A DNA stretch of 64,000 nt from an uncultured Desulfatitalea sp. (lineage in GTDB: Bacteria; Desulfobacterota; Desulfobacteria; Desulfobacterales; Desulfosarcinaceae): contig CALMNL010000004.1 of assembly GCA_937868765.1 (NCBI GenBank), forward strand, positions 1 through 64,000, written 5' to 3'. This document shows, one piece after another, positions 1-64,000 of this stretch. The stretch's first letter is position 1; each line of letters opens with the position of its first letter. The position numbers and the translations under genes are program-made. Under the pieces are notes generated by a model. That model worked only from the letters and a program-made list of their open reading frames with translations. It searched no databases and had not been told where the DNA came from.

Positions 1-141
1 CCCGCTTCCGCGCCCAGGCCCTACCCCCCCCCTGCACCCCCTGTCGCTGACCAGCCGGCGGTAACATCGCCGCCCCCTGGCGCAGCGCAGCCGGCGGCGA
101 CACCGTCTCCGTTACCGCCACCGCCGCCACCGCCTAAATGA
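1..141 (+). CDS. C-terminal end of a proline-rich protein (partial at left edge)
   Basis: One frame is open from the first base of the window to a TGA at 139-141, giving 46 residues of very proline- and alanine-rich sequence that ends in a run of six prolines and a lysine. The frame runs off the left edge, so only the tail is seen. It lies 57 bases upstream of the next gene on the same strand and could share its operon. Such tails are usual in secreted or envelope proteins but do not reveal a function. The other two forward frames contain stops in this stretch. Confidence 0.45.
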   Translation, partial: PASAPRPYPPPAPPVADQPAVTSPPPGAAQPAATPSPLPPPPPPPK

Positions 142-198
142 ATCGAAGGCAGGAATGTGGGAACTCAACGCGCTCGATCGCAAAAAGGAGGAATGGCC

Positions 199-2520
199 AT
201 GCGTGCCAAATCGTTCATCCTGATAGGATTGATCTTGACCCTGGTATGGGGTGTGTCGCCCGCGCTGGCGGAAGAGACCGGAACCACGCCACCGCGCCTG
301 AGTTTCGTGGACGGCCAGGTGTCGTTCTACCGGCCGGGCGCCCCGGACTGGGTCGAAGCCCAAGTCAATACCCCCATGGCGCCGGGGGATCAGCTCTACA
401 CCGGGTCTCCCGGCAACATCGAGCTGCAGATCGGCTCACGCGCCTTTGTGCGCGGCTGGGCCAACACCCAGATCGGGTTGGAGAATCATGACCCCGATTT
501 CATCCAGTTCAAGGTGACTTCGGGATATGCCGCCTTCGACCTGCGCGACCTGCCCCGGGGCAATACCGTGGAGGTGGACACGCCCAATGCGGCCTTCACC
601 ATCAACAATCCAGGGTATTACCGGGTGGATGTGGACGGTGAGCGCACCACCTTCATCACCCGCAAGGGCGGATCGGCCGTGGCCACGCCGGAAGGCGGCC
701 AAAGCCTCACCATCGCGCCCAGTGAAGAGCTGATACTGGACGGCACCACCAATCCGGCCGTCAGCGCCTATGCGGCCCCGCCCCTGGATGTCTGGGATCA
801 ATGGAACTACGACCGCACCAACGACCTGGTCGAAGCGGTCAGCGCCCGGTACGTCTCACCCGAGTCCTACGGCACCGATGACCTGGACCGGTATGGTACC
901 TGGCGGGTGGTGCCCACCTACGGATCGGTGTGGATCCCGTCGGGCGTGCCCGCTGGTTGGGCCCCTTACAGCACCGGCACCTGGATCATGGATCCTTATT
1001 ATGGCTGGACCTGGGTGGACCAGGCCCCCTGGGGCTGGGCCCCTTACCACTACGGCCGCTGGGTCCAGGTCAGCGGATACTGGGCCTGGGCACCGGGCCC
1101 GGTGGTGGCGCGGCCGGTCTACGCCCCGGCCCTGGTGGCCTTCGTGGGCGGCCCGGGTTTGAGCGTCAGCGTGAGCGTCGGCAGCCCCGCCCCCACGGTG
1201 GGCTGGGTGGCCCTGGGATGGGGCGAGCCCTGTGTTCCCTGGTGGGGCCGGCCGGGATTCATCCATCGGCCCTGGTGGGGCGGCTGGGGCGGGCCCCACG
1301 TAGTCAACGACGTGGTGGTTCATCACAATCACATCGTGCACGTGGATGACATTCATTACTACCACCACATGAAAGCGGGCAGAGGTGTGATGGCGGTGCA
1401 TGAAAAGTATTTCGGCCGCGGGCCGGTGCATCCCATACACGTCGATCGGTACGATGTCCGGCGTGTCAACCTGAACCAGGCCGTCTCCAGGAAGCATGTG
1501 ACGCCGGCCAGCTATGTGCCCGATGAGCGCAAGGGGCATCGGCCGCCCCAGGAGTCTTTCCATCGGCCGGTGGTGGCCACGCGCCGCCCCCATGTCGACC
1601 CCAAGATCTATACCCATATGCAGGAAGGTGGCAAAGTTCGGGAACGCGTCGACTCCCCGATGACGCGCCTTGTGCCGGGGCCCAAGAAAGGAGGCGCCCC
1701 GACGGCCGTAAAACGCCCGACCTTCGGCCAGGGCAGCGACGAACGCCCCATGGTCCAGCGAGGCCCCCATAACCCGCCCGACATGGATCAGCGCAATCGC
1801 CCGATGGAAACGGGGCCTGAAAAACCCGGCACGGACCTGCCCGGCGCTCGCCACGATGCAAGGGACAACCTGCCGGTAAGGATCATGAATCAGGATCGCC
1901 AACCCGTTCAGGAAGCCAGACCGACGCCGGTGCTGCCCGGCAGACCGGCCAATACTCTTTCGCCCCGGGATGGAGAGCGGCTGCGTCCCTCGCGCATCGC
2001 ACCATCGGACCAGGCCCCTGAACGCAGGAGCCTCGAAGATGTGCGCAATGGAAGCAAAGGACCGGAGCGGTTCTTTCAGCAGCGCATCGAACAGGCGCCG
2101 CAGGCAGCACCCGGTCGCCCGAGCCACACTGCGCCGGGCAACATCGGTGCCCCCCAGCGGACCTACCCGCCGCGCCAGGAGCAGCCGCGCATGCAGCCGC
2201 CTTCCCAGCGCCCGGCACCCGGCGGCAGCGACCAGCAGCGCTTTTTCCAGCAGCGCATCGAACAGGTGCCCCGGATGGCGCCCGATAGCCAGCCCCGGAA
2301 TGTTCCGGGCAACAGCGGTGGCCCCCAGCGGACCTACCCGCCGCGCCAGGAGCAGCCGCGCATTGCGCCCAACTCACCCGGCAGCGGCGGGGGCCAGGAC
2401 CAGCAGCGGATCTTCCAGCAGCGGAAGAATCAACAAACCCCTAATGACAACCGTTCCATTCAAAGAAACGAATACCGGCCGGAGAAGCGCTCCGGCGGCC
2501 GCGCCTTCCGGGAACTCTAA
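199..2520 (+). CDS. Secreted FecR/DUF6600-like protein with Pro/Gln-rich repeats
   Basis: About 773 aa. AGGAGG at 186-191 sits 7 bases before the ATG at 199; the ATG at 193 is too close to it. The N-terminus is a signal peptide ending near ALAEE. Residues 35-190 resemble a FecR-type beta domain (VDGQVSFYRPG, GDQLYTG). Residues 225-330 are rich in Trp, Tyr, Gly and Pro, with motifs such as WGWAPYHYGRW and GYWAWAPG typical of DUF6600 proteins. A His-rich segment follows, then a low-complexity Pro/Gln/Arg tail with an imperfect repeat. It is probably an envelope or periplasmic structural protein. The family assignment comes from motifs and the molecular function is unknown. A strong terminator follows directly. 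Confidence 0.75.
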   Translation: MRAKSFILIGLILTLVWGVSPALAEETGTTPPRLSFVDGQVSFYRPGAPDWVEAQVNTPMAPGDQLYTGSPGNIELQIGSRAFVRGWANTQIGLENHDPDFIQFKVTSGYAAFDLRDLPRGNTVEVDTPNAAFTINNPGYYRVDVDGERTTFITRKGGSAVATPEGGQSLTIAPSEELILDGTTNPAVSAYAAPPLDVWDQWNYDRTNDLVEAVSARYVSPESYGTDDLDRYGTWRVVPTYGSVWIPSGVPAGWAPYSTGTWIMDPYYGWTWVDQAPWGWAPYHYGRWVQVSGYWAWAPGPVVARPVYAPALVAFVGGPGLSVSVSVGSPAPTVGWVALGWGEPCVPWWGRPGFIHRPWWGGWGGPHVVNDVVVHHNHIVHVDDIHYYHHMKAGRGVMAVHEKYFGRGPVHPIHVDRYDVRRVNLNQAVSRKHVTPASYVPDERKGHRPPQESFHRPVVATRRPHVDPKIYTHMQEGGKVRERVDSPMTRLVPGPKKGGAPTAVKRPTFGQGSDERPMVQRGPHNPPDMDQRNRPMETGPEKPGTDLPGARHDARDNLPVRIMNQDRQPVQEARPTPVLPGRPANTLSPRDGERLRPSRIAPSDQAPERRSLEDVRNGSKGPERFFQQRIEQAPQAAPGRPSHTAPGNIGAPQRTYPPRQEQPRMQPPSQRPAPGGSDQQRFFQQRIEQVPRMAPDSQPRNVPGNSGGPQRTYPPRQEQPRIAPNSPGSGGGQDQQRIFQQRKNQQTPNDNRSIQRNEYRPEKRSGGRAFREL
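2071..2409 (+). repeat. Imperfect tandem repeat of 57 codons inside the DUF6600-like gene
   Basis: Two units of about 171 bases start at 2071 and 2242. Each begins with FFQQRIEQ and contains PQRTYPPRQEQPR. A third, partial unit (IFQQRK) starts at 2410. The spacing is a multiple of three, so the repeat can expand or shrink without breaking the frame. It lies wholly in the coding sequence. Confidence 0.7.
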
Positions 2521-2527
2521 CGCAGCA

Positions 2528-2563
2528 AAAACGCCCGGCCGCCGCCAGGCGGCCGGGCGTTTT
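2528..2563. terminator. Bidirectional Rho-independent terminator
   Basis: A perfect 16-bp stem (arms 2528-2543 and 2548-2563) with a 4-base loop. The arms start with AAAA and end with TTTT, so the hairpin can stop transcription from both sides. It separates the convergent DUF6600-like gene (ends 2520) and the EamA transporter gene (ends 2571). Confidence 0.9.
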
Positions 2564-2570
2564 GAATCGA

Positions 2571-3443
2571 TCAAGTCCCTACCCTGCGCACCGCCAGATA
2601 TATGTTGGCCCCCAGAATGAGAAACGCGCCGATCCATCCGGCCGGCGTCAGGGCCGGGTCTCCCACCAGCCAGGGTCCGAACAGGGCGGCCATGAGGATC
2701 CGGGCGCACGAGACGATGCTGCCCTCCACAGCCGATACGTAGCGGAAACCGATGGTCAGCAGATATTGCCCGATCACCCCCAGCCCGGCACACAAAACGA
2801 GGAACAACAGCTCCATGGGACCGGGGAGGAAGATGTGGCGATGGTAGACGGCATAGATCGCCACCGTGCCGAAACCGAACATGAAGAAGAGAATGGTGTT
2901 GGTGTCGTGATCCCGCCGGCTCAGGTTGAGGTAGAGAATCGCCACGGCGGCGGTGACGCCCGAGGCCAGCCCCCACAGACTTCCGGTCTGGAGGCCGGTG
3001 AGGTCGGGCGCCAACACCAGCCAGACCCCCAGAAAAGCCACGGCCACCATCAGGGTAGCCATCGGCTCGCGCTGCTTTTTCAAAAAAAACCACGAAAACA
3101 GGGCCACGAAGATGGGGAAGGTCATGTTGAGAATGTTGCCCTGGGCCACCGTGGTCAGGGCCACGGCTTTGTAGAAGCAGTAGACGGCGATGCAGTTGAA
3201 CACCGCCCGGCCCAGCAGCAGGTGCAGACTGCGGATCTTGAGGCCAGTGCGGCCCGCCGCCATCACGCCGACCACCGTCAGGATCCCCAGCAGGAAACGC
3301 GCGAAGACATAATAGGCGGGATCGATGGCCACCCGGCCCTCCCCCCAGCGCACCACGGCCGTAGAGAGATAGAAGAAAAAGGCCGAGGCGAAAATCGACA
3401 CATCGCCCCATAACCGGGCTCTTTGGCTGTACGCAGCATCCAT
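2571..3443 (-). CDS. EamA/DMT-family drug/metabolite-type permease
   Basis: 290 aa, almost entirely hydrophobic, with about ten predicted membrane helices in two EamA-like halves. Length and pattern fit the DMT superfamily. The first helix region (FASAFFFYLSTAVVRWGEGR) and the second half (GGLASGVTAAVAILYLNLSRR-like region) are typical. The ATG lies 4 bases after the dctM stop, so it is almost certainly translated from the same mRNA as the TRAP transporter. Substrate unknown. One inference is export of a metabolite related to the TRAP substrate. The shared terminator at 2528-2563 ends the operon. Confidence 0.85.
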   Translation of the reverse strand: MDAAYSQRARLWGDVSIFASAFFFYLSTAVVRWGEGRVAIDPAYYVFARFLLGILTVVGVMAAGRTGLKIRSLHLLLGRAVFNCIAVYCFYKAVALTTVAQGNILNMTFPIFVALFSWFFLKKQREPMATLMVAVAFLGVWLVLAPDLTGLQTGSLWGLASGVTAAVAILYLNLSRRDHDTNTILFFMFGFGTVAIYAVYHRHIFLPGPMELLFLVLCAGLGVIGQYLLTIGFRYVSAVEGSIVSCARILMAALFGPWLVGDPALTPAGWIGAFLILGANIYLAVRRVGT

Positions 3444-3447
3444 TGCG

Positions 3448-4764
3448 TTACCGGTACATCAGATTGGGCAAGATCAGGACCATCTGGGGAAACAGGGTGA
3501 TCAGCACGATACCGACCAACACGGCCAGCAGGAACGGCATGATGCCCTTGAAGATCGACTCCAAAGCGATATTCTGCCTCAGGGCCATGGACACACCGTA
3601 GACCACGTAGACATTGATCCCCACGGGCGGGGTGATGACGCCCATCTCGGTCACCATGACGATGACCACGCCGAACCAGATGGGATCGTATCCCAGGCCG
3701 GTCACCAGGGGGAAGAAGATCGGCACGGTGAGCATCACCAGGGCCAGGGAATCCATGAAGCAGCCCCCCAGGAAGTAGACCAGCACCACCAACCCCAGAA
3801 TCAGTGCAGGCGCCAGGTGCAGCCCTTCGATCCAGCCGGCGATATTGAAGGGAATGCGGGTCACGGCCAGAAATTTGCCGAAGACTACGGCGCCGGCGAT
3901 GAGCATCATCACCATGCAGGAGGTACGCAGGGTCTCGTACAAGGAGTCGACGAACCGTTTCCAGGAGAGCTGCCGCCGGACCACCGACACCGCCAGGACG
4001 CCGAAGACCCCCACGGCGGCGGCCTCGGTGGGCGTGAACCAGCCGAAGAAAAGACCGCTCATCACCAGCAGGAAAACCGCCAGGGTCTCGCCCAGTTCCC
4101 GCAGCGCCGAAAGGCGCGCCCGCCAGGAGAACCGCTCGCCACGGGGGCCTTGATGGGGGGCCAGGGTGCACCATACCAGCACCGTGACACAGAAGAGCAG
4201 CGTGACCAGCAGGGCCGGGATGATGCCGGCCACGAAGAGCTTGCCGATGGATTGTTCGGTGAGCACGCCGTAGACCAGCAGCACCACGCTGGGGGGCATG
4301 ATCATGCCCAGGCCGCCGCCCGAAGCCACCGCGCCGGCCGCCAGTTCGTCGGCATATTTGAACCGGCGCATCTCGGGCAGGCCCACGGTGGCCATGGTGG
4401 CCGCCGTGGCCGGACTGGAGCCGCACACCGCGCCGAAGGCCGTGCAGGCCGAGACCGTGGCGATGGCCAACCCGCCCCGGGTGCTGCCCAGGTACTTGTA
4501 GGCCGTGTCGTACAGGCGCCGGCTGATGCCGCTGTTGAACGCCAACTGCCCCATGAGGATGAACATGGGGATGGTGGTCAAGTCATAGGAGGAGAAGACC
4601 GCATACAGGTCTTTGGCCAGGAGGTTGAGCCCCCCCTGGATCGATACGATGACGCTGAAGCCCAGGAAGCCCATGAGCGCCATGACGTACGATACCGGCA
4701 TGCGGGTCAGGAACATCAGGACCATAACGACGATGCCGAGGAGGCCGATCAGGGTGGGGCTCAT
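3448..4764 (-). CDS. dctM: TRAP transporter large permease (DctM)
   Basis: 438 aa integral membrane protein with about 12 hydrophobic segments, matching the usual length of the DctM large subunit. Typical elements are MGQLAFNSGISRRLYD, the glycine-rich GAVCGSSPATAATM region and MIMPPSVVLLVYG. It forms the transport channel of a tripartite ATP-independent periplasmic transporter driven by an ion gradient. Its ATG overlaps the dctQ stop (ATGA at 4761-4764), indicating translational coupling. Order of transcription is dctP, dctQ, dctM, EamA. Confidence 0.95.
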   Translation of the reverse strand: MSPTLIGLLGIVVMVLMFLTRMPVSYVMALMGFLGFSVIVSIQGGLNLLAKDLYAVFSSYDLTTIPMFILMGQLAFNSGISRRLYDTAYKYLGSTRGGLAIATVSACTAFGAVCGSSPATAATMATVGLPEMRRFKYADELAAGAVASGGGLGMIMPPSVVLLVYGVLTEQSIGKLFVAGIIPALLVTLLFCVTVLVWCTLAPHQGPRGERFSWRARLSALRELGETLAVFLLVMSGLFFGWFTPTEAAAVGVFGVLAVSVVRRQLSWKRFVDSLYETLRTSCMVMMLIAGAVVFGKFLAVTRIPFNIAGWIEGLHLAPALILGLVVLVYFLGGCFMDSLALVMLTVPIFFPLVTGLGYDPIWFGVVIVMVTEMGVITPPVGINVYVVYGVSMALRQNIALESIFKGIMPFLLAVLVGIVLITLFPQMVLILPNLMYR

Positions 4765-5249
4765 GGGACTCTCGTGGGACCGAAGCGGTCGATGACGCCC
4801 TTGAGGATGGTGACGGCCAGCACGGCGCCGCTCAGCGCCACCACCCCCACGACGATGTATTCGGGCAGTTGCAGGTTGATCGAGACCTCCCCCGACTGCT
4901 TCAGCTGCAGGGCATGCACGGCCATGCGCCAGGCCACCAGGCAGAAAAGCACGAACCCCAGCAGGCCGGTGATGATTTCCATGACCTGCTGGGTCCGGGA
5001 CGAGAGCCGGCGCATCAACAGCTCCACGCCGATGTGGCCGTTGGTCTCGTGGGTGAACGGCAGGGAGAGGGCCACGGCCAGCACGCCCATGTACCCCACC
5101 AGTTCCACCGATCCAAAAAGGGGATGTTTGAAAAATCGGCCCACCACATCCACGCAGGTCAGCGCGCTCATGATTACCAGGCAGGCCGCGGCGCCGATCT
5201 TCATCATGCGCGACAGAAATTCCGTCGCTCTCCAGAGCTTGTTCATCAT
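4761..5249 (-). CDS. dctQ: TRAP transporter small permease (DctQ)
   Basis: 162 aa with four hydrophobic segments, the expected size and topology of a TRAP small subunit. It contains the family-like stretch CVDVVGRFFKHPLFGSVELV near residue 32. It partners DctM in the inner membrane. The gene starts 22 bases after dctP and overlaps dctM by four bases. Sequence alone does not identify the substrate. Confidence 0.93.
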   Translation of the reverse strand: MMNKLWRATEFLSRMMKIGAAACLVIMSALTCVDVVGRFFKHPLFGSVELVGYMGVLAVALSLPFTHETNGHIGVELLMRRLSSRTQQVMEIITGLLGFVLFCLVAWRMAVHALQLKQSGEVSINLQLPEYIVVGVVALSGAVLAVTILKGVIDRFGPTRVP

Positions 5250-5270
5250 TCCCAGGCCATCCGGTGGATG

Positions 5271-6305
5271 CTACTTCGCGTTTTTAGCCAGCTCCCGGCG
5301 GATGGTCTCCACCACGGCCGTCCCCTTCAAACCTTCCTGGTCCAGTTTTCTGGCATAGTCCTGGATCATGGGCGCCGTGGCCGCCACCCAGCGCTCCATC
5401 TCCTTGGGGGCGATTTCGACGACGGTCTTGCCGTTTTCCTTGAAGAAGCGCAGGCCGTCCTCGTCACTGGTATCCCAGGCCTTGCCGTGCTTGATCGCCC
5501 ACTCGCGGTTGATGGCCGCGATCACGGCCTGGTCCTTGGGGTCCAGCGCGTTCCACTTGGCCTTGTTCATGACCACGAAGAAGGAGGTGGTATAGGCCAC
5601 CGGGTAGGCCATGGAGACATAATCCACCACCTCGCCCAGCTTCCAGCCTTTGTTGGTTTCCAGGGGATGAAAGCTGCCGTCCACCACCCCCTTCTGGAGG
5701 CTCTGGTAGGATTCGGGCATGGGCATGGGCACAGGAGTGCCGCCCAGGGCCTTGACCAGCTCGGCGCTGATGCCGGTGGAGCGGATCTTCAACCCCTTCA
5801 AATCTTCCAGGGTGGCCACCGCCTTTTTACGGGTGTGGAGCAGGCCGGGACCGTGGGCGTGCAGGTACATCACCTGGGTATCACCGAGCTCCTTGGCGGC
5901 GAAGTGCTCGTAGATCAGGTTGGCCACCGTCGTTGCCTCGACCCCGTTGGGATACCCCATGGGCATATCCACGGCGCCCATCACCGGGAAGCGGCCCCGG
6001 GTGTAGGCGAAGGCCGACATGCCGATGTCGGCGATGCCGTTGACCACGCTGTCGTAGGTCTGGTTGGCCTTGGTCAGGGTCTGGCCGGCAAAGTACTGCA
6101 CCTTGACCCGTCCTTCGGTGCGCTTTTCGACCTCCCGGCACCAGCTCTCGGCCAACTGGCTCTGAACATGGGTGGGTGGGAAGAAATTGCTGTAGGTCAG
6201 GGTCACGCTGCCCGCCAGGGCGGCGTGCGGCCCCATCGCGGCCAAACCGAATCCGACGCCCAGCAGAACCAGAACCATCACCAGACGCACTGCACCTTTT
6301 TTCAT
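5271..6305 (-). CDS. dctP: TRAP transporter periplasmic substrate-binding protein (DctP)
   Basis: 344 aa. The start at 6305 (MKKGAVRL) is preferred over the in-frame codon at 6323 because AGGAGG lies 8 bases upstream. The signal peptide ends near AALAGS, followed by the DctP-type opening LTYSNFFPPTHVQSQ. Conserved blocks include LKGLKIRSTG and the central Arg-rich substrate-binding region. Many DctP proteins bind the carboxylate of organic acids through an Arg in that block; the ligand here is unknown. First gene of the dctPQM-EamA operon. Confidence 0.93.
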   Translation of the reverse strand: MKKGAVRLVMVLVLLGVGFGLAAMGPHAALAGSVTLTYSNFFPPTHVQSQLAESWCREVEKRTEGRVKVQYFAGQTLTKANQTYDSVVNGIADIGMSAFAYTRGRFPVMGAVDMPMGYPNGVEATTVANLIYEHFAAKELGDTQVMYLHAHGPGLLHTRKKAVATLEDLKGLKIRSTGISAELVKALGGTPVPMPMPESYQSLQKGVVDGSFHPLETNKGWKLGEVVDYVSMAYPVAYTTSFFVVMNKAKWNALDPKDQAVIAAINREWAIKHGKAWDTSDEDGLRFFKENGKTVVEIAPKEMERWVAATAPMIQDYARKLDQEGLKGTAVVETIRRELAKNAK

Positions 6306-6406
6306 ATCCTCGCCCTCCTGCATCCTGATAGAAATTGAGGTTCAAACCAGCTACGGGTCCATGGACGAACTCATGGACGATGTATGCGCAATGACCCGAA
6401 GGCGGG

Positions 6407-6435
6407 ACCCTACCTTGCGGGCCATGCCTTGTCAA
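6407..6435 (-). promoter_or_regulatory. Candidate sigma-70 promoter for dctPQM
   Basis: On the minus strand a perfect TTGACA (-35, 6430-6435) is followed after 17 bases by TAGGGT (-10, 6407-6412). It lies about 100 bases upstream of the dctP start. The -10 matches only half the consensus, so this is tentative. Confidence 0.4.
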
Positions 6436-6572
6436 CCAGGAGCGTGGCCCTCCAGCGATTCCCGCTGAAATTCATTGATTCGCGGCCCCTGGGCGCACGG
6501 CAGGGTGGGGCCATGGGGCGGGACACTATCGGCGCTATATGTTCAGTGCCGCTGGAGCGCGGCAAAGGGTTC

Positions 6573-7880
6573 CTATTCGGCCGCTCGGCCGCGGGCGGAG
6601 GCCTTGGCGATATCCACGATGCTGCCGCCCGGATACGGCCGGGTCTCGTAGCGCGTGATGCGCACCAGCCGCTGGTTCATGGCGCTCAAACGCCTGGCCT
6701 GCTCGACGATTTTGCGCACCAGCGGCTGGTTCGGGTCTTCGGCTCCGGTGTTAATGGCCATCAGATCGGCATAGCCTTCGATGGCCATCACCGGCTGGCT
6801 CAAGTCGTGGCACACGGCGCCGGCCATCTCCAATACACCCTGCAGGCGCTCGCTCTCGCGCAGCGCGGTGACCTCCTGGAGCACGATCACGCGCCCCAGC
6901 CGTTGGCGATGCTGGCGCCACAACGGAGAAATGCGGGCCACAAAAAAACGGGCCTGGCGCGCCAGGTTCAAGCACACCTCGATGCTGTCGGCCTGCTGGG
7001 GCAAACGGCACAGGGCCGGATGGTTTTTGAGCACCTCCGCCAGAGCCCCACCGACGGCGCGGTCCGCGTCGATTCCGAACATGGCGGCCGCAGCCGGGTT
7101 CATCTCCAGAATCCGGTCGCCGTTGTCGACCACCAGAATCGGCAGGTCGAGGCCGGAGAAAATTTCGGCCTTGGCGATGGGCAGCACTCCGAGCAGATTG
7201 TAACGGTAAAACCCCCAGGCCATGGCGAGCGCCACCAGGATAAAGGCCAGGGGCCCTACATCCATGTTGGGCACCGGGCTGTATCCGAAGGCATATACGG
7301 CGTTGAGCAGCCAGACAAAGCCTTCGGCTATCAGGAGGATCAAGGCCTGATCGCGTCCCATCCGGGAGGATGTGACCGCTTGCCGGACCAGCAGGCCGGT
7401 CGAAAGCGCCATCAGCAAATAATGATAACCCAGGATGAACCACCAGAGGGGGCCATGGATCAGTCCCAGCATCTTCACCGGCCATGCTTCGATGAGAAAG
7501 TGTCGGGTGTAGACCCAATGGTGCCATGGATCGGTCCAGACCATCAGCACCACCGCCGGCGCCATGCCGAACAGGAGGAGCCTGCGGGCCGGTTCGACCC
7601 AGCGGTCGTAGCCGAAGATCGATAGGACGAAGAGGAGCACCACCGACGGCAGGGGCGCCACGGCCAGGTATTGAAGGCGGGTGATGGTCAGGTTGGTATC
7701 CAGGCCCAGGCCGAGATAAAGCGCCCCTTCACTGGCCGCCCACACCCCTCCCAGCAGCAAGCTGAGAATCATGTACCAGGCGCCGCGCCGCCGACGCCAT
7801 CGGAACCCGAACGGGGCGATCAGGAACACCAGGAAGGCCGAGAGGAAAAAGGGGGTGCTATAGATCAATACGGGCGGCAT
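6573..7880 (-). CDS. 7TM-PAS-HisKA sensor protein lacking the ATPase domain
   Basis: 435 aa. Residues 1-215 hold seven or so membrane helices resembling the N-terminal 7TM region of histidine kinases (WHHWVYTRHFLIEAWPV, GPLWWFILGYHYLL). A PAS domain follows at about 230-330 (LPILVVDNGDRILEMNPAAAAMFG). A HisKA-like dimerisation segment with H-box VCHDLSQP lies near 355-425. The protein then ends; no HATPase N, G1 or G2 boxes are present. It may be an intact receiver or adaptor sensor that relies on another kinase, or a decayed kinase. GAGG lies 6 bases before the ATG. It is separated from dctP by 267 bases. Confidence 0.75.
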   Translation of the reverse strand: MPPVLIYSTPFFLSAFLVFLIAPFGFRWRRRRGAWYMILSLLLGGVWAASEGALYLGLGLDTNLTITRLQYLAVAPLPSVVLLFVLSIFGYDRWVEPARRLLLFGMAPAVVLMVWTDPWHHWVYTRHFLIEAWPVKMLGLIHGPLWWFILGYHYLLMALSTGLLVRQAVTSSRMGRDQALILLIAEGFVWLLNAVYAFGYSPVPNMDVGPLAFILVALAMAWGFYRYNLLGVLPIAKAEIFSGLDLPILVVDNGDRILEMNPAAAAMFGIDADRAVGGALAEVLKNHPALCRLPQQADSIEVCLNLARQARFFVARISPLWRQHRQRLGRVIVLQEVTALRESERLQGVLEMAGAVCHDLSQPVMAIEGYADLMAINTGAEDPNQPLVRKIVEQARRLSAMNQRLVRITRYETRPYPGGSIVDIAKASARGRAAE

Positions 7881-7977
7881 GCAGACCTCGGGGGTGGGCG
7901 AAACACGGCGGACCTCTCACTCGATGAATTCAGCGCACGGTGCTGACGGGGACCCTATGCCACAATGGACGGAGCTG

Positions 7978-10470
7978 TCAATCGGCTTGGAAGGTGGTCA
8001 GCAGCGGGCTCAGCGCCGTCTGGCGCCGGCTGGTGTCCTGGTTGGCCACCGCCATGGCCAGGGCCTTGCGGGTGCCCACCAGCACGGCCATTTTGCGCGC
8101 CCGGGTCAGGCCGGTGTAGATCAGGTTGCGGAAGAGCATCTTGAAATGCTGCGTCAGCACGGGAATGATCACGGCCGCGAACTCGCTGCCCTGGGACTTG
8201 TGGATCGTGATGGCATAGGCCAGCTCCAGTTCCACGATATCTTCCCGCTGGTAAAGCACCTCGCGTCCGTCGGGGAAGGCCACCTGGCAGGTGGGTACCG
8301 CGTTATCGATTCGCGCGATGACCCCGATATCGCCATTGAACACCCCCAGATCGTAATTGTTGCGGCGGTGGATCACCCGGTCGCCCTCCCGGAAAATCCG
8401 TTCGCCCACGGTGAGTTCGTGCCGGCCGCCGGCCGGCGGATTGGCCGCGGCCTGGATCAGGGCGTTGAGGCCGGCCGTGCCCAGGGTGCCGCGCACCATG
8501 GGCGAGAGGATCTGGATTTCGCACTCTTTGCCCAGGTATCTGGGAATCCACTCCAGGTAGAGCTTCTGGACGATATCCACGGCCGAAAGGCCATAGTGCA
8601 GCGATGACCAGGGATGCACCTGCTTGACCACGGCCAGCAGCTCCTCCACCTGGGTTTTGGACTGATGCACCTGGGCCAGGTCCACGTGGGCGAACTTTTT
8701 GGGGATGGCCAGCTCGCTGCCATAGCGCACCAGGGGTTCGCCCACCCGAAAGGCGTAGGGATCCGTTCCCTCCTCGCCCTCGGGATAGACCGTCTCCGGC
8801 CCATAGAAACGCTTGACCCGGGTGACGAAGCCGATCTGCTCCCGGGTGGCCTCGTCCGCGTCTATAAAAAGGCAGTCGGCCCCCGACCGCCAGAGATCGG
8901 GTTTCTTGAAGGGCGAATCGATGGACGGCAGTTGACCGGCATTGATCTGATGGGCGTAGCGCACGATGAGCGATCGTTCCGCCTGGCGGAAGATGCGCGT
9001 CAACCGGTAGCAGGGCACCGCGCCGGAGACGATGATGTCCCGGAGCACATTGCCGGCGCCCACCGAGGGCAGCTGGTCGGCGTCGCCGATGAAGAGCACC
9101 TGGGCGCCGTCGGGAACCGCCCGGAGCAGGTCGGCCGTCAGGCTGATGTCCAGCATCGAGCACTCGTCCACGATGAGAAAATCGGTTCTGAGGGGATGTG
9201 CCTCGTTCCGCTTGAAGCCGTTCTGCTGCCACTCGAGCAGCCGGTGGATGGTCCTGGCCTCCCGGCCGATCACCTCCAGCATGCGCTGGGCCGCCCGGCC
9301 GGTGGGCGCGGCCAGGAGCACCTTGCGCCCCATGGCCTCGAGCAGCCGCACCAGGATGCGCGTGGCCGTGGTCTTGCCGCAACCGGGGCCGCCGGTGAGC
9401 ACGGCGAAGCGCCGGCCCACGATCCCTTTGATGGCATCCGCCTGCTCGTCGCTCAGCGCGATGGCCTTGGCACGGCAGTAAGCGGTGATCCAGCGCTCCA
9501 CCCGGTCCGGCGCCGCGGCCGGCGCCGGTCCCATGGCCGCGATGCGCCGGGCCACGTACAATTCGTCGTAGTAAAGGGATTTGGCGTAATAGCACGCCTG
9601 CTCGGCCCCCTCCGGCGCGGCCAAGCGCCGCACCATCACCTGCCCCTCCGCCACCATGCCATCCAGCAACGGTGCCAGGCGCTCGCCCAGGGTCAACCCC
9701 AGCAATTCATCCACCTGGGCCCGGATCTGTCCGGCGGTGAGATAGCAGTGCCCGGACTGCCGGCTGGCCGCCAGCACATGCCGGATGCCCGCGCCGATGC
9801 GCTGGGGGCTGTCCGGCGCCAGGCCGAAATTCAGGGCCACCTTGTCGGCCGAGAAGAAGCCGATGCCGTAAATGTCGGCGGCCAGGCGGTAAGGATCCTC
9901 GGTGACGATCGCGATGGCCTGATCGCCGTAGGCCTTGTAGATGCGCACCGCGAACAGCGTACTGATGCCGTGGCACTGCAGGAACATCATCACGTCGCGG
10001 ATGGCGCGGTGCGCTTCCCACGCCTCGCGGATGGTCGCCAGCTTCTTGTGGGCGATGCCCGGCACTTCGGTGAGCCGCGCCATGGCCCCTTCGAAGATCG
10101 ACAGGGTCTCGGGCCCGAAATGGCGCACGATCTTGGCCGCGGTCCGGGGGCCCACCCCCTTGATCAGCCCTGATCCCAGGTAGCGTTCCAGGGCCGCCTG
10201 GGTGGCCGGTTTGCGCTCCACGGCCGCCGTGGCGTGGAACTGCCGGCCGTGGCGGGGATGCACCGTCCAGTGGCCGTGGAACTCCATGGTGGCGCCGGCG
10301 AACACCCGGGTCTGATGGACGATCACCGTCTCCTGCTGGTGGGGGGTGTCGAAGGGCGCCACGCGCAGCACCGACCAGCCGTTGTCGGGATTGTGGTAGG
10401 TGACGCGGTCCACGATCCCGCGCACGACCTCGGTGATGGCGCCGGGGGCTGGCATGACGGGTGGCTGCAT
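7978..10470 (-). CDS. recD2: RecD2-type ATP-dependent DNA helicase
   Basis: 830 aa. An N-terminal OB-like region is followed by tandem helix-hairpin-helix motifs near residues 100-130 (LIKGVGPRTAAKIVRHFG). The superfamily 1B helicase core has Walker A GGPGCGKTT near 360 and Walker B LIVDECSMLD near 430. The C-terminal UvrD-like motif ITIHKSQGSEF lies near 775. RecD2 proteins are 5'-3' helicases found in bacteria without RecBC. At 830 aa it is longer than the usual 720-750, mainly from an insertion near residues 535-650. No clear ribosome binding site precedes 10470; a start at 10455 is possible. Confidence 0.93.
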   Translation of the reverse strand: MQPPVMPAPGAITEVVRGIVDRVTYHNPDNGWSVLRVAPFDTPHQQETVIVHQTRVFAGATMEFHGHWTVHPRHGRQFHATAAVERKPATQAALERYLGSGLIKGVGPRTAAKIVRHFGPETLSIFEGAMARLTEVPGIAHKKLATIREAWEAHRAIRDVMMFLQCHGISTLFAVRIYKAYGDQAIAIVTEDPYRLAADIYGIGFFSADKVALNFGLAPDSPQRIGAGIRHVLAASRQSGHCYLTAGQIRAQVDELLGLTLGERLAPLLDGMVAEGQVMVRRLAAPEGAEQACYYAKSLYYDELYVARRIAAMGPAPAAAPDRVERWITAYCRAKAIALSDEQADAIKGIVGRRFAVLTGGPGCGKTTATRILVRLLEAMGRKVLLAAPTGRAAQRMLEVIGREARTIHRLLEWQQNGFKRNEAHPLRTDFLIVDECSMLDISLTADLLRAVPDGAQVLFIGDADQLPSVGAGNVLRDIIVSGAVPCYRLTRIFRQAERSLIVRYAHQINAGQLPSIDSPFKKPDLWRSGADCLFIDADEATREQIGFVTRVKRFYGPETVYPEGEEGTDPYAFRVGEPLVRYGSELAIPKKFAHVDLAQVHQSKTQVEELLAVVKQVHPWSSLHYGLSAVDIVQKLYLEWIPRYLGKECEIQILSPMVRGTLGTAGLNALIQAAANPPAGGRHELTVGERIFREGDRVIHRRNNYDLGVFNGDIGVIARIDNAVPTCQVAFPDGREVLYQREDIVELELAYAITIHKSQGSEFAAVIIPVLTQHFKMLFRNLIYTGLTRARKMAVLVGTRKALAMAVANQDTSRRQTALSPLLTTFQAD

Positions 10471-10636
10471 GGCAGTGCGACTATTTCATGGGGAGAGCCT
10501 TGAAATCAACCGGGATTTCGAATTTCCACTGGGATATTGATTTCTCCGGATGTTTGTCCGATAGTGAATGCCTGTGCGTGTCATCGGGCAAGCGCCCCGA
10601 CCCATAATCAAAATCGAACCCCCCACAAGTGACGCC

Positions 10637-11911
10637 ATGTTCAAACGAGCCATCTATCCAGCGATCTTCATTCTGCTCTGCCTGATCGGCTTCATCGCCA
10701 GCTACGCCCTGGCAGAAGAGTATTACTATCGCGATCTTCCCAAGGTCGCCGAAGGCGCCCCGGCCCTCTTTCACCGTCTGAGCGCCCAGGCCTGCGGCGC
10801 CCAGGACTCCTTCTTCAGCTGCGCCACCGTCTCTCGATCGCCCTATGCCGCCCTGTTCGGCGTGCCGCTGGCCGTTTACGGCCTCTTTTACTACCTGGCG
10901 GTGCTCTGGATGGCCTGCGCCTTCGCCTTCCTGCCCGACGCCCTGCGCCGGCCCGCCGCCGCGGCGCTCTTCTGGGTGACCCTGCTGGGGGTGATCGAAG
11001 CCACGGCGCTGCTCATCGTCACCCTGGCGGCGGTCAAGGCCTTGTGCCCCTTGTGCGTGGCGACCTATGTCCTCAATCTGCTGCTCTTCGTGGCCGCTGT
11101 CCGCCACCTCTTCCGGCATCGCATCCACCCCCTCCGCCCCTTTCCCCCGTCCGAAGCCGAGCCCGCGCTGGCGACCGGCCCGGCCCGGATCGCGGCCGCC
11201 CTGGCGCTGGTCGTCATCGTGGGCGCCGCCGCAGGGGTCTCCCGGGAGGCCAACGCCTACCTGCAGCAAAGCAAAACGCGATTCATCGCCGCCAACAAAG
11301 AGAAAGAGATCCGCAGTGCCGTGGAGGCCTTCTCCCGCCAGAAGCCCGAACCCATCGCCTTCGACACCCTGCAGGTGCACGGCCCCGCCGATGCGCCGGT
11401 AACGATCATCGAGGTGTCCGATTTTCTCTGCCCCTACTGCGCCCATGCGGCCGGGCTCATGGACCGGCTGGTCGCGGCCAATCCGGACAAGATCAACGTC
11501 CGCTTCGTGAACCTGCCCCTGGACACGGCCTGCAACCGCTTCATGCGGCGTCCCCTGCACCGCGGCTCCTGCGACCTCGCCATAGGGGCCGTCTGCGCCG
11601 CCGAACAAGGCAGACTGGATGCTTACCAGCGGTCCGCCTTCGCCTTGCACAAGAAACAACCCGCTCCGGAGGATCTGCGTTCCGTGGTGCTGGCGGCCGG
11701 GCTGTCGGAGGAGACCTTCCTTCAGTGCCTGCGCCGGCCCGAATCGGTGCGCCTGCTCCAGGACCAGATCGAACAGGCCGGCCGCTACGGCATCACCAGC
11801 ACGCCGACGGTGTTCATCAACGGCAAACGATACCAGGGGCGCTTGAGCCTGGAAGCGCTCCAGCAGATCGTCGATATGGAAACCCAAGCCGCGGAGACAA
11901 AGAAGCCATGA
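10637..11911 (+). CDS. Vitamin K epoxide reductase-DsbA-like fusion (disulfide formation)
   Basis: 424 aa. Residues 1-170 are a VKOR domain with four or five membrane helices, an outer cysteine pair around CGAQDSFFSC, the signature SPYAALFGVPLAVYG and a CPLC redox motif. A linker helix leads to a thioredoxin-fold, DsbA-like domain with CPYC (SDFLCPYCAHA) and the cis-Pro region TSTPTVFING. VKOR takes electrons from thioredoxin-like partners to quinone, so the fusion should oxidise cysteines of exported proteins. The ATG at 10637 is chosen because the hydrophobic N-terminus begins there; the open frame extends to 10568. It overlaps the next gene by 4 bases. Confidence 0.92.
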   Translation: MFKRAIYPAIFILLCLIGFIASYALAEEYYYRDLPKVAEGAPALFHRLSAQACGAQDSFFSCATVSRSPYAALFGVPLAVYGLFYYLAVLWMACAFAFLPDALRRPAAAALFWVTLLGVIEATALLIVTLAAVKALCPLCVATYVLNLLLFVAAVRHLFRHRIHPLRPFPPSEAEPALATGPARIAAALALVVIVGAAAGVSREANAYLQQSKTRFIAANKEKEIRSAVEAFSRQKPEPIAFDTLQVHGPADAPVTIIEVSDFLCPYCAHAAGLMDRLVAANPDKINVRFVNLPLDTACNRFMRRPLHRGSCDLAIGAVCAAEQGRLDAYQRSAFALHKKQPAPEDLRSVVLAAGLSEETFLQCLRRPESVRLLQDQIEQAGRYGITSTPTVFINGKRYQGRLSLEALQQIVDMETQAAETKKP

Positions 11912-12474
11912 ACGACGTACCGCAAAGAAGGTTCAACCTCAGGGAGTTCAAGGCCATCAGTCGCGCCATCTCCACCTACGAGGATCTGAACATTCTCATG
12001 AGACACATGGTGGAAGGCATCGCCCGCACCTTCAAAATCAAAGGGGCCAGCATCCTGCTCTACGACGAGACCGAGGGGCAGCTCTTCCGCGTCGCCTCCT
12101 GCGGGCTCAGCGATGCGTACCTGAAGAAAGGCCCGCTGCTGCTCGGCGAAAAGGACGACGCCTTCGTCAAGGGCGAACCTTCCTTCATCTTCGACATGCA
12201 GCATGACCCGCGCATCCAGTATCCGGACGCGGCCCGGGTGGAAGAGATCCGCTCGATGTTCTCGTTTCCCATCAAGAGCCGCAACGCAGTGGTGGGCCTG
12301 CTGCGCATCTATCACACCGAAGGCATTGACCTGCATCCGGATGATGCGGACTCCATCGCGGTCATGGCGCTGCATCTCGGGCTGGTGATCGAAGGCAGCG
12401 GCTTGCGCAACTTTCTGATGACGGTCAGCGCCGCCATGGCCAATCTGCCGCGGCGCATGCGCCAGGGCGGCTGA
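11908..12474 (+). CDS. GAF-domain protein
   Basis: 188 aa soluble protein. The start at 11908 overlaps the stop of the VKOR fusion (ATGA). Residues 20-165 fit a GAF domain: an N-terminal helix, then ASILLYDETEGQLFRVASCGLS, then IRSMFSFPIKSRNAVVGLLRIY. No output domain is attached, so it probably works as a ligand or redox sensor through its operon partners. Its stop overlaps the start of the following kinase-fold gene (TGATG at 12472-12476), which suggests matched translation of the two. Confidence 0.8.
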   Translation: MNDVPQRRFNLREFKAISRAISTYEDLNILMRHMVEGIARTFKIKGASILLYDETEGQLFRVASCGLSDAYLKKGPLLLGEKDDAFVKGEPSFIFDMQHDPRIQYPDAARVEEIRSMFSFPIKSRNAVVGLLRIYHTEGIDLHPDDADSIAVMALHLGLVIEGSGLRNFLMTVSAAMANLPRRMRQGG

Positions 12475-13385
12475 TGGAAAAAACCGGACGCATTTTCACC
12501 GACACGAGCGATTACTACGCCATCGGCCCCGGCGACGAAATTCACGTGGGCGGCCGCCGCTTTCTGGTGACCGGTGAGGAACGCGAATACCGCTTCGGCA
12601 TCGAAGATCCCAAATTCTGGGTCAAAAAAGCGGTGGATCAGGAGACCCAGGAGCGCAAGCTCCTCAAACTTTCGTTCGCCGAGTCCTTCATGACCAACCT
12701 GGAGGGCGTGCCGGTGCACTGCTTCCGCAATCCGGCCAAGGAGAGCGCCATCTTGAAGCTGGTCAAAGGCCATCCCGATTTCATGCAAGGCACGGCCTAC
12801 CCCGACAGCCGGGGAAATCCCGTGCGCGTGCTGGACATCGTGCGCGGCGTCAATTTCCTCAATCACGTGGTGGAACAGTTCCGCATGCCCCACCAAATCT
12901 ACTTCCACACCGCCCTGCCCGGCATCCTGCGGCGACTCATTCCGGCCATCAACGCCATCGGCTTCCTGCACCGGCACGGCTTCCGCCACGGCGACCTGCG
13001 CAACGATCACGTGATCGTGACCCACGACGAAGGGCGCTATGTCTGGATCGATTTCGACTATGACTTCGAGCTCAAGGAGAACCCTTTCGGCCTGGACATC
13101 ATCGGTCTGGGCAACCTGCTGATCTACTCGATCGGCAAGGGTTTCCACGATCAGTACATGCTGGCCACCGACCATTATACCTATGGCGATCTCCTGCATG
13201 AAATGACGGACGAAGATTTCTCCGTGCTGCATAAAGCGCGGCTGGTGAACCTGCGCAAACTCTACCCCTACATCCCGCCCATGCTCAACAACGTGCTGCT
13301 CCACTTCGCCAGGGGGGCCAATGTCTTTTATGAAAACGCCCAGGAAATCGCCGAAGACCTGGAAGGGTATCTTGACTCGCTTTGA
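12474..13385 (+). CDS. Protein-kinase-fold protein (divergent Ser/Thr kinase-like)
   Basis: 303 aa. An N-terminal beta region (residues 18-65) contains a VAIK-like lysine context (ERKLLKLSF). The catalytic-loop equivalent is HGDLRNDHV near residue 172 and the metal-binding equivalent is WIDFDYDF near 185. In canonical kinases the loop ends in Asn, here replaced by His, so activity may be altered. There is no transmembrane segment. It lies between a GAF protein and a universal stress protein in one operon. A kinase role is inferred from the fold motifs, and the substrate is unknown. Confidence 0.7.
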   Translation: MEKTGRIFTDTSDYYAIGPGDEIHVGGRRFLVTGEEREYRFGIEDPKFWVKKAVDQETQERKLLKLSFAESFMTNLEGVPVHCFRNPAKESAILKLVKGHPDFMQGTAYPDSRGNPVRVLDIVRGVNFLNHVVEQFRMPHQIYFHTALPGILRRLIPAINAIGFLHRHGFRHGDLRNDHVIVTHDEGRYVWIDFDYDFELKENPFGLDIIGLGNLLIYSIGKGFHDQYMLATDHYTYGDLLHEMTDEDFSVLHKARLVNLRKLYPYIPPMLNNVLLHFARGANVFYENAQEIAEDLEGYLDSL

Positions 13386-13405
13386 GGTCAAGGGGGAGGC
13401 GTGAC

Positions 13406-13849
13406 GTGAAATGTTCGATATTAATGGCCTTTAACGACTCCGACAGCGCCAACGCGGCCCTGGCTTGCCTGACGCGCGTCTCCGCCTGCCCGGAGCAGAG
13501 CCTCATCACCCTGCTGCACATCCTGCGCAAGCCCACCGGCAGCGAAGAGATGATGGGCAAAAAATTCATGCAAGGGGCGGCCGCCCGCATCCGCGACGTC
13601 ATGGGAAAAGCCCGCCAACAGCTCATCCAGGCCGGCTTCCCCGAGGACCACGTCCGCATCGTGCTGGTGGAAACCCCTTACCCCACCGTGGCCGACGGCA
13701 TCATCGATCAGGTGCACAAAGGGACCTACGATCTGGTGGTGCTGGGCCGCAAGCGCATGTCCAAGGCTGAAGAGTTCGTGCTGGGCGACACCAGCATCCG
13801 CCTGGTGCGCGCCCTGGAAGGCATCGCGGTACTGGTGGTCAAACAATGA
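13406..13849 (+). CDS. Universal stress protein (UspA family)
   Basis: 147 aa. The GTG at 13406 is preferred over an in-frame TTG at 13382 because GGGAGG lies 6 bases upstream. The fold is visible as VKCSILMAFNDSDSANAAL at the N-terminus, a central DLVVLGRKR strand and the C-terminal IAVLVVKQ strand. The ATP-binding loop is present in altered form (GRKRMSKAEEFVLGDTS), lacking the second glycine of the GxxG motif, so nucleotide binding is uncertain. Last gene of the VKOR-GAF-kinase operon. Confidence 0.88.
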   Translation: MKCSILMAFNDSDSANAALACLTRVSACPEQSLITLLHILRKPTGSEEMMGKKFMQGAAARIRDVMGKARQQLIQAGFPEDHVRIVLVETPYPTVADGIIDQVHKGTYDLVVLGRKRMSKAEEFVLGDTSIRLVRALEGIAVLVVKQ

Positions 13850-13978
13850 GGAAAAAATCGTTTGCCGCCCAAGGTCCTCGCTGGTAAGCTATTTTTAAAT
13901 CAAAGGGCTGATAGGCTCCGAAAAGAAGCGCGCGCGGCAAGGTCACCGTTGCGCCGCTTCCTCCAAGAAGGAGCACCT

Positions 13979-14983
13979 ATGCGGCATCCACCCTATCGCA
14001 ATGCGCTGCGGCACCTCCTGCTTCTCATCGGCCTCCTCACGGCTTGGGGCTGCCCGGGTGGTAGCGAACGCGCCCCCACCGGCCCGCCCATCCCGCTCTC
14101 CCTGGCCGTGCGTCCCGCCCCGGACGCGGCCCTCGTCGCCATCGCCCAGGACCAGGGCTTTTTCAAGCAGGCCGGCCTGGCGGTGTCGCTGACGTTCCAT
14201 TCTTCCGGACGGGAGGCCATGGCGGCGGTGTGCGGTGGGCAGGCCCAGGTGGCCACGGTGTCGGACGTGGCCTTCGCCGTCAAGGCCCTGGACGATCCCG
14301 CCTTGAGGGTCCTGGCCGCCATCGGCACCACCACCGTGAGCCAGATCGTGGCGCGCAAAGACCGGGGGATTCGCACCCCCGCGGACCTCAGGGGCAAGCG
14401 CGTGGGATTCAGCGCCGGCACCACCAGCGATTATTTCCTGTATGCCTTCCTGCTGACGGAGAACATCTCGCCGGATGAGATCACAGCGGTGAATATCCCG
14501 CCGGCGCGGCAGGTCGACGCCGTGGTCCAGGGCGAGGTGGACGCACTCTCCGCCTTCGGCCCCAATGCCTTCGCGGCCAGAAAACGCATGGGCGACAGCG
14601 GCCTCTACTGGGATTGCCAGAACAACCTGGCTTATCACTGGCTGCTGGCGACCCGGGAAGGGGCCGCCCCCTCTGCCCAGGCATTGCAACGGTTGTTCGC
14701 GGCGTTGCTGCGGGCCGAAGCTTTCGCCATCGACAACGATGCCCGGGTCCAGGCGCTGCTGGTCCGTCAATGGCATCTGGATCCCGAGTATGTGAGACAA
14801 GCCTGGCCCGGGACACGCATCCGGGTCTCGTTCGGCCAATCCATCGTCAGTTCCCTGCGGGTCTATTTCAATTGGTGGACCCGGCAAAGCGCCCCGGGAC
14901 ACCCGCCGGTGGATGTTGTGCGGTTTCTGGACACCGGGGCGCTGGACCAGGCGGCCCCCCGGCTGGTGACCCTTTTCAGGTAG
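13979..14983 (+). CDS. NMT1/SsuA-like periplasmic binding lipoprotein
   Basis: 334 aa. The ATG at 13979 follows AAGGAG by 6 bases. A lipoprotein-type signal ends at LLTAWGC. The mature part resembles NMT1/THI5-like ABC substrate-binding proteins (AIAQDQGFFKQAGLAVSLTFHSSG, TPADLRGKRVGFSAGTTSDYF). No ABC permease or ATPase gene is nearby. A hybrid histidine kinase starts 3 bases downstream, so it more likely feeds ligand information to that kinase than to a transporter. Ligand unknown. Confidence 0.85.
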   Translation: MRHPPYRNALRHLLLLIGLLTAWGCPGGSERAPTGPPIPLSLAVRPAPDAALVAIAQDQGFFKQAGLAVSLTFHSSGREAMAAVCGGQAQVATVSDVAFAVKALDDPALRVLAAIGTTTVSQIVARKDRGIRTPADLRGKRVGFSAGTTSDYFLYAFLLTENISPDEITAVNIPPARQVDAVVQGEVDALSAFGPNAFAARKRMGDSGLYWDCQNNLAYHWLLATREGAAPSAQALQRLFAALLRAEAFAIDNDARVQALLVRQWHLDPEYVRQAWPGTRIRVSFGQSIVSSLRVYFNWWTRQSAPGHPPVDVVRFLDTGALDQAAPRLVTLFR

Positions 14984-14986
14984 GCC

Positions 14987-17137
14987 ATGCGAACCGAAAC
15001 CAAACTCCGATTGAGCGTCGCCGCTTCTTTGCTGATTTCCGTGGCGGTCTTCTACATGATTTTCGCGGCGCTCCACAACCTGGACCGGGAAGCGGTGCGC
15101 GGCCGCACCTACCAGGATATCCAGAACAAGGTCCACGCGTTGACGGTCACGGCCCTGCGGGCCCAGGACCTGCCGGACCCCACCGTCCTGCACCAGATCA
15201 GGCAATTGCGCGCCTCCCTGGATCTCTTGCTGGGCGCCATGACCTTCGCCGATGCCCGCGAAGGGTACTTCGTGGGTCAGATCCGCACCAATGCCCGGGC
15301 ACTCGGCTCCGCGCTGGAACAGCTGATCGCCGGCGCCCTCGGCCCGGAGGATGAAATGCGGGAGCAACGGCAAGCCCTGCTCTTTTCCCAATTGTCGATG
15401 AAGACCCAATTCATCGCCGACGACACCCAGCAGCTGGTACGCATCAGCCGCCAGCGCATCGCCGACGAGCGACGCTTCGGCATCGGCGTGATCACCACCC
15501 TGGTCATCCTGCTGATCTTGAGCAACGCCGCCATCTCCTATTTCACCGGCCGGAGCATCCTGCGCATGCAAAAAGGCCTGCGCCAGGCGCTGGCCCAGGC
15601 CGAGCAGGGCGACCGGCTGCTTTCGGCGCTCATGGAGCAGGTGCCCGAGGGCATCTCCATCGCGGACAGGGAGTTCAACCTGATCCGAGTCAGCCGTTAC
15701 GGCCGGGAGCTGCAGGGTTCACCCGAAAAATACCATTCGGTGGCAGAGTCCCATCAAAAATGGGATTTCCGGCAGGCGGACGGCATCACCCCCCTGCCCT
15801 ACGAGCAAATGCCGCTGGTCCGGGCCGTTCGCCAGGGGGAGGTGGTCAAGGACCTGGAAATCGTCGGGTTCAACGCCCAGGGCAAACGCATCCCGTTGCT
15901 CTGTTCGGCCGGGCCGATCCGCGACGCCGGCGGCGACATCATCGGCGCCATCGTGGCCTGGCGCGACATCACCCAGATCAAGCAGGCGGAAGAGCAACTG
16001 CAGCAGGCGCGCAAACTCGAATCCATCGGCCGCCTGGCGGGCGGGGTGGCCCACGATTTCAACAACAAGCTGAGCATCATCCTGGGCAACGCGGAGCTGG
16101 CGCTGGCCAGCGGGCCGCTGCCCCCGGCCGTCCGGGGTTTTCTCACGGAAATTCAGGAGGCCGCCCGGCTCTCGGCCGACCTGACTTACCAATTGCTCTC
16201 GTTTGCCCGCAAACAGATGATCGCGCCCCAGGTGCTGGACTTGAACGCCTCCGTGGAAGGCACCCTCAAGATGTTGCGCCGGCTCATCGGTGAACAAATT
16301 CATCTGATCTGGCTGCCCGGTTTCGACACCTGGCCGATCCATATGGATCCGTCCCAACTGGACCAGATCCTGTCCAACCTGTGCACCAATGCCCGGGATG
16401 CCATCGACGGCGAAGGCGTGATCACCCTCAAGACCTGCAACCAATCCATAGGGCCGGGAAGGACCGTAACCCCCGAATGCCCGCTGCCCGGGGACTATGC
16501 CGTGCTCAGCGTCAGCGACAACGGCCGGGGCATGGACGACGAAACCAAGGCGCAAATTTTCGAGCCGTTCTTCACCACCAAGGGCCTCAGCAAGGGCACG
16601 GGGCTGGGGTTGCCCATGATCTACGGCATCGTCAAACAAAACCACGGATTCATCGAAGTCACCAGCACCCCGGGCAAAGGCGCCACCATCACCATCTACC
16701 TGCCCCGCCACGGCGGTGCCAAAAACCAACCGATCATGGCGGAGCCGGCCGAATCAGCCCCGGGCGCCCGCGAGACCCTGCTGGTGGTGGAAGACGAACC
16801 GGCCCTGTTGGACATGAGCAAAGTGATGCTGGAGAAGCTGGGATATCGGGTGCTGGCCGCCGCCGCGCCGGGCCAGGCCCTGCAGTTGGCGCAAGCCGAG
16901 AACGCCAGAATCGACCTGCTGGTCACGGATGTGATCATGCCCGAAATGAACGGCCGCGAGCTGGCCCAGCGGCTGCGCTCGACCCACCCCGGCATCGGCG
17001 TCGTGTACCTCTCCGGCTATACCGCCGATGCCATCGCCCGGCACGGCATCCTGGAGCCGGGCGTGCACTTCCTCCAAAAGCCCTTCATGATCAAGGAATT
17101 GGCTGAAAAAGTGCGCGAAGCATTGGATGGCGGTTAA
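14987..17137 (+). CDS. Hybrid histidine kinase with C-terminal receiver
   Basis: 716 aa. Transmembrane helix 1 lies near 10-30 and helix 2 near 163-185, with a periplasmic helical sensor between. A PAS domain occupies about 200-340, followed by a HisKA segment with GGVAHDFNNKLSIILGNAEL near 355. The HATPase domain has DNGRGMD and GTGLGLPMIYGI (about 460-575). A REC domain at 590-710 contains LLVTDVIMPEMNG. The coding start is 3 bases after the binding-lipoprotein stop, so the pair forms a sensing unit. No DNA-binding output is encoded here; the phosphate target is unknown. Confidence 0.93.
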   Translation: MRTETKLRLSVAASLLISVAVFYMIFAALHNLDREAVRGRTYQDIQNKVHALTVTALRAQDLPDPTVLHQIRQLRASLDLLLGAMTFADAREGYFVGQIRTNARALGSALEQLIAGALGPEDEMREQRQALLFSQLSMKTQFIADDTQQLVRISRQRIADERRFGIGVITTLVILLILSNAAISYFTGRSILRMQKGLRQALAQAEQGDRLLSALMEQVPEGISIADREFNLIRVSRYGRELQGSPEKYHSVAESHQKWDFRQADGITPLPYEQMPLVRAVRQGEVVKDLEIVGFNAQGKRIPLLCSAGPIRDAGGDIIGAIVAWRDITQIKQAEEQLQQARKLESIGRLAGGVAHDFNNKLSIILGNAELALASGPLPPAVRGFLTEIQEAARLSADLTYQLLSFARKQMIAPQVLDLNASVEGTLKMLRRLIGEQIHLIWLPGFDTWPIHMDPSQLDQILSNLCTNARDAIDGEGVITLKTCNQSIGPGRTVTPECPLPGDYAVLSVSDNGRGMDDETKAQIFEPFFTTKGLSKGTGLGLPMIYGIVKQNHGFIEVTSTPGKGATITIYLPRHGGAKNQPIMAEPAESAPGARETLLVVEDEPALLDMSKVMLEKLGYRVLAAAAPGQALQLAQAENARIDLLVTDVIMPEMNGRELAQRLRSTHPGIGVVYLSGYTADAIARHGILEPGVHFLQKPFMIKELAEKVREALDGG

Positions 17138-17161
17138 CGAAGAAAAAGAAGATCTCCATCC

Positions 17162-20100
17162 TTAAGGCCTCACTCGCTCCAGCGCCTCCCGCACCTTGAC
17201 GGCCAGATCCTTCTTGGTGAAGGGTTTGGAAATGAAACAGACATCTTCGTCCAGTACTTCCCGATGGGCGATGACATCGGCCGAATAGCCGGACATGAAC
17301 AGGGTCTTGAGGCCGGGGCGGCGGGCGCGCAGCTGATTGCCCAAATCGCGGCCGTTCATTTCGGGCATGATCACATCCGTGACGAGCAGATCGATGCGGC
17401 CGTTGTGGGTTTCGGCCATATGCAACGCGCCGGATGGGCTCGACGCGGAGATCACGGCATAGCCCAGCTCTTTGAGCATCCTTTCACATAGATTCAGCAG
17501 GGAAGCGTCGTCTTCGGCCAACAGGATCGTCTCGCCCCGGCTCAACGGTATCTGCCGGGCACCCTCCCGCAGGGTTTCCGGCGCGTGTCCCGCGTGCCGG
17601 GGCAGATAGATCCGGAAGGCGGTCCCCTGGTCCGGCTCGCTCCACACTTCGATGAAGCCGTTGTTCTGCTGGACGATGCCGTAGACCGTGGACAACCCCA
17701 GACCGGTCCCCTGCCCCACCCCTTTGGTGGTGAAAAAGGGCTCGAAGATGTTGGCCAGCATCTGCGCGTCCATGCCGCAGCCGTTGTCGCCGACGGCCAG
17801 CAGCACGTAATCGCCGGGTCTGAGCCCGGCGCGGTCCGTGCAGTCGGTTTCAGCGAAGGTGACATCGTCCGTTTCAATGGTGACGCGCCCGACATCCTTG
17901 ATGGCATCGCGGGCATTGACGCATAGATTGGCCAGCACCTGGTCGAGCTGCGAAGGATCCATTTTCACCGGCAACCGCGCCTTGCCGGGCTTCCAGAGCA
18001 GTTCGATGTCCTCGCCGATGAGCCGCCGCAGCATCTTGAGCATGCTCTCGATGGTCTCGTTCAGGTCGATGACCACCGGTGCGATGGTTTGCTTGCGGGC
18101 AAAGGCCAGCAGCTGCCGCGTCACGGCCGACGAGCGGCTGGCGGCCTTGTAGATCTCCATCAGGTCGGCGTGCAGCGGCTGGCCGGGAGGCACGCTTTCC
18201 ATGGCCATTTCCGCGTATCCCATGATCACGCTGAGCATGTTGTTGAAGTCGTGGGCCACTCCGCCCGCCAGACGGCCGATGGACTCCATCTTCTGGGCCT
18301 GCAGGAACTGGGCCTGCATCTTCTCCCGCTCCATTTCTTCCCGCTTGCGGTCGGTGATGTCGCTGATGATGTGAACCGTGCCGTTGTACTTCCCTTCCGC
18401 ATCCAGGATGGGGTCTGCGGTCACCGCGAACCAGCCTGCCGGGGTTTCGAGCTCCAAAATTTCGCGGGCGAGGCTTTGCCGGGTCCGCACGGTGGGGCAG
18501 TGATCGATGGCCGTATCGCCGTGATGCATGATTTCCCAGCACTGCCTGCCGAGCATCTGTTCCTTGGTTTGCCCGAAGAGCTGCTCGGCGGCCTTGTTCG
18601 AGCGCTTGATCCGGTGCTCCCGGTCCAGGACCCAGATGGCGTCCCGGGTGGCATCGAAGGTCGTCTGCCACTCGCGGGCCGCGCCGACAGCGGCCTTTTC
18701 CGCATCCCGCAGGGCCTCTTCGGCCTGCTTCTGTTCGGTGATGTCCCTGGCGGTGGAGAGCGCGCCGGCGACCTTGCCGGACTTGTCCTTGAGCACCCGG
18801 CACCACCAGGCCAGAAGCCGTGCCTGGCCGTCCATGCGGCGCTGCCGGCTTTCTACATAGATCACGCCTTCGTCGCCGCCGAAGAGCCGGTCCACCTGTT
18901 CATAGATCTGCTGTTCGCCGACGAAGTAGTCGGCGGCCTCGGTGCCGATGACATCCGGGCCGAAAAATGTCAGACCGGCCTCGTTGGCCCAGGTGTAGAC
19001 CTTCCGTTCATTCACCTCCATGATGATATCCGGCACCGCGGCCAGCATGGCCAGGTGCCGGTTGGAAACATCGGCCAGCTCCTGGGTGCGCCGCCCCACC
19101 TCCTTGCGCAAGGACCAGGACCACAGAAAAAAGCCCAGGAGCAGGATGAGCAGCGGACCGGCCACCATGGCCACATAGCGGAGAACGACGGCAAAATTCG
19201 GGGTCCCCTCTTCGTAAACGCCCATCCATTTCTGATAGATGCGGCGGTACTCGCCGTTGTCTTCGACGGCCTTGAGCCCTTCGGTCAGCTCGGCCAGCAG
19301 CGCCTTATGGCCCTGGGGAACGGCAAAACAATATTCGGAAGAGAGCAGCGGCTGCTTGCCGACAATCAAATTGTCCCAGCCGTTCTTCTTGATCCAGTAC
19401 AACGCCGTGAGCCGGGCGACCAGGGCGCAGTCGTAGCGGCCGGCGGCCAATTCGCCCAGGGCCGCCTCCTGGGTGGCCGCGAGCCCGATTCCGTTGGTAA
19501 GCCCGTGCTGCACGGCAAACTCATGCATGAGGTCGTCCCGCTCCACGACGATCCGCTTGCCGGCCAGCTCGGCCACTGTGGCCGGCGGGTCGCCATCGGC
19601 CCGGCGCACCACGCTGACATTGTGATTGATCGAATGCGGCGCCGAGAAGTCGAAGGTCATATCCCGCTGGGCCGAGTAAAACATGCCCTCTATGGCGTCG
19701 ATCTCACCCCGGGCCAGGGCTTCCTTGATCTCGGGCCAGGGGCCGAGACGGATCTCGACGTCCAGGCCGACCTCCCGGGCAACGGCGCGGATCAGGTCGA
19801 CGTTGTAACCGGCCGGCCGGCCATGCCCGTCCAGAAATTCATACGGCGGGTAATTTTGATCCCCGCCGATCACGATGCGGCGGTTCGGCAGCTCCAGGGC
19901 CGCAAACCAGGTGGAATAGAGGCGACGGTAGGTCCCGTCGGCGATGACCAGGGCCAGTCCTTCGTTGAGCAGCGCCAGCGTATCCCGATCCCCTTCGCGG
20001 ACGGCGAAACAGAAATCCTGGCGAAAGCCTTCGATGGGCTGCGGAAGAATCCTCAAATTGGCGAAACCGCCTTCCTGGATCAACCGGACCGCCACCAACC

Positions 20101-20662
20101 GCTGGATCACCACGGCGTCATGGAGATTCCGGGCGAGTTCCTGGAGCGCATCCTGGAAGGTGGCGGTGGTGTGAATCTCGATGCCGCCCGCTTCGCGCCG
20201 CAGGAACTCTTCGGCATTGTCATTTTTCATCACCGCCACCCGGCGCCCCTTCAAATCCGCCAGGCTGCGGATATCCCCGTTGTCCGCGCGTACGACGATG
20301 GCGCCGTGGAGAGTCAAATAAGGAACCGTGAAATCGAAAACGGCTTCCCGCTCGGGGGTGCGGCCCACCAGGGGCAGGGCCTGTACTTCGCCGCGTTCCA
20401 GCCAGCCTTTGACCTCGGCCCAGGGGCCCGTGCGGAAGGACACCTCGCGCCCCATGGCGGCCAGGGCCGCCCGCATCAGTTCCACGGAAAAGCCATCGGC
20501 GCGGCCCTCCGCGTCCACAACGCAAAATGGCGGGTAGTCGATCTCGGAGGCCGAACGGATGGGCAACCGGGGGGTCGGAGAAGCATCGCCCGCGCCGAGG
20601 TCGGACGCGGGCGTCACCAGCGAGCAAAAAAGAAGAAAAAGACAAATGCACCGGACGGCCAT
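17162..20662 (-). CDS. BvgS-like hybrid kinase with two fused solute-binding domains
   Basis: 1166 aa. A signal peptide is followed by two tandem SBP_bac_3 domains (about 35-255 and 265-485; IDYPPFCVVDAEGRADGFSV and GDQNYPPYEFLDGHGRPAGYNV). A membrane helix lies near 492-515 and two PAS domains at about 535-780. The HisKA segment has GGVAHDFNNMLSVIMGYAEM near 805. The HATPase domain has GTGLGLSTVYGI, and a terminal REC domain contains LLVTDVIMPEMNG. The layout matches BvgS/EvgS-type sensors without the Hpt domain. It converges with the preceding hybrid kinase, whose receiver motif is identical, suggesting duplication. Ligands are probably small amino-acid-like molecules, by family only. Confidence 0.93.
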   Translation of the reverse strand: MAVRCICLFLLFCSLVTPASDLGAGDASPTPRLPIRSASEIDYPPFCVVDAEGRADGFSVELMRAALAAMGREVSFRTGPWAEVKGWLERGEVQALPLVGRTPEREAVFDFTVPYLTLHGAIVVRADNGDIRSLADLKGRRVAVMKNDNAEEFLRREAGGIEIHTTATFQDALQELARNLHDAVVIQRLVAVRLIQEGGFANLRILPQPIEGFRQDFCFAVREGDRDTLALLNEGLALVIADGTYRRLYSTWFAALELPNRRIVIGGDQNYPPYEFLDGHGRPAGYNVDLIRAVAREVGLDVEIRLGPWPEIKEALARGEIDAIEGMFYSAQRDMTFDFSAPHSINHNVSVVRRADGDPPATVAELAGKRIVVERDDLMHEFAVQHGLTNGIGLAATQEAALGELAAGRYDCALVARLTALYWIKKNGWDNLIVGKQPLLSSEYCFAVPQGHKALLAELTEGLKAVEDNGEYRRIYQKWMGVYEEGTPNFAVVLRYVAMVAGPLLILLLGFFLWSWSLRKEVGRRTQELADVSNRHLAMLAAVPDIIMEVNERKVYTWANEAGLTFFGPDVIGTEAADYFVGEQQIYEQVDRLFGGDEGVIYVESRQRRMDGQARLLAWWCRVLKDKSGKVAGALSTARDITEQKQAEEALRDAEKAAVGAAREWQTTFDATRDAIWVLDREHRIKRSNKAAEQLFGQTKEQMLGRQCWEIMHHGDTAIDHCPTVRTRQSLAREILELETPAGWFAVTADPILDAEGKYNGTVHIISDITDRKREEMEREKMQAQFLQAQKMESIGRLAGGVAHDFNNMLSVIMGYAEMAMESVPPGQPLHADLMEIYKAASRSSAVTRQLLAFARKQTIAPVVIDLNETIESMLKMLRRLIGEDIELLWKPGKARLPVKMDPSQLDQVLANLCVNARDAIKDVGRVTIETDDVTFAETDCTDRAGLRPGDYVLLAVGDNGCGMDAQMLANIFEPFFTTKGVGQGTGLGLSTVYGIVQQNNGFIEVWSEPDQGTAFRIYLPRHAGHAPETLREGARQIPLSRGETILLAEDDASLLNLCERMLKELGYAVISASSPSGALHMAETHNGRIDLLVTDVIMPEMNGRDLGNQLRARRPGLKTLFMSGYSADVIAHREVLDEDVCFISKPFTKKDLAVKVREALERVRP

Positions 20663-20722
20663 GGTCGCATTTCCTCCTCGTCGGGATTTGCGGGGAAGAT
20701 TAGCGCGGCCTTGGGGAAAAAA

Positions 20723-21538
20723 TCAACTCTTGACGCCCACGTGGGCCACGGCGATGCCGTCGGTGAACGACCGACAGGTCACGCGGCCGAAGCCCAGCTG
20801 CGTCAGCATGGCGCTCAGTTCTTCGGGCAGCGGGAACATCCGGATCGTCTCGGGCAGGCAGGCGTAGGATTCGGCCGAGCCCGCGATCAACTGCCCCAGA
20901 AACGGCATGACGTTGAACGAGTAGAAATCGTACAGGGACCGGAACCAGCCGTGGACCGGCCGGGAGAATTCGAGGCACAGGAAGCGGCCGCCGGGCCTGA
21001 GCACCCGGTGCATCTCGGCGAAACCGCGCTGCAGGTGGGTCAGGTTGCGGATGCCGAAGCCCACCATGGCCGCGTCGAAGCTGTTGTCGGCAAAGCTGAT
21101 GTGCTCGGCGTCGCCCTGGACATAGCCGATGTGGGCGAGGTCCGGGAAAGGATCGATTTTGGGGCGGCCGGCGGCGAGCATGGCCCAGTTGATGTCGTAG
21201 ACCACCACCCGGCCGGCCGGGCCGGTGCGACGGGCCGCCAGGATGGCCAGGTCGCCGGTGCCGCCGCACACGTCCAGCACCCGCTCGCCCGGACGCAGGC
21301 CGAGCATGCGGAGGGCGGCGCGCTTCCATACATGCTGGATGCCCAAGCTCAGCAACGAATTCATGAAGTCGTACTTGGGCGCCACCCGGTTGAAGTGGCG
21401 CCGCACGGCCTTTACTTTCTCGTTTTCCTCGAAGGTGCGCAGGCCGAAACGGGCCTTGCCGGTCTTCACGATATGATCGTCCAACTGCTCCTGCCGCCGT
21501 CCGGCGTCGAACCAGTCGGGATTCTGCCATAGCGCCAT
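20723..21538 (-). CDS. ubiE: Demethylmenaquinone methyltransferase (UbiE/MenG)
   Basis: 271 aa. The ATG at 21538 has TGAGGA just upstream; an in-frame GTG at 21550 is the alternative. SAM-binding motif I is VLDVCGGTGDLAILAA, and further family blocks are GFGIRNLTHLQRGFAEMHRVLRPGG and FTDGIAVAHVG at the C-terminus. It methylates demethylmenaquinone in the last step of menaquinone synthesis. It lies downstream of ubiG-like and larA-like genes on the same strand with short gaps, so cotranscription is likely. Confidence 0.92.
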   Translation of the reverse strand: MALWQNPDWFDAGRRQEQLDDHIVKTGKARFGLRTFEENEKVKAVRRHFNRVAPKYDFMNSLLSLGIQHVWKRAALRMLGLRPGERVLDVCGGTGDLAILAARRTGPAGRVVVYDINWAMLAAGRPKIDPFPDLAHIGYVQGDAEHISFADNSFDAAMVGFGIRNLTHLQRGFAEMHRVLRPGGRFLCLEFSRPVHGWFRSLYDFYSFNVMPFLGQLIAGSAESYACLPETIRMFPLPEELSAMLTQLGFGRVTCRSFTDGIAVAHVGVKS

Positions 21539-21610
21539 TTCTTTCCTCACTCCTCTCCCATGCCGCCGCGCAGGCTTCGGGCGGGCGATCCCCGCTCGGC
21601 CTCGCAGCGT

Positions 21611-22321
21611 TCATCGCTTCTTGAAATGAACCATGTAATTCATCTTCACGCTCCGGCACAGACCGGCATGGCCCACGAACGGCAGGTAGCGCAGCCCGGT
21701 GAGACCGGCCTTGTCCAAGCCGGCGGCGGCGCCCCAGGCGATCAGTTCCGCGGGCCGCACGAACCTGGCGTAGCGGTGGGTGCCCTTGCGCACGATGCCC
21801 AGCACATATTCGGCCATGCCGATCACCAGCAGACCGGCCAGGGGCGTGCGGTTGACCGTGGCGAAGAAGATGTGGCCGCCGGGCCGCGCCAGTCGGGCGC
21901 AGGCCGCCACCAGGGAGGCCGGGTCGGGCACATGCTCCACCAGCTCCATGCAGGTGACCACCGCGTAAGCCGCCGGGTGCCTTTCGGCCCACTCTTCGGC
22001 GCTGCCCTCCCGGTAATCCACCCGGACCCGGGCCTGGGAAGCATGCCGGCGGGCCGCGTCCAGGGCCTCGGGCACCATGTCGATGCCCGTCACCACCGCC
22101 CCTTGCCGGGCCATGGCCTCGGCCAGCAATCCGCCGCCGCAACCGATGTCGAGCACTTCGCGGCGGGCCAGTCCGGCCGCCCCGCTGGCCACGTAGGCCA
22201 GCCGCACCGGGTTGATCTCGTGCAGGGCCTTGAACTCCCCCTGGGGGCGCCACCACAGATCGGCCATGGCGGCGAACTTGGCCACTTCCCGGGGATCGAC
22301 GTTGGGCCGGCTGGATTGCAT
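21611..22321 (-). CDS. ubiG: UbiG-like SAM-dependent O-methyltransferase
   Basis: 236 aa. UbiG landmarks are visible: an N-terminal VDPREVAKFAAMADLWWRP, the LHEINPVRLAYV block, motif I VLDIGCGGGLLAEAMA, MELVEHVPDP, FFATVNRTPLAGLLVIG and the C-terminal MNYMVHF. UbiG performs O-methylations in ubiquinone synthesis, which is unexpected in a menaquinone-using anaerobe. Here it lies between larA-like and ubiE genes, so its quinone or other substrate is uncertain. The longer open frame upstream of 22321 is a shadow of the larA-like gene. Confidence 0.85.
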   Translation of the reverse strand: MQSSRPNVDPREVAKFAAMADLWWRPQGEFKALHEINPVRLAYVASGAAGLARREVLDIGCGGGLLAEAMARQGAVVTGIDMVPEALDAARRHASQARVRVDYREGSAEEWAERHPAAYAVVTCMELVEHVPDPASLVAACARLARPGGHIFFATVNRTPLAGLLVIGMAEYVLGIVRKGTHRYARFVRPAELIAWGAAAGLDKAGLTGLRYLPFVGHAGLCRSVKMNYMVHFKKR

Positions 22322-22350
22322 CTTTGCGATCTTCGCGTCCTCTTTCCTGA

Positions 22351-23598
22351 TTAATCCCCTTGCCTGCGCACCAGCAGCGAGGCGTTGGGGATCACGGCCC
22401 ACGGGCCTCCGGCGGCCGCGACCTCTTGCCGCGCGCGGGCCGGGGAGATTTTTTCGCACCCCATCTTCCGCACCACCGCCTCGTCCAGCTCGGTCACCAG
22501 GGCGATGCGGATGCGCCGCGTCTTCTCCATCATGGCCAGGGCCGTGCCGCCGTTGCCCACATAGCCCTGGGCCAACCGGTCGAAGGCCGCCTGGAAACCG
22601 CCCATTTCGAACCAGGGCAGGAAGGTGGCCGAGCCGATGCCGTCCGGGCAGCGGGCCAGCACGATGAGCCGGCCGCCGTCGGCGGTGAAGGCCGCGGCAT
22701 GGTGCACCGCCTTGTGGCTCTGGATGAAGTTGATGTCCTTGGGGGTCCCGCCGCAGGAGGCCAGCACCCGGGCGAAAGGCCCGCCGCCCGCCTCGCAGTG
22801 GCCGGCATGCCGCCGGCAGGCTGCCTGGAAGTGCTCCGGGCCCCGGCCCACCATCAGATCGCACACCCGGCCGCGGCTGTCCAGGATGGCATGCACCGCC
22901 ATGTCGGCCGGCCTGAAATCCGCCACCTCGTCCAGATCCTCGGCCAGGGGGTTGCCCGCCACCCGGCCGGGACGGCAGCCGGCGGCGAGCGCCCGGCGGT
23001 CCCGGTCCAGGAACAGGCCGTGATTGGCGTAGATCGCGGCCCGCTCGCCCAGGCCCGGGAAGATCAGCTTGCGGCCGCCGCCGAAGCCCGCAAAATAATG
23101 GTGGGAGATGGCACCGAAGGTGATCCGGCAGCTGGCATCGAGAATATCCGCCCGCATGCGCACCGGCGTGCCCCGGCGGGTGTGCCCCATCTCCACGAAG
23201 AGGCCGGGCGCCTCGCACCTGTGGTGCACCCAGCGGAACCGCTCGTACGCCGGGCCATAGGCCGAACGGCTTTCGGCCTCGCTCTGGCGGCCGTGGGTGC
23301 CGTAGGCGATAAAGAGCGTCACCCGGTCTTCGGACGCCCCTGCCCCCAGCAGCGCTTCCATCAGGATCGGCAGATAGGCCGGGTAGCCGCACAGGCGTGT
23401 CTTGTCCGCCACCACCACGGCGGGCCGCGCGAGATCCGGCCGCGTCGCCGCCAGAAAGGCCTGCACCCGCTGGCGGAACAGCAATGGGTCCACGGCCGGC
23501 GCCGGATCGCTCGCCCGCAGGGTCTCGGGCGGCGCGGCGAAGGCGAACCGTAAAGATTCAGGGCCATAGGCCAGTTCGGCGGTAAAGGTCATGGGCAT
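22351..23598 (-). CDS. LarA-like nickel-pincer racemase/epimerase family protein (DUF2088)
   Basis: About 415 aa; the start could also be 23592. LarA-family features are present: GTHGRQSE, then SHHYFAGFGGGRK, then a His 16 residues after that Lys (ANHG). The His-10-Lys-16-His spacing is that of lactate racemase, where Lys carries the nickel-pincer nucleotide and the second His binds Ni. GGTPKDINFIQSHKA lies near the C-terminal half. The cofactor-making larB, larC and larE are not in the window. Family members act on various 2-hydroxyacids, so the substrate is unknown. UbiG starts 29 bases downstream. Confidence 0.85.
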   Translation of the reverse strand: MPMTFTAELAYGPESLRFAFAAPPETLRASDPAPAVDPLLFRQRVQAFLAATRPDLARPAVVVADKTRLCGYPAYLPILMEALLGAGASEDRVTLFIAYGTHGRQSEAESRSAYGPAYERFRWVHHRCEAPGLFVEMGHTRRGTPVRMRADILDASCRITFGAISHHYFAGFGGGRKLIFPGLGERAAIYANHGLFLDRDRRALAAGCRPGRVAGNPLAEDLDEVADFRPADMAVHAILDSRGRVCDLMVGRGPEHFQAACRRHAGHCEAGGGPFARVLASCGGTPKDINFIQSHKAVHHAAAFTADGGRLIVLARCPDGIGSATFLPWFEMGGFQAAFDRLAQGYVGNGGTALAMMEKTRRIRIALVTELDEAVVRKMGCEKISPARARQEVAAAGGPWAVIPNASLLVRRQGD

Positions 23599-23739
23599 CC
23601 ATAACCGCAATTGCCCCAAACATCAACACCTCGCCCACGCCCCTTGATTCCCGGAAGGGGAGGCCTTATAGTCGGTCACCGGGCCGGACGCCGGAATCAA
23701 GAGGGCGCGCGGCCCAATCCCCCTTGTAAAGGAGCTCCC

Positions 23740-24087
23740 ATGATCGTCGCCAACGAAAAAGAGCTGGCCGCCACGCCCATCGACAACCCCATGGTCAAGG
23801 CCGCGGCCATCAAAGTGCTCGTCGGCCCCCAGCAAGGCTGGAGCGATTACGTGATGCGCGTCATCGAACTGGACGCCGACGGTTATTCGCCGGCCCACGC
23901 CCACCCCTGGCCGCACATCAACTACATGCTCGAAGGCCAGGGCACCCTGACCATCGAGGGCAAGGCGCATGCGGTGCAGGCCGGCGGTTACGCCTACGTG
24001 CCCGCGGGCAGCCATCACCAGTTCAAGAACACCGGGCCGGGCAAGTTCCGTTTCATCTGCATCGTACCCAGGGAAGGTCATCAGTAG
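23740..24087 (+). CDS. Small cupin-domain protein
   Basis: 115 aa; AAAGGAG lies 6 bases before the ATG at 23740. It is a single beta-barrel cupin. Motif 1 appears in SPAHAHPWPHINYMLEGQG, with two metal-ligand-type histidines, and motif 2 in YVPAGSHHQFKN. There is no second domain and no signal peptide. Such proteins are metal-binding enzymes or sensors of unknown specificity. It is transcribed divergently from the larA-like gene and followed by a tiny ORF. Confidence 0.88.
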   Translation: MIVANEKELAATPIDNPMVKAAAIKVLVGPQQGWSDYVMRVIELDADGYSPAHAHPWPHINYMLEGQGTLTIEGKAHAVQAGGYAYVPAGSHHQFKNTGPGKFRFICIVPREGHQ

Positions 24088-24104
24088 TCGAAGGAGTATT
24101 CGCC

Positions 24105-24254
24105 ATGACGGAAGAAAAGAAGAAAACCCAGGAAGAAAAACCAGCCCCGGCCGCCGAACCCCTGGAAGTTTGCACGCTTTCCAGCACCCCCGAGCATGTC
24201 CGCGCCGAGGACATGGGCGAACCGTGCGACGACGGCCGCGCCGGAGGACGGTGA
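24105..24254 (+). CDS. Small charged hypothetical protein (49 aa)
   Basis: ATG at 24105 has a good AAGGAG at 24091-24096 and lies 17 bases after the cupin gene, so translation is plausible. The N-terminus is rich in Glu and Lys (MTEEKKKTQEEK), followed by a Pro/Ala stretch and a tail with two cysteines. There is no recognisable family, signal peptide or membrane segment. It was found by reading the gap, not from homology. Confidence 0.5.
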   Translation: MTEEKKKTQEEKPAPAAEPLEVCTLSSTPEHVRAEDMGEPCDDGRAGGR

Positions 24255-24284
24255 ACGGGCCGGCGCACGCGTCCCGTTGCGTCG

Positions 24285-25679
24285 TTACGTTCTGAACTTC
24301 TCCGCGCGGATCCCGTAGCGCCGCATGATCTGTTGCAGTGCCTGGCGCTCCAGGCCGCAGATGCGGGCCGCCTGGGAGACGTTGCCCTGGCACTGGGTCA
24401 GCAGATGGCCGATGTAGGCCTGGTTGAAATGCTGTAGGTTCTTCTCCTTGGCAGCCTTGTAGGCGAGGCCCTTGAGGCGGGTGTCCAGGGCCGCGGCCCG
24501 GGTCTGTTCGCCGTGCCAGCCCACGTCCCGGGGGGCGATGGTCTCGTCGGACGAGAAGAGAATGCCCTGCACGATGACATTTTCCAGCTCGCGGATATTG
24601 CCCTCCCAGTAGCGCTCCCGAAACATGGCCATCAGTTCGGGCGAGATGGACTTGCGCGGCTTGTTCAGCTCCCGGCAGTGCTTTTCCAGCAGGTGGTCGA
24701 CCAGCAGCGGGATGTCCTCCACCCGTTCGCGCAGGGGCGGCAGGTGGATGGGCAGCACGTTAAGCCGGTAGAAGAAATCCTCGCGAAACTCCTGGCGCCG
24801 GATCTTGGCCTTGAGATCCTGGTTGGTCGAGGCCACGATGCGCACGTCCACCTGGACCGAATGGACATCCCCCAGCGGCTTGATCTCCTTCTCCTGCAGC
24901 ACGCGCAGCAGTTTGGTCTGGATGGCCGGGCTCACGTCGCCGATCTCGTCCAGGAAAATGGTGCCGCCGTGGGCCTCCTGGAACAGCCCGATGCGGTTCT
25001 GGGTGGCATGGGTGAAGGCGCCCTTCTTGTAGCCGAACAGCTCGCTCTCCAGGATATTTTCCGGCACCGTGGGGCAGTTGACCGCCACGAAGGGGCCCTT
25101 GTGCCGGTCGCTCAGCCGGTGCACGGCCCGGGCGGTGAGGTCCTTGCCGGTACCTGATTCGCCGGTGATGAGCACCGTGAGGTCGGTCTTGGCCACCATC
25201 TGCACGGTTTCGAACACCCGCTGCATGGCCGGACTCTTGCCGATCATGCGCTGGAAGCCGCTCTCGTCGCCGCCGCACTGGCGCTGCAGGCGCTGGTTTT
25301 CCTGGATCAGGCGCTGGCGCTCCAGGGCCTTTTCCAGGCGCAGCACCAGGGTCTCGTGCTCGAAAGGCTTGGTGATGAAATCGTAGGCCCCGGCGCGGAT
25401 GGCCTCCACGGCCATGTCGATGTGGCCGTAGGCGGTCATCATGACGACCGTCAGGCCGGGGTGGTTGCGCCGGATCACCTCCAGCAGGGCCAGGCCGTCC
25501 ATGCCGGGCATCTTGATGTCCGCCAGCACCAGGTCGACGCCGATGTTGGCCAGCAGGTGCAGGGCCGATTCGCCCGAATCGGCCGTATGCACCTCGCAGT
25601 GCAGCTCGGGTTCCAGGCTGCGCTTGAGCAGTTGCAGCATGTCCGGTTCGTCGTCCACGATGAGCAGGGTGGGGGGCAT
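24285..25679 (-). CDS. Sigma-54-dependent response regulator (NtrC family)
   Basis: 464 aa. A receiver domain at 1-120 (LVLADIKMPG with the phosphorylated Asp near 55) is followed by an AAA+ domain near 145-385 with Walker A GESGTGKD. A Fis-type helix-turn-helix ends the protein (GNVSQAARICGLERQALQQIM). The sigma-54-contacting loop reads GAFTHA in place of the canonical GAFTGA. It is encoded 3 bases after the sensor kinase and is the last gene of the tauE operon. Matching sigma-54 promoters upstream of tauE and the Mo-oxidoreductase operon are the likely targets. Confidence 0.95.
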   Translation of the reverse strand: MPPTLLIVDDEPDMLQLLKRSLEPELHCEVHTADSGESALHLLANIGVDLVLADIKMPGMDGLALLEVIRRNHPGLTVVMMTAYGHIDMAVEAIRAGAYDFITKPFEHETLVLRLEKALERQRLIQENQRLQRQCGGDESGFQRMIGKSPAMQRVFETVQMVAKTDLTVLITGESGTGKDLTARAVHRLSDRHKGPFVAVNCPTVPENILESELFGYKKGAFTHATQNRIGLFQEAHGGTIFLDEIGDVSPAIQTKLLRVLQEKEIKPLGDVHSVQVDVRIVASTNQDLKAKIRRQEFREDFFYRLNVLPIHLPPLRERVEDIPLLVDHLLEKHCRELNKPRKSISPELMAMFRERYWEGNIRELENVIVQGILFSSDETIAPRDVGWHGEQTRAAALDTRLKGLAYKAAKEKNLQHFNQAYIGHLLTQCQGNVSQAARICGLERQALQQIMRRYGIRAEKFRT

Positions 25680-25682
25680 GGC

Positions 25683-27191
25683 TTATCTCCCGCGCTGGTC
25701 CGCCGGCAGGGGCAGCACGATGATGAAGGCGGCGCCCTGGCCCGGCGTGCTTTCGGCCCAGATGTCGCCGCCGTGGTTCTTGATGATTCCGTAGCTCACC
25801 GACAGCCCCAGGCCGGTGCCCTGGCCGGTGGGCTTGGTGGTGAAGAAGGGATCGAAGATGCGGGTCAGGTTCTTGGCTTCGATGCCCGGCCCGCTGTCTT
25901 CCACTCTGATGCACGCCTGCTGCCCGTTGGGCATCAATCGGGTGGTGATGCGGATCGTGCCCTCGCGGCCCACGGCGTGGTGGGCGTTCATCAGCAGATT
26001 GAGCAGCACCTGCTTGATCTTCTTTTCGTCGAGCAGCAGCCGGCCGATCCGCGGGTCATATTCGGTCTCGATGCGGATGCCTTCCAGCTTGGCGTGCCCC
26101 CGGAAGAAATGCAGCACCTCGTCGGTGACCGTGCGGATGTCGCACAGATCTTTCTTGGGCGCCGAAGTGCGCGCGAAATTGAGCAGATCCTCCACGATGG
26201 ATTTGCAGTGGCGCACCTGTTTTTCGATGGTCTTCAGGTCGGCGGCGCGGGCCGACGCTTTGTCTTCGCTGCGCAGCATCAGCTGGGTGTATCCCAGGAT
26301 GATCCCCAGCGGGTTGTTGATCTCGTGGGCGATGCCCGACGAAAAGGCGCCGATGCTGGCCAGCTTGTCGGCCTGGGCCATCTGCTCGCGGGCCATGTGC
26401 TGCTGCTCGATATCCTTGACCAGGAAGTGCAGGGTGTCGGATTCCTCTTCGCCGGAGACCAGGCCGCCGCTGAGCAGCACCCGCCGCCGGCCGCCGTCGC
26501 CGCCCTTCAGATCCATCTCCAGGCTGGAGACAAACCCCTGGGCCGCGATGCTGCGCGTGATCGTCTGCCAATCCTCCAGGCTCACGCACTCGGCGAAACA
26601 GCCCCCCACAGGCGCCTGTGACCCGGCGGCATCCATGCCCAGCAGCATCCGGCCGGCCGGGTTGAGATCCTTGATGCGGCCCCCGCGATCGGTGACCAGC
26701 AGCATGTCCTTGGACTCCTGGAAGATGCGCTGGTACTTGTCCTCGCTGCGCGCCAGGGCCCTGCTGCGTTCCTCCACCAGCCGTTCCAGGTTCTGGTTCA
26801 GGTGGGACAGCTCGCCGTGGGCCACCTCCAGGGCCGTGCGCCCCTGCAGGATGCTGTCGTAGAGCGTCCAGGTGCGCTCGAAAAAGAGCGTCACGGCGCC
26901 CACCATGATGAAGGCGAAGGTATTGATGGCGCCGCTGTAGGGTTTGATCAGGGCCCAGGTCTCCTGGTGGCCGCTGATGATCAGCATCTGCTTGACGATG
27001 TGGCCCACCGAGCGCGACACCGCGAAGAGCGCCAGGGCCAGGCAGACCCACAGCAGGTAGGCCCACACGATGTTCTCGCTATCCCGCCGCCGCAGGCGCA
27101 GCGCGTAGCGCACCCCCAGGAACGCCAGGACGATCATCAGGACCGAACCGCCCACGTCCACGATCCATATCGGCAGGAAGGTGACGTTCAT
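25683..27191 (-). CDS. Membrane sensor histidine kinase with PAS domain
   Basis: 502 aa. The N-terminus has about three membrane helices (residues 8-30, 45-65, 85-108). A coiled coil at about 115-160 is followed by a PAS domain at 165-265. HisKA has SSGIAHEINNPLGIILGY near 288. The HATPase domain contains VLLNLLMNAHHAVG, DSGPGIE and GTGLGLSVSYGI. NtrB/AtoS-like kinases of this kind phosphorylate sigma-54 regulators. It overlaps the preceding small membrane gene (ATGA at 27188-27191) and is followed by the regulator. The overlap suggests tight coupling with the small membrane proteins, which may take part in sensing. Confidence 0.92.
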   Translation of the reverse strand: MNVTFLPIWIVDVGGSVLMIVLAFLGVRYALRLRRRDSENIVWAYLLWVCLALALFAVSRSVGHIVKQMLIISGHQETWALIKPYSGAINTFAFIMVGAVTLFFERTWTLYDSILQGRTALEVAHGELSHLNQNLERLVEERSRALARSEDKYQRIFQESKDMLLVTDRGGRIKDLNPAGRMLLGMDAAGSQAPVGGCFAECVSLEDWQTITRSIAAQGFVSSLEMDLKGGDGGRRRVLLSGGLVSGEEESDTLHFLVKDIEQQHMAREQMAQADKLASIGAFSSGIAHEINNPLGIILGYTQLMLRSEDKASARAADLKTIEKQVRHCKSIVEDLLNFARTSAPKKDLCDIRTVTDEVLHFFRGHAKLEGIRIETEYDPRIGRLLLDEKKIKQVLLNLLMNAHHAVGREGTIRITTRLMPNGQQACIRVEDSGPGIEAKNLTRIFDPFFTTKPTGQGTGLGLSVSYGIIKNHGGDIWAESTPGQGAAFIIVLPLPADQRGR

Positions 27192-27664
27192 GACGGCTCC
27201 CGCAGCAGCCGGCGCAACCCCAGAAAGAGGCAGAGCATGGCCGGCACGCACAACAGGTGATCCAGCTTGACCAGGTAGTACACCGGGGCCAGCCACTCGT
27301 AGCCCGGGGTCATGTTCAGGCTGATGTGCATCAGCCCGATGCGCTGGCTGTCCACCAGGGCCGACTGTTCTTCCAGCCAGTGGCCCAGGAAGGCATCGGC
27401 GTTCCAGGCGATGAACCAGACGGCGGCATACTGGATGTAGCGCCAGCCCCGGATGGAGACCAACTGCCGCCGGCGCAGCCAGTAGATCAAAAGCCCCATG
27501 GAGCAAGCGAAGAAGATGTGGGCCATCTGGTGGGCGTAGAGACCCTCCACGCCGCTGTGGGCCTGGATGGCCCAGGCCGACGAGGGGCACCAGACCAGCA
27601 TGATGACAGGGATGAGCGCCAGGAACTGCACAGGACGCCTCAATAGACTGGTTCTAATTTTCAT
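27188..27664 (-). CDS. Small membrane protein of the tauE-sensor operon
   Basis: 158 aa. The start at 27664 (MKIRTSLLRRPVQFLALIP) gives a signal-peptide-like N-terminus ending near AWAIQA. Three or four hydrophobic segments follow (HIFFACSMGLLIYWL, YIQYAAVWFIAWN, LLCVPAMLCLFLGL). Histidines are frequent (HSGVEGLYAHQMAH, GHWLE), which might bind metal or heme, but no known motif is complete. The gene overlaps both neighbours (11 bases with the previous one, 4 with the kinase). Not recognised; a sensory accessory role is inferred from position. Confidence 0.72.
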   Translation of the reverse strand: MKIRTSLLRRPVQFLALIPVIMLVWCPSSAWAIQAHSGVEGLYAHQMAHIFFACSMGLLIYWLRRRQLVSIRGWRYIQYAAVWFIAWNADAFLGHWLEEQSALVDSQRIGLMHISLNMTPGYEWLAPVYYLVKLDHLLCVPAMLCLFLGLRRLLREPS

Positions 27665-28205
27665 CCAATCGACGCTGCACGCCCTTGAAGTAGGGCAGGA
27701 AGCGGCGCGAATGACCGAAGATGATGCGGGCCAGGATATACAGCGGTATGAAGACGAAGGGATAACCCACCGTCTGGCCGAAGAGCAGCGTGAGCGGCCA
27801 GGCCAACGCGAAATCAACGCCCGCAAAACGACCGTGCAGCCATGCCAGGGCAAAGGGCACCGGCCAGAGGATGCCGGCCGAATAGGCCGCCATGGTGAAA
27901 AAATGACGGCCCCAGGCATCGTTGGCCTGCTTGTTCAGCGCCTTGTACCCGGCCCGGTCCCCCATCTCGAAAGCCTGCACGCTGAGCGCTTCACGCTGGG
28001 AGATCTCCGCCTTCAGGCGCTGCAGGTGCCCCTGGTTGAAACGGATGGCCGCCGAAAGGGTGAACTCGCCCAGCACCACGCAGATCATGGCCAGGCAAAA
28101 AGCGCCAAACAGGAATCCGAACAGCGCATCATGGGGCAATCGGAAGGGGAAGATGAGCAGCGCGTCCGCCCATGCCCAGAGCTGGGATAAGAGTTGGTCC
28201 ATCAC
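27654..28205 (-). CDS. Small multi-pass membrane protein of the tauE-sensor operon
   Basis: 183 aa with hydrophobic segments near 28-48, 105-125, 130-150 and 150-168, and a charged cytoplasmic-type loop between the first two (HLQRLKAEISQREALS). The family is not recognised. It lies between tauE and the second small membrane protein and overlaps the latter by 11 bases, which indicates a common transcript. It could form a complex with TauE or the kinase. Confidence 0.7.
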   Translation of the reverse strand: MMDQLLSQLWAWADALLIFPFRLPHDALFGFLFGAFCLAMICVVLGEFTLSAAIRFNQGHLQRLKAEISQREALSVQAFEMGDRAGYKALNKQANDAWGRHFFTMAAYSAGILWPVPFALAWLHGRFAGVDFALAWPLTLLFGQTVGYPFVFIPLYILARIIFGHSRRFLPYFKGVQRRLDEN

Positions 28206-28265
28206 GACGTCATGCCTTCCAGGGGTCCGGCGCCGGCCGAGCCGGCACCGGACCGGATACCTTCG

Positions 28266-29411
28266 CTAACCGAATATGCGGATGTTGAAAAACCCGCGCA
28301 GGGTGTAATCCAGGCCCACATAGCAGGCCAGGGCGATGAAAAACCACTTCAGGCCCTTTTCCGGAATGTACTTGCCGGTGCGCGGCCCGATCATCGAGCC
28401 GATGAAGATGCCCACCAGTTCCACGCCGATCATGATCCAGTAGACGGTCACGCCCTTGATCATGAAGTTGATGATCGACAGGATCATGCTGATCAGCACC
28501 GCCAGGGCCGAGGTGCCGGCGGCCACGAACATGGGCAGGCCCACCACGCTGGTCAGGAAGGGCACGTACAGGAAGCCGCCGCCCACGCCGATGAACGAAG
28601 AGATGGCGCTGATGAAGAAACCGCCCACGAAGGCCCACATGGGGCTGAAGGTGAAAGTCTGGCCGAAGAAGGAGATTTCGGTGCTGGCCAGGCTGAACCT
28701 GGTGGTTTTGACACCCTGCTGGGTGATGTCGCCCTTTTGCTTGACGGCGGCCTCGAAAGCCTTGACCGCCTCCTTGGCCTTTTTCTTGGAGGCTTGCCCC
28801 TTGGGGGTCATCTCATAGACCATGAAACCGCCGATGACAAAGACGATCAGGCCGAACCAGCCCTGATACTGGGAGAACTTGACTTTGCCCATGGTGGTGT
28901 AGACCACCAGGAAGGCGGCCAGCAGCGAGCCCAGGCCGAGGAACAGCCCCAGGGGTACGATGAGGCGCTTCTGTTTGGCATAGTTGACGCTGGATACCGC
29001 CGCGGACAGCCCCACCAGCCACTGGTTGGAGACGCGGATACTGTCGGTGATGAATTTGTTGAGGGTCGGGGCCGTATCCTTGAACGTCTTGGCGTAGGCG
29101 CCCAGCCCGAAGATCGAGATGTGGCCCACGCCGGCCATGATGCCGCCGAAGGCGCCCACGGTGGAAAAGACCCAGCCCACCCACATGGCCCAGAAGAAGG
29201 CCAGCACCAGGTTGATCTGCTTGCCCCCGGGAATGCCCAGGTAACCGGGCGCCGCGTTCGGGTCGATATGACCCTTGTCCGTGCCCTGGGGGGCCTGGGC
29301 GATGGCCTCTTCGAGGCTGGCCGCCTGCACCTCCGGGACCGCGCCCCAGGTGGTGAGCATGGCCCCGGCCAGCAGAAGCATGATGCAGCAGAAAATGAGT
29401 TTACGGGACAT
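28266..29411 (-). CDS. TauE/SafE-family sulfite/organosulfonate exporter-type permease
   Basis: 381 aa. The start at 29411 has GGAGGA six bases upstream; the longer frame to 29501 lacks support. After a signal-like first segment come about eight helices with TauE/SafE hallmarks: FSTVGAFGGIMAGVGHISIFG in the first half, and FFISAISSFIGVGGGFLYVPFL with AAGTSALAVLISM in the second. A charged loop of about 60 residues splits the halves. Family members move sulfite, sulfoacetate and related anions. First gene of an operon ending with a two-component system, which suggests its substrate or product is sensed. Confidence 0.9.
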   Translation of the reverse strand: MSRKLIFCCIMLLLAGAMLTTWGAVPEVQAASLEEAIAQAPQGTDKGHIDPNAAPGYLGIPGGKQINLVLAFFWAMWVGWVFSTVGAFGGIMAGVGHISIFGLGAYAKTFKDTAPTLNKFITDSIRVSNQWLVGLSAAVSSVNYAKQKRLIVPLGLFLGLGSLLAAFLVVYTTMGKVKFSQYQGWFGLIVFVIGGFMVYEMTPKGQASKKKAKEAVKAFEAAVKQKGDITQQGVKTTRFSLASTEISFFGQTFTFSPMWAFVGGFFISAISSFIGVGGGFLYVPFLTSVVGLPMFVAAGTSALAVLISMILSIINFMIKGVTVYWIMIGVELVGIFIGSMIGPRTGKYIPEKGLKWFFIALACYVGLDYTLRGFFNIRIFG

Positions 29412-29519
29412 ATTCTTCCTCCAAAGGTAAAGATAAGGGAATAAGTGAGGCCGCCGCTGGGATGCCGATCTGTGAATTGCGAGCCCATGGCCGGCTATCA
29501 AACCGATGCCGCGGTATAG

Positions 29520-29536
29520 AGCAATCGGTATGCCAA
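29520..29536 (-). promoter_or_regulatory. Sigma-54 (-24/-12) promoter for the tauE operon
   Basis: Read on the minus strand, TTGGCATACCGATTGCT matches the consensus TGGCACG-N4-TTGCW, with GG and GC separated by exactly 10 bases. The predicted transcription start is about 100 bases before the tauE ATG. The operon it would drive encodes its own sigma-54 activator. Confidence 0.75.
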
Positions 29537-29595
29537 GGACCCCAAAACCTGGACCGCCGCCGCATCCGCCCGTGACTTGAAGTTTTTAAATTTTA

Positions 29596-29608
29596 TTTCA
29601 ATATCTTA
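29596..29608. promoter_or_regulatory. Candidate IHF site between enhancer and tauE promoter
   Basis: TTTCAATATCTTA matches the IHF consensus WATCAANNNNTTR at all but one defined position and lies in an A/T-rich tract (29578-29612). IHF bends DNA between activator sites and sigma-54 promoters. Matches to this loose consensus are common by chance. Confidence 0.4.
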
Positions 29609-29670
29609 CCAAACAACCTGGATTCACCCCGAGCGGCGCCTGTTCATTTTAGCCGGCCTTTGCCAAAAAG

Positions 29671-29767
29671 CGCATGCGCCACGAAAATATGGCACATGAC
29701 TGCAATATGCCAAAAAAGGTTTTATTCCGCAAGGATACAAATATGGTTGTTTTTTCATGGCATGCCA
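29671..29767. promoter_or_regulatory. Cluster of palindromes: candidate shared enhancer (UAS)
   Basis: Three dyads lie midway between the two divergent sigma-54 promoters: GCGCATGCGC at 29671 onward, TGGCA-N13-TGCCA at 29690-29712, and TGGCATGCCA at 29758-29767. The repeated TGGCA/TGCCA half-sites fit a dimeric Fis-type regulator. They are 130-240 bases from each promoter, the usual enhancer range. Confidence 0.5.
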
Positions 29768-29895
29768 AATTATTATTGCACCAGGAGCCGATCCGGTGCG
29801 CCTGGAGCCGCCGCCGGCCGCGCCCAACCTTCTGAAAACACTGGGCGCTTTCCATCCGGCCACCGGATTGGGGGGCTGCTGGCAGGCCCTTCAAG

Positions 29896-29911
29896 TGGTA
29901 TGGATATTGCT
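29896..29911 (+). promoter_or_regulatory. Sigma-54 promoter for the molybdopterin oxidoreductase operon
   Basis: TGGTATGGATATTGCT has GG and GC at the right 10-base spacing and a perfect TTGCT -12 half; the -24 half is TGGTATG against TGGCACG. The predicted start is about 110 bases before the GTG at 30033. Confidence 0.6.
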
Positions 29912-30032
29912 AATTTCTTCGCGGTACCCAAACGGAAACGTGCGACAGGGCCGCTTTTTCGAAAATGTCGCGACGGGCCGAGGCGGCCACGGCACCCTTC
30001 GGCCATCAAGCTCAACCGGTGGAGGAATCCCA

Positions 30033-32171
30033 GTGAATAAAAGTCTCTATACGATGTGTTTCATGTGCTCCGTACGCTGCCCCATCCAGGTGCAGGTGGA
30101 GAACGGTCAGGTCCAGTGGGTCCAGGGCAATCCGCATGTCCCCGGCATGGAAGGCAGCCTGTGCCCCAAGGGCGCGGCCGGCACCGCCCTGCTCTATGAC
30201 GAGCAGCGGTTGCAGACCCCGCTGATCCGGGAGGGCGAGCGGGGCGCGGGCCAGTGGCGCAAGGCCACCTGGGACGAAGCCCTCGATTATGTGGCCGATC
30301 GGTTGCAAAAGGTGGTCGCGACCCACGGCGGCCGCTCGGTAGCCCTGATGGAGCGCGCCAACCTGGCCACCCATGTGAGCAAAACCTTCCTCAAAGCCCT
30401 CGGCTCGCCCAACCATGTGACCCACGACGCCCTGTGCAAAGGCTCGGTCAACACCGCCTGCCGCAGCCTCTTCGGCTACACCGACGCCGAGATGGGCATG
30501 CAGTACGACAAGACCAAGCACATCATCTTATATGGCCGCAACATCTTCGAGGCCGTGGCCGTGCGTGAGGTGAACAACCTGATGACGGCCCTGTCCAACG
30601 GCGCCAGGATGACCTACATCGACCCGCGGGTCACGGTCACCGCCACCAAGGCCCATCGCTACTGGATGATCCGACCGGGCACGGACCTGGCCCTCAACTA
30701 CGCCCTGATGCACGTGATCCTCGAAGAGCGGCTCTACGATGCCGCCTTCGTGGCGCGCTGGGTGGAAGGGCTCAACGAACTGCGCGATTTCGTGCGCCCG
30801 TATACGCCGGAATGGGCCGAGGCCGAGACCGGCATCCGCGCCTCGGAGATCGTGGCCCTGGCCCGGGAGGTGAGTAAAGACAAGCCCGCGGTGATCTTCC
30901 ACTTCGGCTACCGCGGCGCCCATCACGCCAACGAGATCTACCTGCGCCGCTCCATCCTGATCCTCAACACCCTCATGGGGGCCATCGAAACGCCGGGCGG
31001 GCTCTTCTTCAAAAAGGGACCCGGCGCCGTGGATCGCAAACCGGCGCGCAAGCTCACCGAACAGGAACTGCCCAAGGTGACCGCGCCGCGGGCCGATCAG
31101 GTGGGAACGCCCACCCTGCCTTTGCCCGACCCGGCCCACGGCGTGCCCCAGGCCCTGGTGGACGCCATCCTCGACGAAAAGCCCTACCCGTTAAAGGCGC
31201 TGTTCATCAACCGCTTCGATGCACTCAAGTCGATCCCCGACACCAACCGCACCAAGCAGGCCTTCGCGAAGCTCGACCTGATCGTGGCCATCGATGTGAA
31301 TTTCAGCGATTCGGCCTGGTACGCCGACGTGGTGCTGCCCGAATCCACCTTTTTCGAGCGCACCGACTGCGTGCAGCAGGCCAACGGCCTCAAACCCCAG
31401 ATGTTCCTGCGGCCCCAGGCCATCCCGCCGATCCACGACACCCGGGAATACGCCGTGATCATGCGCCAGCTGGCCGACCGGATGGGCTTCGGCCAGTACT
31501 TCCCCTACACCACCATGGACGAGTTGGTGGCGTGGCAGCTCGAACCCACCGGTTTCACGCGCAAGGACTTCGACGCCAAAGGCTTCGTGGCCTACACCAA
31601 GGACCCGATCTTCTGGAACCGCCTGGAAGGGCTGAAGCTAAAGACCCCTTCGGGCAAGATCGAACTGCGCTCATCCCTGCTGGAAAAGGCCGGCTTCGCC
31701 TCATTCCCGCCCTACGAGGCAGTGGCGCGGCCCGAGGGCGACCGCTTCCGCCTGGTGGTAGGCCGGGTGGCGGCCCACACCCATGTCTCGACCCAGAACA
31801 ATCTCTACCTCAATGAACTCTACCCGGAAAACCTCTTGTGGATTCACACCCGGCGCGCCGGGGCCCTGGGAATCCAGGACGGGCAGATGGTCCAGGTCAC
31901 CTCGGCCGTGGGCACCGGCAAGATCAAGGCCTTCGTCACCGATCTGATCCACCCCGAAGCGGTCTTCATGGTACACGGCTTCGGCCACGAGGCCCGCATG
32001 GCGGCCCGCACCTTCGACAAGGGTGTTTCCGACAGCGTGCTGCAGGCCAGCATCACCGACCGGGTGGGCGGCAGCCCGGCGCTGCACGACACCTTCGTCA
32101 CCGTTGCCCCCGCCAAAGCCGATGAGGCACCGCCGGCGGCCACCAAGAAACGCGCCGGCAAACGCTCGTAA
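30033..32171 (+). CDS. Cytoplasmic molybdopterin (Mo/W-bisPGD) oxidoreductase
   Basis: 712 aa from a GTG at 30033 with GGAGG 7 bases upstream; the frame upstream of this is not coding. A [4Fe-4S] motif lies at the extreme N-terminus (Cys 9, 12, 16, 44), followed by the molybdopterin domains. The likely metal ligand is Cys135 in HDALCKGSVN, as in polysulfide/thiosulfate reductase- and formate dehydrogenase-like enzymes. A C-terminal dinucleotide-binding domain is present. There is no Tat signal, so it acts in the cytoplasm. The substrate cannot be read from sequence; a sulfur oxyanion is suggested only by the divergent tauE operon. Electron partners follow. Confidence 0.9.
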   Translation: MNKSLYTMCFMCSVRCPIQVQVENGQVQWVQGNPHVPGMEGSLCPKGAAGTALLYDEQRLQTPLIREGERGAGQWRKATWDEALDYVADRLQKVVATHGGRSVALMERANLATHVSKTFLKALGSPNHVTHDALCKGSVNTACRSLFGYTDAEMGMQYDKTKHIILYGRNIFEAVAVREVNNLMTALSNGARMTYIDPRVTVTATKAHRYWMIRPGTDLALNYALMHVILEERLYDAAFVARWVEGLNELRDFVRPYTPEWAEAETGIRASEIVALAREVSKDKPAVIFHFGYRGAHHANEIYLRRSILILNTLMGAIETPGGLFFKKGPGAVDRKPARKLTEQELPKVTAPRADQVGTPTLPLPDPAHGVPQALVDAILDEKPYPLKALFINRFDALKSIPDTNRTKQAFAKLDLIVAIDVNFSDSAWYADVVLPESTFFERTDCVQQANGLKPQMFLRPQAIPPIHDTREYAVIMRQLADRMGFGQYFPYTTMDELVAWQLEPTGFTRKDFDAKGFVAYTKDPIFWNRLEGLKLKTPSGKIELRSSLLEKAGFASFPPYEAVARPEGDRFRLVVGRVAAHTHVSTQNNLYLNELYPENLLWIHTRRAGALGIQDGQMVQVTSAVGTGKIKAFVTDLIHPEAVFMVHGFGHEARMAARTFDKGVSDSVLQASITDRVGGSPALHDTFVTVAPAKADEAPPAATKKRAGKRS

Positions 32172-32182
32172 AGGAGAAGCGA

Positions 32183-32698
32183 ATGAGCCAATACTACCTG
32201 TTTCAAGACACGCGCAAATGCATCGGCTGCCACGCCTGCGAAGTGCAGTGCAAGGCCAACAAGGCCTTGCCGCCCGGCCCCAAACCCTGCAAGATCGTCC
32301 AGGTGGGTCCTAAAATGATCGGCGGCCTGCCGCGCAGTTCGTTCATCTTCATGCCCTGCTTTCACTGCGAAAAACCGTGGTGCGTGGAGGCCTGCCCCAC
32401 CGGCGCCATGCAGAAACGCGAAAAGGACGGCATCGTCTTCGTGCAGAGCGATCTGTGCGTGGGCTGCAAAACCTGCATCCGGGCCTGCCCCTGGAGCGCG
32501 CCCCAGTGGAACCCCCAAAGCAAGAAAGTGGTCAAGTGCGATTACTGCATGGACCGCATCGACCAGGGTCTGAAGCCGGCTTGCGTCACCACCTGCATCA
32601 CCCACAGCCTGCAGTTCGGCAACGCGGACCAGATGCCCGAGATCCGCCGGGAGCGCCATGCCCAGGCGGTGGCGTCGCTGGAGCACAGCGCGTTTTAA
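32183..32698 (+). CDS. Four-cluster 4Fe-4S ferredoxin subunit
   Basis: 171 aa. Sixteen cysteines are arranged in four CxxCxxC(x)C-type motifs (CIGCHACEVQC, CFHCEKPWCVEACP, CVGCKTCIRACP, CDYCMDRI...CVTTC). This is the pattern of DmsB/PhsB/HybA electron-transfer subunits. There is no signal peptide, consistent with a cytoplasmic partner for the preceding Mo enzyme. The ATG follows AAAGGAG and lies 11 bases after the Mo-subunit stop. Confidence 0.95.
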   Translation: MSQYYLFQDTRKCIGCHACEVQCKANKALPPGPKPCKIVQVGPKMIGGLPRSSFIFMPCFHCEKPWCVEACPTGAMQKREKDGIVFVQSDLCVGCKTCIRACPWSAPQWNPQSKKVVKCDYCMDRIDQGLKPACVTTCITHSLQFGNADQMPEIRRERHAQAVASLEHSAF

Positions 32699-32850
32699 AA
32701 GCTGTTTGAAGCCTCCCCGCGGGCGCCGTCTCTTTGTCGGGCCGAGGCGTTCAATCCTCGACATATTTACATATGCCTGCGGTTGAACACCTCGCCCCGC
32801 CTTGAAGCCCGATCGAAGGCTTTAAAACAACTTTAAAAGGAATACGAATC

Positions 32851-35010
32851 ATGACCTTGACGCAATGCCCGGTGGACCAGACCCTGACCCTGCTCTGCGA
32901 TGCCATGGAGGCCAACCGCCTGCAGCACCCGCGCAGCCGGCGCCTGGCCGGCCAGTTGATCACCATGATCGAGGATGTGGCCAGCGGCCGGGCAGGCGCG
33001 GCGCATTTGCCCACCGTGCAGCGTCTGGCCGACGAACTGGCCGCCTTCCAGGCCGATGCGGCCGGCATGGCCCTGGGGGCCGAGGTGCGACTGGCGCTGG
33101 CAGCCAACCAGGAGGTGTTCGCCAGCCACATTGAAACCCAGAATTGCGCCGCCGGCGCCTGCGACCGCCTGGCGCCTTCCCCCTGCCAGATGGCCTGCCC
33201 GGCCGGTATCGACATCCCCACCTACGTGGCCCTCATCGCCGAAGGCCGGGACGCCGAGGCCATCGAAACCATCCGGCGGGACAACCCCTTTCCCTGGGTG
33301 TGCGGCCTGGTGTGCACCCGGCCGTGCGAGTTCATGTGCGTGCGCGGCCGCATCGACCAGCCGGTCTCGATCAAGACCCTCAAAGCCTTTGCCGCCGAGC
33401 GCGCCCTCTCGTTGGGCCATTACGTGAACCCGGCCCAGGCGCCGCCCAAAAACCGCAAGGTGTGTGTCATCGGCGCCGGCCCGGGCGGCATGAGCGCGGC
33501 TTACTACCTGGCGCTCAACGGCTATACGGTGCGGGTCATCGAGGCCCTGCCCATGGCCGGCGGCATGATGATGGTGGGCATCCCCCGCTACCGCCTGCCC
33601 CGGGAGGTCATCGACCGCGAAGTGGCCATGATCGAGGCCCTGGGCGTGGAGTTCCGCTTCAACACCTGCCTGGGCAAGGATGTCGGCTTCGCGCAGCTGC
33701 GCGCCGAGGGCTTCGAAGCCTTCTTCCTGGCCATCGGCGCCCACGCCTCGTTCAAGCTCAACATCCCGGGCGAAAACGACTATCCCCAGGTGATCCAGGC
33801 CATCGACTTTCTCAAGCGGGTGGCCCTGGGCGACCGGCACCTGCCCGGACAGCAAGTCATCATCATCGGCGGCGGCAACGTGGCCATCGACGCGGCCCGC
33901 ACCTGCCTGCGCCTGGGCTGCGCCAGTGTCACCATGGCCTATCGCCGCACCTTGTCCGAGATGCCGGCCGACGTGGAAGAGATCGAGCAGGCCGAAGAAG
34001 AGGGCGTGCAGTTCGCCTTCCTGACTGTGCCCGTGGCAGTGGAAGGCCGGGACGGCCATGTCACCGGGCTGCGCTGTCTGAAAGCCAGGATGGTGGCCCA
34101 GGCCGGCTCCAAACGCATGGCGCCGGTGCCCATCGAGGGCAGCGAATTCGTGATCCGCGCCGATGCCGTGATCAGCGCCATCGGCCAGCGGATCGAGAAG
34201 CAGACCCTGGCGGAGCTCAAGGATCTCTCCTGGACCCGGCGCGACACCATCCAGGTGCACACCGCCACCATGGCCACCGACCTGCCGGGCGTCTTCGCGG
34301 CCGGCGACGCGGTCACCGGTCCGGCCACCGTGGTGGAAGCCATCGGCGGCGGCAAGCGCGCGGCGGCGGCCATCGACCGCTACCTCAACGGCCTGCCCCA
34401 GCCCGGCATGCCGCCGGTGCCCGTGCGCCACCACCGCGCCGCCTGGACCGAGGTGCCGGCCACCACCAAGATGGCCCTCAAACGCCAGCCCATGCCCCTG
34501 CTCAACATGGACCGCCGCCGCACCACCTTCCAGCAGGTGGAACTGGGCCTGTCGGAGAACATGGTGCGCGAAGAGGCGCGGCGCTGCCTGCGCTGCGACA
34601 TCTGCCGCCGCTGCGGCCGATGCGTGGAGGTCTGCCGCGACAAGATGAAGGTGGATGCCCTGCGCCTGGGCTACCTCGATTTCGACGCGCCCGGCCCCAC
34701 CGATTTCCGCTGGACCCAGGAGCACTGCATCGCCTGCGGCGCCTGCGCGGCCAACTGCCCCAACGACGCCATGCAGACCGAAGACCGCAAGGGCGAACGC
34801 ATCATCCACCTGTGCGGCACCGTGCTCAGCCGCCAGCCCCTGCGCTACTGCGACGGCTGCGGCGAAGCCATCGGCACCGACCGTTACATCGAGTTCGTGC
34901 GCCGCCGCACCCACCGCATCGCGCCGGTCCTCGACGGCCGCATCTATTGCGATCAGTGCGCCCGTCGCAAGGCCGTGCTTGACGCCCATGACGTTCACTC
35001 GGTGGATTGA
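32851..35010 (+). CDS. GltD-like FAD/NAD(P) oxidoreductase with extra ferredoxin domains
   Basis: 719 aa. A helical N-terminus (1-90) is followed by an Fe-S domain of glutamate-synthase small-subunit type with cysteines at CQMACP, CGLVCTRPCEFMC (about 112-165). The FAD motif is VIGAGPGGMSAAYYLA at 206-221 and the NAD(P) motif is IIIGGGNVAIDAA near 337-349. A two-cluster ferredoxin domain lies near 585-660 (CLRCDICRRCGRCVEVC, CIACGACAANCP), then a small CxxC...CxxC zinc-ribbon-like tail. It should pass electrons between NAD(P)H and the Fe-S/Mo subunits. A 152-base gap separates it from the ferredoxin gene, with no terminator seen. Confidence 0.9.
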   Translation: MTLTQCPVDQTLTLLCDAMEANRLQHPRSRRLAGQLITMIEDVASGRAGAAHLPTVQRLADELAAFQADAAGMALGAEVRLALAANQEVFASHIETQNCAAGACDRLAPSPCQMACPAGIDIPTYVALIAEGRDAEAIETIRRDNPFPWVCGLVCTRPCEFMCVRGRIDQPVSIKTLKAFAAERALSLGHYVNPAQAPPKNRKVCVIGAGPGGMSAAYYLALNGYTVRVIEALPMAGGMMMVGIPRYRLPREVIDREVAMIEALGVEFRFNTCLGKDVGFAQLRAEGFEAFFLAIGAHASFKLNIPGENDYPQVIQAIDFLKRVALGDRHLPGQQVIIIGGGNVAIDAARTCLRLGCASVTMAYRRTLSEMPADVEEIEQAEEEGVQFAFLTVPVAVEGRDGHVTGLRCLKARMVAQAGSKRMAPVPIEGSEFVIRADAVISAIGQRIEKQTLAELKDLSWTRRDTIQVHTATMATDLPGVFAAGDAVTGPATVVEAIGGGKRAAAAIDRYLNGLPQPGMPPVPVRHHRAAWTEVPATTKMALKRQPMPLLNMDRRRTTFQQVELGLSENMVREEARRCLRCDICRRCGRCVEVCRDKMKVDALRLGYLDFDAPGPTDFRWTQEHCIACGACAANCPNDAMQTEDRKGERIIHLCGTVLSRQPLRYCDGCGEAIGTDRYIEFVRRRTHRIAPVLDGRIYCDQCARRKAVLDAHDVHSVD

Positions 35011-35030
35011 AGACCGGGAAAGGAGATCCC

Positions 35031-35243
35031 ATGGCCCTTCGCAAAGGACAAAAGGTAGAAGTCTTCCGCCGCAGCGGCGATGAATCCTGGGAACCCTACA
35101 TGGACAAATTCATCGGCCGCCACGGCATCATCACCGACCCCGATACCTCCATCAACGATCCCGAATCCCTGGTGGAAGTCAGCCTGGACGGCATGGGCAC
35201 CCACCGCCTGCCCCAGGATTGCCTGCGGGTGCTGGACGCATAA
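35031..35243 (+). CDS. Small conserved-looking beta protein (70 aa)
   Basis: The ATG at 35031 follows AAAGGAG by 6 bases and lies 20 bases after the flavoprotein gene. The sequence starts MALRKGQKVEVFRRSGDESW and alternates short beta-like stretches with turns (GRHGIITDPDTS, LVEVSLDGMGTHRLP), resembling an SH3/KOW-like small barrel. There are no cysteines apart from one near the end. Probably the last gene of the Mo-oxidoreductase operon; function unknown. Confidence 0.65.
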   Translation: MALRKGQKVEVFRRSGDESWEPYMDKFIGRHGIITDPDTSINDPESLVEVSLDGMGTHRLPQDCLRVLDA

Positions 35244-35274
35244 GCCGACGGTCCGCCGGCTCAGAAGGCCGAAC

Positions 35275-35655
35275 ATGCCCAACGCCGTCAATACCTTCAC
35301 CGTCATCGGCGCCGTCAGCGCAGCCGCGGCCATCGGCCTGGGCGCCTTCGGGGCCCACGCCCTGCGTGCGACGCTGACGCCGCGCATGCTCGAAATCTAC
35401 CACACCGCCGTATTCTACCACCTGGTGCACAGCCTCGGCCTGTTCGCCGTCGCCTTCGTCTGCTCTCTCAAACCCCAATCCGGCCTGGCCCGGGCCAGCG
35501 GCTGGGCCATGGCCGCCGGCATGCTGATCTTCTCCGGCTCGCTTTACCTGCTGACCCTCACCGGCCTCACCGCCCTCGGCGCCGCCACCCCCGTCGGCGG
35601 CACGGCCATGATCGTCGCCTGGCTGCTGCTGGCCCTCGCGGCGCTCCGGAAATAA
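35275..35655 (+). CDS. DUF423-family small membrane protein
   Basis: 126 aa starting at 35275. Four hydrophobic helices and the family pattern GLGAFGAHAL...YHTAVFYHLVHSLGLFAV match DUF423 (YgdD-like) inner-membrane proteins. Length fits the family. No function is established for it. It lies 31 bases after the 70-aa gene and may be carried on the same transcript. Confidence 0.88.
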   Translation: MPNAVNTFTVIGAVSAAAAIGLGAFGAHALRATLTPRMLEIYHTAVFYHLVHSLGLFAVAFVCSLKPQSGLARASGWAMAAGMLIFSGSLYLLTLTGLTALGAATPVGGTAMIVAWLLLALAALRK

Positions 35656-35813
35656 CCTGACGTTTCCCACCACCGTCCCAGCGGCGGCGCCCCCCGTCGT
35701 CTCCGAGCCCTCCCGCCCGACAGGTGCCGGATCCCCAGGTTGCCACATTGCCAGGGGGCGGCGGAATATGTTAATGAAACAGCACGATAACAGCCGATCG
35801 AGGAGACCGCAGC

Positions 35814-36455
35814 ATGCAGCGCTGGCATCAACTGACTTTGTACCTGACGCTCATCCTCATCCTGGGCCCCGGGGACCTTTGGGCGGATCCATCCCCAAAG
35901 CTGCCCGACCTGTTCAAACCCCTGGTGCCGCCCGGTTATGAATTGAGATCCCCCGTAACGGCCAGACAGGGCCATATGGCGACGCTCTCCTTTGAAGCCA
36001 GCAAGCCGCTGCAAGGCCGTCATTCGCTCTATTTCAGCGAATTTCACCTGGATTTGATGATCAAAGCCGCACCGGATCAAGCCATGCGCCAACTGATCCA
36101 ACGGCAGGCATCGGCCTACCGGGCGCAATACGAGCAGGAAGTCGCAGCGGCGCTGGAGCATCGGCGCCAAAGCCGTTCAGACGCCGTCACGGCCTACGAT
36201 CCACCCGAATCGACCCGATATGACTGGGGTGTGGGCATCACCCAGCGGGTCATTCACAAATTCATCGGCGCCGGAAAAGCGCCGGATGAAATTGAATACA
36301 GCTGCATCTACCTGGGTTTCACCAGCGACCCCAACGCCATCAAAAAGTTCAAGCTATCGGTCTCCGGCGTGGAAACCCGCCAGGAGGCGGATCGGTGGGC
36401 GACCCAGGCCGCCGAGGCCACCCAAAAGACCAGCCTGAACGACATCGACCATTAA
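35814..36455 (+). CDS. Secreted protein of unknown function
   Basis: 213 aa with a signal peptide (MQRWHQLTLYLTLILILG, cleavage near LWADP). The mature part begins with a proline-rich segment (LPDLFKPLVPPGYELRSP) and continues with mixed alpha/beta sequence. It contains two cysteine-free domains and one Cys near the end (EYSCIYLGF). GAGGAGACCGCAGC precedes the ATG. No family was recognised. The following gene, also exported, is 88 bases downstream. Confidence 0.7.
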   Translation: MQRWHQLTLYLTLILILGPGDLWADPSPKLPDLFKPLVPPGYELRSPVTARQGHMATLSFEASKPLQGRHSLYFSEFHLDLMIKAAPDQAMRQLIQRQASAYRAQYEQEVAAALEHRRQSRSDAVTAYDPPESTRYDWGVGITQRVIHKFIGAGKAPDEIEYSCIYLGFTSDPNAIKKFKLSVSGVETRQEADRWATQAAEATQKTSLNDIDH

Positions 36456-36543
36456 AAGGCCCTGCCGGGACCGCTTCGGAGGTCCTCGGCTGAATCGAAA
36501 CCGCCTTGCGCCAAAGCCCCTCAACCCGAAAAGGAAACCTGCC

Positions 36544-37380
36544 ATGAAAACGAGAATCGCTTTTTGCCTGAGCCTGCTGATCCTGTTAACGGCCGCGGCC
36601 GCCGTGGCCGCACAACCCGACGCCGCCGCATGCAAGGACCACCCGCTATTCCCCACGCGCATGCCGGACTACCGCATCGAATCCTGCAAAGTCGAACCGT
36701 TCGGTGTTTACGAATTCTACGCCCTCAAAGGCCCCCGAACACCTGTAGAGGGCAAATTCACCTTCGTCCAATACGCCTTCACCGGAGAAAGAGCCAAGGA
36801 ACCCAACGGCCTTGCAGTGGTCCGCAATTACGAAAATGCCATCAAAAAGGCCGGCGGCGAAATCCTGGGCATACAGCCCACCTGGTGGGTGGTGGGCAAG
36901 ATCGTCCAGGATGGGAACGAGGCGTGGGTCCAGGCCGAAAAGGGCAACGGCAAGATCTGGCTGCGAATCGTCGAAAAACAGGCGATGGAGCAGTTCATCG
37001 AGGCGGACGCAGCCGCGTTTGCCAAGGATATCAACACCACCGGCCATGCCGCGGTCTACGGCATTCTCTTCGATACGGGCAAAGCCGATATCAAACCCGA
37101 ATCCGCCAAAGCCGTCGAAGAGATCGCCAGGCTGCTGAAGGGCGACCCCAATCTGAAACTCCATGTGGTGGGGCACACCGACAACCAGGGGAGCATAGAA
37201 TTCAACCTGAAACTTTCCATGGCGCGCGCGCAATCCGTGGTGCAGGCCCTGACCGGCACCCATGGCATTGCCGCCGCACGGCTCAATGCCTTCGGATGCG
37301 GCCCGTACGCTCCGGTGGCATCCAATGACACAGACGAAGGACGCGCCAAGAACCGCAGGGTCGAACTGGTCAAGCAGTAG
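36544..37380 (+). CDS. OmpA-family C-terminal-domain exported protein
   Basis: 278 aa. The signal peptide ends near AVAAQP. Residues 25-160 are a distinct domain with a Cys pair (ACKDHPLF, ESCKVEPFG) and a Trp-rich block (IQPTWWVVGKI). Residues 165-278 are a peptidoglycan-binding OmpA domain: ILFDTGKADIKPES, HVVGHTDNQGS, LSMARAQSVVQAL, GCGPYAPVASNDTDEGRAKNRRVELV. It should anchor to peptidoglycan in the periplasm. AAAGGAAACCTGCC precedes the ATG. Confidence 0.9.
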   Translation: MKTRIAFCLSLLILLTAAAAVAAQPDAAACKDHPLFPTRMPDYRIESCKVEPFGVYEFYALKGPRTPVEGKFTFVQYAFTGERAKEPNGLAVVRNYENAIKKAGGEILGIQPTWWVVGKIVQDGNEAWVQAEKGNGKIWLRIVEKQAMEQFIEADAAAFAKDINTTGHAAVYGILFDTGKADIKPESAKAVEEIARLLKGDPNLKLHVVGHTDNQGSIEFNLKLSMARAQSVVQALTGTHGIAAARLNAFGCGPYAPVASNDTDEGRAKNRRVELVKQ

Positions 37381-37741
37381 CACCCCCTTTAACTGCCGAA
37401 CGCTGCCGGCCGGCAATCCTGATCGGTTTTCGCCCGAAGGTTGACGGCCGGCCTCTTTTCTTCTTCTCCGAGGCCATATGCCTGCCGCTGATTGCGATTC
37501 AGCGAACGGCGCGCCCCGGGCACTTCGCCGCAGCCTTTTCGGTGCATGCAAACCCGCCCCGGCCCAATCACGGCCGCCGGCAAACGCGGCCACCCGAACC
37601 GAAAATGAACCACCCATCATTGCACCGTGCTTTAACCGAGCCCCCCCCCTTTTATACCTGTAGCAGGCCCGAAGCGCCGCCCCCGGCGGTCACCATCCGA
37701 ATCAGCCCGTCGCTCTCGGCAGATCTTCGCCCGCTCCTGAT
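37381..37741. other. Intergenic stretch with no supported gene
   Basis: 361 bases after the OmpA-like gene. Only short frames with atypical composition are present and no terminator hairpin followed by T-run was seen. It begins the degenerate zone that precedes the integron remnant. Confidence 0.5.
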
Positions 37742-38046
37742 TTGCCAACGATCCCACCAAGGCACTGTTCCGCCGGCGCGGCATCTCCGGCAGCGTATTC
37801 ACGGCCAAAACCGGCAGCAACAATCCTTCCACCTGCAAAGTCAAGGCGGCCAACGGGAAATCGAGGCTGCAGGGGGCAATAAACCCATCGAGCTGGCTGT
37901 CAGACCCAGCGGCCGGTTTCTCTAAGTTTCCAACGCCGGCGGCGTCTCCATCGGGGCCTTGCGCGTGCATGTAAACGGAAGCATCTCCGACCTGGGCAGG
38001 TTGACCGGTCTGCCGCCCGTGTACTCGCAGGGCATCGCCGTGCGTT
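37742..38046 (+). pseudogene. Frameshifted remnant of an exported-type protein C-terminus
   Basis: One frame after a TGA at about 37738 reads FANDPTKALFRRRGISGSVF and continues with protein-like composition. Near 37925 the good frame changes and continues as GGVSIGALRVHVNGSISDLG to a TGA at 38044-38046. Both halves look like one C-terminal region broken by a frameshift, with no start codon. The family was not recognised. Confidence 0.35.
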
Positions 38047-38205
38047 GATCCAAACGCTCTTTTAATTATGGCGCGTTAAGACTCTTCGAAGGCGATAGCC
38101 CACATCCAACGAAGCCAGTTATGCTTCCGGATCCGAGTGCGACCACCTGTCCCAGATAGAATTCTAGCCCCTTCTCTTGCAATCGAAAGTATACCAATTC
38201 CGGTC

Positions 38206-38316
38206 TCAATTTCTGTCCAGGGGACTGCGCACCCCCAATACATTCTTCTTGGCCACATGGGTGTAGATCATCGTAGTCTCCAGATCCACATGCCCCAGCA
38301 ATTGGGCGAACTCAAG
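38206..38316 (-). pseudogene. intI: C-terminal remnant of an integron integrase (IntI)
   Basis: On the minus strand a frame ending at TGA 38208-38206 reads [20 protein letters not shown] followed by [17 protein letters not shown]. This carries the tyrosine-recombinase C-terminal box with the catalytic Tyr (MIYTHV) and the GVRSPLD ending characteristic of integron integrases. Only about 36 residues remain; upstream (to the right) the frame hits a stop just past the junction with the IS91-type transposase. The orientation, with the 5' side toward the cassettes, is that of an integron. The original gene would have been about 320-340 aa. Confidence 0.75.
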
Positions 38317-38865
38317 TTCCCGGGCAGGACCGCCGAGCTGTCAGATCCCAAGGCCTTCGGCCGCCTGGTGACCGATCTTACAAAAGCCCAGTGGATCGTT
38401 TATGCCAAGCGACCCTTTGCCGGCCCGCAGGCGGTCCTGGACTACCTGGGCCGTTACACCCACCGGGTGGCGATATCGAATCACCGGATCGTATCTCTGC
38501 AAGACGGTGCCGTGACCTTCACCTACCGGGATCGCGCCGATAACGATGCGATCAAACAAATGACCCTGGACGCGCTGGAGTTCATCCGGCGCTTTTTGCT
38601 GCATGTGCTGCCCGATGGGTTCGTTAAGATCAGGTACTTCGGCTTTTTGGCTCATAGGAACCGCAAACAGGCCACCATACTGATTCGTAAACTGATCGGA
38701 CCGACACCCGACCCCATGGCTGTCCGCCAGGAAAACGTGGCCGAAATGATGCTTCGGGTGACCGGTATTGTGATCGGATTGTGTCTAAGGTGCGGCGTGG
38801 GAAAAATGAAAGCCGGAATTGAATTGGCGAAAACCGTATCGCCCCAGGCGAGAGCACCGGCATAG
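38311..38865 (+). pseudogene. Truncated IS91-family transposase (C-terminal part)
   Basis: About 184 residues from [13 protein letters not shown] to the TAG at 38863-38865. The IS91/IS801 C-terminal domain is clear: WIVYAKRPFAGPQAVLDYLG, then RYTHRVAISNHRIVSL and VTFTYRDRAD. The first 200 or so residues, including the zinc-binding N-terminus and HUH metal-binding part, are missing. The frame extends left to 38137, but that part is the antisense of the intI remnant. The junction is at about 38308-38316. It is a remnant of a rolling-circle-type element that cut the integron integrase. Confidence 0.8.
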
Positions 38866-39150
38866 GAGCTTATTGCAAACAAAAAGAGAAAACAGGTTCT
38901 ATTTTATGGCTCAAGCAAACGCACCTTCTGGAGCCCTGGGCCGGGTGCGTTCAAAAATTGGATTTTCACGAAATGCGAAGCCCAAGTGCTGCAATACGTC
39001 GCCCCTTCTTGAAAAACCAGTGCACACCGCGGGCTCGGAAACACGGATTACCCCTTCCCGCCAAGGCCTCTTACCGCTTGCCAACCATAACACTGACCGA
39101 TATAATCCCCATAAATTTGAAACGCTAAAAACAGTGCGACAAGCGGTCAA
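38866..39150. other. Non-coding or decayed stretch before the first attC
   Basis: 285 bases between the transposase remnant and the first attC-like site. No convincing gene was found. It may hold the end of the IS91-like element and the remnant of a lost first cassette. An integron attI site was not recognised. Confidence 0.4.
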
Positions 39151-39273
39151 GTTCAACTTCGTTTTATCCATCATCCTTTAAGCGGAAGAAAGTGCCCCCC
39201 AGGCAAGCAGGAGTAAATCTCCACGGCGGTACTTCTGCATAGAGGATGACGGATAAAACGCTAAATGTTCGCT
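39151..39273 (+). repeat. attC-like recombination site 0 (123 bp)
   Basis: R''-like GTTCAAC at 39151, then an inverted repeat with one mismatch in 18 (39160-39177 and 39244-39261), then R' GTTCGCT at 39267-39273. The length is similar to the long attC sites of chromosomal integrons. The R' belongs to the next cassette, whose own R'' matches it exactly. The interior forms a further imperfect hairpin. Confidence 0.55.
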
Positions 39274-39291
39274 CAAACGAGAACCACCGTG

Positions 39292-39564
39292 ATGAGATAC
39301 ATACGAATAAACGAAAGTGACCATTGGAATTTAGGGAAGTTCATTGCAGAGCGTCTAATTGAAGTAGATGATAGTGGCGCAGTACACAGAGTGATCGACC
39401 TTGACAATAAGGGTTCAATTATTGATGCAGCTCCAACCGCAGTTAATCAATATGGGGCTACTGATCATCCGCCATTATCCATGGAATCTGATTGGTCGGA
39501 AAATTTTATCATGAAAGAGGTCTTCGAAAAGCTTTGGGGAATCGCCAAAGAAACGCTTGGATAG
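39292..39564 (+). CDS. Cassette 1 hypothetical protein (90 aa)
   Basis: The ATG at 39292 lies just inside the cassette, which begins at 39268; an in-frame ATG at 39265 spans the recombination point itself and is less likely. The product starts MRYIRINESDHWNLGKFIAE and contains an acidic, beta-like middle (VDDSGAVHRVIDLDNKGSI) and a helical C-terminus (EKLWGIAKETLG). Not recognised. Base composition is much more A/T-rich than the flanking chromosome. Its attC follows 41 bases after the stop. Confidence 0.65.
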   Translation: MRYIRINESDHWNLGKFIAERLIEVDDSGAVHRVIDLDNKGSIIDAAPTAVNQYGATDHPPLSMESDWSENFIMKEVFEKLWGIAKETLG

Positions 39565-39605
39565 CATAAAGGGTTCATTTGTTTTAGCACGAGAAATAAA
39601 TGTAT

Positions 39606-39672
39606 AGCGAACCAGCGCGTGTGCTCGGACGCGCGGAAGCCCGCCGCGCGCCGGCAACGCGCACCGTTAGAC
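39606..39672 (+). repeat. attC site 1 (67 bp)
   Basis: R'' AGCGAAC (39606-39612) is the exact reverse complement of GTTCGCT at the start of its cassette (39267-39273). R' is GTTAGAC (39666-39672). The arms pair around GCTCGGACGCGCGG and CCGCGCGCCGGC with single unpaired bases in one arm, the extrahelical bases typical of attC. Confidence 0.85.
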
Positions 39673-39694
39673 GTCCATGAACTGAGGAAGGCAC

Positions 39695-40336
39695 ATGCTA
39701 CCGAATATTCATCAAACCCTTTACATGAGATTCAAGCATGAAGGCTACAGAAAGAAAGAATATACTCGGGCACCGGTTCCAAACATCGAAGAGGTCGTTC
39801 AGCTGGGTTATCTGGACGTGAACCGAACAATTAGAGGTATCGAACCAGAGCAAAGTTGGTGGTTTAGGCATTCGGTCGTTTCATTCATAAAGGATTTACT
39901 GATTTCCCCGCCCAAAAACCAGCAAAGCTTTGATCTTTTACATGAGCAGTGCTGCAAACAGTGCTTGGAGGCTGAAGCTCTCGGAAAAGCGAGAGTGCAT
40001 TACGGTCAGGCCCAAAAGCTCCTCAACATGTCGCTGAAGTATCTCTACAATGAATTTGCCGCTTACTATGGCAAAATCAACTATCTTAAGTTTCCAGACA
40101 ATAACCTGGAACATTTCTTTCACCTCCCCATAGACAGTCAAATTCGGAACCACTTAATTGAGAAGCGTTGTTTTACGAACCCCACATCTCTCCCATGGTC
40201 GCAATGGGCTTATTCTCACTATGTGAGCTTTCAGGAGCAGGTGCGAAAACGTATCAATAGTGGGTATAAGCCACTGGAAATTGATTACATTCTTTGGAAT
40301 ACGAAGGGGGCCTCTTTGTGTGAGGCCATGAGCTAA
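39695..40336 (+). CDS. Cassette 2 orphan protein (213 aa)
   Basis: The gene sits inside cassette 2 (39667-40418). GAGGAAGG precedes the ATG. The product is soluble and helical, with KARVHYGQAQKLLNMSLKYL as its most distinctive segment and a C-terminal LEIDYILWNTKG. It has no signal peptide, membrane segment or known catalytic motif. A cysteine cluster (EQCCKQCLEAE) lies near residue 88. Function unknown; A/T-rich codon use shows a foreign origin. Confidence 0.8.
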   Translation: MLPNIHQTLYMRFKHEGYRKKEYTRAPVPNIEEVVQLGYLDVNRTIRGIEPEQSWWFRHSVVSFIKDLLISPPKNQQSFDLLHEQCCKQCLEAEALGKARVHYGQAQKLLNMSLKYLYNEFAAYYGKINYLKFPDNNLEHFFHLPIDSQIRNHLIEKRCFTNPTSLPWSQWAYSHYVSFQEQVRKRINSGYKPLEIDYILWNTKGASLCEAMS

Positions 40337-40357
40337 GTATCTGAGACAAAGGAAAAC

Positions 40358-40424
40358 GTCTAACGAATAGATGCACCCGGCGTGGCGAAACAGAGCCGCC
40401 ACGCGGGTGATCATCATGTTGGCT
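40358..40424 (+). repeat. attC site 2 (67 bp)
   Basis: R'' GTCTAAC (40358-40364) is the reverse complement of GTTAGAC at the start of cassette 2; the match extends to 9 bases (ACGTCTAAC). R' is GTTGGCT (40418-40424). The central hairpin pairs CACCCGGCGTGGCG with CGCCACGCGGGTG, leaving one unpaired G in the left arm. Confidence 0.92.
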
Positions 40425-40435
40425 GAAAGAAAACA

Positions 40436-40864
40436 ATGCCTTCAATCGTATCAAACAGTGATACTGAAAAATGCCTTCGAACTATTTTAATGAAAGAGGG
40501 TTATAAACTTTCTCCTGAAAGACAGTTTGGTGAAACGGGTGTTGATGTAATTGCTTCCCGAGATAGCGATACCTTTCATATCGAAGTGATCGGCTATAAA
40601 TCGAGTGGGCCAGCACGTGCCAAGGATTTCTATGAATCCTTCTTTAGGGTTATATCTCGATTAAAAGATGGTGCAAGTAAATGTGTTATTGCAATGCCGA
40701 TCAACGCAAAAATAGGTTTACCGGCCAGGGCAAACCAGTATGGAATCGCGTGGAATAGAATTGGTTTAGCCTTTCCTGAACTTGAAATTTGGTTGGTTGA
40801 TATTGGAAAAATGGCTATTGAAAAGTCTTCCTGGCTCAAATGGGGGCAGCCAACAACTGCTTAG
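40436..40864 (+). CDS. Cassette 3 protein, probable PD-(D/E)XK nuclease fold
   Basis: 142 aa encoded in cassette 3 (40419-40915). It has the ordered motif of restriction-like nucleases: a helix, then ETGVDVIASRDSDTFHIEVI followed by GYK. This supplies Asp, then Glu-x(3)-Lys on the next strand, close to the D...ExK active site. It may be a Mrr- or HJC-like DNA nuclease and thus a defence or repair factor. The stop codon lies inside attC 3, a common cassette economy. Without structure prediction the fold remains an inference. Confidence 0.65.
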   Translation: MPSIVSNSDTEKCLRTILMKEGYKLSPERQFGETGVDVIASRDSDTFHIEVIGYKSSGPARAKDFYESFFRVISRLKDGASKCVIAMPINAKIGLPARANQYGIAWNRIGLAFPELEIWLVDIGKMAIEKSSWLKWGQPTTA

Positions 40865-40921
40865 AGTGGGGCTTTTGCTACGCTGCCGCTCCGCAAAAGC
40901 CCCTCAAGCAGGCCGTTGGGC
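40848..40921 (+). repeat. attC site 3 (74 bp)
   Basis: R'' AGCCAAC (40848-40854) is the reverse complement of GTTGGCT at the start of cassette 3. R' is GTTGGGC (40915-40921). The long stem pairs CTGCTTAGAGTGGGGCTTTTGC with GCAAAAGCCCCTCAAGCAG, leaving unpaired bases in the left arm. It overlaps the last codons of the cassette 3 gene. Confidence 0.92.
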
Positions 40922-40944
40922 GTGAAAGGCGATTTGTACCGAAT

Positions 40945-41733
40945 ATGAAAGACTCTTGGGCATCAGGTGATTCTTATGAATACTATATGGGCCGATGGAG
41001 TCGCCTCGTAGCAGAATCCTTCATTGAGTGGCTCTCTGTGTCTCCTGGATTGAAATGGTTGGATATTGGCTGTGGCTCGGGCGCATTAAGCGAGGCTATT
41101 ATCAACAATCACGAACCGGCAGCGATAACTGCCATCGATCAATCTGAAGATTTTGTTAGAACTGCCAAGAAACGACTCGGCAGCCGGGTGCATTGCAGAG
41201 TTGGTAATGCGTTATCATTGCCATTGCATAACTCTTCGGTAAACATTACCGTATCGGGGCTTGTCTTGAATTTCATTCCTGAGGCGGAAAAGGCCTTGTC
41301 CGAAATGAAGCGAGTCACTGACGACGGAGGAACGGTTGCTGCGTATATTTGGGATTATGCTGGAAAGATGGGTTTTCTCACCCATTTTTGGGACGCAGCA
41401 GTCGAAATCAAATCCGAGGCATTGAATTTACATGAAAGCAAACGTTTTCCGGATTCCGATGCCGGAGCGCTAAAAAGGTTATTTGAAAAAGCGGGTTTCG
41501 TGAATATTGAAACCACATCAATTGAGATAACCACGCATTTTCGAGACTTCGACGACTATTGGAAACCATTTCTCGGAGGTCAGGGACCAGCGCCTAGCTT
41601 CTTGTTGACTCTGGATAAAGATACAAAATATAGGCTTCGACATACACTGAAATCGCGCCTGCCCACCGGCCCAGATGGCTCTATCTCCATGGGGGCACGC
41701 GCATGGGCCGCTAGGGGGCAAATATCAAAATGA
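40945..41733 (+). CDS. Cassette 4 SAM-dependent methyltransferase
   Basis: 262 aa starting 24 bases into cassette 4. Class I methyltransferase motifs are clear: WLDIGCGSGALSEAII (motif I), AITAIDQSEDFV (motif II) and GNALSLPLHNSSVNITVSGL, then an ubiE/COQ5-like acceptor region. No N-terminal targeting signal. Substrate unknown; cassette-borne methyltransferases can modify drugs or small molecules. A near-match R'' (GCCCGAC, 41739-41745) follows the stop by 5 bases, but no full attC is visible. Confidence 0.85.
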   Translation: MKDSWASGDSYEYYMGRWSRLVAESFIEWLSVSPGLKWLDIGCGSGALSEAIINNHEPAAITAIDQSEDFVRTAKKRLGSRVHCRVGNALSLPLHNSSVNITVSGLVLNFIPEAEKALSEMKRVTDDGGTVAAYIWDYAGKMGFLTHFWDAAVEIKSEALNLHESKRFPDSDAGALKRLFEKAGFVNIETTSIEITTHFRDFDDYWKPFLGGQGPAPSFLLTLDKDTKYRLRHTLKSRLPTGPDGSISMGARAWAARGQISK

Positions 41734-42303
41734 TGAGCGCCCGACATCTATTTGGCCTTCCGTTGTCAAGAGCGTACGTCACCTATGGAATCGAATAATT
41801 TTCATTCCCAAGATTCCGATAACCGAACACAGGTCTTTGATAACGTCGCGCTCGCACTGACTTTCGCTTTTCAACGGTGGGCGTCAGATCGGCTCTAATA
41901 AGAAGCAAAAAGCAATTCTCGATCTGCACCAAACATCTATCGAAGATTTCCGCTACGCCAAAGACCTCTTTGACAAGCAGCGTGCAACCCTTAAAGGGTA
42001 GCCTTAGAACATGGTCGGTTCCCTTGATCCCGGCTCAATCAATGGTTGCGGCTTGGCATCAGAGTACCATCCAGTTATTTGGCGGCTCGGGCAAGGGGCA
42101 GAGCGAAAGCAAAACGCATCAAAACCTGCCAATTTTATGTGGGCCTGGAGGATGCCGCCAATCAATTCGAAGGAGCTCGAGGTTTTATGCCCATGCTCGC
42201 ATGAGTAGTTTTCAGGCTACAGGCTATTTGCCGGCAAGCATTGCAGGGACTTGGCCCGTAATGGCTCAGTTAGGCGATGAGCTGACATCCTCCAGCCCAA
42301 CCA
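41734..42303. other. Decayed cassette-array DNA left of the IS110 element
   Basis: 570 bases. It starts with GCCCGAC (41739-41745), one base different from the reverse complement of the cassette 4 start, so attC 4 appears broken here. Short protein-like fragments occur in different frames (SNKKQKAILDLHQTSIEDFR near 41895-41954). A GTTAGGC core at 42269-42275 could be a surviving R'. Part of this stretch must also be the non-coding end of the IS110 element. No intact gene is supported. Confidence 0.45.
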
Positions 42304-43490
42304 TCAGGAACTGAAGAACTTTTTGGCGCTGAACGCCTGGTTGTTTTTAAGCATATAGTACACCGCCCTTCCCACCTTATGGGTGAAGATGCCGTAGGAT
42401 TTCCCCGCGCTGTGATGCTTTTCGAGGCGCTGCCGATAGGCTCTGCCCAGCTCACTGCGCCTGAGAAACAGCATGGCCGCCTCGTTGATTGCATGCTTGA
42501 GGTGATGGTTGCCGATCTTTTTATTCGAGGTTCCCGCCCATTTGCCATCGGATATCTTTTCGGGACGGATCAACCGGGCATATGAGCTGAAATCCTGCAC
42601 GGTTTTGAATCGGCCGATATCACCGACTTCATACAAGATCGACAAGCCCAGAATTTGACCGATGCCCGGCATGGTGCGCAGCCGGTAAAGCGCATTCGGA
42701 TCATGCTGCAGGGCACAGCGCTCGATATGGGCTTCGATTTTAGGAAGGAGCTGATCGTAAAAATTGATCAGTTCGACGTCGGTTTGCACCGCCAATTGGG
42801 TTGCCGGATCAGCAAAGCGCTGAGCAATCTCGCGCCGATGGCATTTTTTGCAAAGGTTCTTGCCTATAACTTCCATATTGTACTGTGTATTGGTGTTCTG
42901 GATATGGGCCAGCAGCTCGGCTCTTTTGTCGACCAGGTGCATTCTGCGCCGCAACAAGTCCCGGGTTGCGCGCATCCTGGCGGGATATGGGTATGCCATG
43001 GGCAGATTGCCGCCTCCTAAAAGGGCGGCAATCTTGTAAGCGTCGATCTTATCGTTTTTGGTTTTACCGCCGTGGATGGCTTTCATATACAGGGCATGGC
43101 CCAGGACAAAAGGAATTTTATGTTCTGAGCAAAGATCCGCCAGCCAGTACCAGCAAAAAACGCACTCGACGCCGACCACCACATCCTCAAGGAAGGGAAA
43201 GATCAGCTCGAAAAATAGCTCTGGATCGGTGTCGATGTTCTGGTGCAACTTGGTTCGCCCCTTTTGGTCCAGGATGCACAAATACATTTTCCTTGCGTGT
43301 AGATCGATGCCACAATAATATTTGTGCTGTTCTCGATAAAATTGCACGGCTTGGCCTCCTTTGGGTGAATGGGTTTGGAGTTAGTGGGTAATTCCAATTT
43401 ACTCGTTCACCTAATGGAAGGCCATAACCAGTATCATTTTGCTCCACCGGATTCGGGCCAAAAAGCGGCCCTCTCTGGTGAGCAATGCGT
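42270..43490 (-). mobile_element. IS110-family insertion sequence (ends not resolved)
   Basis: Contains one complete transposase gene plus non-coding flanks. IS110 elements lack standard terminal inverted repeats, so the limits given are only approximate. Integron-like GTTAGGC on the left and GTTGTGC (43489-43495) on the right lie near the possible ends, suggesting insertion in or next to an attC. Confidence 0.55.
42304..43347 (-). CDS. IS110-family DEDD transposase
   Basis: 347 aa from a GTG at 43347 with AGGAGG upstream, full length for the family. The N-terminal RuvC-like domain shows YYCGIDLHARKMY (first Asp), VVGVECVFCWYW (Glu) and KNDKIDAYKIA (Asp pair). The C-terminal Tnp20 domain has LRTMPGIGQILGLSILYEVG and a serine-containing tail (AGTSNKKIGNHHL). 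All key residues appear intact, so the element may be active. Elements of this family carry a structured non-coding RNA guide in one flank. Confidence 0.93.
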   Translation of the reverse strand: MQFYREQHKYYCGIDLHARKMYLCILDQKGRTKLHQNIDTDPELFFELIFPFLEDVVVGVECVFCWYWLADLCSEHKIPFVLGHALYMKAIHGGKTKNDKIDAYKIAALLGGGNLPMAYPYPARMRATRDLLRRRMHLVDKRAELLAHIQNTNTQYNMEVIGKNLCKKCHRREIAQRFADPATQLAVQTDVELINFYDQLLPKIEAHIERCALQHDPNALYRLRTMPGIGQILGLSILYEVGDIGRFKTVQDFSSYARLIRPEKISDGKWAGTSNKKIGNHHLKHAINEAAMLFLRRSELGRAYRQRLEKHHSAGKSYGIFTHKVGRAVYYMLKNNQAFSAKKFFSS

Positions 43491-43606
43491 TGTGCTTAGA
43501 AGTGAATATCTGCCCGAATTTCTATTTTTGTATTAAAAAGATGGTATAGAAAATTACGGGGCGGAACATCTGTTGCGCCTTCCCATCTAATCCTAAGCTG
43601 CAAATC

Positions 43607-43990
43607 ATGAAAGGCGAAAAACTATATTTTCGAATCCTGTTGCGGGGTCCAAAGTACCCTGTGTTAGTTATCGACGATGAAGATATCATCGCGGCATTCA
43701 ATATCAAAGAGTTGGGGACAGCATGCTATCTTTCGACACCGCCTGAAAATGCCAACAATGTATCAGTGGTGGATTGTACAGGGGAAGAATTCTTGTATTT
43801 GCCCGAGCAGACGGCTTTGGTTCCTTGGATAGCAGGAAAAAGATGGACCAAAAAAAAATTGATCGATCTGTTTAATAATAGCGATACCGCCAAAAAGGAA
43901 AATATGCACTACCCTTCAAGGTCCCTTTCGAATAAAAGATGGTCCGACATATTCCGTGAAATCTGCAACATGCTCGGAGACGGCAACTAA
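43607..43990 (+). CDS. Hypothetical protein, probable displaced cassette gene (127 aa)
   Basis: Low-GC gene starting MKGEKLYFRILLRGPKYPVL; its opening strands and VIDDEDIIAAFNIKE suggest a small alpha/beta protein. There are no membrane segments or known motifs. A GTTGTGC core (43489-43495) lies about 110 bases upstream and could mark a cassette start, but a matching GCACAAC was not found after the stop; only GCGCAAC at 44061-44067 is close. Family not recognised. Confidence 0.6.
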   Translation: MKGEKLYFRILLRGPKYPVLVIDDEDIIAAFNIKELGTACYLSTPPENANNVSVVDCTGEEFLYLPEQTALVPWIAGKRWTKKKLIDLFNNSDTAKKENMHYPSRSLSNKRWSDIFREICNMLGDGN

Positions 43991-44049
43991 AATTAGTGGG
44001 CGTCGAAGAGCGCCCCTCCCCCTGAAACCGAACCTCATGGAGGTTCAAT

Positions 44050-44886
44050 ATCAAGATCAGCGCGCAACTATTGCAGGGTGTCACTGAGACGCTTTTGTTT
44101 ACACTCTATATGCGCTATCGCGAAAGCACGAGGCCTGATGCTAAACTCGCCGATAGACGCTATGCTGATCTGGTGAATGCGATCGATTTCGATTTTTCCA
44201 TCTTTGATGAAATCCCCGAAGATATGCAGCTGAGTATCGCCTGCCGTACTCTCATCTTTGAAAACCTCACCCGGCACTTCATCGATACACACCCTGAGAG
44301 CATCATCATTGGCTTAGGCTCAGGCTTGGATTTCAGGCATGAACGCTTGGATAATGGGCACGCCGTCTGGATTGACATCGATGTGCCTGAAGTAATCGCG
44401 CTTCGCAATGCCTTTTTCCCGGAGACGGCACGGCATTATTCAATAGCGTCATCGATCCTGGATTTCTCCTGGATGCAGAAAATCCCAAAAGGTCTGCCGA
44501 CTCTTTTCATTGCAGAGGGACTGTTCGTTTATTTTACGCCAGTCGAAGTAAAACACATCCTTTCGAATCTTTCACGCGCTTTCCGGGGATCGGAAATGAT
44601 ATTGGATGTATACAATAACTGGTATGTCAACGCCGCAAAAGAATCTACCCCATATTCATTTCTCAATAAAATGTACGCCATGTGGAAATGGGGGATGGAT
44701 GACTGGTGTGAAATAGAAGCCGTCGAACCAGGCATACAGTTTATAGAAGAGTATTATCAGTACCATGGATTTGGCGAGCGCATGCCCGCAGGCCTGAAAG
44801 CCGTTCTGTCCGGCGAGGATGGATATTCTGAAAGAGAGCAGGCAGTGATCCTTACCATGTCACGCGTCGGGCATATCAGACTATGA
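44050..44886 (+). CDS. Leucine carboxyl methyltransferase (PPM1/LCM)-like O-methyltransferase
   Basis: About 278 aa. The N-terminal KISAQLLQGVTETLLFTLYM and the blocks IIIGLGSGLDFRHERL, WIDIDVPEVIALRN and LFIAEGLFVYF identify the LCM-type family (COG3315), which uses SAM to methylate carboxyl or hydroxyl groups of small molecules. The first standard start in frame is TTG 44071, but GGAGG (44039-44043) lies 6 bases before an ATC at 44050 and homology-like residues begin there. The start is therefore unsettled. Low-GC, so probably acquired. Confidence 0.8.
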   Translation: MKISAQLLQGVTETLLFTLYMRYRESTRPDAKLADRRYADLVNAIDFDFSIFDEIPEDMQLSIACRTLIFENLTRHFIDTHPESIIIGLGSGLDFRHERLDNGHAVWIDIDVPEVIALRNAFFPETARHYSIASSILDFSWMQKIPKGLPTLFIAEGLFVYFTPVEVKHILSNLSRAFRGSEMILDVYNNWYVNAAKESTPYSFLNKMYAMWKWGMDDWCEIEAVEPGIQFIEEYYQYHGFGERMPAGLKAVLSGEDGYSEREQAVILTMSRVGHIRL

Positions 44887-45195
44887 AACCGATTAGAATC
44901 CATCTCAAAACGGATTATGCCAACACCACACTTTATCCAAAGACAACATTCTGCAAATATATTGAATTTAAGATGATACCGACCCACGAACCGTGAAATG
45001 AAATAGAGCCCAATGCCAATGCCGCCACCCCGGCTGTAAAGCTTATGATAACGACGGACTTGATCAGGGCCATCCACTAAACCCGCACAACCCCCTTGCG
45101 GGCAGCCCCATGCGACCATAAAATGGGTCCGTCACACAAATCGTCACCCCGTAACCGGCCATCCGGCGGTGCTTGATAGAGGAGCAAAATTCACA
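44887..45195. other. Boundary region between low-GC accessory DNA and host-like DNA
   Basis: 309 bases without a supported gene. The first 110 bases are A/T-rich like the cassettes; composition rises toward 45100. No full attC, terminal repeat or tRNA was seen that would define the right end of the array. Confidence 0.5.
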
Positions 45196-46779
45196 ATGGA
45201 AACCCGCAGCGCCAAAGGCCACATCCTGGCCATCGACCTGGGAAGCGGAAGCATCAAGGCCGCCGTGGTTTCCGAGGCGGGCCGGGTGGTGGCCTGCGCC
45301 ACCGCGCCGGTGGCCACCCGGTTGCTGGACAAGGGGGGCGCTGAACAGGATGCCCGGGCCTGGTGGCAGGACACCCTCGCCACCGCCGCCCAGGCGGTGG
45401 GGGCTTCGGGACTTCCCGCCGAGGAGATCATCGGCGTGGCCTGCGATTCCCAGTGGTCGGTGGTCGTCGCCGTGAACCAAAAGGCCGAACCGCTGATGCC
45501 GGCGGTGCATTGGCTGGACACCCGCGGCGGCATCCACAACCGCAAGATCATTTCGGGATTCCCCCGCATCAAGGGGTACGGCCTGAACAAGCTGCGCAAA
45601 TGGCTGGGCAAAACCGGGCTGGCACCCACCCATTCGGGCATCGACTCGCTGGGCCATCTGCTCTTCATCAAGCACGAACGCCCGGAGATCTACCGGCAGG
45701 CCCACGCCTTTCTGGAGCCCATGGATTACCTGACCGCCCGGCTCACCGGCCGGATCTGCGCCACCCAGAAGACCATGGCGCCCTTCATGGTCTCCGAAAA
45801 CCGCCGCTGGGGCGTGCGCGCCTACAGCCCGGAACTGCTGGCCCTGGCCGGGCTCGATGAAGCCAAATTGCCGCCGCTGATCGAAAACGACGGCATCGTG
45901 GGGCCGCTTGTGCCGGAGGTGGCCGCGGCCATCGGGCTGAGACCGGAAACGCCGGTCATCGCCGGGATCTGCGATTCCAATGCCTCGGCCATCGGCTCGG
46001 GGGCCGTGGCGGAGTTCGAGACGATTCTTTACATCGGCACCTCCTACTACATGACCGGCCATGTTCCGTTCCAGAAGACCGACATCCTGCACACCATCAC
46101 CTCCCTGCCCAGCCCGTTTCCCGGCAAATACTACCTGCTGGGCGAACAGGGGGCCGGTGGAAAATGCATCCAATTCTTCCTGAACACCCTTCTCTACGGC
46201 GAGGATGCCTTCGGATCGGGACAACTGCCGGATGATGCCTATCGGCGCTTCAACGCCGCCGCGGGCGAGGCGCCGGCGGGCAGCGGCGGTCTGGTTTTCC
46301 TGCCGTGGCTCAACGGCTCGCTGACCCCGGACGAAGACGCCTATGTGCGCGGCGGATTCATGAACCTGACCTTCAACACCCGGCGGAGCCACATGGCCCG
46401 GGCGATCATGGAAGGGATCGCCTTCAACAACCGTTGGACCCAAGAGGCGGTGGCACGCTATTATGGACGCAGGGTCGAGTCTTTCCGCTTCTCCGGCGGC
46501 GGCGCGCTCTCCGATCTGTGGGCGCAGATCCTGGCGGATGTGCTGGGGGTGCCCATCCACCAGATCGACGACCCGCTGAACAGCACGGTGCGCGGCAGCG
46601 CCCTGCTGGCCCAGGTGGTCCTGGGAAACCGCCGGCTCGAAGAGATTCAGGCCCTGGTTCCCATCCGCCGGACTTTCGAGCCCGATGGGGCCCACCGGGC
46701 GATTTACGACAAGATCTATCGCCAGTTCCGGGCCCTGTTCCGACGCAACCGCAAAATCTTCAAGGCACTCAACGGCTGA
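45196..46779 (+). CDS. FGGY-family carbohydrate (xylulokinase-like) kinase
   Basis: 527 aa; the start at 45196 (METRSAKG) is chosen because the family begins with HILAIDLGSGSIKAAVVS. Other landmarks are VHWLDTRGG, the catalytic Asp in IAGICDSNASAIGSGAV, the phosphate-binding GTSYYMTG, and RFSGGGALSDLWAQILADVLG. Members phosphorylate sugars or polyols with ATP. It is followed 26 bases later by a sphingosine-phosphate-lyase-like gene, so the kinase product may be the lyase substrate. The exact substrate is unknown. Confidence 0.9.
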   Translation: METRSAKGHILAIDLGSGSIKAAVVSEAGRVVACATAPVATRLLDKGGAEQDARAWWQDTLATAAQAVGASGLPAEEIIGVACDSQWSVVVAVNQKAEPLMPAVHWLDTRGGIHNRKIISGFPRIKGYGLNKLRKWLGKTGLAPTHSGIDSLGHLLFIKHERPEIYRQAHAFLEPMDYLTARLTGRICATQKTMAPFMVSENRRWGVRAYSPELLALAGLDEAKLPPLIENDGIVGPLVPEVAAAIGLRPETPVIAGICDSNASAIGSGAVAEFETILYIGTSYYMTGHVPFQKTDILHTITSLPSPFPGKYYLLGEQGAGGKCIQFFLNTLLYGEDAFGSGQLPDDAYRRFNAAAGEAPAGSGGLVFLPWLNGSLTPDEDAYVRGGFMNLTFNTRRSHMARAIMEGIAFNNRWTQEAVARYYGRRVESFRFSGGGALSDLWAQILADVLGVPIHQIDDPLNSTVRGSALLAQVVLGNRRLEEIQALVPIRRTFEPDGAHRAIYDKIYRQFRALFRRNRKIFKALNG

Positions 46780-46805
46780 CGCCGGCCTTGATAAAAGGAG
46801 CTCCC

Positions 46806-48197
46806 ATGACCGACCCCATGAAACCGTACCAGGACCGCTTCGAAAGCTTTTCCCGGATTCCGGAGAAGGGCCGGAACCCGGAAGATATTCTGACCGACCT
46901 TTCCACCATCGCCGACGAAGAGGCCGCCCGGCACCCCTACGCGCAGGTTTCCGGCACTTTCTACCACGCCGGCCCCGAGCATCGGGCCTTCCTGAACAAG
47001 GTCTTCGCCCTCTTTTCCCATGTCAACACCATCCAGTTCGACATGTGCCCGAGCATGGCCAAGTTCGAAAGCGAGATCATCGCCATGACCGCCCGGATGC
47101 TCAACGGCGACGCGGTCCGGGCCGCGAACCCCCAGGATGCGGTGTGCGGCACCGTCACCTCGGGCGGCACCGAGAGCATTCTCATGGCCATGAAGGTCTA
47201 CCGCGACCGGGCCCGGGCCGAACGGGGCATCACGGCGCCCGAGATCGTCCTGCCGCGCACGGCCCACCCGGCCTTTCATAAAGCCGGGGAGTACTTCGGC
47301 ATCAAGCGCGTCGTCGTGGAGGTCGGGCTGCCGGATTTCCGCGTGGACCCCAACGCCATGGCCGCGGCCATCACCCCCAACACGGTGGCCCTGGTGGGCA
47401 GCGCCGGCAACTATCCCTACGGGTTGATCGATCCCCTGGAATGCCTTTCGGAGATAGCCTTGCACCACGGCATCGGGCTGCATGTGGACGGCTGCCTGGG
47501 CGGGTTCATCCTGCCCTGGATCGAAAAGCTGGGCTACAAGGTGCCGGTTTTCGATTTTCGCCTGCCGGGACTCACCTCCATGTCGGCCGATACCCACAAA
47601 TACGGTTTCGGCCTCAAGGGCAATTCGGTGGTGCTCTACCGGAACAGCGCCTGGCGGCGCTACCAGTATTATGCCATCCCCGACTGGCCCGGCGGCATCT
47701 ATGCCTCGCCCACCGCGGCCGGCAGCCGGTCCGGCGGGTTGAGCGCCGCCGCCTGGGCCGCCATGGTCTACCTGGGCGAAGCCGGGTACCTGCGCATCGC
47801 CCGGGCCATCATGGACCTGGCGGAAGAGATCCGCCGGGGGGTCGCCTCGATCCCCGAATTGATCGTGATCGGCGAGCCGACCTTCATGGTCAGCTTCCGC
47901 TCCGAGGCGGTGGACATCTTCCACGTCAACGACTTTATGATCACCCGGGGCTGGCGCTACAACTGCCTGCAGCTGCCACCGGGCCTGCACTACTGTGTCA
48001 CCCTGCCCCAGACCGTGGTGCCGGGCATCGCCGCGCGGATGGTCGCGGATTTGAAGGAGGCCGTGGCCTACGCCCATGCACAGGCCGGCACGCCGGCCAG
48101 GAGCAGTGCGCTTTACGGGGTGGCCGGCTCGGCGGACGGCAACCGCATGGTCAGCGACCTGCTGTGCGGGGTGTTCGACTACATGTACGGCGCGTGA
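46806..48197 (+). CDS. PLP-dependent sphingosine-1-phosphate lyase-like enzyme
   Basis: 463 aa with AAAAGGAG before the ATG. It belongs to the group II decarboxylase/S1P-lyase fold: VTSGGTESILMAMKVYRDRA, GSAGNYPYGLIDPL, LHVDGCLGGFILPW and the PLP-lysine motif SADTHKYGFGLKG. The residues and order are closer to sphingosine-1-phosphate lyases than to glutamate decarboxylases. No membrane anchor is present, as in other prokaryotic members. The likely reaction is retro-aldol cleavage of a phosphorylated amino alcohol. Its pairing with an upstream kinase supports a two-step breakdown pathway. Confidence 0.88.
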   Translation: MTDPMKPYQDRFESFSRIPEKGRNPEDILTDLSTIADEEAARHPYAQVSGTFYHAGPEHRAFLNKVFALFSHVNTIQFDMCPSMAKFESEIIAMTARMLNGDAVRAANPQDAVCGTVTSGGTESILMAMKVYRDRARAERGITAPEIVLPRTAHPAFHKAGEYFGIKRVVVEVGLPDFRVDPNAMAAAITPNTVALVGSAGNYPYGLIDPLECLSEIALHHGIGLHVDGCLGGFILPWIEKLGYKVPVFDFRLPGLTSMSADTHKYGFGLKGNSVVLYRNSAWRRYQYYAIPDWPGGIYASPTAAGSRSGGLSAAAWAAMVYLGEAGYLRIARAIMDLAEEIRRGVASIPELIVIGEPTFMVSFRSEAVDIFHVNDFMITRGWRYNCLQLPPGLHYCVTLPQTVVPGIAARMVADLKEAVAYAHAQAGTPARSSALYGVAGSADGNRMVSDLLCGVFDYMYGA

Positions 48198-48309
48198 GCC
48201 GCAGCCATGGAATGAACTGTTGTGCCCAATATCCGATTCCTTGTAAGGAATAGGAGGCAACCCTGGCCAGAAGCCGCTTGCCTATCAATCCAAGCCCGGA
48301 GGGGTGAAG

Positions 48310-48717
48310 ATGCCACTGATTACCTGGAGCGATCGTTTGAGCGTGAGCGTCGCCGAAATCGACGGGCAACACCGGCAGCTCATCGCCATCATCAACGATT
48401 TGACCGAAGCGATCAAAAAAGGGAAAGCCCAGGCCGCCATCGGAGAAACCGTGCAGGGCCTCATCGACTACGCAACCCAGCACTTCGAAACCGAAGAGAA
48501 GTATTTCAAGCAGTTCGATTACCCGGAAGCGGCCAGCCACATCGAGGAGCATGAGGAATTCATGCAAAAGGTCGCCGGATTCAAGACCCGGCCCGCAATG
48601 GGCCAATTCAGTTTATCGATCCAGGTTCTGCAATTCCTCGGGGATTGGCTGATCACCCACATCATGGGCACGGACCGGAAATATTCCGATTTCTTCAACC
48701 GGCACGGGCTGAAGTAG
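48310..48717 (+). CDS. Bacteriohemerythrin
   Basis: 135 aa; GGAGGGG lies 6 bases before the ATG at 48310. The diiron ligands are in order: the His of WSDRLSVSVAEIDGQHRQL, the HFETEEKY pair (His and Glu), HIEEHEEF (His), and HIMGTDRKY (His and Asp). Single-domain hemerythrins bind O2 and are thought to protect or supply oxygen to enzymes in microaerobic conditions. It starts 112 bases after the lyase gene. Confidence 0.95.
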   Translation: MPLITWSDRLSVSVAEIDGQHRQLIAIINDLTEAIKKGKAQAAIGETVQGLIDYATQHFETEEKYFKQFDYPEAASHIEEHEEFMQKVAGFKTRPAMGQFSLSIQVLQFLGDWLITHIMGTDRKYSDFFNRHGLK

Positions 48718-48731
48718 CCAAGGCAGGACCC

Positions 48732-49373
48732 ATGCCCGAAAAACCCGACATGCAAGGCGGTTATCAGAGCATTCACGACGGCCTCATGCAGCGCCTGGCC
48801 GGCGCGCCCCTGGCCGCCAACGCCCGGCGGCTGGGCCTGCAGCCCGAGGGCAGTGAAGTAGAACTTCTCTTTCTGGGGCAACCCTACCGGGTGGGCCCCG
48901 GTTGGGTCCGGGATGCCCAAGGCCGGCCCGCACCGCTTATCATCGCAGCCCTCATCGCAGGTTACCTGCTCACCGGCGGCGGCGGCGAAACCATCGGCCG
49001 CTTCGTGCCGTTGAATACCCTGGCCGGCACGGGCAGCGGCCATGGCAGCTACCAGCAAAACGCGCTGGCCGCGCCGCTGATCAAGCGGTTCAAGGGAAGG
49101 GGCGAGGCGCTGGCCGCCGCGGCCGCGCGCCTGGGGGGCCGGCCGGGGGGCGAGGCGGGCGCCGGCGGCATCAGCCTGCTCTTCGACGCACTGCCCAGGA
49201 TCCCGCTGCAGCTGGTCTTCTACGACAGCGACGCCGAATTCCCGGCCGAGGTCAACTTTTTGCTGGATCTGTCGGCCACCCGCTTCCTGGAATATGAATA
49301 CCTGGCCGTGATGCTGACGAGCTTCGTCAAGGTGTTGCTCGACGCCGACCGCCTGCCCCCCGAAAATCAATAG
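48732..49373 (+). CDS. DUF3786-domain protein
   Basis: 213 aa, starting 14 bases after the hemerythrin stop. The pattern APLIIAALIAGYLLTGG, FVPLNTLAG and FEYEYLAVMLTSFVKVLL-like segments, plus LPRIPLQLVFYDSDAEFPAE, fit DUF3786, a family of anaerobes including sulfate reducers and acetogens. It may be a small ligand-binding protein; function is unknown. It ends 7 bases inside the convergent YdcF-like gene. Confidence 0.85.
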   Translation: MPEKPDMQGGYQSIHDGLMQRLAGAPLAANARRLGLQPEGSEVELLFLGQPYRVGPGWVRDAQGRPAPLIIAALIAGYLLTGGGGETIGRFVPLNTLAGTGSGHGSYQQNALAAPLIKRFKGRGEALAAAAARLGGRPGGEAGAGGISLLFDALPRIPLQLVFYDSDAEFPAEVNFLLDLSATRFLEYEYLAVMLTSFVKVLLDADRLPPENQ

Positions 49374-50122
49374 GCTATATGGTAAAACACGATCCCCAGC
49401 CACTCGTGCAGGGCCGCGGCGGAAGCGGCCATGGCGTCGGCGTCGGGCAGGAAGTGATACCAATGGACGGGTTTGCCGGGGGCGGTGGTCAGGGCGCAGG
49501 GAAAGGGGGTCACCGCCAGCCCCACGGTTTGAAAGCAGAACAGGGACCGTTTCAGATGATAGCCCGAGGTGACCAGCAGCGGTCGGCGGAACCCGGCACG
49601 GTCGCAGATCCGCTTGCTGAAGAGAGCGTTTTCGTAGGTGTCCCGGCTCTGATCCTCCAGGATGATTTGGTCGGCGGCAATGCCCAGATCGATCAGAAAG
49701 CGCCGGGTCACCGTGGCGATGGACTCGCTGGTGGCATGCACCCGGCCCCCCGACACGATGATGGGAACCCCCAGCCGGCGCTGCAACCGGGCGGCGGCGA
49801 CCATGCGTTCCATGGTGTTGGGCCCGGGCGTGCCGCGGCCGGAAAGATCGGGCACCTCGCTGTAGGCCGAGCCGCCCAGCATGATGATGACATCGGCCTG
49901 GGGCGACGGCGGAACGGCCAGGCCGGCTTCCAGGCGGCCCATGAGCCACCGGGCGGTGATCCCCGCGGAAAAGAACCAGAGCAGCAGCGCCGCGGACAGC
50001 AGCACCCACCCGCCGCCGCGGCCCTTGCGCCGAAAAGTCCAGACGGCCGCCGCCGAAAGCAGCAGGATCAAGGCCCCCGGCGGCAGGAGAAACGGGGTGA
50101 CGATCTTCTTTACGAGAAACAT
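49367..50122 (-). CDS. YdcF/ElyC/SanA-family (DUF218) membrane protein
   Basis: About 251 aa from 50122; the open frame reaches 50224 without a better ribosome site. Two N-terminal membrane helices are followed by a DUF218 domain: ADVIIMLGGSAY, MVAAARLQRRLGVPIIVSGG, ILEDQSRDTYENALFSK and LVTSGYHLKRS. Relatives act in cell-envelope processes, and ElyC affects peptidoglycan precursors. It overlaps the DUF3786 gene convergently by 7 bases. Confidence 0.88.
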   Translation of the reverse strand: MFLVKKIVTPFLLPPGALILLLSAAAVWTFRRKGRGGGWVLLSAALLLWFFSAGITARWLMGRLEAGLAVPPSPQADVIIMLGGSAYSEVPDLSGRGTPGPNTMERMVAAARLQRRLGVPIIVSGGRVHATSESIATVTRRFLIDLGIAADQIILEDQSRDTYENALFSKRICDRAGFRRPLLVTSGYHLKRSLFCFQTVGLAVTPFPCALTTAPGKPVHWYHFLPDADAMAASAAALHEWLGIVFYHIAY

Positions 50123-50251
50123 CCGCAGTCGTTCCTTTGCGACAAAACCAGTTGAATTTTTTATCTTCAGCAAGTTCTCCGGATCACTCCCGAAGATCTT
50201 CGCCGCCCGTCCCCATAGTCGCATCCGACTCGGGAAAGCAACTGTTTTTGG

Positions 50252-50279
50252 TTGACTCCTGATTCAGGGTTGATAAGGT
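50252..50279 (+). promoter_or_regulatory. Weak candidate sigma-70 promoter for the PA2779-like gene
   Basis: TTGACT (50252-50257) and TAAGGT (50274-50279) are separated by 16 bases, about 80 bases upstream of the ATG at 50361. Only the -35 matches well. Confidence 0.35.
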
Positions 50280-50360
50280 ACTCCTCGACATTTTTGTCTG
50301 GGATCAGCTCCAGTGGGTCCGAGCCTCCCCTCTCCCCCCAATAAGAAGGAAGGAAAACGA

Positions 50361-50771
50361 ATGAGACGTCATCGTGGCATGAAAAAGGCAGTGGCTTGTT
50401 TGGTGATAGTGGCGTTCAGCTTTCTGAGCCTGGTGGTGGCGCCGGCCCAGGCCGCCATGGTGGGCACGGCCGATATTCTCAAGGCCCAGAGCAACGACCT
50501 GGCGCGCCAGAAAGTCAAGCTCTTCATGGAACGTCAGGAGGTGGTCCAGCAGTTCGACGCCTGGGGCGTGAATCCCGATGAAGCCCAGGCCCGGGTCGAT
50601 ACCATGACCGATGAGGAGATCGCCATGCTCTCCTCGAAGATCGATCGGCTCCCGGCAGGCGGCGATGCCCTCGGGTTCATCCTGGCCGTGGCCGTCATCG
50701 TCTTCGTGGTCTTGATCATCACCGACCTCACGGGAGTCACCGACGTTTTCACGTTCATCAAAAAGCGTTAA
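50361..50771 (+). CDS. PA2779-family (DUF6627-like) exported protein
   Basis: 136 aa. The signal peptide ends near PAQAA. A helical central part with DDLARQKVKLFMERQEVVQQ-like pattern contains the conserved AWGVNPDEAQARVDTMTDEE segment. It ends in one transmembrane helix (GFILAVAVIVFVVLIITDL) and a short basic tail. It is directly followed by a PA2778-type cysteine peptidase gene, the arrangement known from Pseudomonas PA2779-PA2778. Function is undefined. A strong terminator follows. Confidence 0.88.
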   Translation: MRRHRGMKKAVACLVIVAFSFLSLVVAPAQAAMVGTADILKAQSNDLARQKVKLFMERQEVVQQFDAWGVNPDEAQARVDTMTDEEIAMLSSKIDRLPAGGDALGFILAVAVIVFVVLIITDLTGVTDVFTFIKKR

Positions 50772-50785
50772 GCCCGATCTATCCC

Positions 50786-50823
50786 GCAGAACCCGCGCTT
50801 TCCGACCGCGGGTTCTGCTTTTT
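50786..50823 (+). terminator. Rho-independent terminator after the PA2779-like gene
   Basis: A perfect 12-bp stem (50786-50797 with 50807-50818), a 9-base loop and TTTTT at 50819-50823. It lies only 10 bases before the first standard start codon of the next gene. Confidence 0.85.
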
Positions 50824-50832
50824 CCGGGCCTT

Positions 50833-51732
50833 GTGCTGCTGCTGGCGGGCTGCGCCTGGACCGGCCAGCCGTTTTCCCGCCCCCTGCCCGCCCATCTGCC
50901 GCCCGCAGTTCATCTGGCGAACGTGCCCTTTTACGCCCAGGCCGCCCTGCAGTGCGGACCGGCCTCCCTGGCCATGGTGCTGCGGGCCGAAGGGGTGGAC
51001 ATCTCTCCGGAAAAGCTCGCCGATCAAGTTTACACGCCGGGCCGCAAGGGCAGCCTGCAGCCGGAGCTGGTGACGGCCGCCCGCCGTCACGGCCGTCTGG
51101 CCTACCCCATCCAGGGATGGGATTGTCTTCTGGAGGCGGTGGCGGACGGACGGCCGGTGGTGGTATTGCAGAACCTGGGATTGAGCTGGCTGCCCCGCTG
51201 GCACTACGCGGTGGTGGTGGGCTACGATCTGTCCGCTTCCCAGATCATCCTGCACACCGGGAAGGTGGCCGACCGCAGGGTGGGCCTGGCCACTTTCGAC
51301 CACACCTGGCAACGGGCCGAGCGTTGGGGACTGCTGGTGCTGCCGCCGGAAGAACCACCGGTGTGCGCCCAGGAGGCCCCCTATCTGCAGGCGGCACTGG
51401 GGTTGCAGCAGGCCGGGTATCTGCCGGGGGCCACCCGGGCCTTTAAAAACGCCGTCGAACAGTGGCCGGCCAGCACCGCCGCGCTCAAGGCCTGGGGCAA
51501 TGCCCTGTATGCCGGCGGCGATGCGGCCGGTGCGGCCGAAGCCTTCCGACGCGCCACCCTTATCGATCCGGCGGACGGCGATGCCTTCAACAACCTGGCC
51601 CACGTGCTGGCCGAACAGGGCGCACTGCCGGCGGCCAAAGCCGCGGCGCTGCGGGCCGTTGCCATCGGCGGCCCCCGGGTGGCGCTCTATCGCGAAACAC
51701 TGGAGACAATTCGGCGCTTAAAGCGGCCTTGA
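50833..51732 (+). CDS. PA2778-family C39-like cysteine peptidase with TPR repeats
   Basis: 299 aa from a GTG at 50833. A lipoprotein signal is implied by LLLAGC. The C39-like domain contains VPFYAQAALQCGPASLAMVL with the catalytic Cys, and the catalytic His in WHYAVVVGYD. Residues 190-299 form TPR-type helices (AFKNAVEQWPASTAALKAWG). The GTG leaves only four residues before the lipobox Cys region, too short for a signal. The reading frame stays open upstream through the terminator with no ATG, GTG or TTG. A non-standard start is therefore possible. Confidence 0.8.
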   Translation: MLLLAGCAWTGQPFSRPLPAHLPPAVHLANVPFYAQAALQCGPASLAMVLRAEGVDISPEKLADQVYTPGRKGSLQPELVTAARRHGRLAYPIQGWDCLLEAVADGRPVVVLQNLGLSWLPRWHYAVVVGYDLSASQIILHTGKVADRRVGLATFDHTWQRAERWGLLVLPPEEPPVCAQEAPYLQAALGLQQAGYLPGATRAFKNAVEQWPASTAALKAWGNALYAGGDAAGAAEAFRRATLIDPADGDAFNNLAHVLAEQGALPAAKAAALRAVAIGGPRVALYRETLETIRRLKRP

Positions 51733-51745
51733 CCGATACAGGCGG

Positions 51746-52507
51746 CTAGACGGTTACCCCGCCATCGACGACCAGCACCTGGCCGGTCATGAACGCCGAT
51801 GCCCTGGAAGCCAGGAACAGGGCAGCGCCGGCGATGTCGAGGGGCTCGCCGATGCGGCGCAGCGGGGTGGCGTTGATGCGTTCGTTGAGAAATTCGGGAT
51901 TCTCCCACAGCGCCCGGGCGAAATCGGTCTTGATCAACCCGGGGGCGATGGCGTTGGCGCGGATGTTGTATTGGCCGTACTCCACGGCGATATTGCGGAC
52001 CAGCGCGATTTCACCGGCTTTGCTGATGCCGTAGGTGCCGATCTCCCTGGAACCGCGCAGACCGGCGATGGAAGAGATCACCACGATGGCACCGTCGCGC
52101 CGGGCCACCATTGCGGGCAGCACCATGTGGCAGAGCCAGTGGGTGGATTTGAGGTTGGTGTCGATGATCTTGGCGAAAGCGTCGTCATCGATGGTGGCCG
52201 ATGGGCCGTGATGCACGTTGGAAGCCGCGTTGCAGACCAGGATGTCGATGCGGCCGAAATGCCGCAGGCTCTCATCCACCAGGGATTTGAGCTGATCTTT
52301 GTGACCGATATGGCAGGCCAGCGCCAGCGCCGCGTCGGCGCGACCCGCGGAGGCATTGATTTCGGCCGCCGCAGCCTGGCAGGCGTCGGCCTTGCGGCTG
52401 GAAACCACCACCCGGGCCCCCTGCAGGGCCATCTGCTCGGCAATGGCGCGGCCGATGCCTCGGGTGGCGCCGGTGATGATGGCCGTTTTGCCCGTCAAAT
52501 CGAACAT
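51746..52507 (-). CDS. Short-chain dehydrogenase/reductase (FabG-like)
   Basis: 253 aa classical SDR. The cofactor motif is TGATRGIG, followed by CNAASN (NNAG equivalent), the catalytic Ser in ISSIAGLRG, the YGISKAG Tyr-Lys pair and the C-terminal GQVLVVDGGVTV. It is an NAD(P)-linked oxidoreductase acting on a 3-oxoacyl or alcohol substrate, not assignable further. It lies 95 bases downstream of the bTHX gene on the same strand, so it may be read from the same promoter. Confidence 0.92.
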   Translation of the reverse strand: MFDLTGKTAIITGATRGIGRAIAEQMALQGARVVVSSRKADACQAAAAEINASAGRADAALALACHIGHKDQLKSLVDESLRHFGRIDILVCNAASNVHHGPSATIDDDAFAKIIDTNLKSTHWLCHMVLPAMVARRDGAIVVISSIAGLRGSREIGTYGISKAGEIALVRNIAVEYGQYNIRANAIAPGLIKTDFARALWENPEFLNERINATPLRRIGEPLDIAGAALFLASRASAFMTGQVLVVDGGVTV

Positions 52508-52602
52508 ACGCGCCTCCTTGGCATGCGGTTGCCGCCGGCCGGTCGCGGCGGATCAACCCCTTGCCGGAGAAATGAGGTTCGCCGGCAAAAGCGGCGGATG
52601 AA

Positions 52603-52701
52603 TCAAGCCGTCTTGGCTTTCTTGCTCTTCTTCAAACGGCATTTGCCCGTGGTGCCCCGCCAGATTTTGCCGCGTTTGGTGCGGCGATCACCTCTACCCA
52701 T
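52603..52701 (-). CDS. Ribosomal protein bTHX (30S THX), 32 aa
   Basis: A 32-residue, strongly basic protein starting [20 protein letters not shown]. It matches the bTHX family pattern MGKGDKKTRRGKI-RGTYGK, known from Thermus and many other bacteria, where the peptide sits in the head of the small ribosomal subunit. AAGGAGGAG lies 6 bases before the ATG. A good sigma-70 promoter precedes it. It is too small for routine ORF calling. Confidence 0.9.
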
Positions 52702-52745
52702 AACGATCTCCTCCTTATCAGGCTGATTGAACGATCAAAGCGCCC

Positions 52746-52774
52746 CTCATAACACGCTCTAAAATCGCTGCCAA
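52746..52774 (-). promoter_or_regulatory. Sigma-70 promoter for bTHX
   Basis: On the minus strand TTGGCA (52769-52774) and TATGAG (52746-52751) are separated by 17 bases, giving a leader of about 38 bases before the bTHX ATG. It matches 5/6 and 4/6 of consensus. Confidence 0.6.
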
Positions 52775-52785
52775 GTGCAAATTTC

Positions 52786-52813
52786 TTGACAAGCGGACGC
52801 CTTTTCCCATAGG
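52786..52813 (+). promoter_or_regulatory. Sigma-70 promoter for the cobalamin riboswitch-cobT transcript
   Basis: TTGACA (52786-52791, perfect) and CATAGG (52808-52813) with a 16-base spacer, just upstream of the riboswitch. It lies back to back with the bTHX promoter. Confidence 0.6.
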
Positions 52814-52824
52814 GATCGGCCGTT

Positions 52825-53030
52825 GATATGCTTTCGGGTCCCCTGATGGGTAAATAGGGAAACCGGTGCGAAGCCGGTGCGGACCCGCCGCTGTATGCCT
52901 GCCCGTTTCCGTCAGGAATCGGGAACCTTCACGGCCGCGTATGCCACTGCCGCAGACCACTGCGGCGGGAAGGCCGCCGTGACGGCAGGCAAGCCAGAAG
53001 ACCTGCCCGAAAGCACATGACTTGGTGGTG
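52825..53030 (+). ncRNA. Cobalamin (AdoCbl-type) riboswitch
   Basis: The leader contains the hallmark parts of a class I cobalamin riboswitch in order: GATATGCTTTCGGGTCCCC, AAACCGGTGCGAAGCCGGTG followed by CGGACCCGCCGCTGT (B12 box region), and GCCAGAAGACCTGCCC near 52992. It sits upstream of cobT with a terminator between them, so cobalamin binding should favour termination and shut off cobT. Confidence 0.95.
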
Positions 53031-53035
53031 AAGGC

Positions 53036-53085
53036 AAAGCCCCAGGCTGATGGATTGTTCATCAGCGTGGGGCTTTTCGTTTTAT
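53036..53085 (+). terminator. Riboswitch-controlled terminator
   Basis: AAAGCCCCA and CTGATG pair with CATCAG and TGGGGCTTTT (53036-53052 with 53060-53076), followed by T-rich sequence. It is placed as the expression platform of the riboswitch, ahead of cobT at 53110. Confidence 0.85.
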
Positions 53086-53109
53086 GCGACAAGCAAGGAG
53101 AACTGGACC

Positions 53110-54189
53110 ATGAAATTCAATAGCGTACAAGAGATCATCGCGGCCATCCGGCCCGTGGATGGCGCCTGGCTGGAGAAAGCCCGGGCCCGCACCGCCCAAC
53201 TGGTCATGCCCCCGAGAGCCCTGGGGCGGCTGCACGACCTGGCCGAGCGCTGCTGCGCCATCCAGGAGACGCTGCAGCCCAGCCTGGAGAGCAAGGCCGT
53301 GGCGGTCATGGCCGGCGACCACGGCATTGCGGCCGAAGGGGTCAGCGCCTTTCCCCAGGAGGTGACCGGCGCCATGGTGCGCACCTTCCTGACCGGCGGC
53401 GCGGGCATCAATGCCATCGCCCGCCATGCCGGCGCCCAGGTGTGGGTGGTGGACATGGGCATCATCCCCCAGATCGACCCCCGCGAAATTTCCGGCGGCC
53501 ATCAGCTCAAGGTGAGCAAGATCGGCCCGGGCACCGCCTCATTCCTGCGCGGCCCGGCCATGACCCGAGCCCAGGCCGAGGCGGCGGTGATGGCCGGTTT
53601 CGGGCACGCCGCCGAACTGTTCCAAGGCGGGGTGCAGATTCTGGGAACGGGCGACATGGGCATTGCCAACACGACCCCTTCGGCGGCCATCGGGGCCGTG
53701 GTCACCGGCGCCTGCCTGGACGATATGGTCGGTCGCGGCACCGGCATCGACGCACAGGGGCTGTCGCACAAAAAGGAGGTGATCGCCCGGGGAATCGAAC
53801 TGAACCAGCCCGACGCCGGGGACGGGCTGGATCTGCTGACCAAGCTGGGCGGCTTCGAAATCGGCGGCATCGCCGGCCTGATCCTGGCGGGCGCCCATTT
53901 TCGGCGACCGGTGGTGGTGGACGGCTTGATCTCCACGGCCGGCGCCCTGATCGCCCACCTCCTGTGCCCAACCGTGGACGACTACCTCTTTGCCGGGCAT
54001 CAGTCCGAAGAGCCGGGCCACCGGATCATGCTGCGCCACCTGGGGTTGGCCCCCATCCTGGACCTGGGCATGCGGCTGGGCGAAGGCACGGGCGGGGTCC
54101 TGGCCATGACCGTCATGCAGGCGGCGGTGCGGATGTTCAACGAGGTGATGACCTTTGCCGAAGCGGGGGTGGCCGAGAAAGAAAGGTAA
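53110..54189 (+). CDS. cobT: Nicotinate-nucleotide-dimethylbenzimidazole phosphoribosyltransferase
   Basis: 359 aa; the ATG at 53110 has AAGGAG 9 bases upstream. The family motifs include MAGDHGIAAEGVSAFPQEVT, TGDMGIANTTPSAA, and the catalytic glutamate in RLGEGTGG near residue 322. It makes the alpha-ribazole phosphate lower ligand of cobalamin from nicotinate mononucleotide and a benzimidazole. Other cobalamin genes are not adjacent, so cobT stands alone under the riboswitch. This implies the cell assembles or remodels B12. Confidence 0.95.
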   Translation: MKFNSVQEIIAAIRPVDGAWLEKARARTAQLVMPPRALGRLHDLAERCCAIQETLQPSLESKAVAVMAGDHGIAAEGVSAFPQEVTGAMVRTFLTGGAGINAIARHAGAQVWVVDMGIIPQIDPREISGGHQLKVSKIGPGTASFLRGPAMTRAQAEAAVMAGFGHAAELFQGGVQILGTGDMGIANTTPSAAIGAVVTGACLDDMVGRGTGIDAQGLSHKKEVIARGIELNQPDAGDGLDLLTKLGGFEIGGIAGLILAGAHFRRPVVVDGLISTAGALIAHLLCPTVDDYLFAGHQSEEPGHRIMLRHLGLAPILDLGMRLGEGTGGVLAMTVMQAAVRMFNEVMTFAEAGVAEKER

Positions 54190-54219
54190 AATTTCGCCCT
54201 GGGGCCGCCAGGCGGAGGG

Positions 54220-54873
54220 TCAACGCTGGAAAAAAGGCAGCGAAAGCGCGAACAGCGCCAGGTTGCCCAAGGCATGGATGGTGATCGGCACCATCAGGTT
54301 GCGGCTGGTCTCATAGGCCAGGGCAAACACCACGCCGCCCACCACCTGGGTGGCGGGCAACCGGTTGAAGTGCAGGACGACGAAAATGGCGGTGCTGAAA
54401 ACGATGGCGGCTACGATGCCGTAGCTGCGGAAAAACGAAAAAAGGATGCCGCGGAAGCAGATCTCTTCGGCGATGGGGGCGATCACGCCGCCCACGAGAA
54501 AAAGCAGCACCAGATCGCTGGGCCGGCCCGGCAGGGGCGAACGGATCAGGGCGATGGGATTCCATCCGGCCAGGTAGATCACGGCCATGCCCAGGCCGGC
54601 CGCCAGGGCGAACACCAGAGACCAGCCCACTCCCCGGATCAGCCCCGCCGGCCAGGAGCGGGGCTGCCACCCGATGGCGCCCAGCCCCCCCTCCAGCCGG
54701 ATCACGGTCCACAGCATGCCGGCGATCTGGAGCAGGCGAACGGCGCCGATTTTGGCAAAACGGGGCCAGCCGGTCCATTCCAGGGCAAAGCCGGCCAGCA
54801 GTTCCAGGCCGACCACCACCATCAGGGCGACAGCCAAGGTCAAGGGGCGGATGTGGATAGGTTTTGGTGCCAA
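54220..54873 (-). CDS. CPBP-family intramembrane metalloprotease
   Basis: 217 aa from a TTG at 54873, which has AGGAG 7 bases upstream; a GTG at 54906 is in frame but less well placed. The multi-pass membrane protein carries the CPBP/Rce1-like motifs: IAEEICFRGIL (EExxxR), VVLHFNRL (FxxxH-like) and PITIHALGN (HxxxN). Members process prenylated or other peptides, and in bacteria often serve immunity or maturation roles. Its start overlaps the preceding gene by 34 bases. Substrate unknown. Confidence 0.88.
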   Translation of the reverse strand: MAPKPIHIRPLTLAVALMVVVGLELLAGFALEWTGWPRFAKIGAVRLLQIAGMLWTVIRLEGGLGAIGWQPRSWPAGLIRGVGWSLVFALAAGLGMAVIYLAGWNPIALIRSPLPGRPSDLVLLFLVGGVIAPIAEEICFRGILFSFFRSYGIVAAIVFSTAIFVVLHFNRLPATQVVGGVVFALAYETSRNLMVPITIHALGNLALFALSLPFFQR

Positions 54874-56357
54874 CCCAGTCTCCTCATGGCGCGATAGGCG
54901 TACCACTGGGTATACCAGTGGCCGGATTGAAGCATGTGTTCACGAATGACGGGCACGGCGCGCCGGTCGCCCCGCTCGCCCAGGGCATAATAGGCCTGGC
55001 ACACCACGTTGGGGTGCGGATCCCGGATCAACGTCAGCAAATCCGCCTGGGCCGTCTCGCCGTGGCTGTATGCCAGGGCCCGGGCCACCCAATAGCGTTC
55101 TACCACCAGGGGGCTGCCCAGCAGGGTTTTGTATTGGGGGTAACGGGCCAGATCCAGGTGCTCCATTTCGATGTATCGCAGGGCCGCGACGCGCTGGTGC
55201 CAGTGCGCCGCGGCCAGGGCCGACCCCACCTGCCCGGCCGACAGAGGCTGCGCCTGGGCGCCCAGCATGGGTACGAAGAGCAGCACGCCGATGAGCAGGC
55301 AGGTCCCCGCGCGGATCCAGACCAGCGACGGCCCCTGGGCAAAGAGGCCGGCGATCCGTCCGATGGCACCGTCAACGGCAATATACAGCAGAATGGGGAA
55401 TCCCAGCAAAAGCCCCACGAAAGTGAAGCGCCGGAACGGTCCGTAGCGGTCCGTGACCTGGGCGTATCGCGTCAGCCAGGGGCGCGGATCGGCCAGGAAC
55501 GCCTGCCGGGCCACCGCCAGGCGTTCGCCGCCGGGTGCGGCCAAAATCAAGGTGTCGGCATCGGCGAAGCGCACCGTCAAATCGTCGGGCAAGCGGTCTG
55601 AAACGGTCACCACATCCTGATCCGCCAGCACGCGGGTCAACTGCCGGGCCACGGCGGCGTCGGGCACGGCTTCCAGTCCCACTGTGCGCACGGTCTTCTG
55701 GGAAAACGATTTGAAGCACTCGGCGGCATGCAGGGTATAGCGGTAGTAAAAATCGTTCACCGATCGGCCGAAGGCATTGGAGAGCAGTATTTGATCGCGG
55801 ATGGTGACGAAGAGGCGGGTGTTCAGTTGGGTGGCCCACAGGCCGGTGAGCACCATCAGGGTCAGCAGCGGTACGGGCCAGAGTCGCCCGGCACCGATCG
55901 GCCCGGCCGCCGGTCCCTTGCGCAAGGCGGCCAGGGCCGTGGCCAAAGGGGTGCAGACCATCAGCAGGGTAGGAAACAGCACCCAGCCCCGGATGTTCAC
56001 GGCGATGGCCAATGCCAGCCAGCCGAGGGCGGCGATCCAGAGCAGTCTCGGCCGGGCCCCAAAGAGCCGCTGCCACAGGTAGAGGATCGACCAGGCGGCC
56101 AGGGTCAGGCCGATCCCGATGCTCAGCGTGAAGAAAACGGCACCGCCCAGGGCCGAACTCCACTGCCGCAGCGTGTCGGCGGCCGGACCGGCGGGCAGGG
56201 CCAGCCAGCCGGCGCGCTCGATGGCTTGCACGCTCTGGTCCAGGCGGCTGTTGGAAAGCCGCACGGAAATGGTGGCGATGAACTGGGTGACCAGCAGGCC
56301 GACGGTCACGGGACCCAAAGAACGCCCGCGCAGGGAAAGATTTCGGCTGAATGTCAT
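54840..56357 (-). CDS. Large membrane protein with C-terminal HEAT-like repeats
   Basis: 505 aa. About seven hydrophobic segments cover residues 15-185 and 315-375. A soluble periplasmic-type domain lies between (190-310; LPDDLTVRFADADTLILAAP). The last 110 residues form HEAT-like helical repeats (LLTLIRDPHPNVVCQAYYAL, GDRRAVPVIREHMLQSG). The family was not recognised. It is cotranscribed with the downstream CPBP protease through an overlap. Confidence 0.7.
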   Translation of the reverse strand: MTFSRNLSLRGRSLGPVTVGLLVTQFIATISVRLSNSRLDQSVQAIERAGWLALPAGPAADTLRQWSSALGGAVFFTLSIGIGLTLAAWSILYLWQRLFGARPRLLWIAALGWLALAIAVNIRGWVLFPTLLMVCTPLATALAALRKGPAAGPIGAGRLWPVPLLTLMVLTGLWATQLNTRLFVTIRDQILLSNAFGRSVNDFYYRYTLHAAECFKSFSQKTVRTVGLEAVPDAAVARQLTRVLADQDVVTVSDRLPDDLTVRFADADTLILAAPGGERLAVARQAFLADPRPWLTRYAQVTDRYGPFRRFTFVGLLLGFPILLYIAVDGAIGRIAGLFAQGPSLVWIRAGTCLLIGVLLFVPMLGAQAQPLSAGQVGSALAAAHWHQRVAALRYIEMEHLDLARYPQYKTLLGSPLVVERYWVARALAYSHGETAQADLLTLIRDPHPNVVCQAYYALGERGDRRAVPVIREHMLQSGHWYTQWYAYRAMRRLGWHQNLSTSAP

Positions 56358-56497
56358 GAGCTCTCGGAAAACCTTTCAGTCTTGAATTCACGGCAGGGTC
56401 GGCCGACTGCCTCGGAAGCATATAGCCCATTTCGGCAATCAGGTCAAAATAGCCTTTATACTTGACCATTTAGCAAATTCCCCCTATCTTGAGCGCC

Positions 56498-57586
56498 ATG
56501 AAGAAAACCGCATTGATTACCGGCATTGCCGGCCAGGACGGCGCCCTGCTGGCGGAGTTGCTGCTTTCCAAAGGCTATGAAGTGCATGGCATCAAACGCC
56601 GGGCCTCGTCGTTCAATACGGCGCGCATCGACCACCTCTACCAGGATCGCCACGAGCGCGATGTCCGCCTGTTTCTGCACTACGGCGACTTGACCGATGC
56701 CACCAACCTGATCCGCGTCATCCAGGAGGTGCAGCCCGACGAAATCTACAACCTGGGCGCCCAGAGCCACGTCATGGTCTCGTTTGAAACCGCCGAATAC
56801 ACCGCCAATGCCGACGCCCTGGGCACCTTGCGGCTGCTCGAGGCCATCCGCATTCTGGGGCTGGCGCGTAAAACGCGCTTCTACCAGGCCTCCACCAGCG
56901 AGATGTTCGGCAAGGTGCAGGAGGTCCCCCAGAAGGAAACCACGCCCTTTTACCCGCGCAGCCCCTACGGTGCGGCCAAGGCCTACGCCTACTGGATCAC
57001 GGTCAACTACCGCGAGGCGTACAACATGTTCGCCTGCAACGGCATTCTCTTCAACCACGAATCTTCCATCCGCGGCGAGACCTTTGTCTCCCGCAAGATC
57101 ACGCGGGCCGTGGCCCGCATCAAGCTGGGGCTGCAGGAGGTACTCTATCTCGGCAATCTCGATGCCCGGCGCGACTGGGGCCATGCCAGGGATTACGTGC
57201 GCGCCATGTACCTGATGCTGCAGCAGCCCCAGCCCGAAGACTATGTCATCGCCACCGGCGAGACCCGCAGCGTGCGCGAGTTAGTGGAAAAGGCTTTTGC
57301 CCGGGTGGGTGTCGCCATCCGCTGGCAGGGCCAGGGCCGCGAAGAGGTGGGCATCGACGCGGAGAGCGGAAAAGTGCGGGTGCGCATCGACCCGCGCTAT
57401 TTCCGGCCGACCGAAGTGGACCTGCTGTTGGGGGATGCCGCCAAGGCCCGCCGCCAGTTGAACTGGAAACCCGAGATTGGCTTCGACCAACTGGTGGCCG
57501 AAATGGTGGCCAGGGATCTGAAGGCGGCCGAGAAAGAGCGCCTTGTGCGCCAGGGCGGTTATCACACCTATGAAAGCTTCGACTGA
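56498..57586 (+). CDS. gmd: GDP-mannose 4,6-dehydratase
   Basis: 362 aa. The ATG at 56498 begins [20 protein letters not shown], the Rossmann NADP motif of Gmd. [20 protein letters not shown], the catalytic Thr/Glu region [14 protein letters not shown] and the YxxxK motif in [12 protein letters not shown] are all present, as is [14 protein letters not shown]. It converts GDP-mannose to GDP-4-keto-6-deoxymannose, the first step to GDP-L-fucose. First gene of the nucleotide-sugar operon; 13 bases to fcl. Confidence 0.97.
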
Positions 57587-57599
57587 GCCCCGGGGCCCC

Positions 57600-58658
57600 A
57601 TGAACCGCAGCGACCAGATCTTCGTGGCCGGTCACCGCGGCCTGGTGGGATCGGCCATCCTGCGCCGGCTGCAATCGGCCGGATACGAAAACCTCATCCT
57701 CCGAACCCATGGGGAACTGGATCTCGCCGATTCGCGGGCCGTGGCCGACTTCTTCGCCGCCACCCGGCCGGATTGCGTCTTTCTGGCCGCGGCCCGGGTG
57801 GGCGGCATTCACGCCAACCGCACCTTTCCGGCCGAATTCATCCAGCAGAATCTGGCCATCCAGACCAACGTGATCCACGAGAGCCACCGGTGCGGCGTGC
57901 GCCGGCTGCTCTTCCTGGGCAGTTCCTGCATCTACCCGCAGTTGGCGCCCCAGCCCATGCAGGAGCGCCATCTGCTCACCGGCCCGCTCGAACCCACCAA
58001 CCAGGCCTATGCCGTGGCCAAGATCGCCGGCATCCAGATGTGCTGGGCCTACAACCAGCAGTACCATACCCGCTATCTTCCCGTGATGCCCACCAATCTC
58101 TACGGCCCCGGTGATAATTTCGATCTGCTGACGTCCCATGTACTGCCGGCCATGCTGCGCAAATTCCACCTGGCGCGGCTGGCGGCCGAGAAGAACTGGG
58201 CGGCCGTCGCGGCGGACGAACGGATCTTCGGACCCCTGGATGACGGGACCCGCCGCGCCCTGGGGGTGGATGCCGCCGCGGAACCGCGGGTGATCCTGTG
58301 GGGCAGCGGCGCGCCCCGACGGGAATTTCTCCATGCCGACGATCTGGCCGATGCCTGTCTCTTTCTCATGCGAACGCCCTGGGAAAAAGTAGTTTCGGCA
58401 TGTGATGATGCCGCATCCCCGCTTTTCAACGTCGGCACCGGGTCGGACCAGACCATCCGGGAACTGGCCGCGACGGCCGCCGCCACGGTGGGCTTCGCGG
58501 GAGCGATCACCTGGGACAGCGCCATGCCCGACGGCACGCCGCGCAAGCTGCTGGATGTCAGCCGCCTGCAGTCGCTGGGATGGCGGCCGAACATCTCCCT
58601 GGAAGAGGGGCTGCGCCGCGCCTATGCCTGGTATCGGGCCCAAACCGGGAGCAAGTAG
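57600..58658 (+). CDS. fcl: GDP-L-fucose synthase
   Basis: 352 aa. Conserved parts are GHRGLVGSAILRRL, AARVGGIHANRTFPAEFI, LFLGSSCIYPQLAPQPM (catalytic Ser/Cys) and YAVAKIAGIQMCWAYN (Tyr-Lys). It performs the epimerisation and NADPH reduction completing GDP-L-fucose. It is about 30 residues longer than typical, owing to an inserted stretch around residues 195-230 (WAAVAADERIFGPLDDGTRR). Confidence 0.95.
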   Translation: MNRSDQIFVAGHRGLVGSAILRRLQSAGYENLILRTHGELDLADSRAVADFFAATRPDCVFLAAARVGGIHANRTFPAEFIQQNLAIQTNVIHESHRCGVRRLLFLGSSCIYPQLAPQPMQERHLLTGPLEPTNQAYAVAKIAGIQMCWAYNQQYHTRYLPVMPTNLYGPGDNFDLLTSHVLPAMLRKFHLARLAAEKNWAAVAADERIFGPLDDGTRRALGVDAAAEPRVILWGSGAPRREFLHADDLADACLFLMRTPWEKVVSACDDAASPLFNVGTGSDQTIRELAATAAATVGFAGAITWDSAMPDGTPRKLLDVSRLQSLGWRPNISLEEGLRRAYAWYRAQTGSK

Positions 58659-58671
58659 CACAGGAGGGACC

Positions 58672-60114
58672 ATGGCAATTACCCCCGTTGTTCTGGCCGG
58701 TGGATCGGGCACGCGCCTGTGGCCTTTGTCCCGCAATCTCTACCCCAAGCAATTCATGCAATTGGTGGACCAGCACACCCTGCTGCAGAGCACCTTGCTG
58801 CGCCTGCTGGACCTGGAGGGTGCGACGGCGCCCATCGTGTTGTGCAACGAGGCCCACCGCTTCATTCTGGCCGAGCAATTGCGTCAGATCGCGGTCCAAC
58901 CCAGGGCCATCATTCTGGAGCCGTCCGGCCGCAACACCGCGCCGGCCCTGGCCGTGGCCGCGCTGATAGCCGCCGCCAGGCAGCAAGACCCCATCCTGCT
59001 GGCCCTGCCGGCCGACCACCACATCCGCAATACCCCGGGCTTCCTGGCCACGGTACGCCAGGGGGCCCGCTATGCCGAACAGGGCTACCTGGTCACCTTC
59101 GGCATCGAACCGGATTCCCCTGAGACCGGTTACGGCTACATCCGCAAAGGCACGGCGCTGGCGGTGAGCGAGCCGCCGGCGGCCTGGGCCATCGACCGCT
59201 TCGTGGAGAAACCGGAGCTGGACACGGCCCGTCAATACGTGGCCTCGGGCCAGTACTGCTGGAACAGCGGCATGTTCATGTTCAAGGCCGGCAAGCTGCT
59301 GAGCGAGATGGATCAGCATGCCCCGGATATCGTGGCGGCTTGCCGTCAGGCCGTGGCGCAGGGGCACCGCGACCTGGACTTCTTCCGGCTGGACAAGGGG
59401 GCCTTCAACGCCTGTCCCTCGGATTCCATCGATTACGCCGTCATGGAGAAAACCAGCGCCGGGGTCATGGTCAGCCTGGCCAGCGACTGGAGCGACCTGG
59501 GTTCCTGGGAGGCGCTGTGGCAGGCCGGCGAAAAAGACGCCCAGCACAATGTGGTTCACGGCGACGTTTGCCTGCAGGATGTCAAACATTCCTTCGTGCA
59601 CGCCTCCAGCCGCCTGGTCACGGCCGTGGGGCTGAGCCACCACGTGGTGGTGGAGACCAAGGACGCGGTCTTCGTCGCCCCCCGCGACCAGGTGCAGCAG
59701 GTCAAGGCCCTGGTGGACCGGCTCAAGCGCGCCGACCGGCCCGAGACGGTCAACCACAAGAAAGTCTACCGTCCCTGGGGCGCCTATGAAGACATGGACG
59801 TGGCCGAACGCTTCCTGGTCAAGCGCATCACGGTCAAACCCAAGGCCAAGCTCTCCATGCAGAAGCATTTCCATCGCGCCGAGCACTGGGTGGTGGTCCG
59901 GGGCACGGCCCTGGTCACCCGCGGCGACGAGCAGTTCATCCTGAAAGAAGACGAATCCACCTACATTCCCCTGGGCATCGTGCACCGCCTGGAAAATCCC
60001 GGCAAGATTCCCCTGGAACTGGTCGAAATCCAGTCGGGCAGCTATCTCGCGGAAGACGATGTGGTGCGCCTGGATGATGTCTATGGCCGTCACGACGGAG
60101 AAGACGGAGAATAA
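58672..60114 (+). CDS. manC: Mannose-1-phosphate guanylyltransferase / mannose-6-phosphate isomerase
   Basis: 480 aa bifunctional enzyme. The nucleotidyltransferase signature GGSGTRLWPLSRNLYPKQF is at the N-terminus, and the FVEKPELDTARQYVASGQYCWNSGMF block is in the middle. The C-terminal cupin isomerase contains PKAKLSMQKHFHRAEHW. AGGAGG precedes the ATG at 58672. It supplies GDP-mannose to Gmd. Confidence 0.96.
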   Translation: MAITPVVLAGGSGTRLWPLSRNLYPKQFMQLVDQHTLLQSTLLRLLDLEGATAPIVLCNEAHRFILAEQLRQIAVQPRAIILEPSGRNTAPALAVAALIAAARQQDPILLALPADHHIRNTPGFLATVRQGARYAEQGYLVTFGIEPDSPETGYGYIRKGTALAVSEPPAAWAIDRFVEKPELDTARQYVASGQYCWNSGMFMFKAGKLLSEMDQHAPDIVAACRQAVAQGHRDLDFFRLDKGAFNACPSDSIDYAVMEKTSAGVMVSLASDWSDLGSWEALWQAGEKDAQHNVVHGDVCLQDVKHSFVHASSRLVTAVGLSHHVVVETKDAVFVAPRDQVQQVKALVDRLKRADRPETVNHKKVYRPWGAYEDMDVAERFLVKRITVKPKAKLSMQKHFHRAEHWVVVRGTALVTRGDEQFILKEDESTYIPLGIVHRLENPGKIPLELVEIQSGSYLAEDDVVRLDDVYGRHDGEDGE

Positions 60115-60132
60115 ATATATTTGGAGCGATCG

Positions 60133-61230
60133 ATGCGAACAGTTATCGTCACCGGCGGTGCCGGGTTCATCGGCACCAATTTCATCCGCCACCTGCTGGA
60201 GATCCGGCCGCAGTGGCGCATCGTCAACCTGGATGCGCTCACCTACGCGGGCAACGCCGCCAACCTGGCGGATGTGGCCGCCCGCGCGCCATCCCGCTAC
60301 CGTTTCGTGCGCGGCGACATCGGCGACGAAGCGTTGGTCCGAACGCTGCTGGCCGAAGAGACCCCCTGGGCGGTGGTGAACTTCGCGGCCGAGTCCCACG
60401 TGGACCGATCGATCGTCGGGCCCCTGGCCTTCGTGGAGACCAACGTGCTCGGCACCGCCCGCCTGCTGCTGGCCTGCCGCCGGATGTGGGAAGAAAAGGG
60501 CCGGCCGGCCGATTTTCGCTTTCTGCATGTCTCCACCGACGAAGTGTTCGGCAGCCTGGGGCCCGCGGGCCATTTCACCGAGACGACCGCTTACGATCCC
60601 TCCAGCCCCTATTCAGCCTCCAAGGCGGCCAGCGATCACCTGGTGCGCGCCTTTCAGCGCACTTACGGCTTTCCGGCCCTGGTCACCAACTGTTCCAACA
60701 ATTACGGCCCCTTTCAGTTTCCGGAAAAATTGATTCCCTTGATGATCCTGAACATCATTGAGGAAAAAGAGCTGCCGGTGTATGGAGATGGTCGCAACGT
60801 CCGCGACTGGCTCTACGTCATCGATCATTGCGAGGCGCTGGCCGCGGTCCTGGAAAGGGGCCGGCCGGGGGAGACCTACAACATCGGCGGCGGCGCGGAG
60901 CGGGCCAATATCGATGTGGTCCACCAGTTGTGCGACCTGCTGGATGAACGCCTGCAGCGCGGCGCCGAACGATCGAGCCGCCGCCTGATCCGCTTTGTCA
61001 CCGACCGCCCGGGGCACGACCGGCGTTACGCCATCGACGCCGGCAAAATCCAGCGGGAGTTGGGCTGGCGGCCGCGTTACGCCTTCGCGCAGGCCCTGGC
61101 CGCCACCGTGGATTGGTACCTGAATCACGGCCCATGGGTCGACTCGGTGCGCAGCGGCGAATACCGCAAGTGGATCGACCGCAACTACGGCGCGGCGCGC
61201 GACCGGGCCGACACCCACGAAATCGATTAG
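60133..61230 (+). CDS. rfbB: dTDP-glucose 4,6-dehydratase
   Basis: 365 aa. [20 protein letters not shown] is the NAD-binding start; [21 protein letters not shown] and the [12 protein letters not shown] catalytic motif follow. The ATG at 60133 follows GGAG by 7 bases. It makes dTDP-4-keto-6-deoxyglucose for L-rhamnose. Confidence 0.97.
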
Positions 61231-61243
61231 GAGCAGGAGCGCG

Positions 61244-62125
61244 ATGAAAGGTATCCTTCTGGCGGGCGGCAGCGGCACGCGTCTGTACCCCATCACCCGG
61301 GTGGTGAGCAAACAGCTGCTGCCGATCTACGACAAACCCATGATTTACTACCCGCTTTCGGTGCTGATGCTGGCCGGCATCCGGGAGATCTGCGTCATCT
61401 CCACCCCCCAGGATCTGCCCAAATTCCAGGAATTGTTGGGTGACGGCAGCCAGTGGGGGCTCGCTTTCGAGTACATCACCCAGCCGCGGCCCGAAGGCAT
61501 CGCCCAGGCCTTCCTCCTCGCCCGCGAATTCATCAATGGCGAGGGTGTCTGCCTGATCCTGGGGGACAACATCTTCTACGGCCATGGATTGACCCGCCAG
61601 ATGGCCGAAGCGGCCCGCCGGGAAAGCGGCGCCACGGTGTTCGGCTACTGGGTCAAGAATCCCCAGCGCTACGGGGTGGTGGCCTTCGATGCCCACGGCC
61701 GGGCCATCGATATCCAGGAAAAGCCCAAGCAGCCCCCCTCCAACTGGGCCGTGACCGGGCTTTACTTCTACGACCGCCAGGTGGTGGAGATCGCCGCCGG
61801 CCTGAAGCCGTCGGACCGGGGCGAGCTGGAAATCACCGATGTCAACCGTGCCTATCTCAACCAGAACCAGTTGTTCGTGGAAAAACTGGGCCGGGGCACG
61901 GCCTGGCTGGACACCGGCACGCACGAAAGCATGATGCAGGCCAGCGCCTTCATCGAAACCATCGAAGCGCGCCAGGGCCTCAAGATCGCCTGCATCGAGG
62001 AGATCGCTTATCGCATGGGGCTCATCGACGTCGAACAGGTGCTGCGCCTGGCCGGGCCGCTGGCCAAGAACGGCTATGGCCAGTACCTCATCGATATGGT
62101 CTCCCAGAAGGATGGGCGCCCATGA
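61244..62125 (+). CDS. rfbA: Glucose-1-phosphate thymidylyltransferase
   Basis: 293 aa, standard length. The signature [20 protein letters not shown] with [17 protein letters not shown], and [14 protein letters not shown], identify RmlA/RfbA. It forms dTDP-glucose. Its stop overlaps the rfbC start (ATGA). Confidence 0.97.
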
Positions 62126-62679
62126 AGGTCATCCCGACCCGCATCAAAGAGGTCCTGCTCGTCGAACCTCAGGTATTCGGCGACCGGCGCGGCTATTTCC
62201 TGGAAACCTACCAGCAGGAACGCTATGCCGCCGCCGGCATCGATGCAGCGTTTGTCCAGGACAACATCTCCTTTTCACAGCAGGACATCCTGCGCGGCCT
62301 GCATTTCCAGCACCCCCGGGGCCAGGCCAAGCTGGTGCAGGTGCTGCAGGGCGAAATCTTCGACGTGGCCATGGACGTGCGGCGCGGGTCGCCCACCTTC
62401 GGCCGGTGGGTGGGTGTGACGTTGTCCTCGGCCGAGCCCCGCCAGCTTTACATCCCCAAGGGATTCGCCCATGGTTTTTGCGTATTGAGCCCCACGGCCC
62501 TTTTCAGTTACAAGTGCGGGGATTATTATGCGCCGTCGTGCGAAAACGGCATCTGCTGGAACGACCCAGACCTGGGTATCGACTGGCCGGTGCGACATCC
62601 CGTGCTCTCCGAGAAAGACCGGGCCTTTGTCCAATTGAAGGATATTCCGCCGGAACGCCTGCCGGCGTATGAGGGCTGA
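62122..62679 (+). CDS. rfbC: dTDP-4-dehydrorhamnose 3,5-epimerase
   Basis: 185 aa. The cupin-fold epimerase has [34 protein letters not shown] (catalytic His), [13 protein letters not shown] and [14 protein letters not shown] (catalytic Tyr region nearby). It overlaps rfbA by 4 bases and abuts rfbD. Confidence 0.97.
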
Positions 62680-63561
62680 ATGCGGTTATTGATCTTCGGC
62701 AGCAATGGACAACTGGGCCGCGATCTCATGGCCCAGGCCCGGGCACGCGGTTGGCAGCCGGTCGGCGCCGACCTGCCGGCCTGCGACATCACCCAGGCCC
62801 GGAGCCTGAACCAGGCCTTCGACGCTGCCGGGCGCATCGGCGTCGTCATCAATGCCGCTGCCTACACCGCCGTGGATGCCGCGGAAAGCGACATCGAGAC
62901 GGCGTTCGCCGTCAACCGGGATGCCGTGGCGCTGATGGCCCAGGCCTGCGCCCGGCACGGTACACCGCTGATCCATGTCTCCACCGACTATGTCTTCGAC
63001 GGCCTCAAGACCAGCCCCTACCTGCCGGAGGACCCGGTCAACCCCCAGGGGGTCTACGGTCGTTCCAAGGCCGAGGGCGAAGCGGCCCTGCGCCGCCACT
63101 GGGAGCGCCACGTGATCGTGCGCACCTCGTGGCTCTTCGGGCTGTACGGCGCCAACTTCGTCAAGACCATGCTGCGTCTGGGCAAGGAACGCGACACGCT
63201 GCGGGTGGTGGACGACCAGGTGGGCTGCCCCACCTATGCCGCCGACCTGGCCGCGGCTCTGCTGGAGATCGCCGCCCAGGACGCCGACCGCCACGATGCC
63301 TGGGGCACCTATCACTTCTGCAACGAGGTGCCGGTGACCTGGTACGCCTTTACCCGGCGCATCCTGGCTCTGGCCAGGCCCTACGAACGTCTTCGTACCA
63401 CCGAAATTCTTCCGATCCTCACGACCCATTATCCGCTGCCGGCCCCCCGGCCGCCCTTCTCGGTGCTGGATTGCACCGGACTGGAGCACACCTTCGGCAT
63501 CACCCGACGGCCGTGGGAAGAAGCGCTCAAGGAGATGCTGGGCGCGCTGTATGCGAAGTAA
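62680..63561 (+). CDS. rfbD: dTDP-4-dehydrorhamnose reductase
   Basis: 293 aa. The ATG directly follows the rfbC stop. LIFGSNGQLGRDLM is the Rossmann motif; NAAAYTAVDAAESD, STDYVFDGLKTSPYLPED and VYGRSKAEGE (Tyr-Lys) are typical RmlD elements. It reduces the 4-keto sugar to dTDP-L-rhamnose, completing rfbB-A-C-D. Confidence 0.96.
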   Translation: MRLLIFGSNGQLGRDLMAQARARGWQPVGADLPACDITQARSLNQAFDAAGRIGVVINAAAYTAVDAAESDIETAFAVNRDAVALMAQACARHGTPLIHVSTDYVFDGLKTSPYLPEDPVNPQGVYGRSKAEGEAALRRHWERHVIVRTSWLFGLYGANFVKTMLRLGKERDTLRVVDDQVGCPTYAADLAAALLEIAAQDADRHDAWGTYHFCNEVPVTWYAFTRRILALARPYERLRTTEILPILTTHYPLPAPRPPFSVLDCTGLEHTFGITRRPWEEALKEMLGALYAK

Positions 63562-63570
63562 AGCTGTTTC

Positions 63571-63999
63571 CTATCCGAAAAATTCTCTGAAATAATCCAG
63601 ATCCAGGCAGGCCTGACCATCCGGGCCGGGAGCCAGGGCCCGGTCCCAGAAGGCGCTCATCCATCGCGCCCGGTCGGCGCGCAGGCGTTCCAATGCAAGC
63701 CGGGGCCGGGTGGTCAACCCGGGCGGCAGTTGGGCCCTGCGCCGCGTCGCCTTGTGCGGCATGCCGGGCGGCCGCGCGGCAAGACTTTTAAAGATCTCCG
63801 GGCCGAAGCGCAACAGGTAGAGAAAGGTGTGATGGGTGGAGATGGCGCCGGCCCAGGGGTAGTGATCCAGGAAGTACTTCTGCGACAGACGCGTCACAGC
63901 CGCTTCGAGGCGCGGGTCGCCCCGACCCGACACGGCAACCGGATTTTCGTACAGCGGAAAGAGCCGGAAATCGTCCGACCGGCAGTAGTACACCCGCCC
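63571..63999 (-). CDS. C-terminal part of an unidentified protein (runs off right edge)
   Basis: The frame is open from the right edge of the window to a stop at 63571, at least 140 codons. It converges on rfbD with 9 bases between the stops. The sequence is soluble and Arg/Pro-rich in its last third, with DDFRLFPLYENPVAVSGRGD and YFLDHYPWAGAISTHHTFLY as distinctive stretches. It could belong to a glycosyltransferase or related surface-polysaccharide gene by location, but no signature supports this. Confidence 0.6.
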   Translation of the reverse strand, partial: GRVYYCRSDDFRLFPLYENPVAVSGRGDPRLEAAVTRLSQKYFLDHYPWAGAISTHHTFLYLLRFGPEIFKSLAARPPGMPHKATRRRAQLPPGLTTRPRLALERLRADRARWMSAFWDRALAPGPDGQACLDLDYFREFFG

Positions 64000-64000
64000 C

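What the first reader, a model, noticed from the sequence alone, without database searches (positions are those of the whole stretch)
39267..40921. Cassette-by-cassette covariation of attC core sites, including a non-canonical core
Each cassette's left core and its own R'' are exact reverse complements: GTTCGCT/AGCGAAC, GTTAGAC/GTCTAAC (9 of 9 with flanks) and GTTGGCT/AGCCAAC. Two of these depart from the GTTRRRY rule yet keep complementarity. This pairing is expected only if R'' and R' came from one circular cassette, so it marks true excision units and shows an integrase tolerant of unusual cores.
Basis: seen in the sequence. Interest (0 to 1): 0.6.

Follow-up and report, generated by a model that had tools for sequence, protein, structure and literature searches.

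The report
Ordinary gene cassettes of a decayed integron
The matching ends of these small mobile genes are real, but they are a published, general property of integron gene cassettes; here the cassettes sit in a broken integron of an environmental bacterium that also keeps a complete integrase gene elsewhere in its genome.

Summary
At 39267-40921 three cassettes each have a left core that is the exact reverse complement of the R'' box at their own right end. Counting a second array of the same genome, beside a complete intI, 6 of 7 cassettes with both borders readable match exactly; the seventh (window cassette 4) has one mismatch. A blind attC scan of 20 integron regions of the same order gave 16 exact own-cassette pairs of 57. 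Shuffling gives 1.1, the pairing inside one integrated site gives 1, and non-integron DNA gives 0 of 29.

The explanation is the textbook one: R'' and R' of one circular cassette pair in the folded bottom strand. Pairing past 7 nt, and conservation limited to AAC/GTT, are in print (PMC2727003). None of the 16 exactly paired relatives fits GTTRRRY, so such cores show nothing about unusual integrase tolerance. Cassette 3 recurs in another family with both cores intact and different flanks.

The array is an integron remnant: an intI 3' relic lies beside it, and cassette 4's attC is split between R'' and L'' by an IS1111-type element, also present in the second array. I rate the finding ordinary, the array a new member of a known kind.

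The parts
38209..38319 (-). 3' relic of an integron integrase gene (C-terminal ~37 aa)
   Evidence: TIGR02249 hit 38212-38457, 38.9 bits (below the cut-off of 265), 1 TGA; best blast piece 97% over 32 aa to a 429-aa-frame IntI of the same genus in G293
38137..38865 (+). truncated IS91-type transposase, C-terminal part only
   Evidence: NF033538 157.7 bits, profile 200-354 of 356; PF04986
39152..39273 (+). long inverted repeat ending in the first core; possibly an older attC-like site or part of the old attI region (undecided)
   Evidence: bottom-strand fold -22.9 kcal/mol with an 18-bp outer stem; no shuffle control run
39267..39273 (+). left core of cassette 1, GTTCGCT
39265..39564 (+). cassette 1 ORF, 99 aa, no family
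   Evidence: no match at E 1e-8 in the other 394 of 395 phylum genomes searched
39606..39672 (+). attC1, AGCGAAC ... GTTAGAC; last 7 bases are the left core of cassette 2
39695..40336 (+). cassette 2 ORF, 213 aa, no family
   Evidence: no match at E 1e-8 in the other 394 of 395 phylum genomes searched, none in the plasmid collection
40358..40424 (+). attC2, GTCTAAC ... GTTGGCT; last 7 bases are the left core of cassette 3
40436..40864 (+). cassette 3 ORF, 142 aa, no family hit
   Evidence: matches in 3 of 291 genomes of the order, the own one included
40848..40921 (+). attC3, AGCCAAC ... GTTGGGC; last 7 bases are the left core of cassette 4
40840..41733 (+). cassette 4 ORF, SAM-dependent methyltransferase; likely true start is the in-frame ATG at 40945, inside the cassette (read)
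   Evidence: PF08241 E 1.1e-17
41739..41745 (+). R'' of cassette 4, GCCCGAC (6 of 7 complementary to GTTGGGC)
41746..43438 (-). IS1111-type insertion sequence splitting attC4 between R'' and L''; exact ends uncertain by some bases
   Evidence: subterminal inverted repeats TGGCCTTCC; same element in the C7/C11 array; relatives
42304..43347 (-). DEDD transposase of that element
   Evidence: NF033542 185.7 bits, PF01548 and PF02371
43439..43495 (+). rest of attC4 (L'', loop, L', core GTTGTGC 43489-43495)
   Evidence: hairpin, 0 of 100 mononucleotide shuffles as good

Best explanation
This is the cassette array of a partly decayed chromosomal integron. Each cassette carries one attC whose two outer boxes, R'' and R', are self-complementary. 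When the cassette is integrated, IntI cuts between G and TT of R', so the TTNNNN of its own R' ends up at its left border while R'' stays at its right border. The left core and R'' of one cassette therefore match, and the two boxes of one integrated attC generally do not. In the excised circle the boxes rejoin and close the outer stem of the single-strand hairpin that IntI recognises. The match is thus a footprint of circular excision units. Shown here: the match, its recurrence in other arrays of the order, hairpin folding, recurrence of one cassette elsewhere with the same borders, and a complete IntI elsewhere in the genome. Inferred: that these cassettes were moved by an IntI, and that the C7 IntI could still move them in trans.
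For: 6 of 7 cassettes of this genome with both borders readable match 7 of 7 or more, the seventh 6 of 7; crossed pairings give runs of 2-5 nt. 16 of 57 in relatives against a shuffle mean of 1.1 (0 of 20,000 reach 16), 1 of 57 for the same-site and 1 of 45 for the skip-one control, 0 of 29 in non-integron DNA. In circle form the R helix closes in 5 of 5 sites, gaining 2.9-6.4 kcal/mol; this follows from the exact match and is an illustration, not independent evidence. Complete IntI at C7:446481-447425, 476.5 bits against a cut-off of 265. intI relic on the expected side and strand of the window array. Cassette 3 in G087: same GTTGGCT/AGCCAAC pair, homology bounded by the cores apart from 3 nt past R'', different neighbours. 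intI-class matches at E 1e-60 in 148 of 291 genomes of the order, 134 over the curated cut-off.
Against: No excision was observed. Cassettes 1 and 2 have no homologue outside the own genome in the 395 phylum genomes searched, so their mobility rests on structure alone. The blind scan is noisy: 41 of its 57 pairs are not exact, many probably false sites, 3 of the 20 regions gave no site at all, and the 16 exact pairs come from 6 regions of 5 genomes. Bottom- and top-strand fold energies hardly differ, so folding does not prove strand choice. The attC stem of the cassette 3 homologue in G087 is unlike the window's and weak (-7.5 kcal/mol), and that copy of the gene has a stop codon inside.
Confidence: 0.95

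Rival explanations
1. The 7-mer pairs are chance complementarity in a region rich in short palindromes.
For: Four of seven bases are free once AAC/GTT is required, so a single pair occurs by chance about once in 256; window cassette 4 is not an exact pair.
Against: 6 of 7 exact in this genome with crossed runs of 2-5; 16 of 57 against 1.1 in relatives; 0 of 29 in non-integron DNA.
Confidence: 0.01
2. The pairs are kept by selection on the integrated DNA (for example a transcript structure) rather than as the footprint of a circle.
For: The two boxes flank each gene and could in principle pair over the gene in RNA; this was not tested.
Against: They lie 332-1555 bp apart with the gene between, at the IntI crossover motif, next to hairpins of attC shape.
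Confidence: 0.02
3. The window array is fully fossil: its attC sites are relics that no integrase in the cell can use. (This is compatible with the best explanation of where the pairs came from.)
For: Only an intI 3' relic lies nearby; IS91-type debris and an IS in attC4; cassette 4's R'' has lost one base of the AAC.
Against: attC1-3 are structurally intact, and a complete IntI is encoded on C7. The IS1111-type element occurs nearly identically in both arrays (99% over 1500 bp and 100% over 206 bp), so one event touching both is fairly recent.
Confidence: 0.4

Closest known systems
Chromosomal (sedentary) integron gene cassettes and attC sites
   Same: GTT/AAC boxes, R''/R' complementarity reaching 7-10 nt, bottom-strand hairpin, cassette-sized spacing (PMC2727003 passages)
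   Different: Nothing essential. 2 of the 7 left cores of this genome fit GTTRRRY (GTTAGAC, GTTGGGC), and 0 of the 16 exactly paired cores of relatives.
CALIN (attC cluster lacking an integron integrase)
   Same: Several attC sites and no functional intI in the window
   Different: An intI 3' relic is still beside the array, so the origin is visible
IS1111-attC insertion sequences (ISKpn4, ISPst6, ISPa21 kind)
   Same: DEDD transposase, subterminal inverted repeats, long non-coding region downstream of tnp, insertion at one end of attC in one orientation (PMC11187229 and PMC11616780 passages)
   Different: 24 of the 28 loci found bear Desulfobacterota or deltaproteobacterial names, mostly 61-67% identical, range over all 40-74%. 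In 13 of 25 loci shown the left end carries GTTATGG (CCATAAC on the attC top strand), a 14th has GTTATGA; 11 of 25, among them 8 of Desulfosarcina alkanivorans, do not show it there, nor do the four plasmid relatives read.

Membership tests
Integron gene cassette array | attC sites with AAC and GTT triplets and hairpin-forming bottom strand | tested here: met
   three sites in the window; 5, 0 and 0 of 200 dinucleotide shuffles fold as well
Integron gene cassette array | R''/R' complementarity within each cassette | tested here: met
   exact in 3 of 4 window cassettes and 6 of 7 in the genome; the exception has one mismatch
Integron gene cassette array | extrahelical bases on the R''-L'' arm | tested here: met
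   unpaired bases on the 3' arm of the bottom strand in 5 of 5 predicted folds; attC2 also has 2 on the other arm
Integron gene cassette array | linked functional intI | tested here: not met
   only a ~37-codon 3' relic near the array; a complete intI lies on contig C7
Integron gene cassette array | attI site at the first cassette | tested here: inconclusive
   the sequence before 39267 holds a long inverted repeat, not recognisably an attI
Integron gene cassette array | integrase-mediated excision to a circle | not testable with these tools
   needs an experiment or reads
CALIN | at least two attC sites without an intI | tested here: met
   three complete attC sites plus one split by an IS; intI relic only; threshold of 2 as given in PMC12444791 (passage)
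IS1111-attC group | IS1111-type transposase with subterminal inverted repeats and downstream non-coding region | tested here: met
   NF033542 185.7 bits; TGGCCTTCC at both ends; about 560 bp downstream of tnp
IS1111-attC group | insertion in attC in one orientation | tested here: met
   both own copies sit between R'' and the hairpin. Relatives: expected left core upstream of the R'' junction in 7 of 11 readable junctions; significant hairpin at 9 of 17 left junctions, 7 of 15 without the own copies. Copies without such ends were not tested.
IS1111-attC group | seekRNA matching both target strands | not tested
   no RNA data and no target match was sought
IS1111-attC group | phylogenetic placement with the named group members | not tested
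   no tree with ISKpn4, ISPst6 or ISPa21 was built

The most novel reading that the evidence does not exclude
In Desulfobacterota the IS1111-type element inserts between R'' and L'' and its own left end supplies a CCATAAC box next to L''. The split attC may then still be a usable site, so that the IS becomes a passenger inside the mobile cassette instead of freezing it. The element would be adapted to ride in cassettes.
Probability: 0.1. Interest if true: 0.45.

Novelty: new member of a known kind. Interest (0 to 1): 0.18.

Why it matters
As a finding it is a clean natural illustration of how cassettes carry their own border signature, and it offers a cheap way to call true cassette units in arrays where attC stems are too divergent for models. 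The one open point is the attC-splitting IS: one 2024 study says that experimental evidence on how IS1111-group insertions affect integron function is limited (PMC11616780, passage). This genome holds two attC insertions of nearly the same element to test.

Tried and rejected
I first suspected that the integrase relic at 38209-38319 came from an IS91-associated tyrosine integrase, because an IS91-type transposase lies next to it. Rejected: its closest relatives are IntI-class frames of the same genus (97% over 32 aa in L133), the IS91 fragment finds no match at E 1e-4 in the seven loci fetched around such frames (L133-L139), and the integrases in the G274 regions that do hold IS91-type genes match the relic at only 52%.

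I tested whether TTTGATAAGAKGTT, the joined flanks of the IS, is a common intact target. It occurs in 5 of 60 genomes, 5 places, against 2 for the reversed control, and not in the own genome. So I could not decide which of these bases belong to the IS and which to the target.

Searches for cassette 1 and 2 homologues in 395 phylum genomes found only the own copy. Plasmids gave none for cassettes 2 and 3 (cassette 1 not searched there), and viral contigs none for cassette 3 (close relatives only). PHROGs and PADLOC gave nothing for cassettes 1-3; the PADLOC hit of cassette 4 (mad2) is a generic methyltransferase match. The best PDB match of cassette 3 is E 0.59, no hit.

The strand control is uninformative: the opposite strand gives the same count (16 of 57), as expected for palindromic sites. 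In some searches I dropped CTCGAAC/GTTCGAG palindromes (five sites of L106) before counting, as they are not attC by pattern. In one search I gave 13 of the 28 named IS loci plus 8 unnamed and the two own ones; the others (Desulfosarcina alkanivorans copies, L031, L038, L041, L045, L049, L051, L052) were left out, mostly because no such ends were seen or the locus is partial. In one search, 8 of 17 IS junctions gave no qualifying hairpin, and two of the nine that did (L036, L037) are weak; its shuffles keep base content only.

Full report
1. The observation. Complementary runs are 7, 9 and 8 nt. Two of the three left cores break GTTRRRY. Between them lie three attC sites of 67, 67 and 74 bp with strong hairpins; 5, 0 and 0 of 200 dinucleotide shuffles fold as well.

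2. More than chance. The same genome has a second array beside a complete integrase gene on contig C7 (476.5 bits, TIGR02249). Its three cassettes pair as GTTCGGT/ACCGAAC, GTTAACT/AGTTAAC and GTTATGC/GCATAAC, with runs of 8, 9 and 10 nt. Window cassette 4 has one mismatch (GTTGGGC / GCCCGAC). So 6 of 7 cassettes with both borders readable match exactly; in two of the seven (window cassette 4 and the third C7 cassette) the attC is split by an IS. The 42 crossed combinations of the seven give runs of 2-5 nt.

3. A wider test. TIGR02249 matches at E 1e-60 occur in 148 of 291 genomes of the order, 134 over the curated cut-off. I fetched 20 regions beside intI genes of 15 genomes and scanned them with a hairpin rule that ignores the four variable core bases; three regions gave no site. 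Among 57 neighbouring site pairs, 16 match in all four variable positions (8 in three, 10 in two, 17 in one, 6 in none). Re-dealing the R'' boxes gives a mean of 1.1, and 0 of 20,000 shuffles reach 16. The two boxes of the same integrated site match in 1 of 57, and a core with the next R'' but one in 1 of 45. The 16 come from 6 of the 20 regions (L091, L093, L095, L103, L106, L109). With stricter settings the counts are 15 of 42 and 14 of 35, and six non-integron stretches of the own genome, read on both strands, give 0 of 29, 0 of 16 and 0 of 5. None of the 16 cores fits GTTRRRY; in the own genome 2 of 7 do.

4. How it works. Cassettes are bounded by core sites at which IntI acts (PMC3053210, passages). 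The crossover lies between G and TT of the core (PMC3518468, passage). So the TTNNNN at the left border of an integrated cassette is its own R', and R'' remains at the right. Restoring the own left core in silico closes the R'/R'' helix in 5 of 5 sites, with 2.9-6.4 kcal/mol gained; two of the integrated forms (attC3, c7_attC2) already close part of it. The closure follows from the exact match and adds no independent proof. Unpaired bases lie on the R''-L'' arm in all five, where extrahelical bases are expected (PMC2727003, passages); attC2 also has two on the other arm. Movement itself was not observed.

5. The cassettes as mobile units. Cassette 3 matches in 3 of 291 genomes of the order, the own one included. 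One homologue (77% protein identity) lies in G087, a genome of another family. There the gene is again bordered by GTTGGCT (L141:1150) and AGCCAAC (L141:1579), with a 9-nt run. Upstream homology starts at the core; downstream it ends 3 nt past R''. Neighbours and attC stem differ, and the gene there has an internal stop. The other homologue (53%, G267, L142) showed no convincing attC in the scan. Cassettes 1 and 2 were found only in the own genome among 395 phylum genomes.

6. The setting. Left of the array, on the strand and side where intI is expected, is a relic of its 3' end (38209-38319). Its best blast piece is 97% identical over 32 residues to a 429-aa-frame IntI of the same genus, and it is joined to a truncated IS91-type transposase. 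The array is therefore a CALIN with a visible origin. Cassette 4 is a methyltransferase whose attC is split: R'' at 41739-41745, then an IS1111-type element, then the rest of attC at 43439-43495. Nearly the same element (99% over 1500 bp, 100% over 206 bp) splits an attC at the end of C7, and its other part begins contig C11. A 12-bp overlap between the two contig parts suggests that this copy carries a further insertion and that C7 and C11 adjoin; this is inference.

7. The element in relatives. A genome scan returned 28 loci, 24 with Desulfobacterota or deltaproteobacterial names and 4 of Bacteroidota kinds. I examined 23 loci (13 of the 28 named ones, 8 unnamed, the window and C11). In 13 the R'' junction could be read by my pattern; in 10 it could not, because the end is absent or differs. 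Leaving out the window and L115 (apparently the same sequence as L025), 7 of 11 junctions have the matching left core upstream within the DNA held, where 7-mer frequency alone predicts about 2 matches (my arithmetic on 33,580 bases searched); three of the 11 are from one genome. At the other junction, 9 of 17 (own copies included) have a significant attC-like hairpin. IS1111 elements that target one end of attC are known (PMC11187229, passages; PMC11089894, passages; PMC11616780, passages). The defining papers, Tetu and Holmes 2008 and Post and Hall 2009, were seen only as references; the former is not held and the latter was not looked up. In 13 of 25 relatives shown, the end next to L'' reads CCATAAC on the attC top strand, as it does in the window (a 14th relative has TCATAAC); this resembles an R'' box. 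11 of 25, among them 8 copies in Desulfosarcina alkanivorans, do not show it at that place, and neither do the four plasmid relatives read. It may be coincidence of the inverted repeat.

8. What is known. A 2009 paper states that attC sequence conservation is limited to AAC and GTT and that for most cassettes self-pairing extends to 9-11 nt (PMC2727003, passages). An annotation tool of 2009 scores R'/R'' matches to find attC (PMC2674596, passages), and a published cassette core, GTTAGCG, departs from GTTRRRY (PMC3518468, passage). I searched the paper library for attC core motifs, for Desulfobacterota integrons, for IS1111 in attC and for inverse core sites and make no claim that anything here is absent from print.

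9. Verdict. Observation confirmed; interpretation right on excision units, wrong in treating the cores as exceptional. A new member of a known kind, of low interest apart from the split attC.

Noticed in passing
window 52819-53024: Cobalamin riboswitch, 99.4 bits, the only Rfam hit of the window at gathering thresholds.
   Followed up: no
window 43561-43590: GCGGAACATCTGTTGCGCCTTCC resembles the R''-IS junction of the element upstream (GACATCTATTTGGCCTTCC), about 70 bp after core GTTGTGC; perhaps the remnant of a second attC-inserted element (seen).
   Followed up: no
window 39152-39273: Inverted repeat with an 18-bp outer stem ending at the first core; could be an old long attC or part of attI.
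   Followed up: partly
G000 C7 right end and C11 left end: The C7/C11 copy of the IS1111-type element seems itself interrupted by another insertion with a 12-bp overlap, so the contigs probably adjoin; C11 continues the array with a cassette whose product looks glyoxalase/VOC-like by eye (not searched), and no R'' was seen by eye or by the scan.
   Followed up: partly
L106 (G049:C1:3967760-3986700): Five scanned 54-bp sites with identical CTCGAAC/GTTCGAG ends in an integron region, not attC by pattern; a dispersed palindromic repeat.
   Followed up: no
G274:C1: Five IntI-class matches in one closed genome; the regions fetched beside four of them also hold IS91-type transposase genes.
   Followed up: no
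L110-L112 (plasmids of Vibrio campbellii, Pseudoalteromonas, Alteromonas): IS relatives with TTGATACT at the left end and GTGTTA at the right junction, the same layout with a different inverted repeat.
   Followed up: partly
L026-L030, L042, L043, L047 (Desulfosarcina alkanivorans): Eight copies of a 66%-identical relative with an identical, different left region and no attC-like junction in the 160 bp shown; its target was not examined.
   Followed up: no
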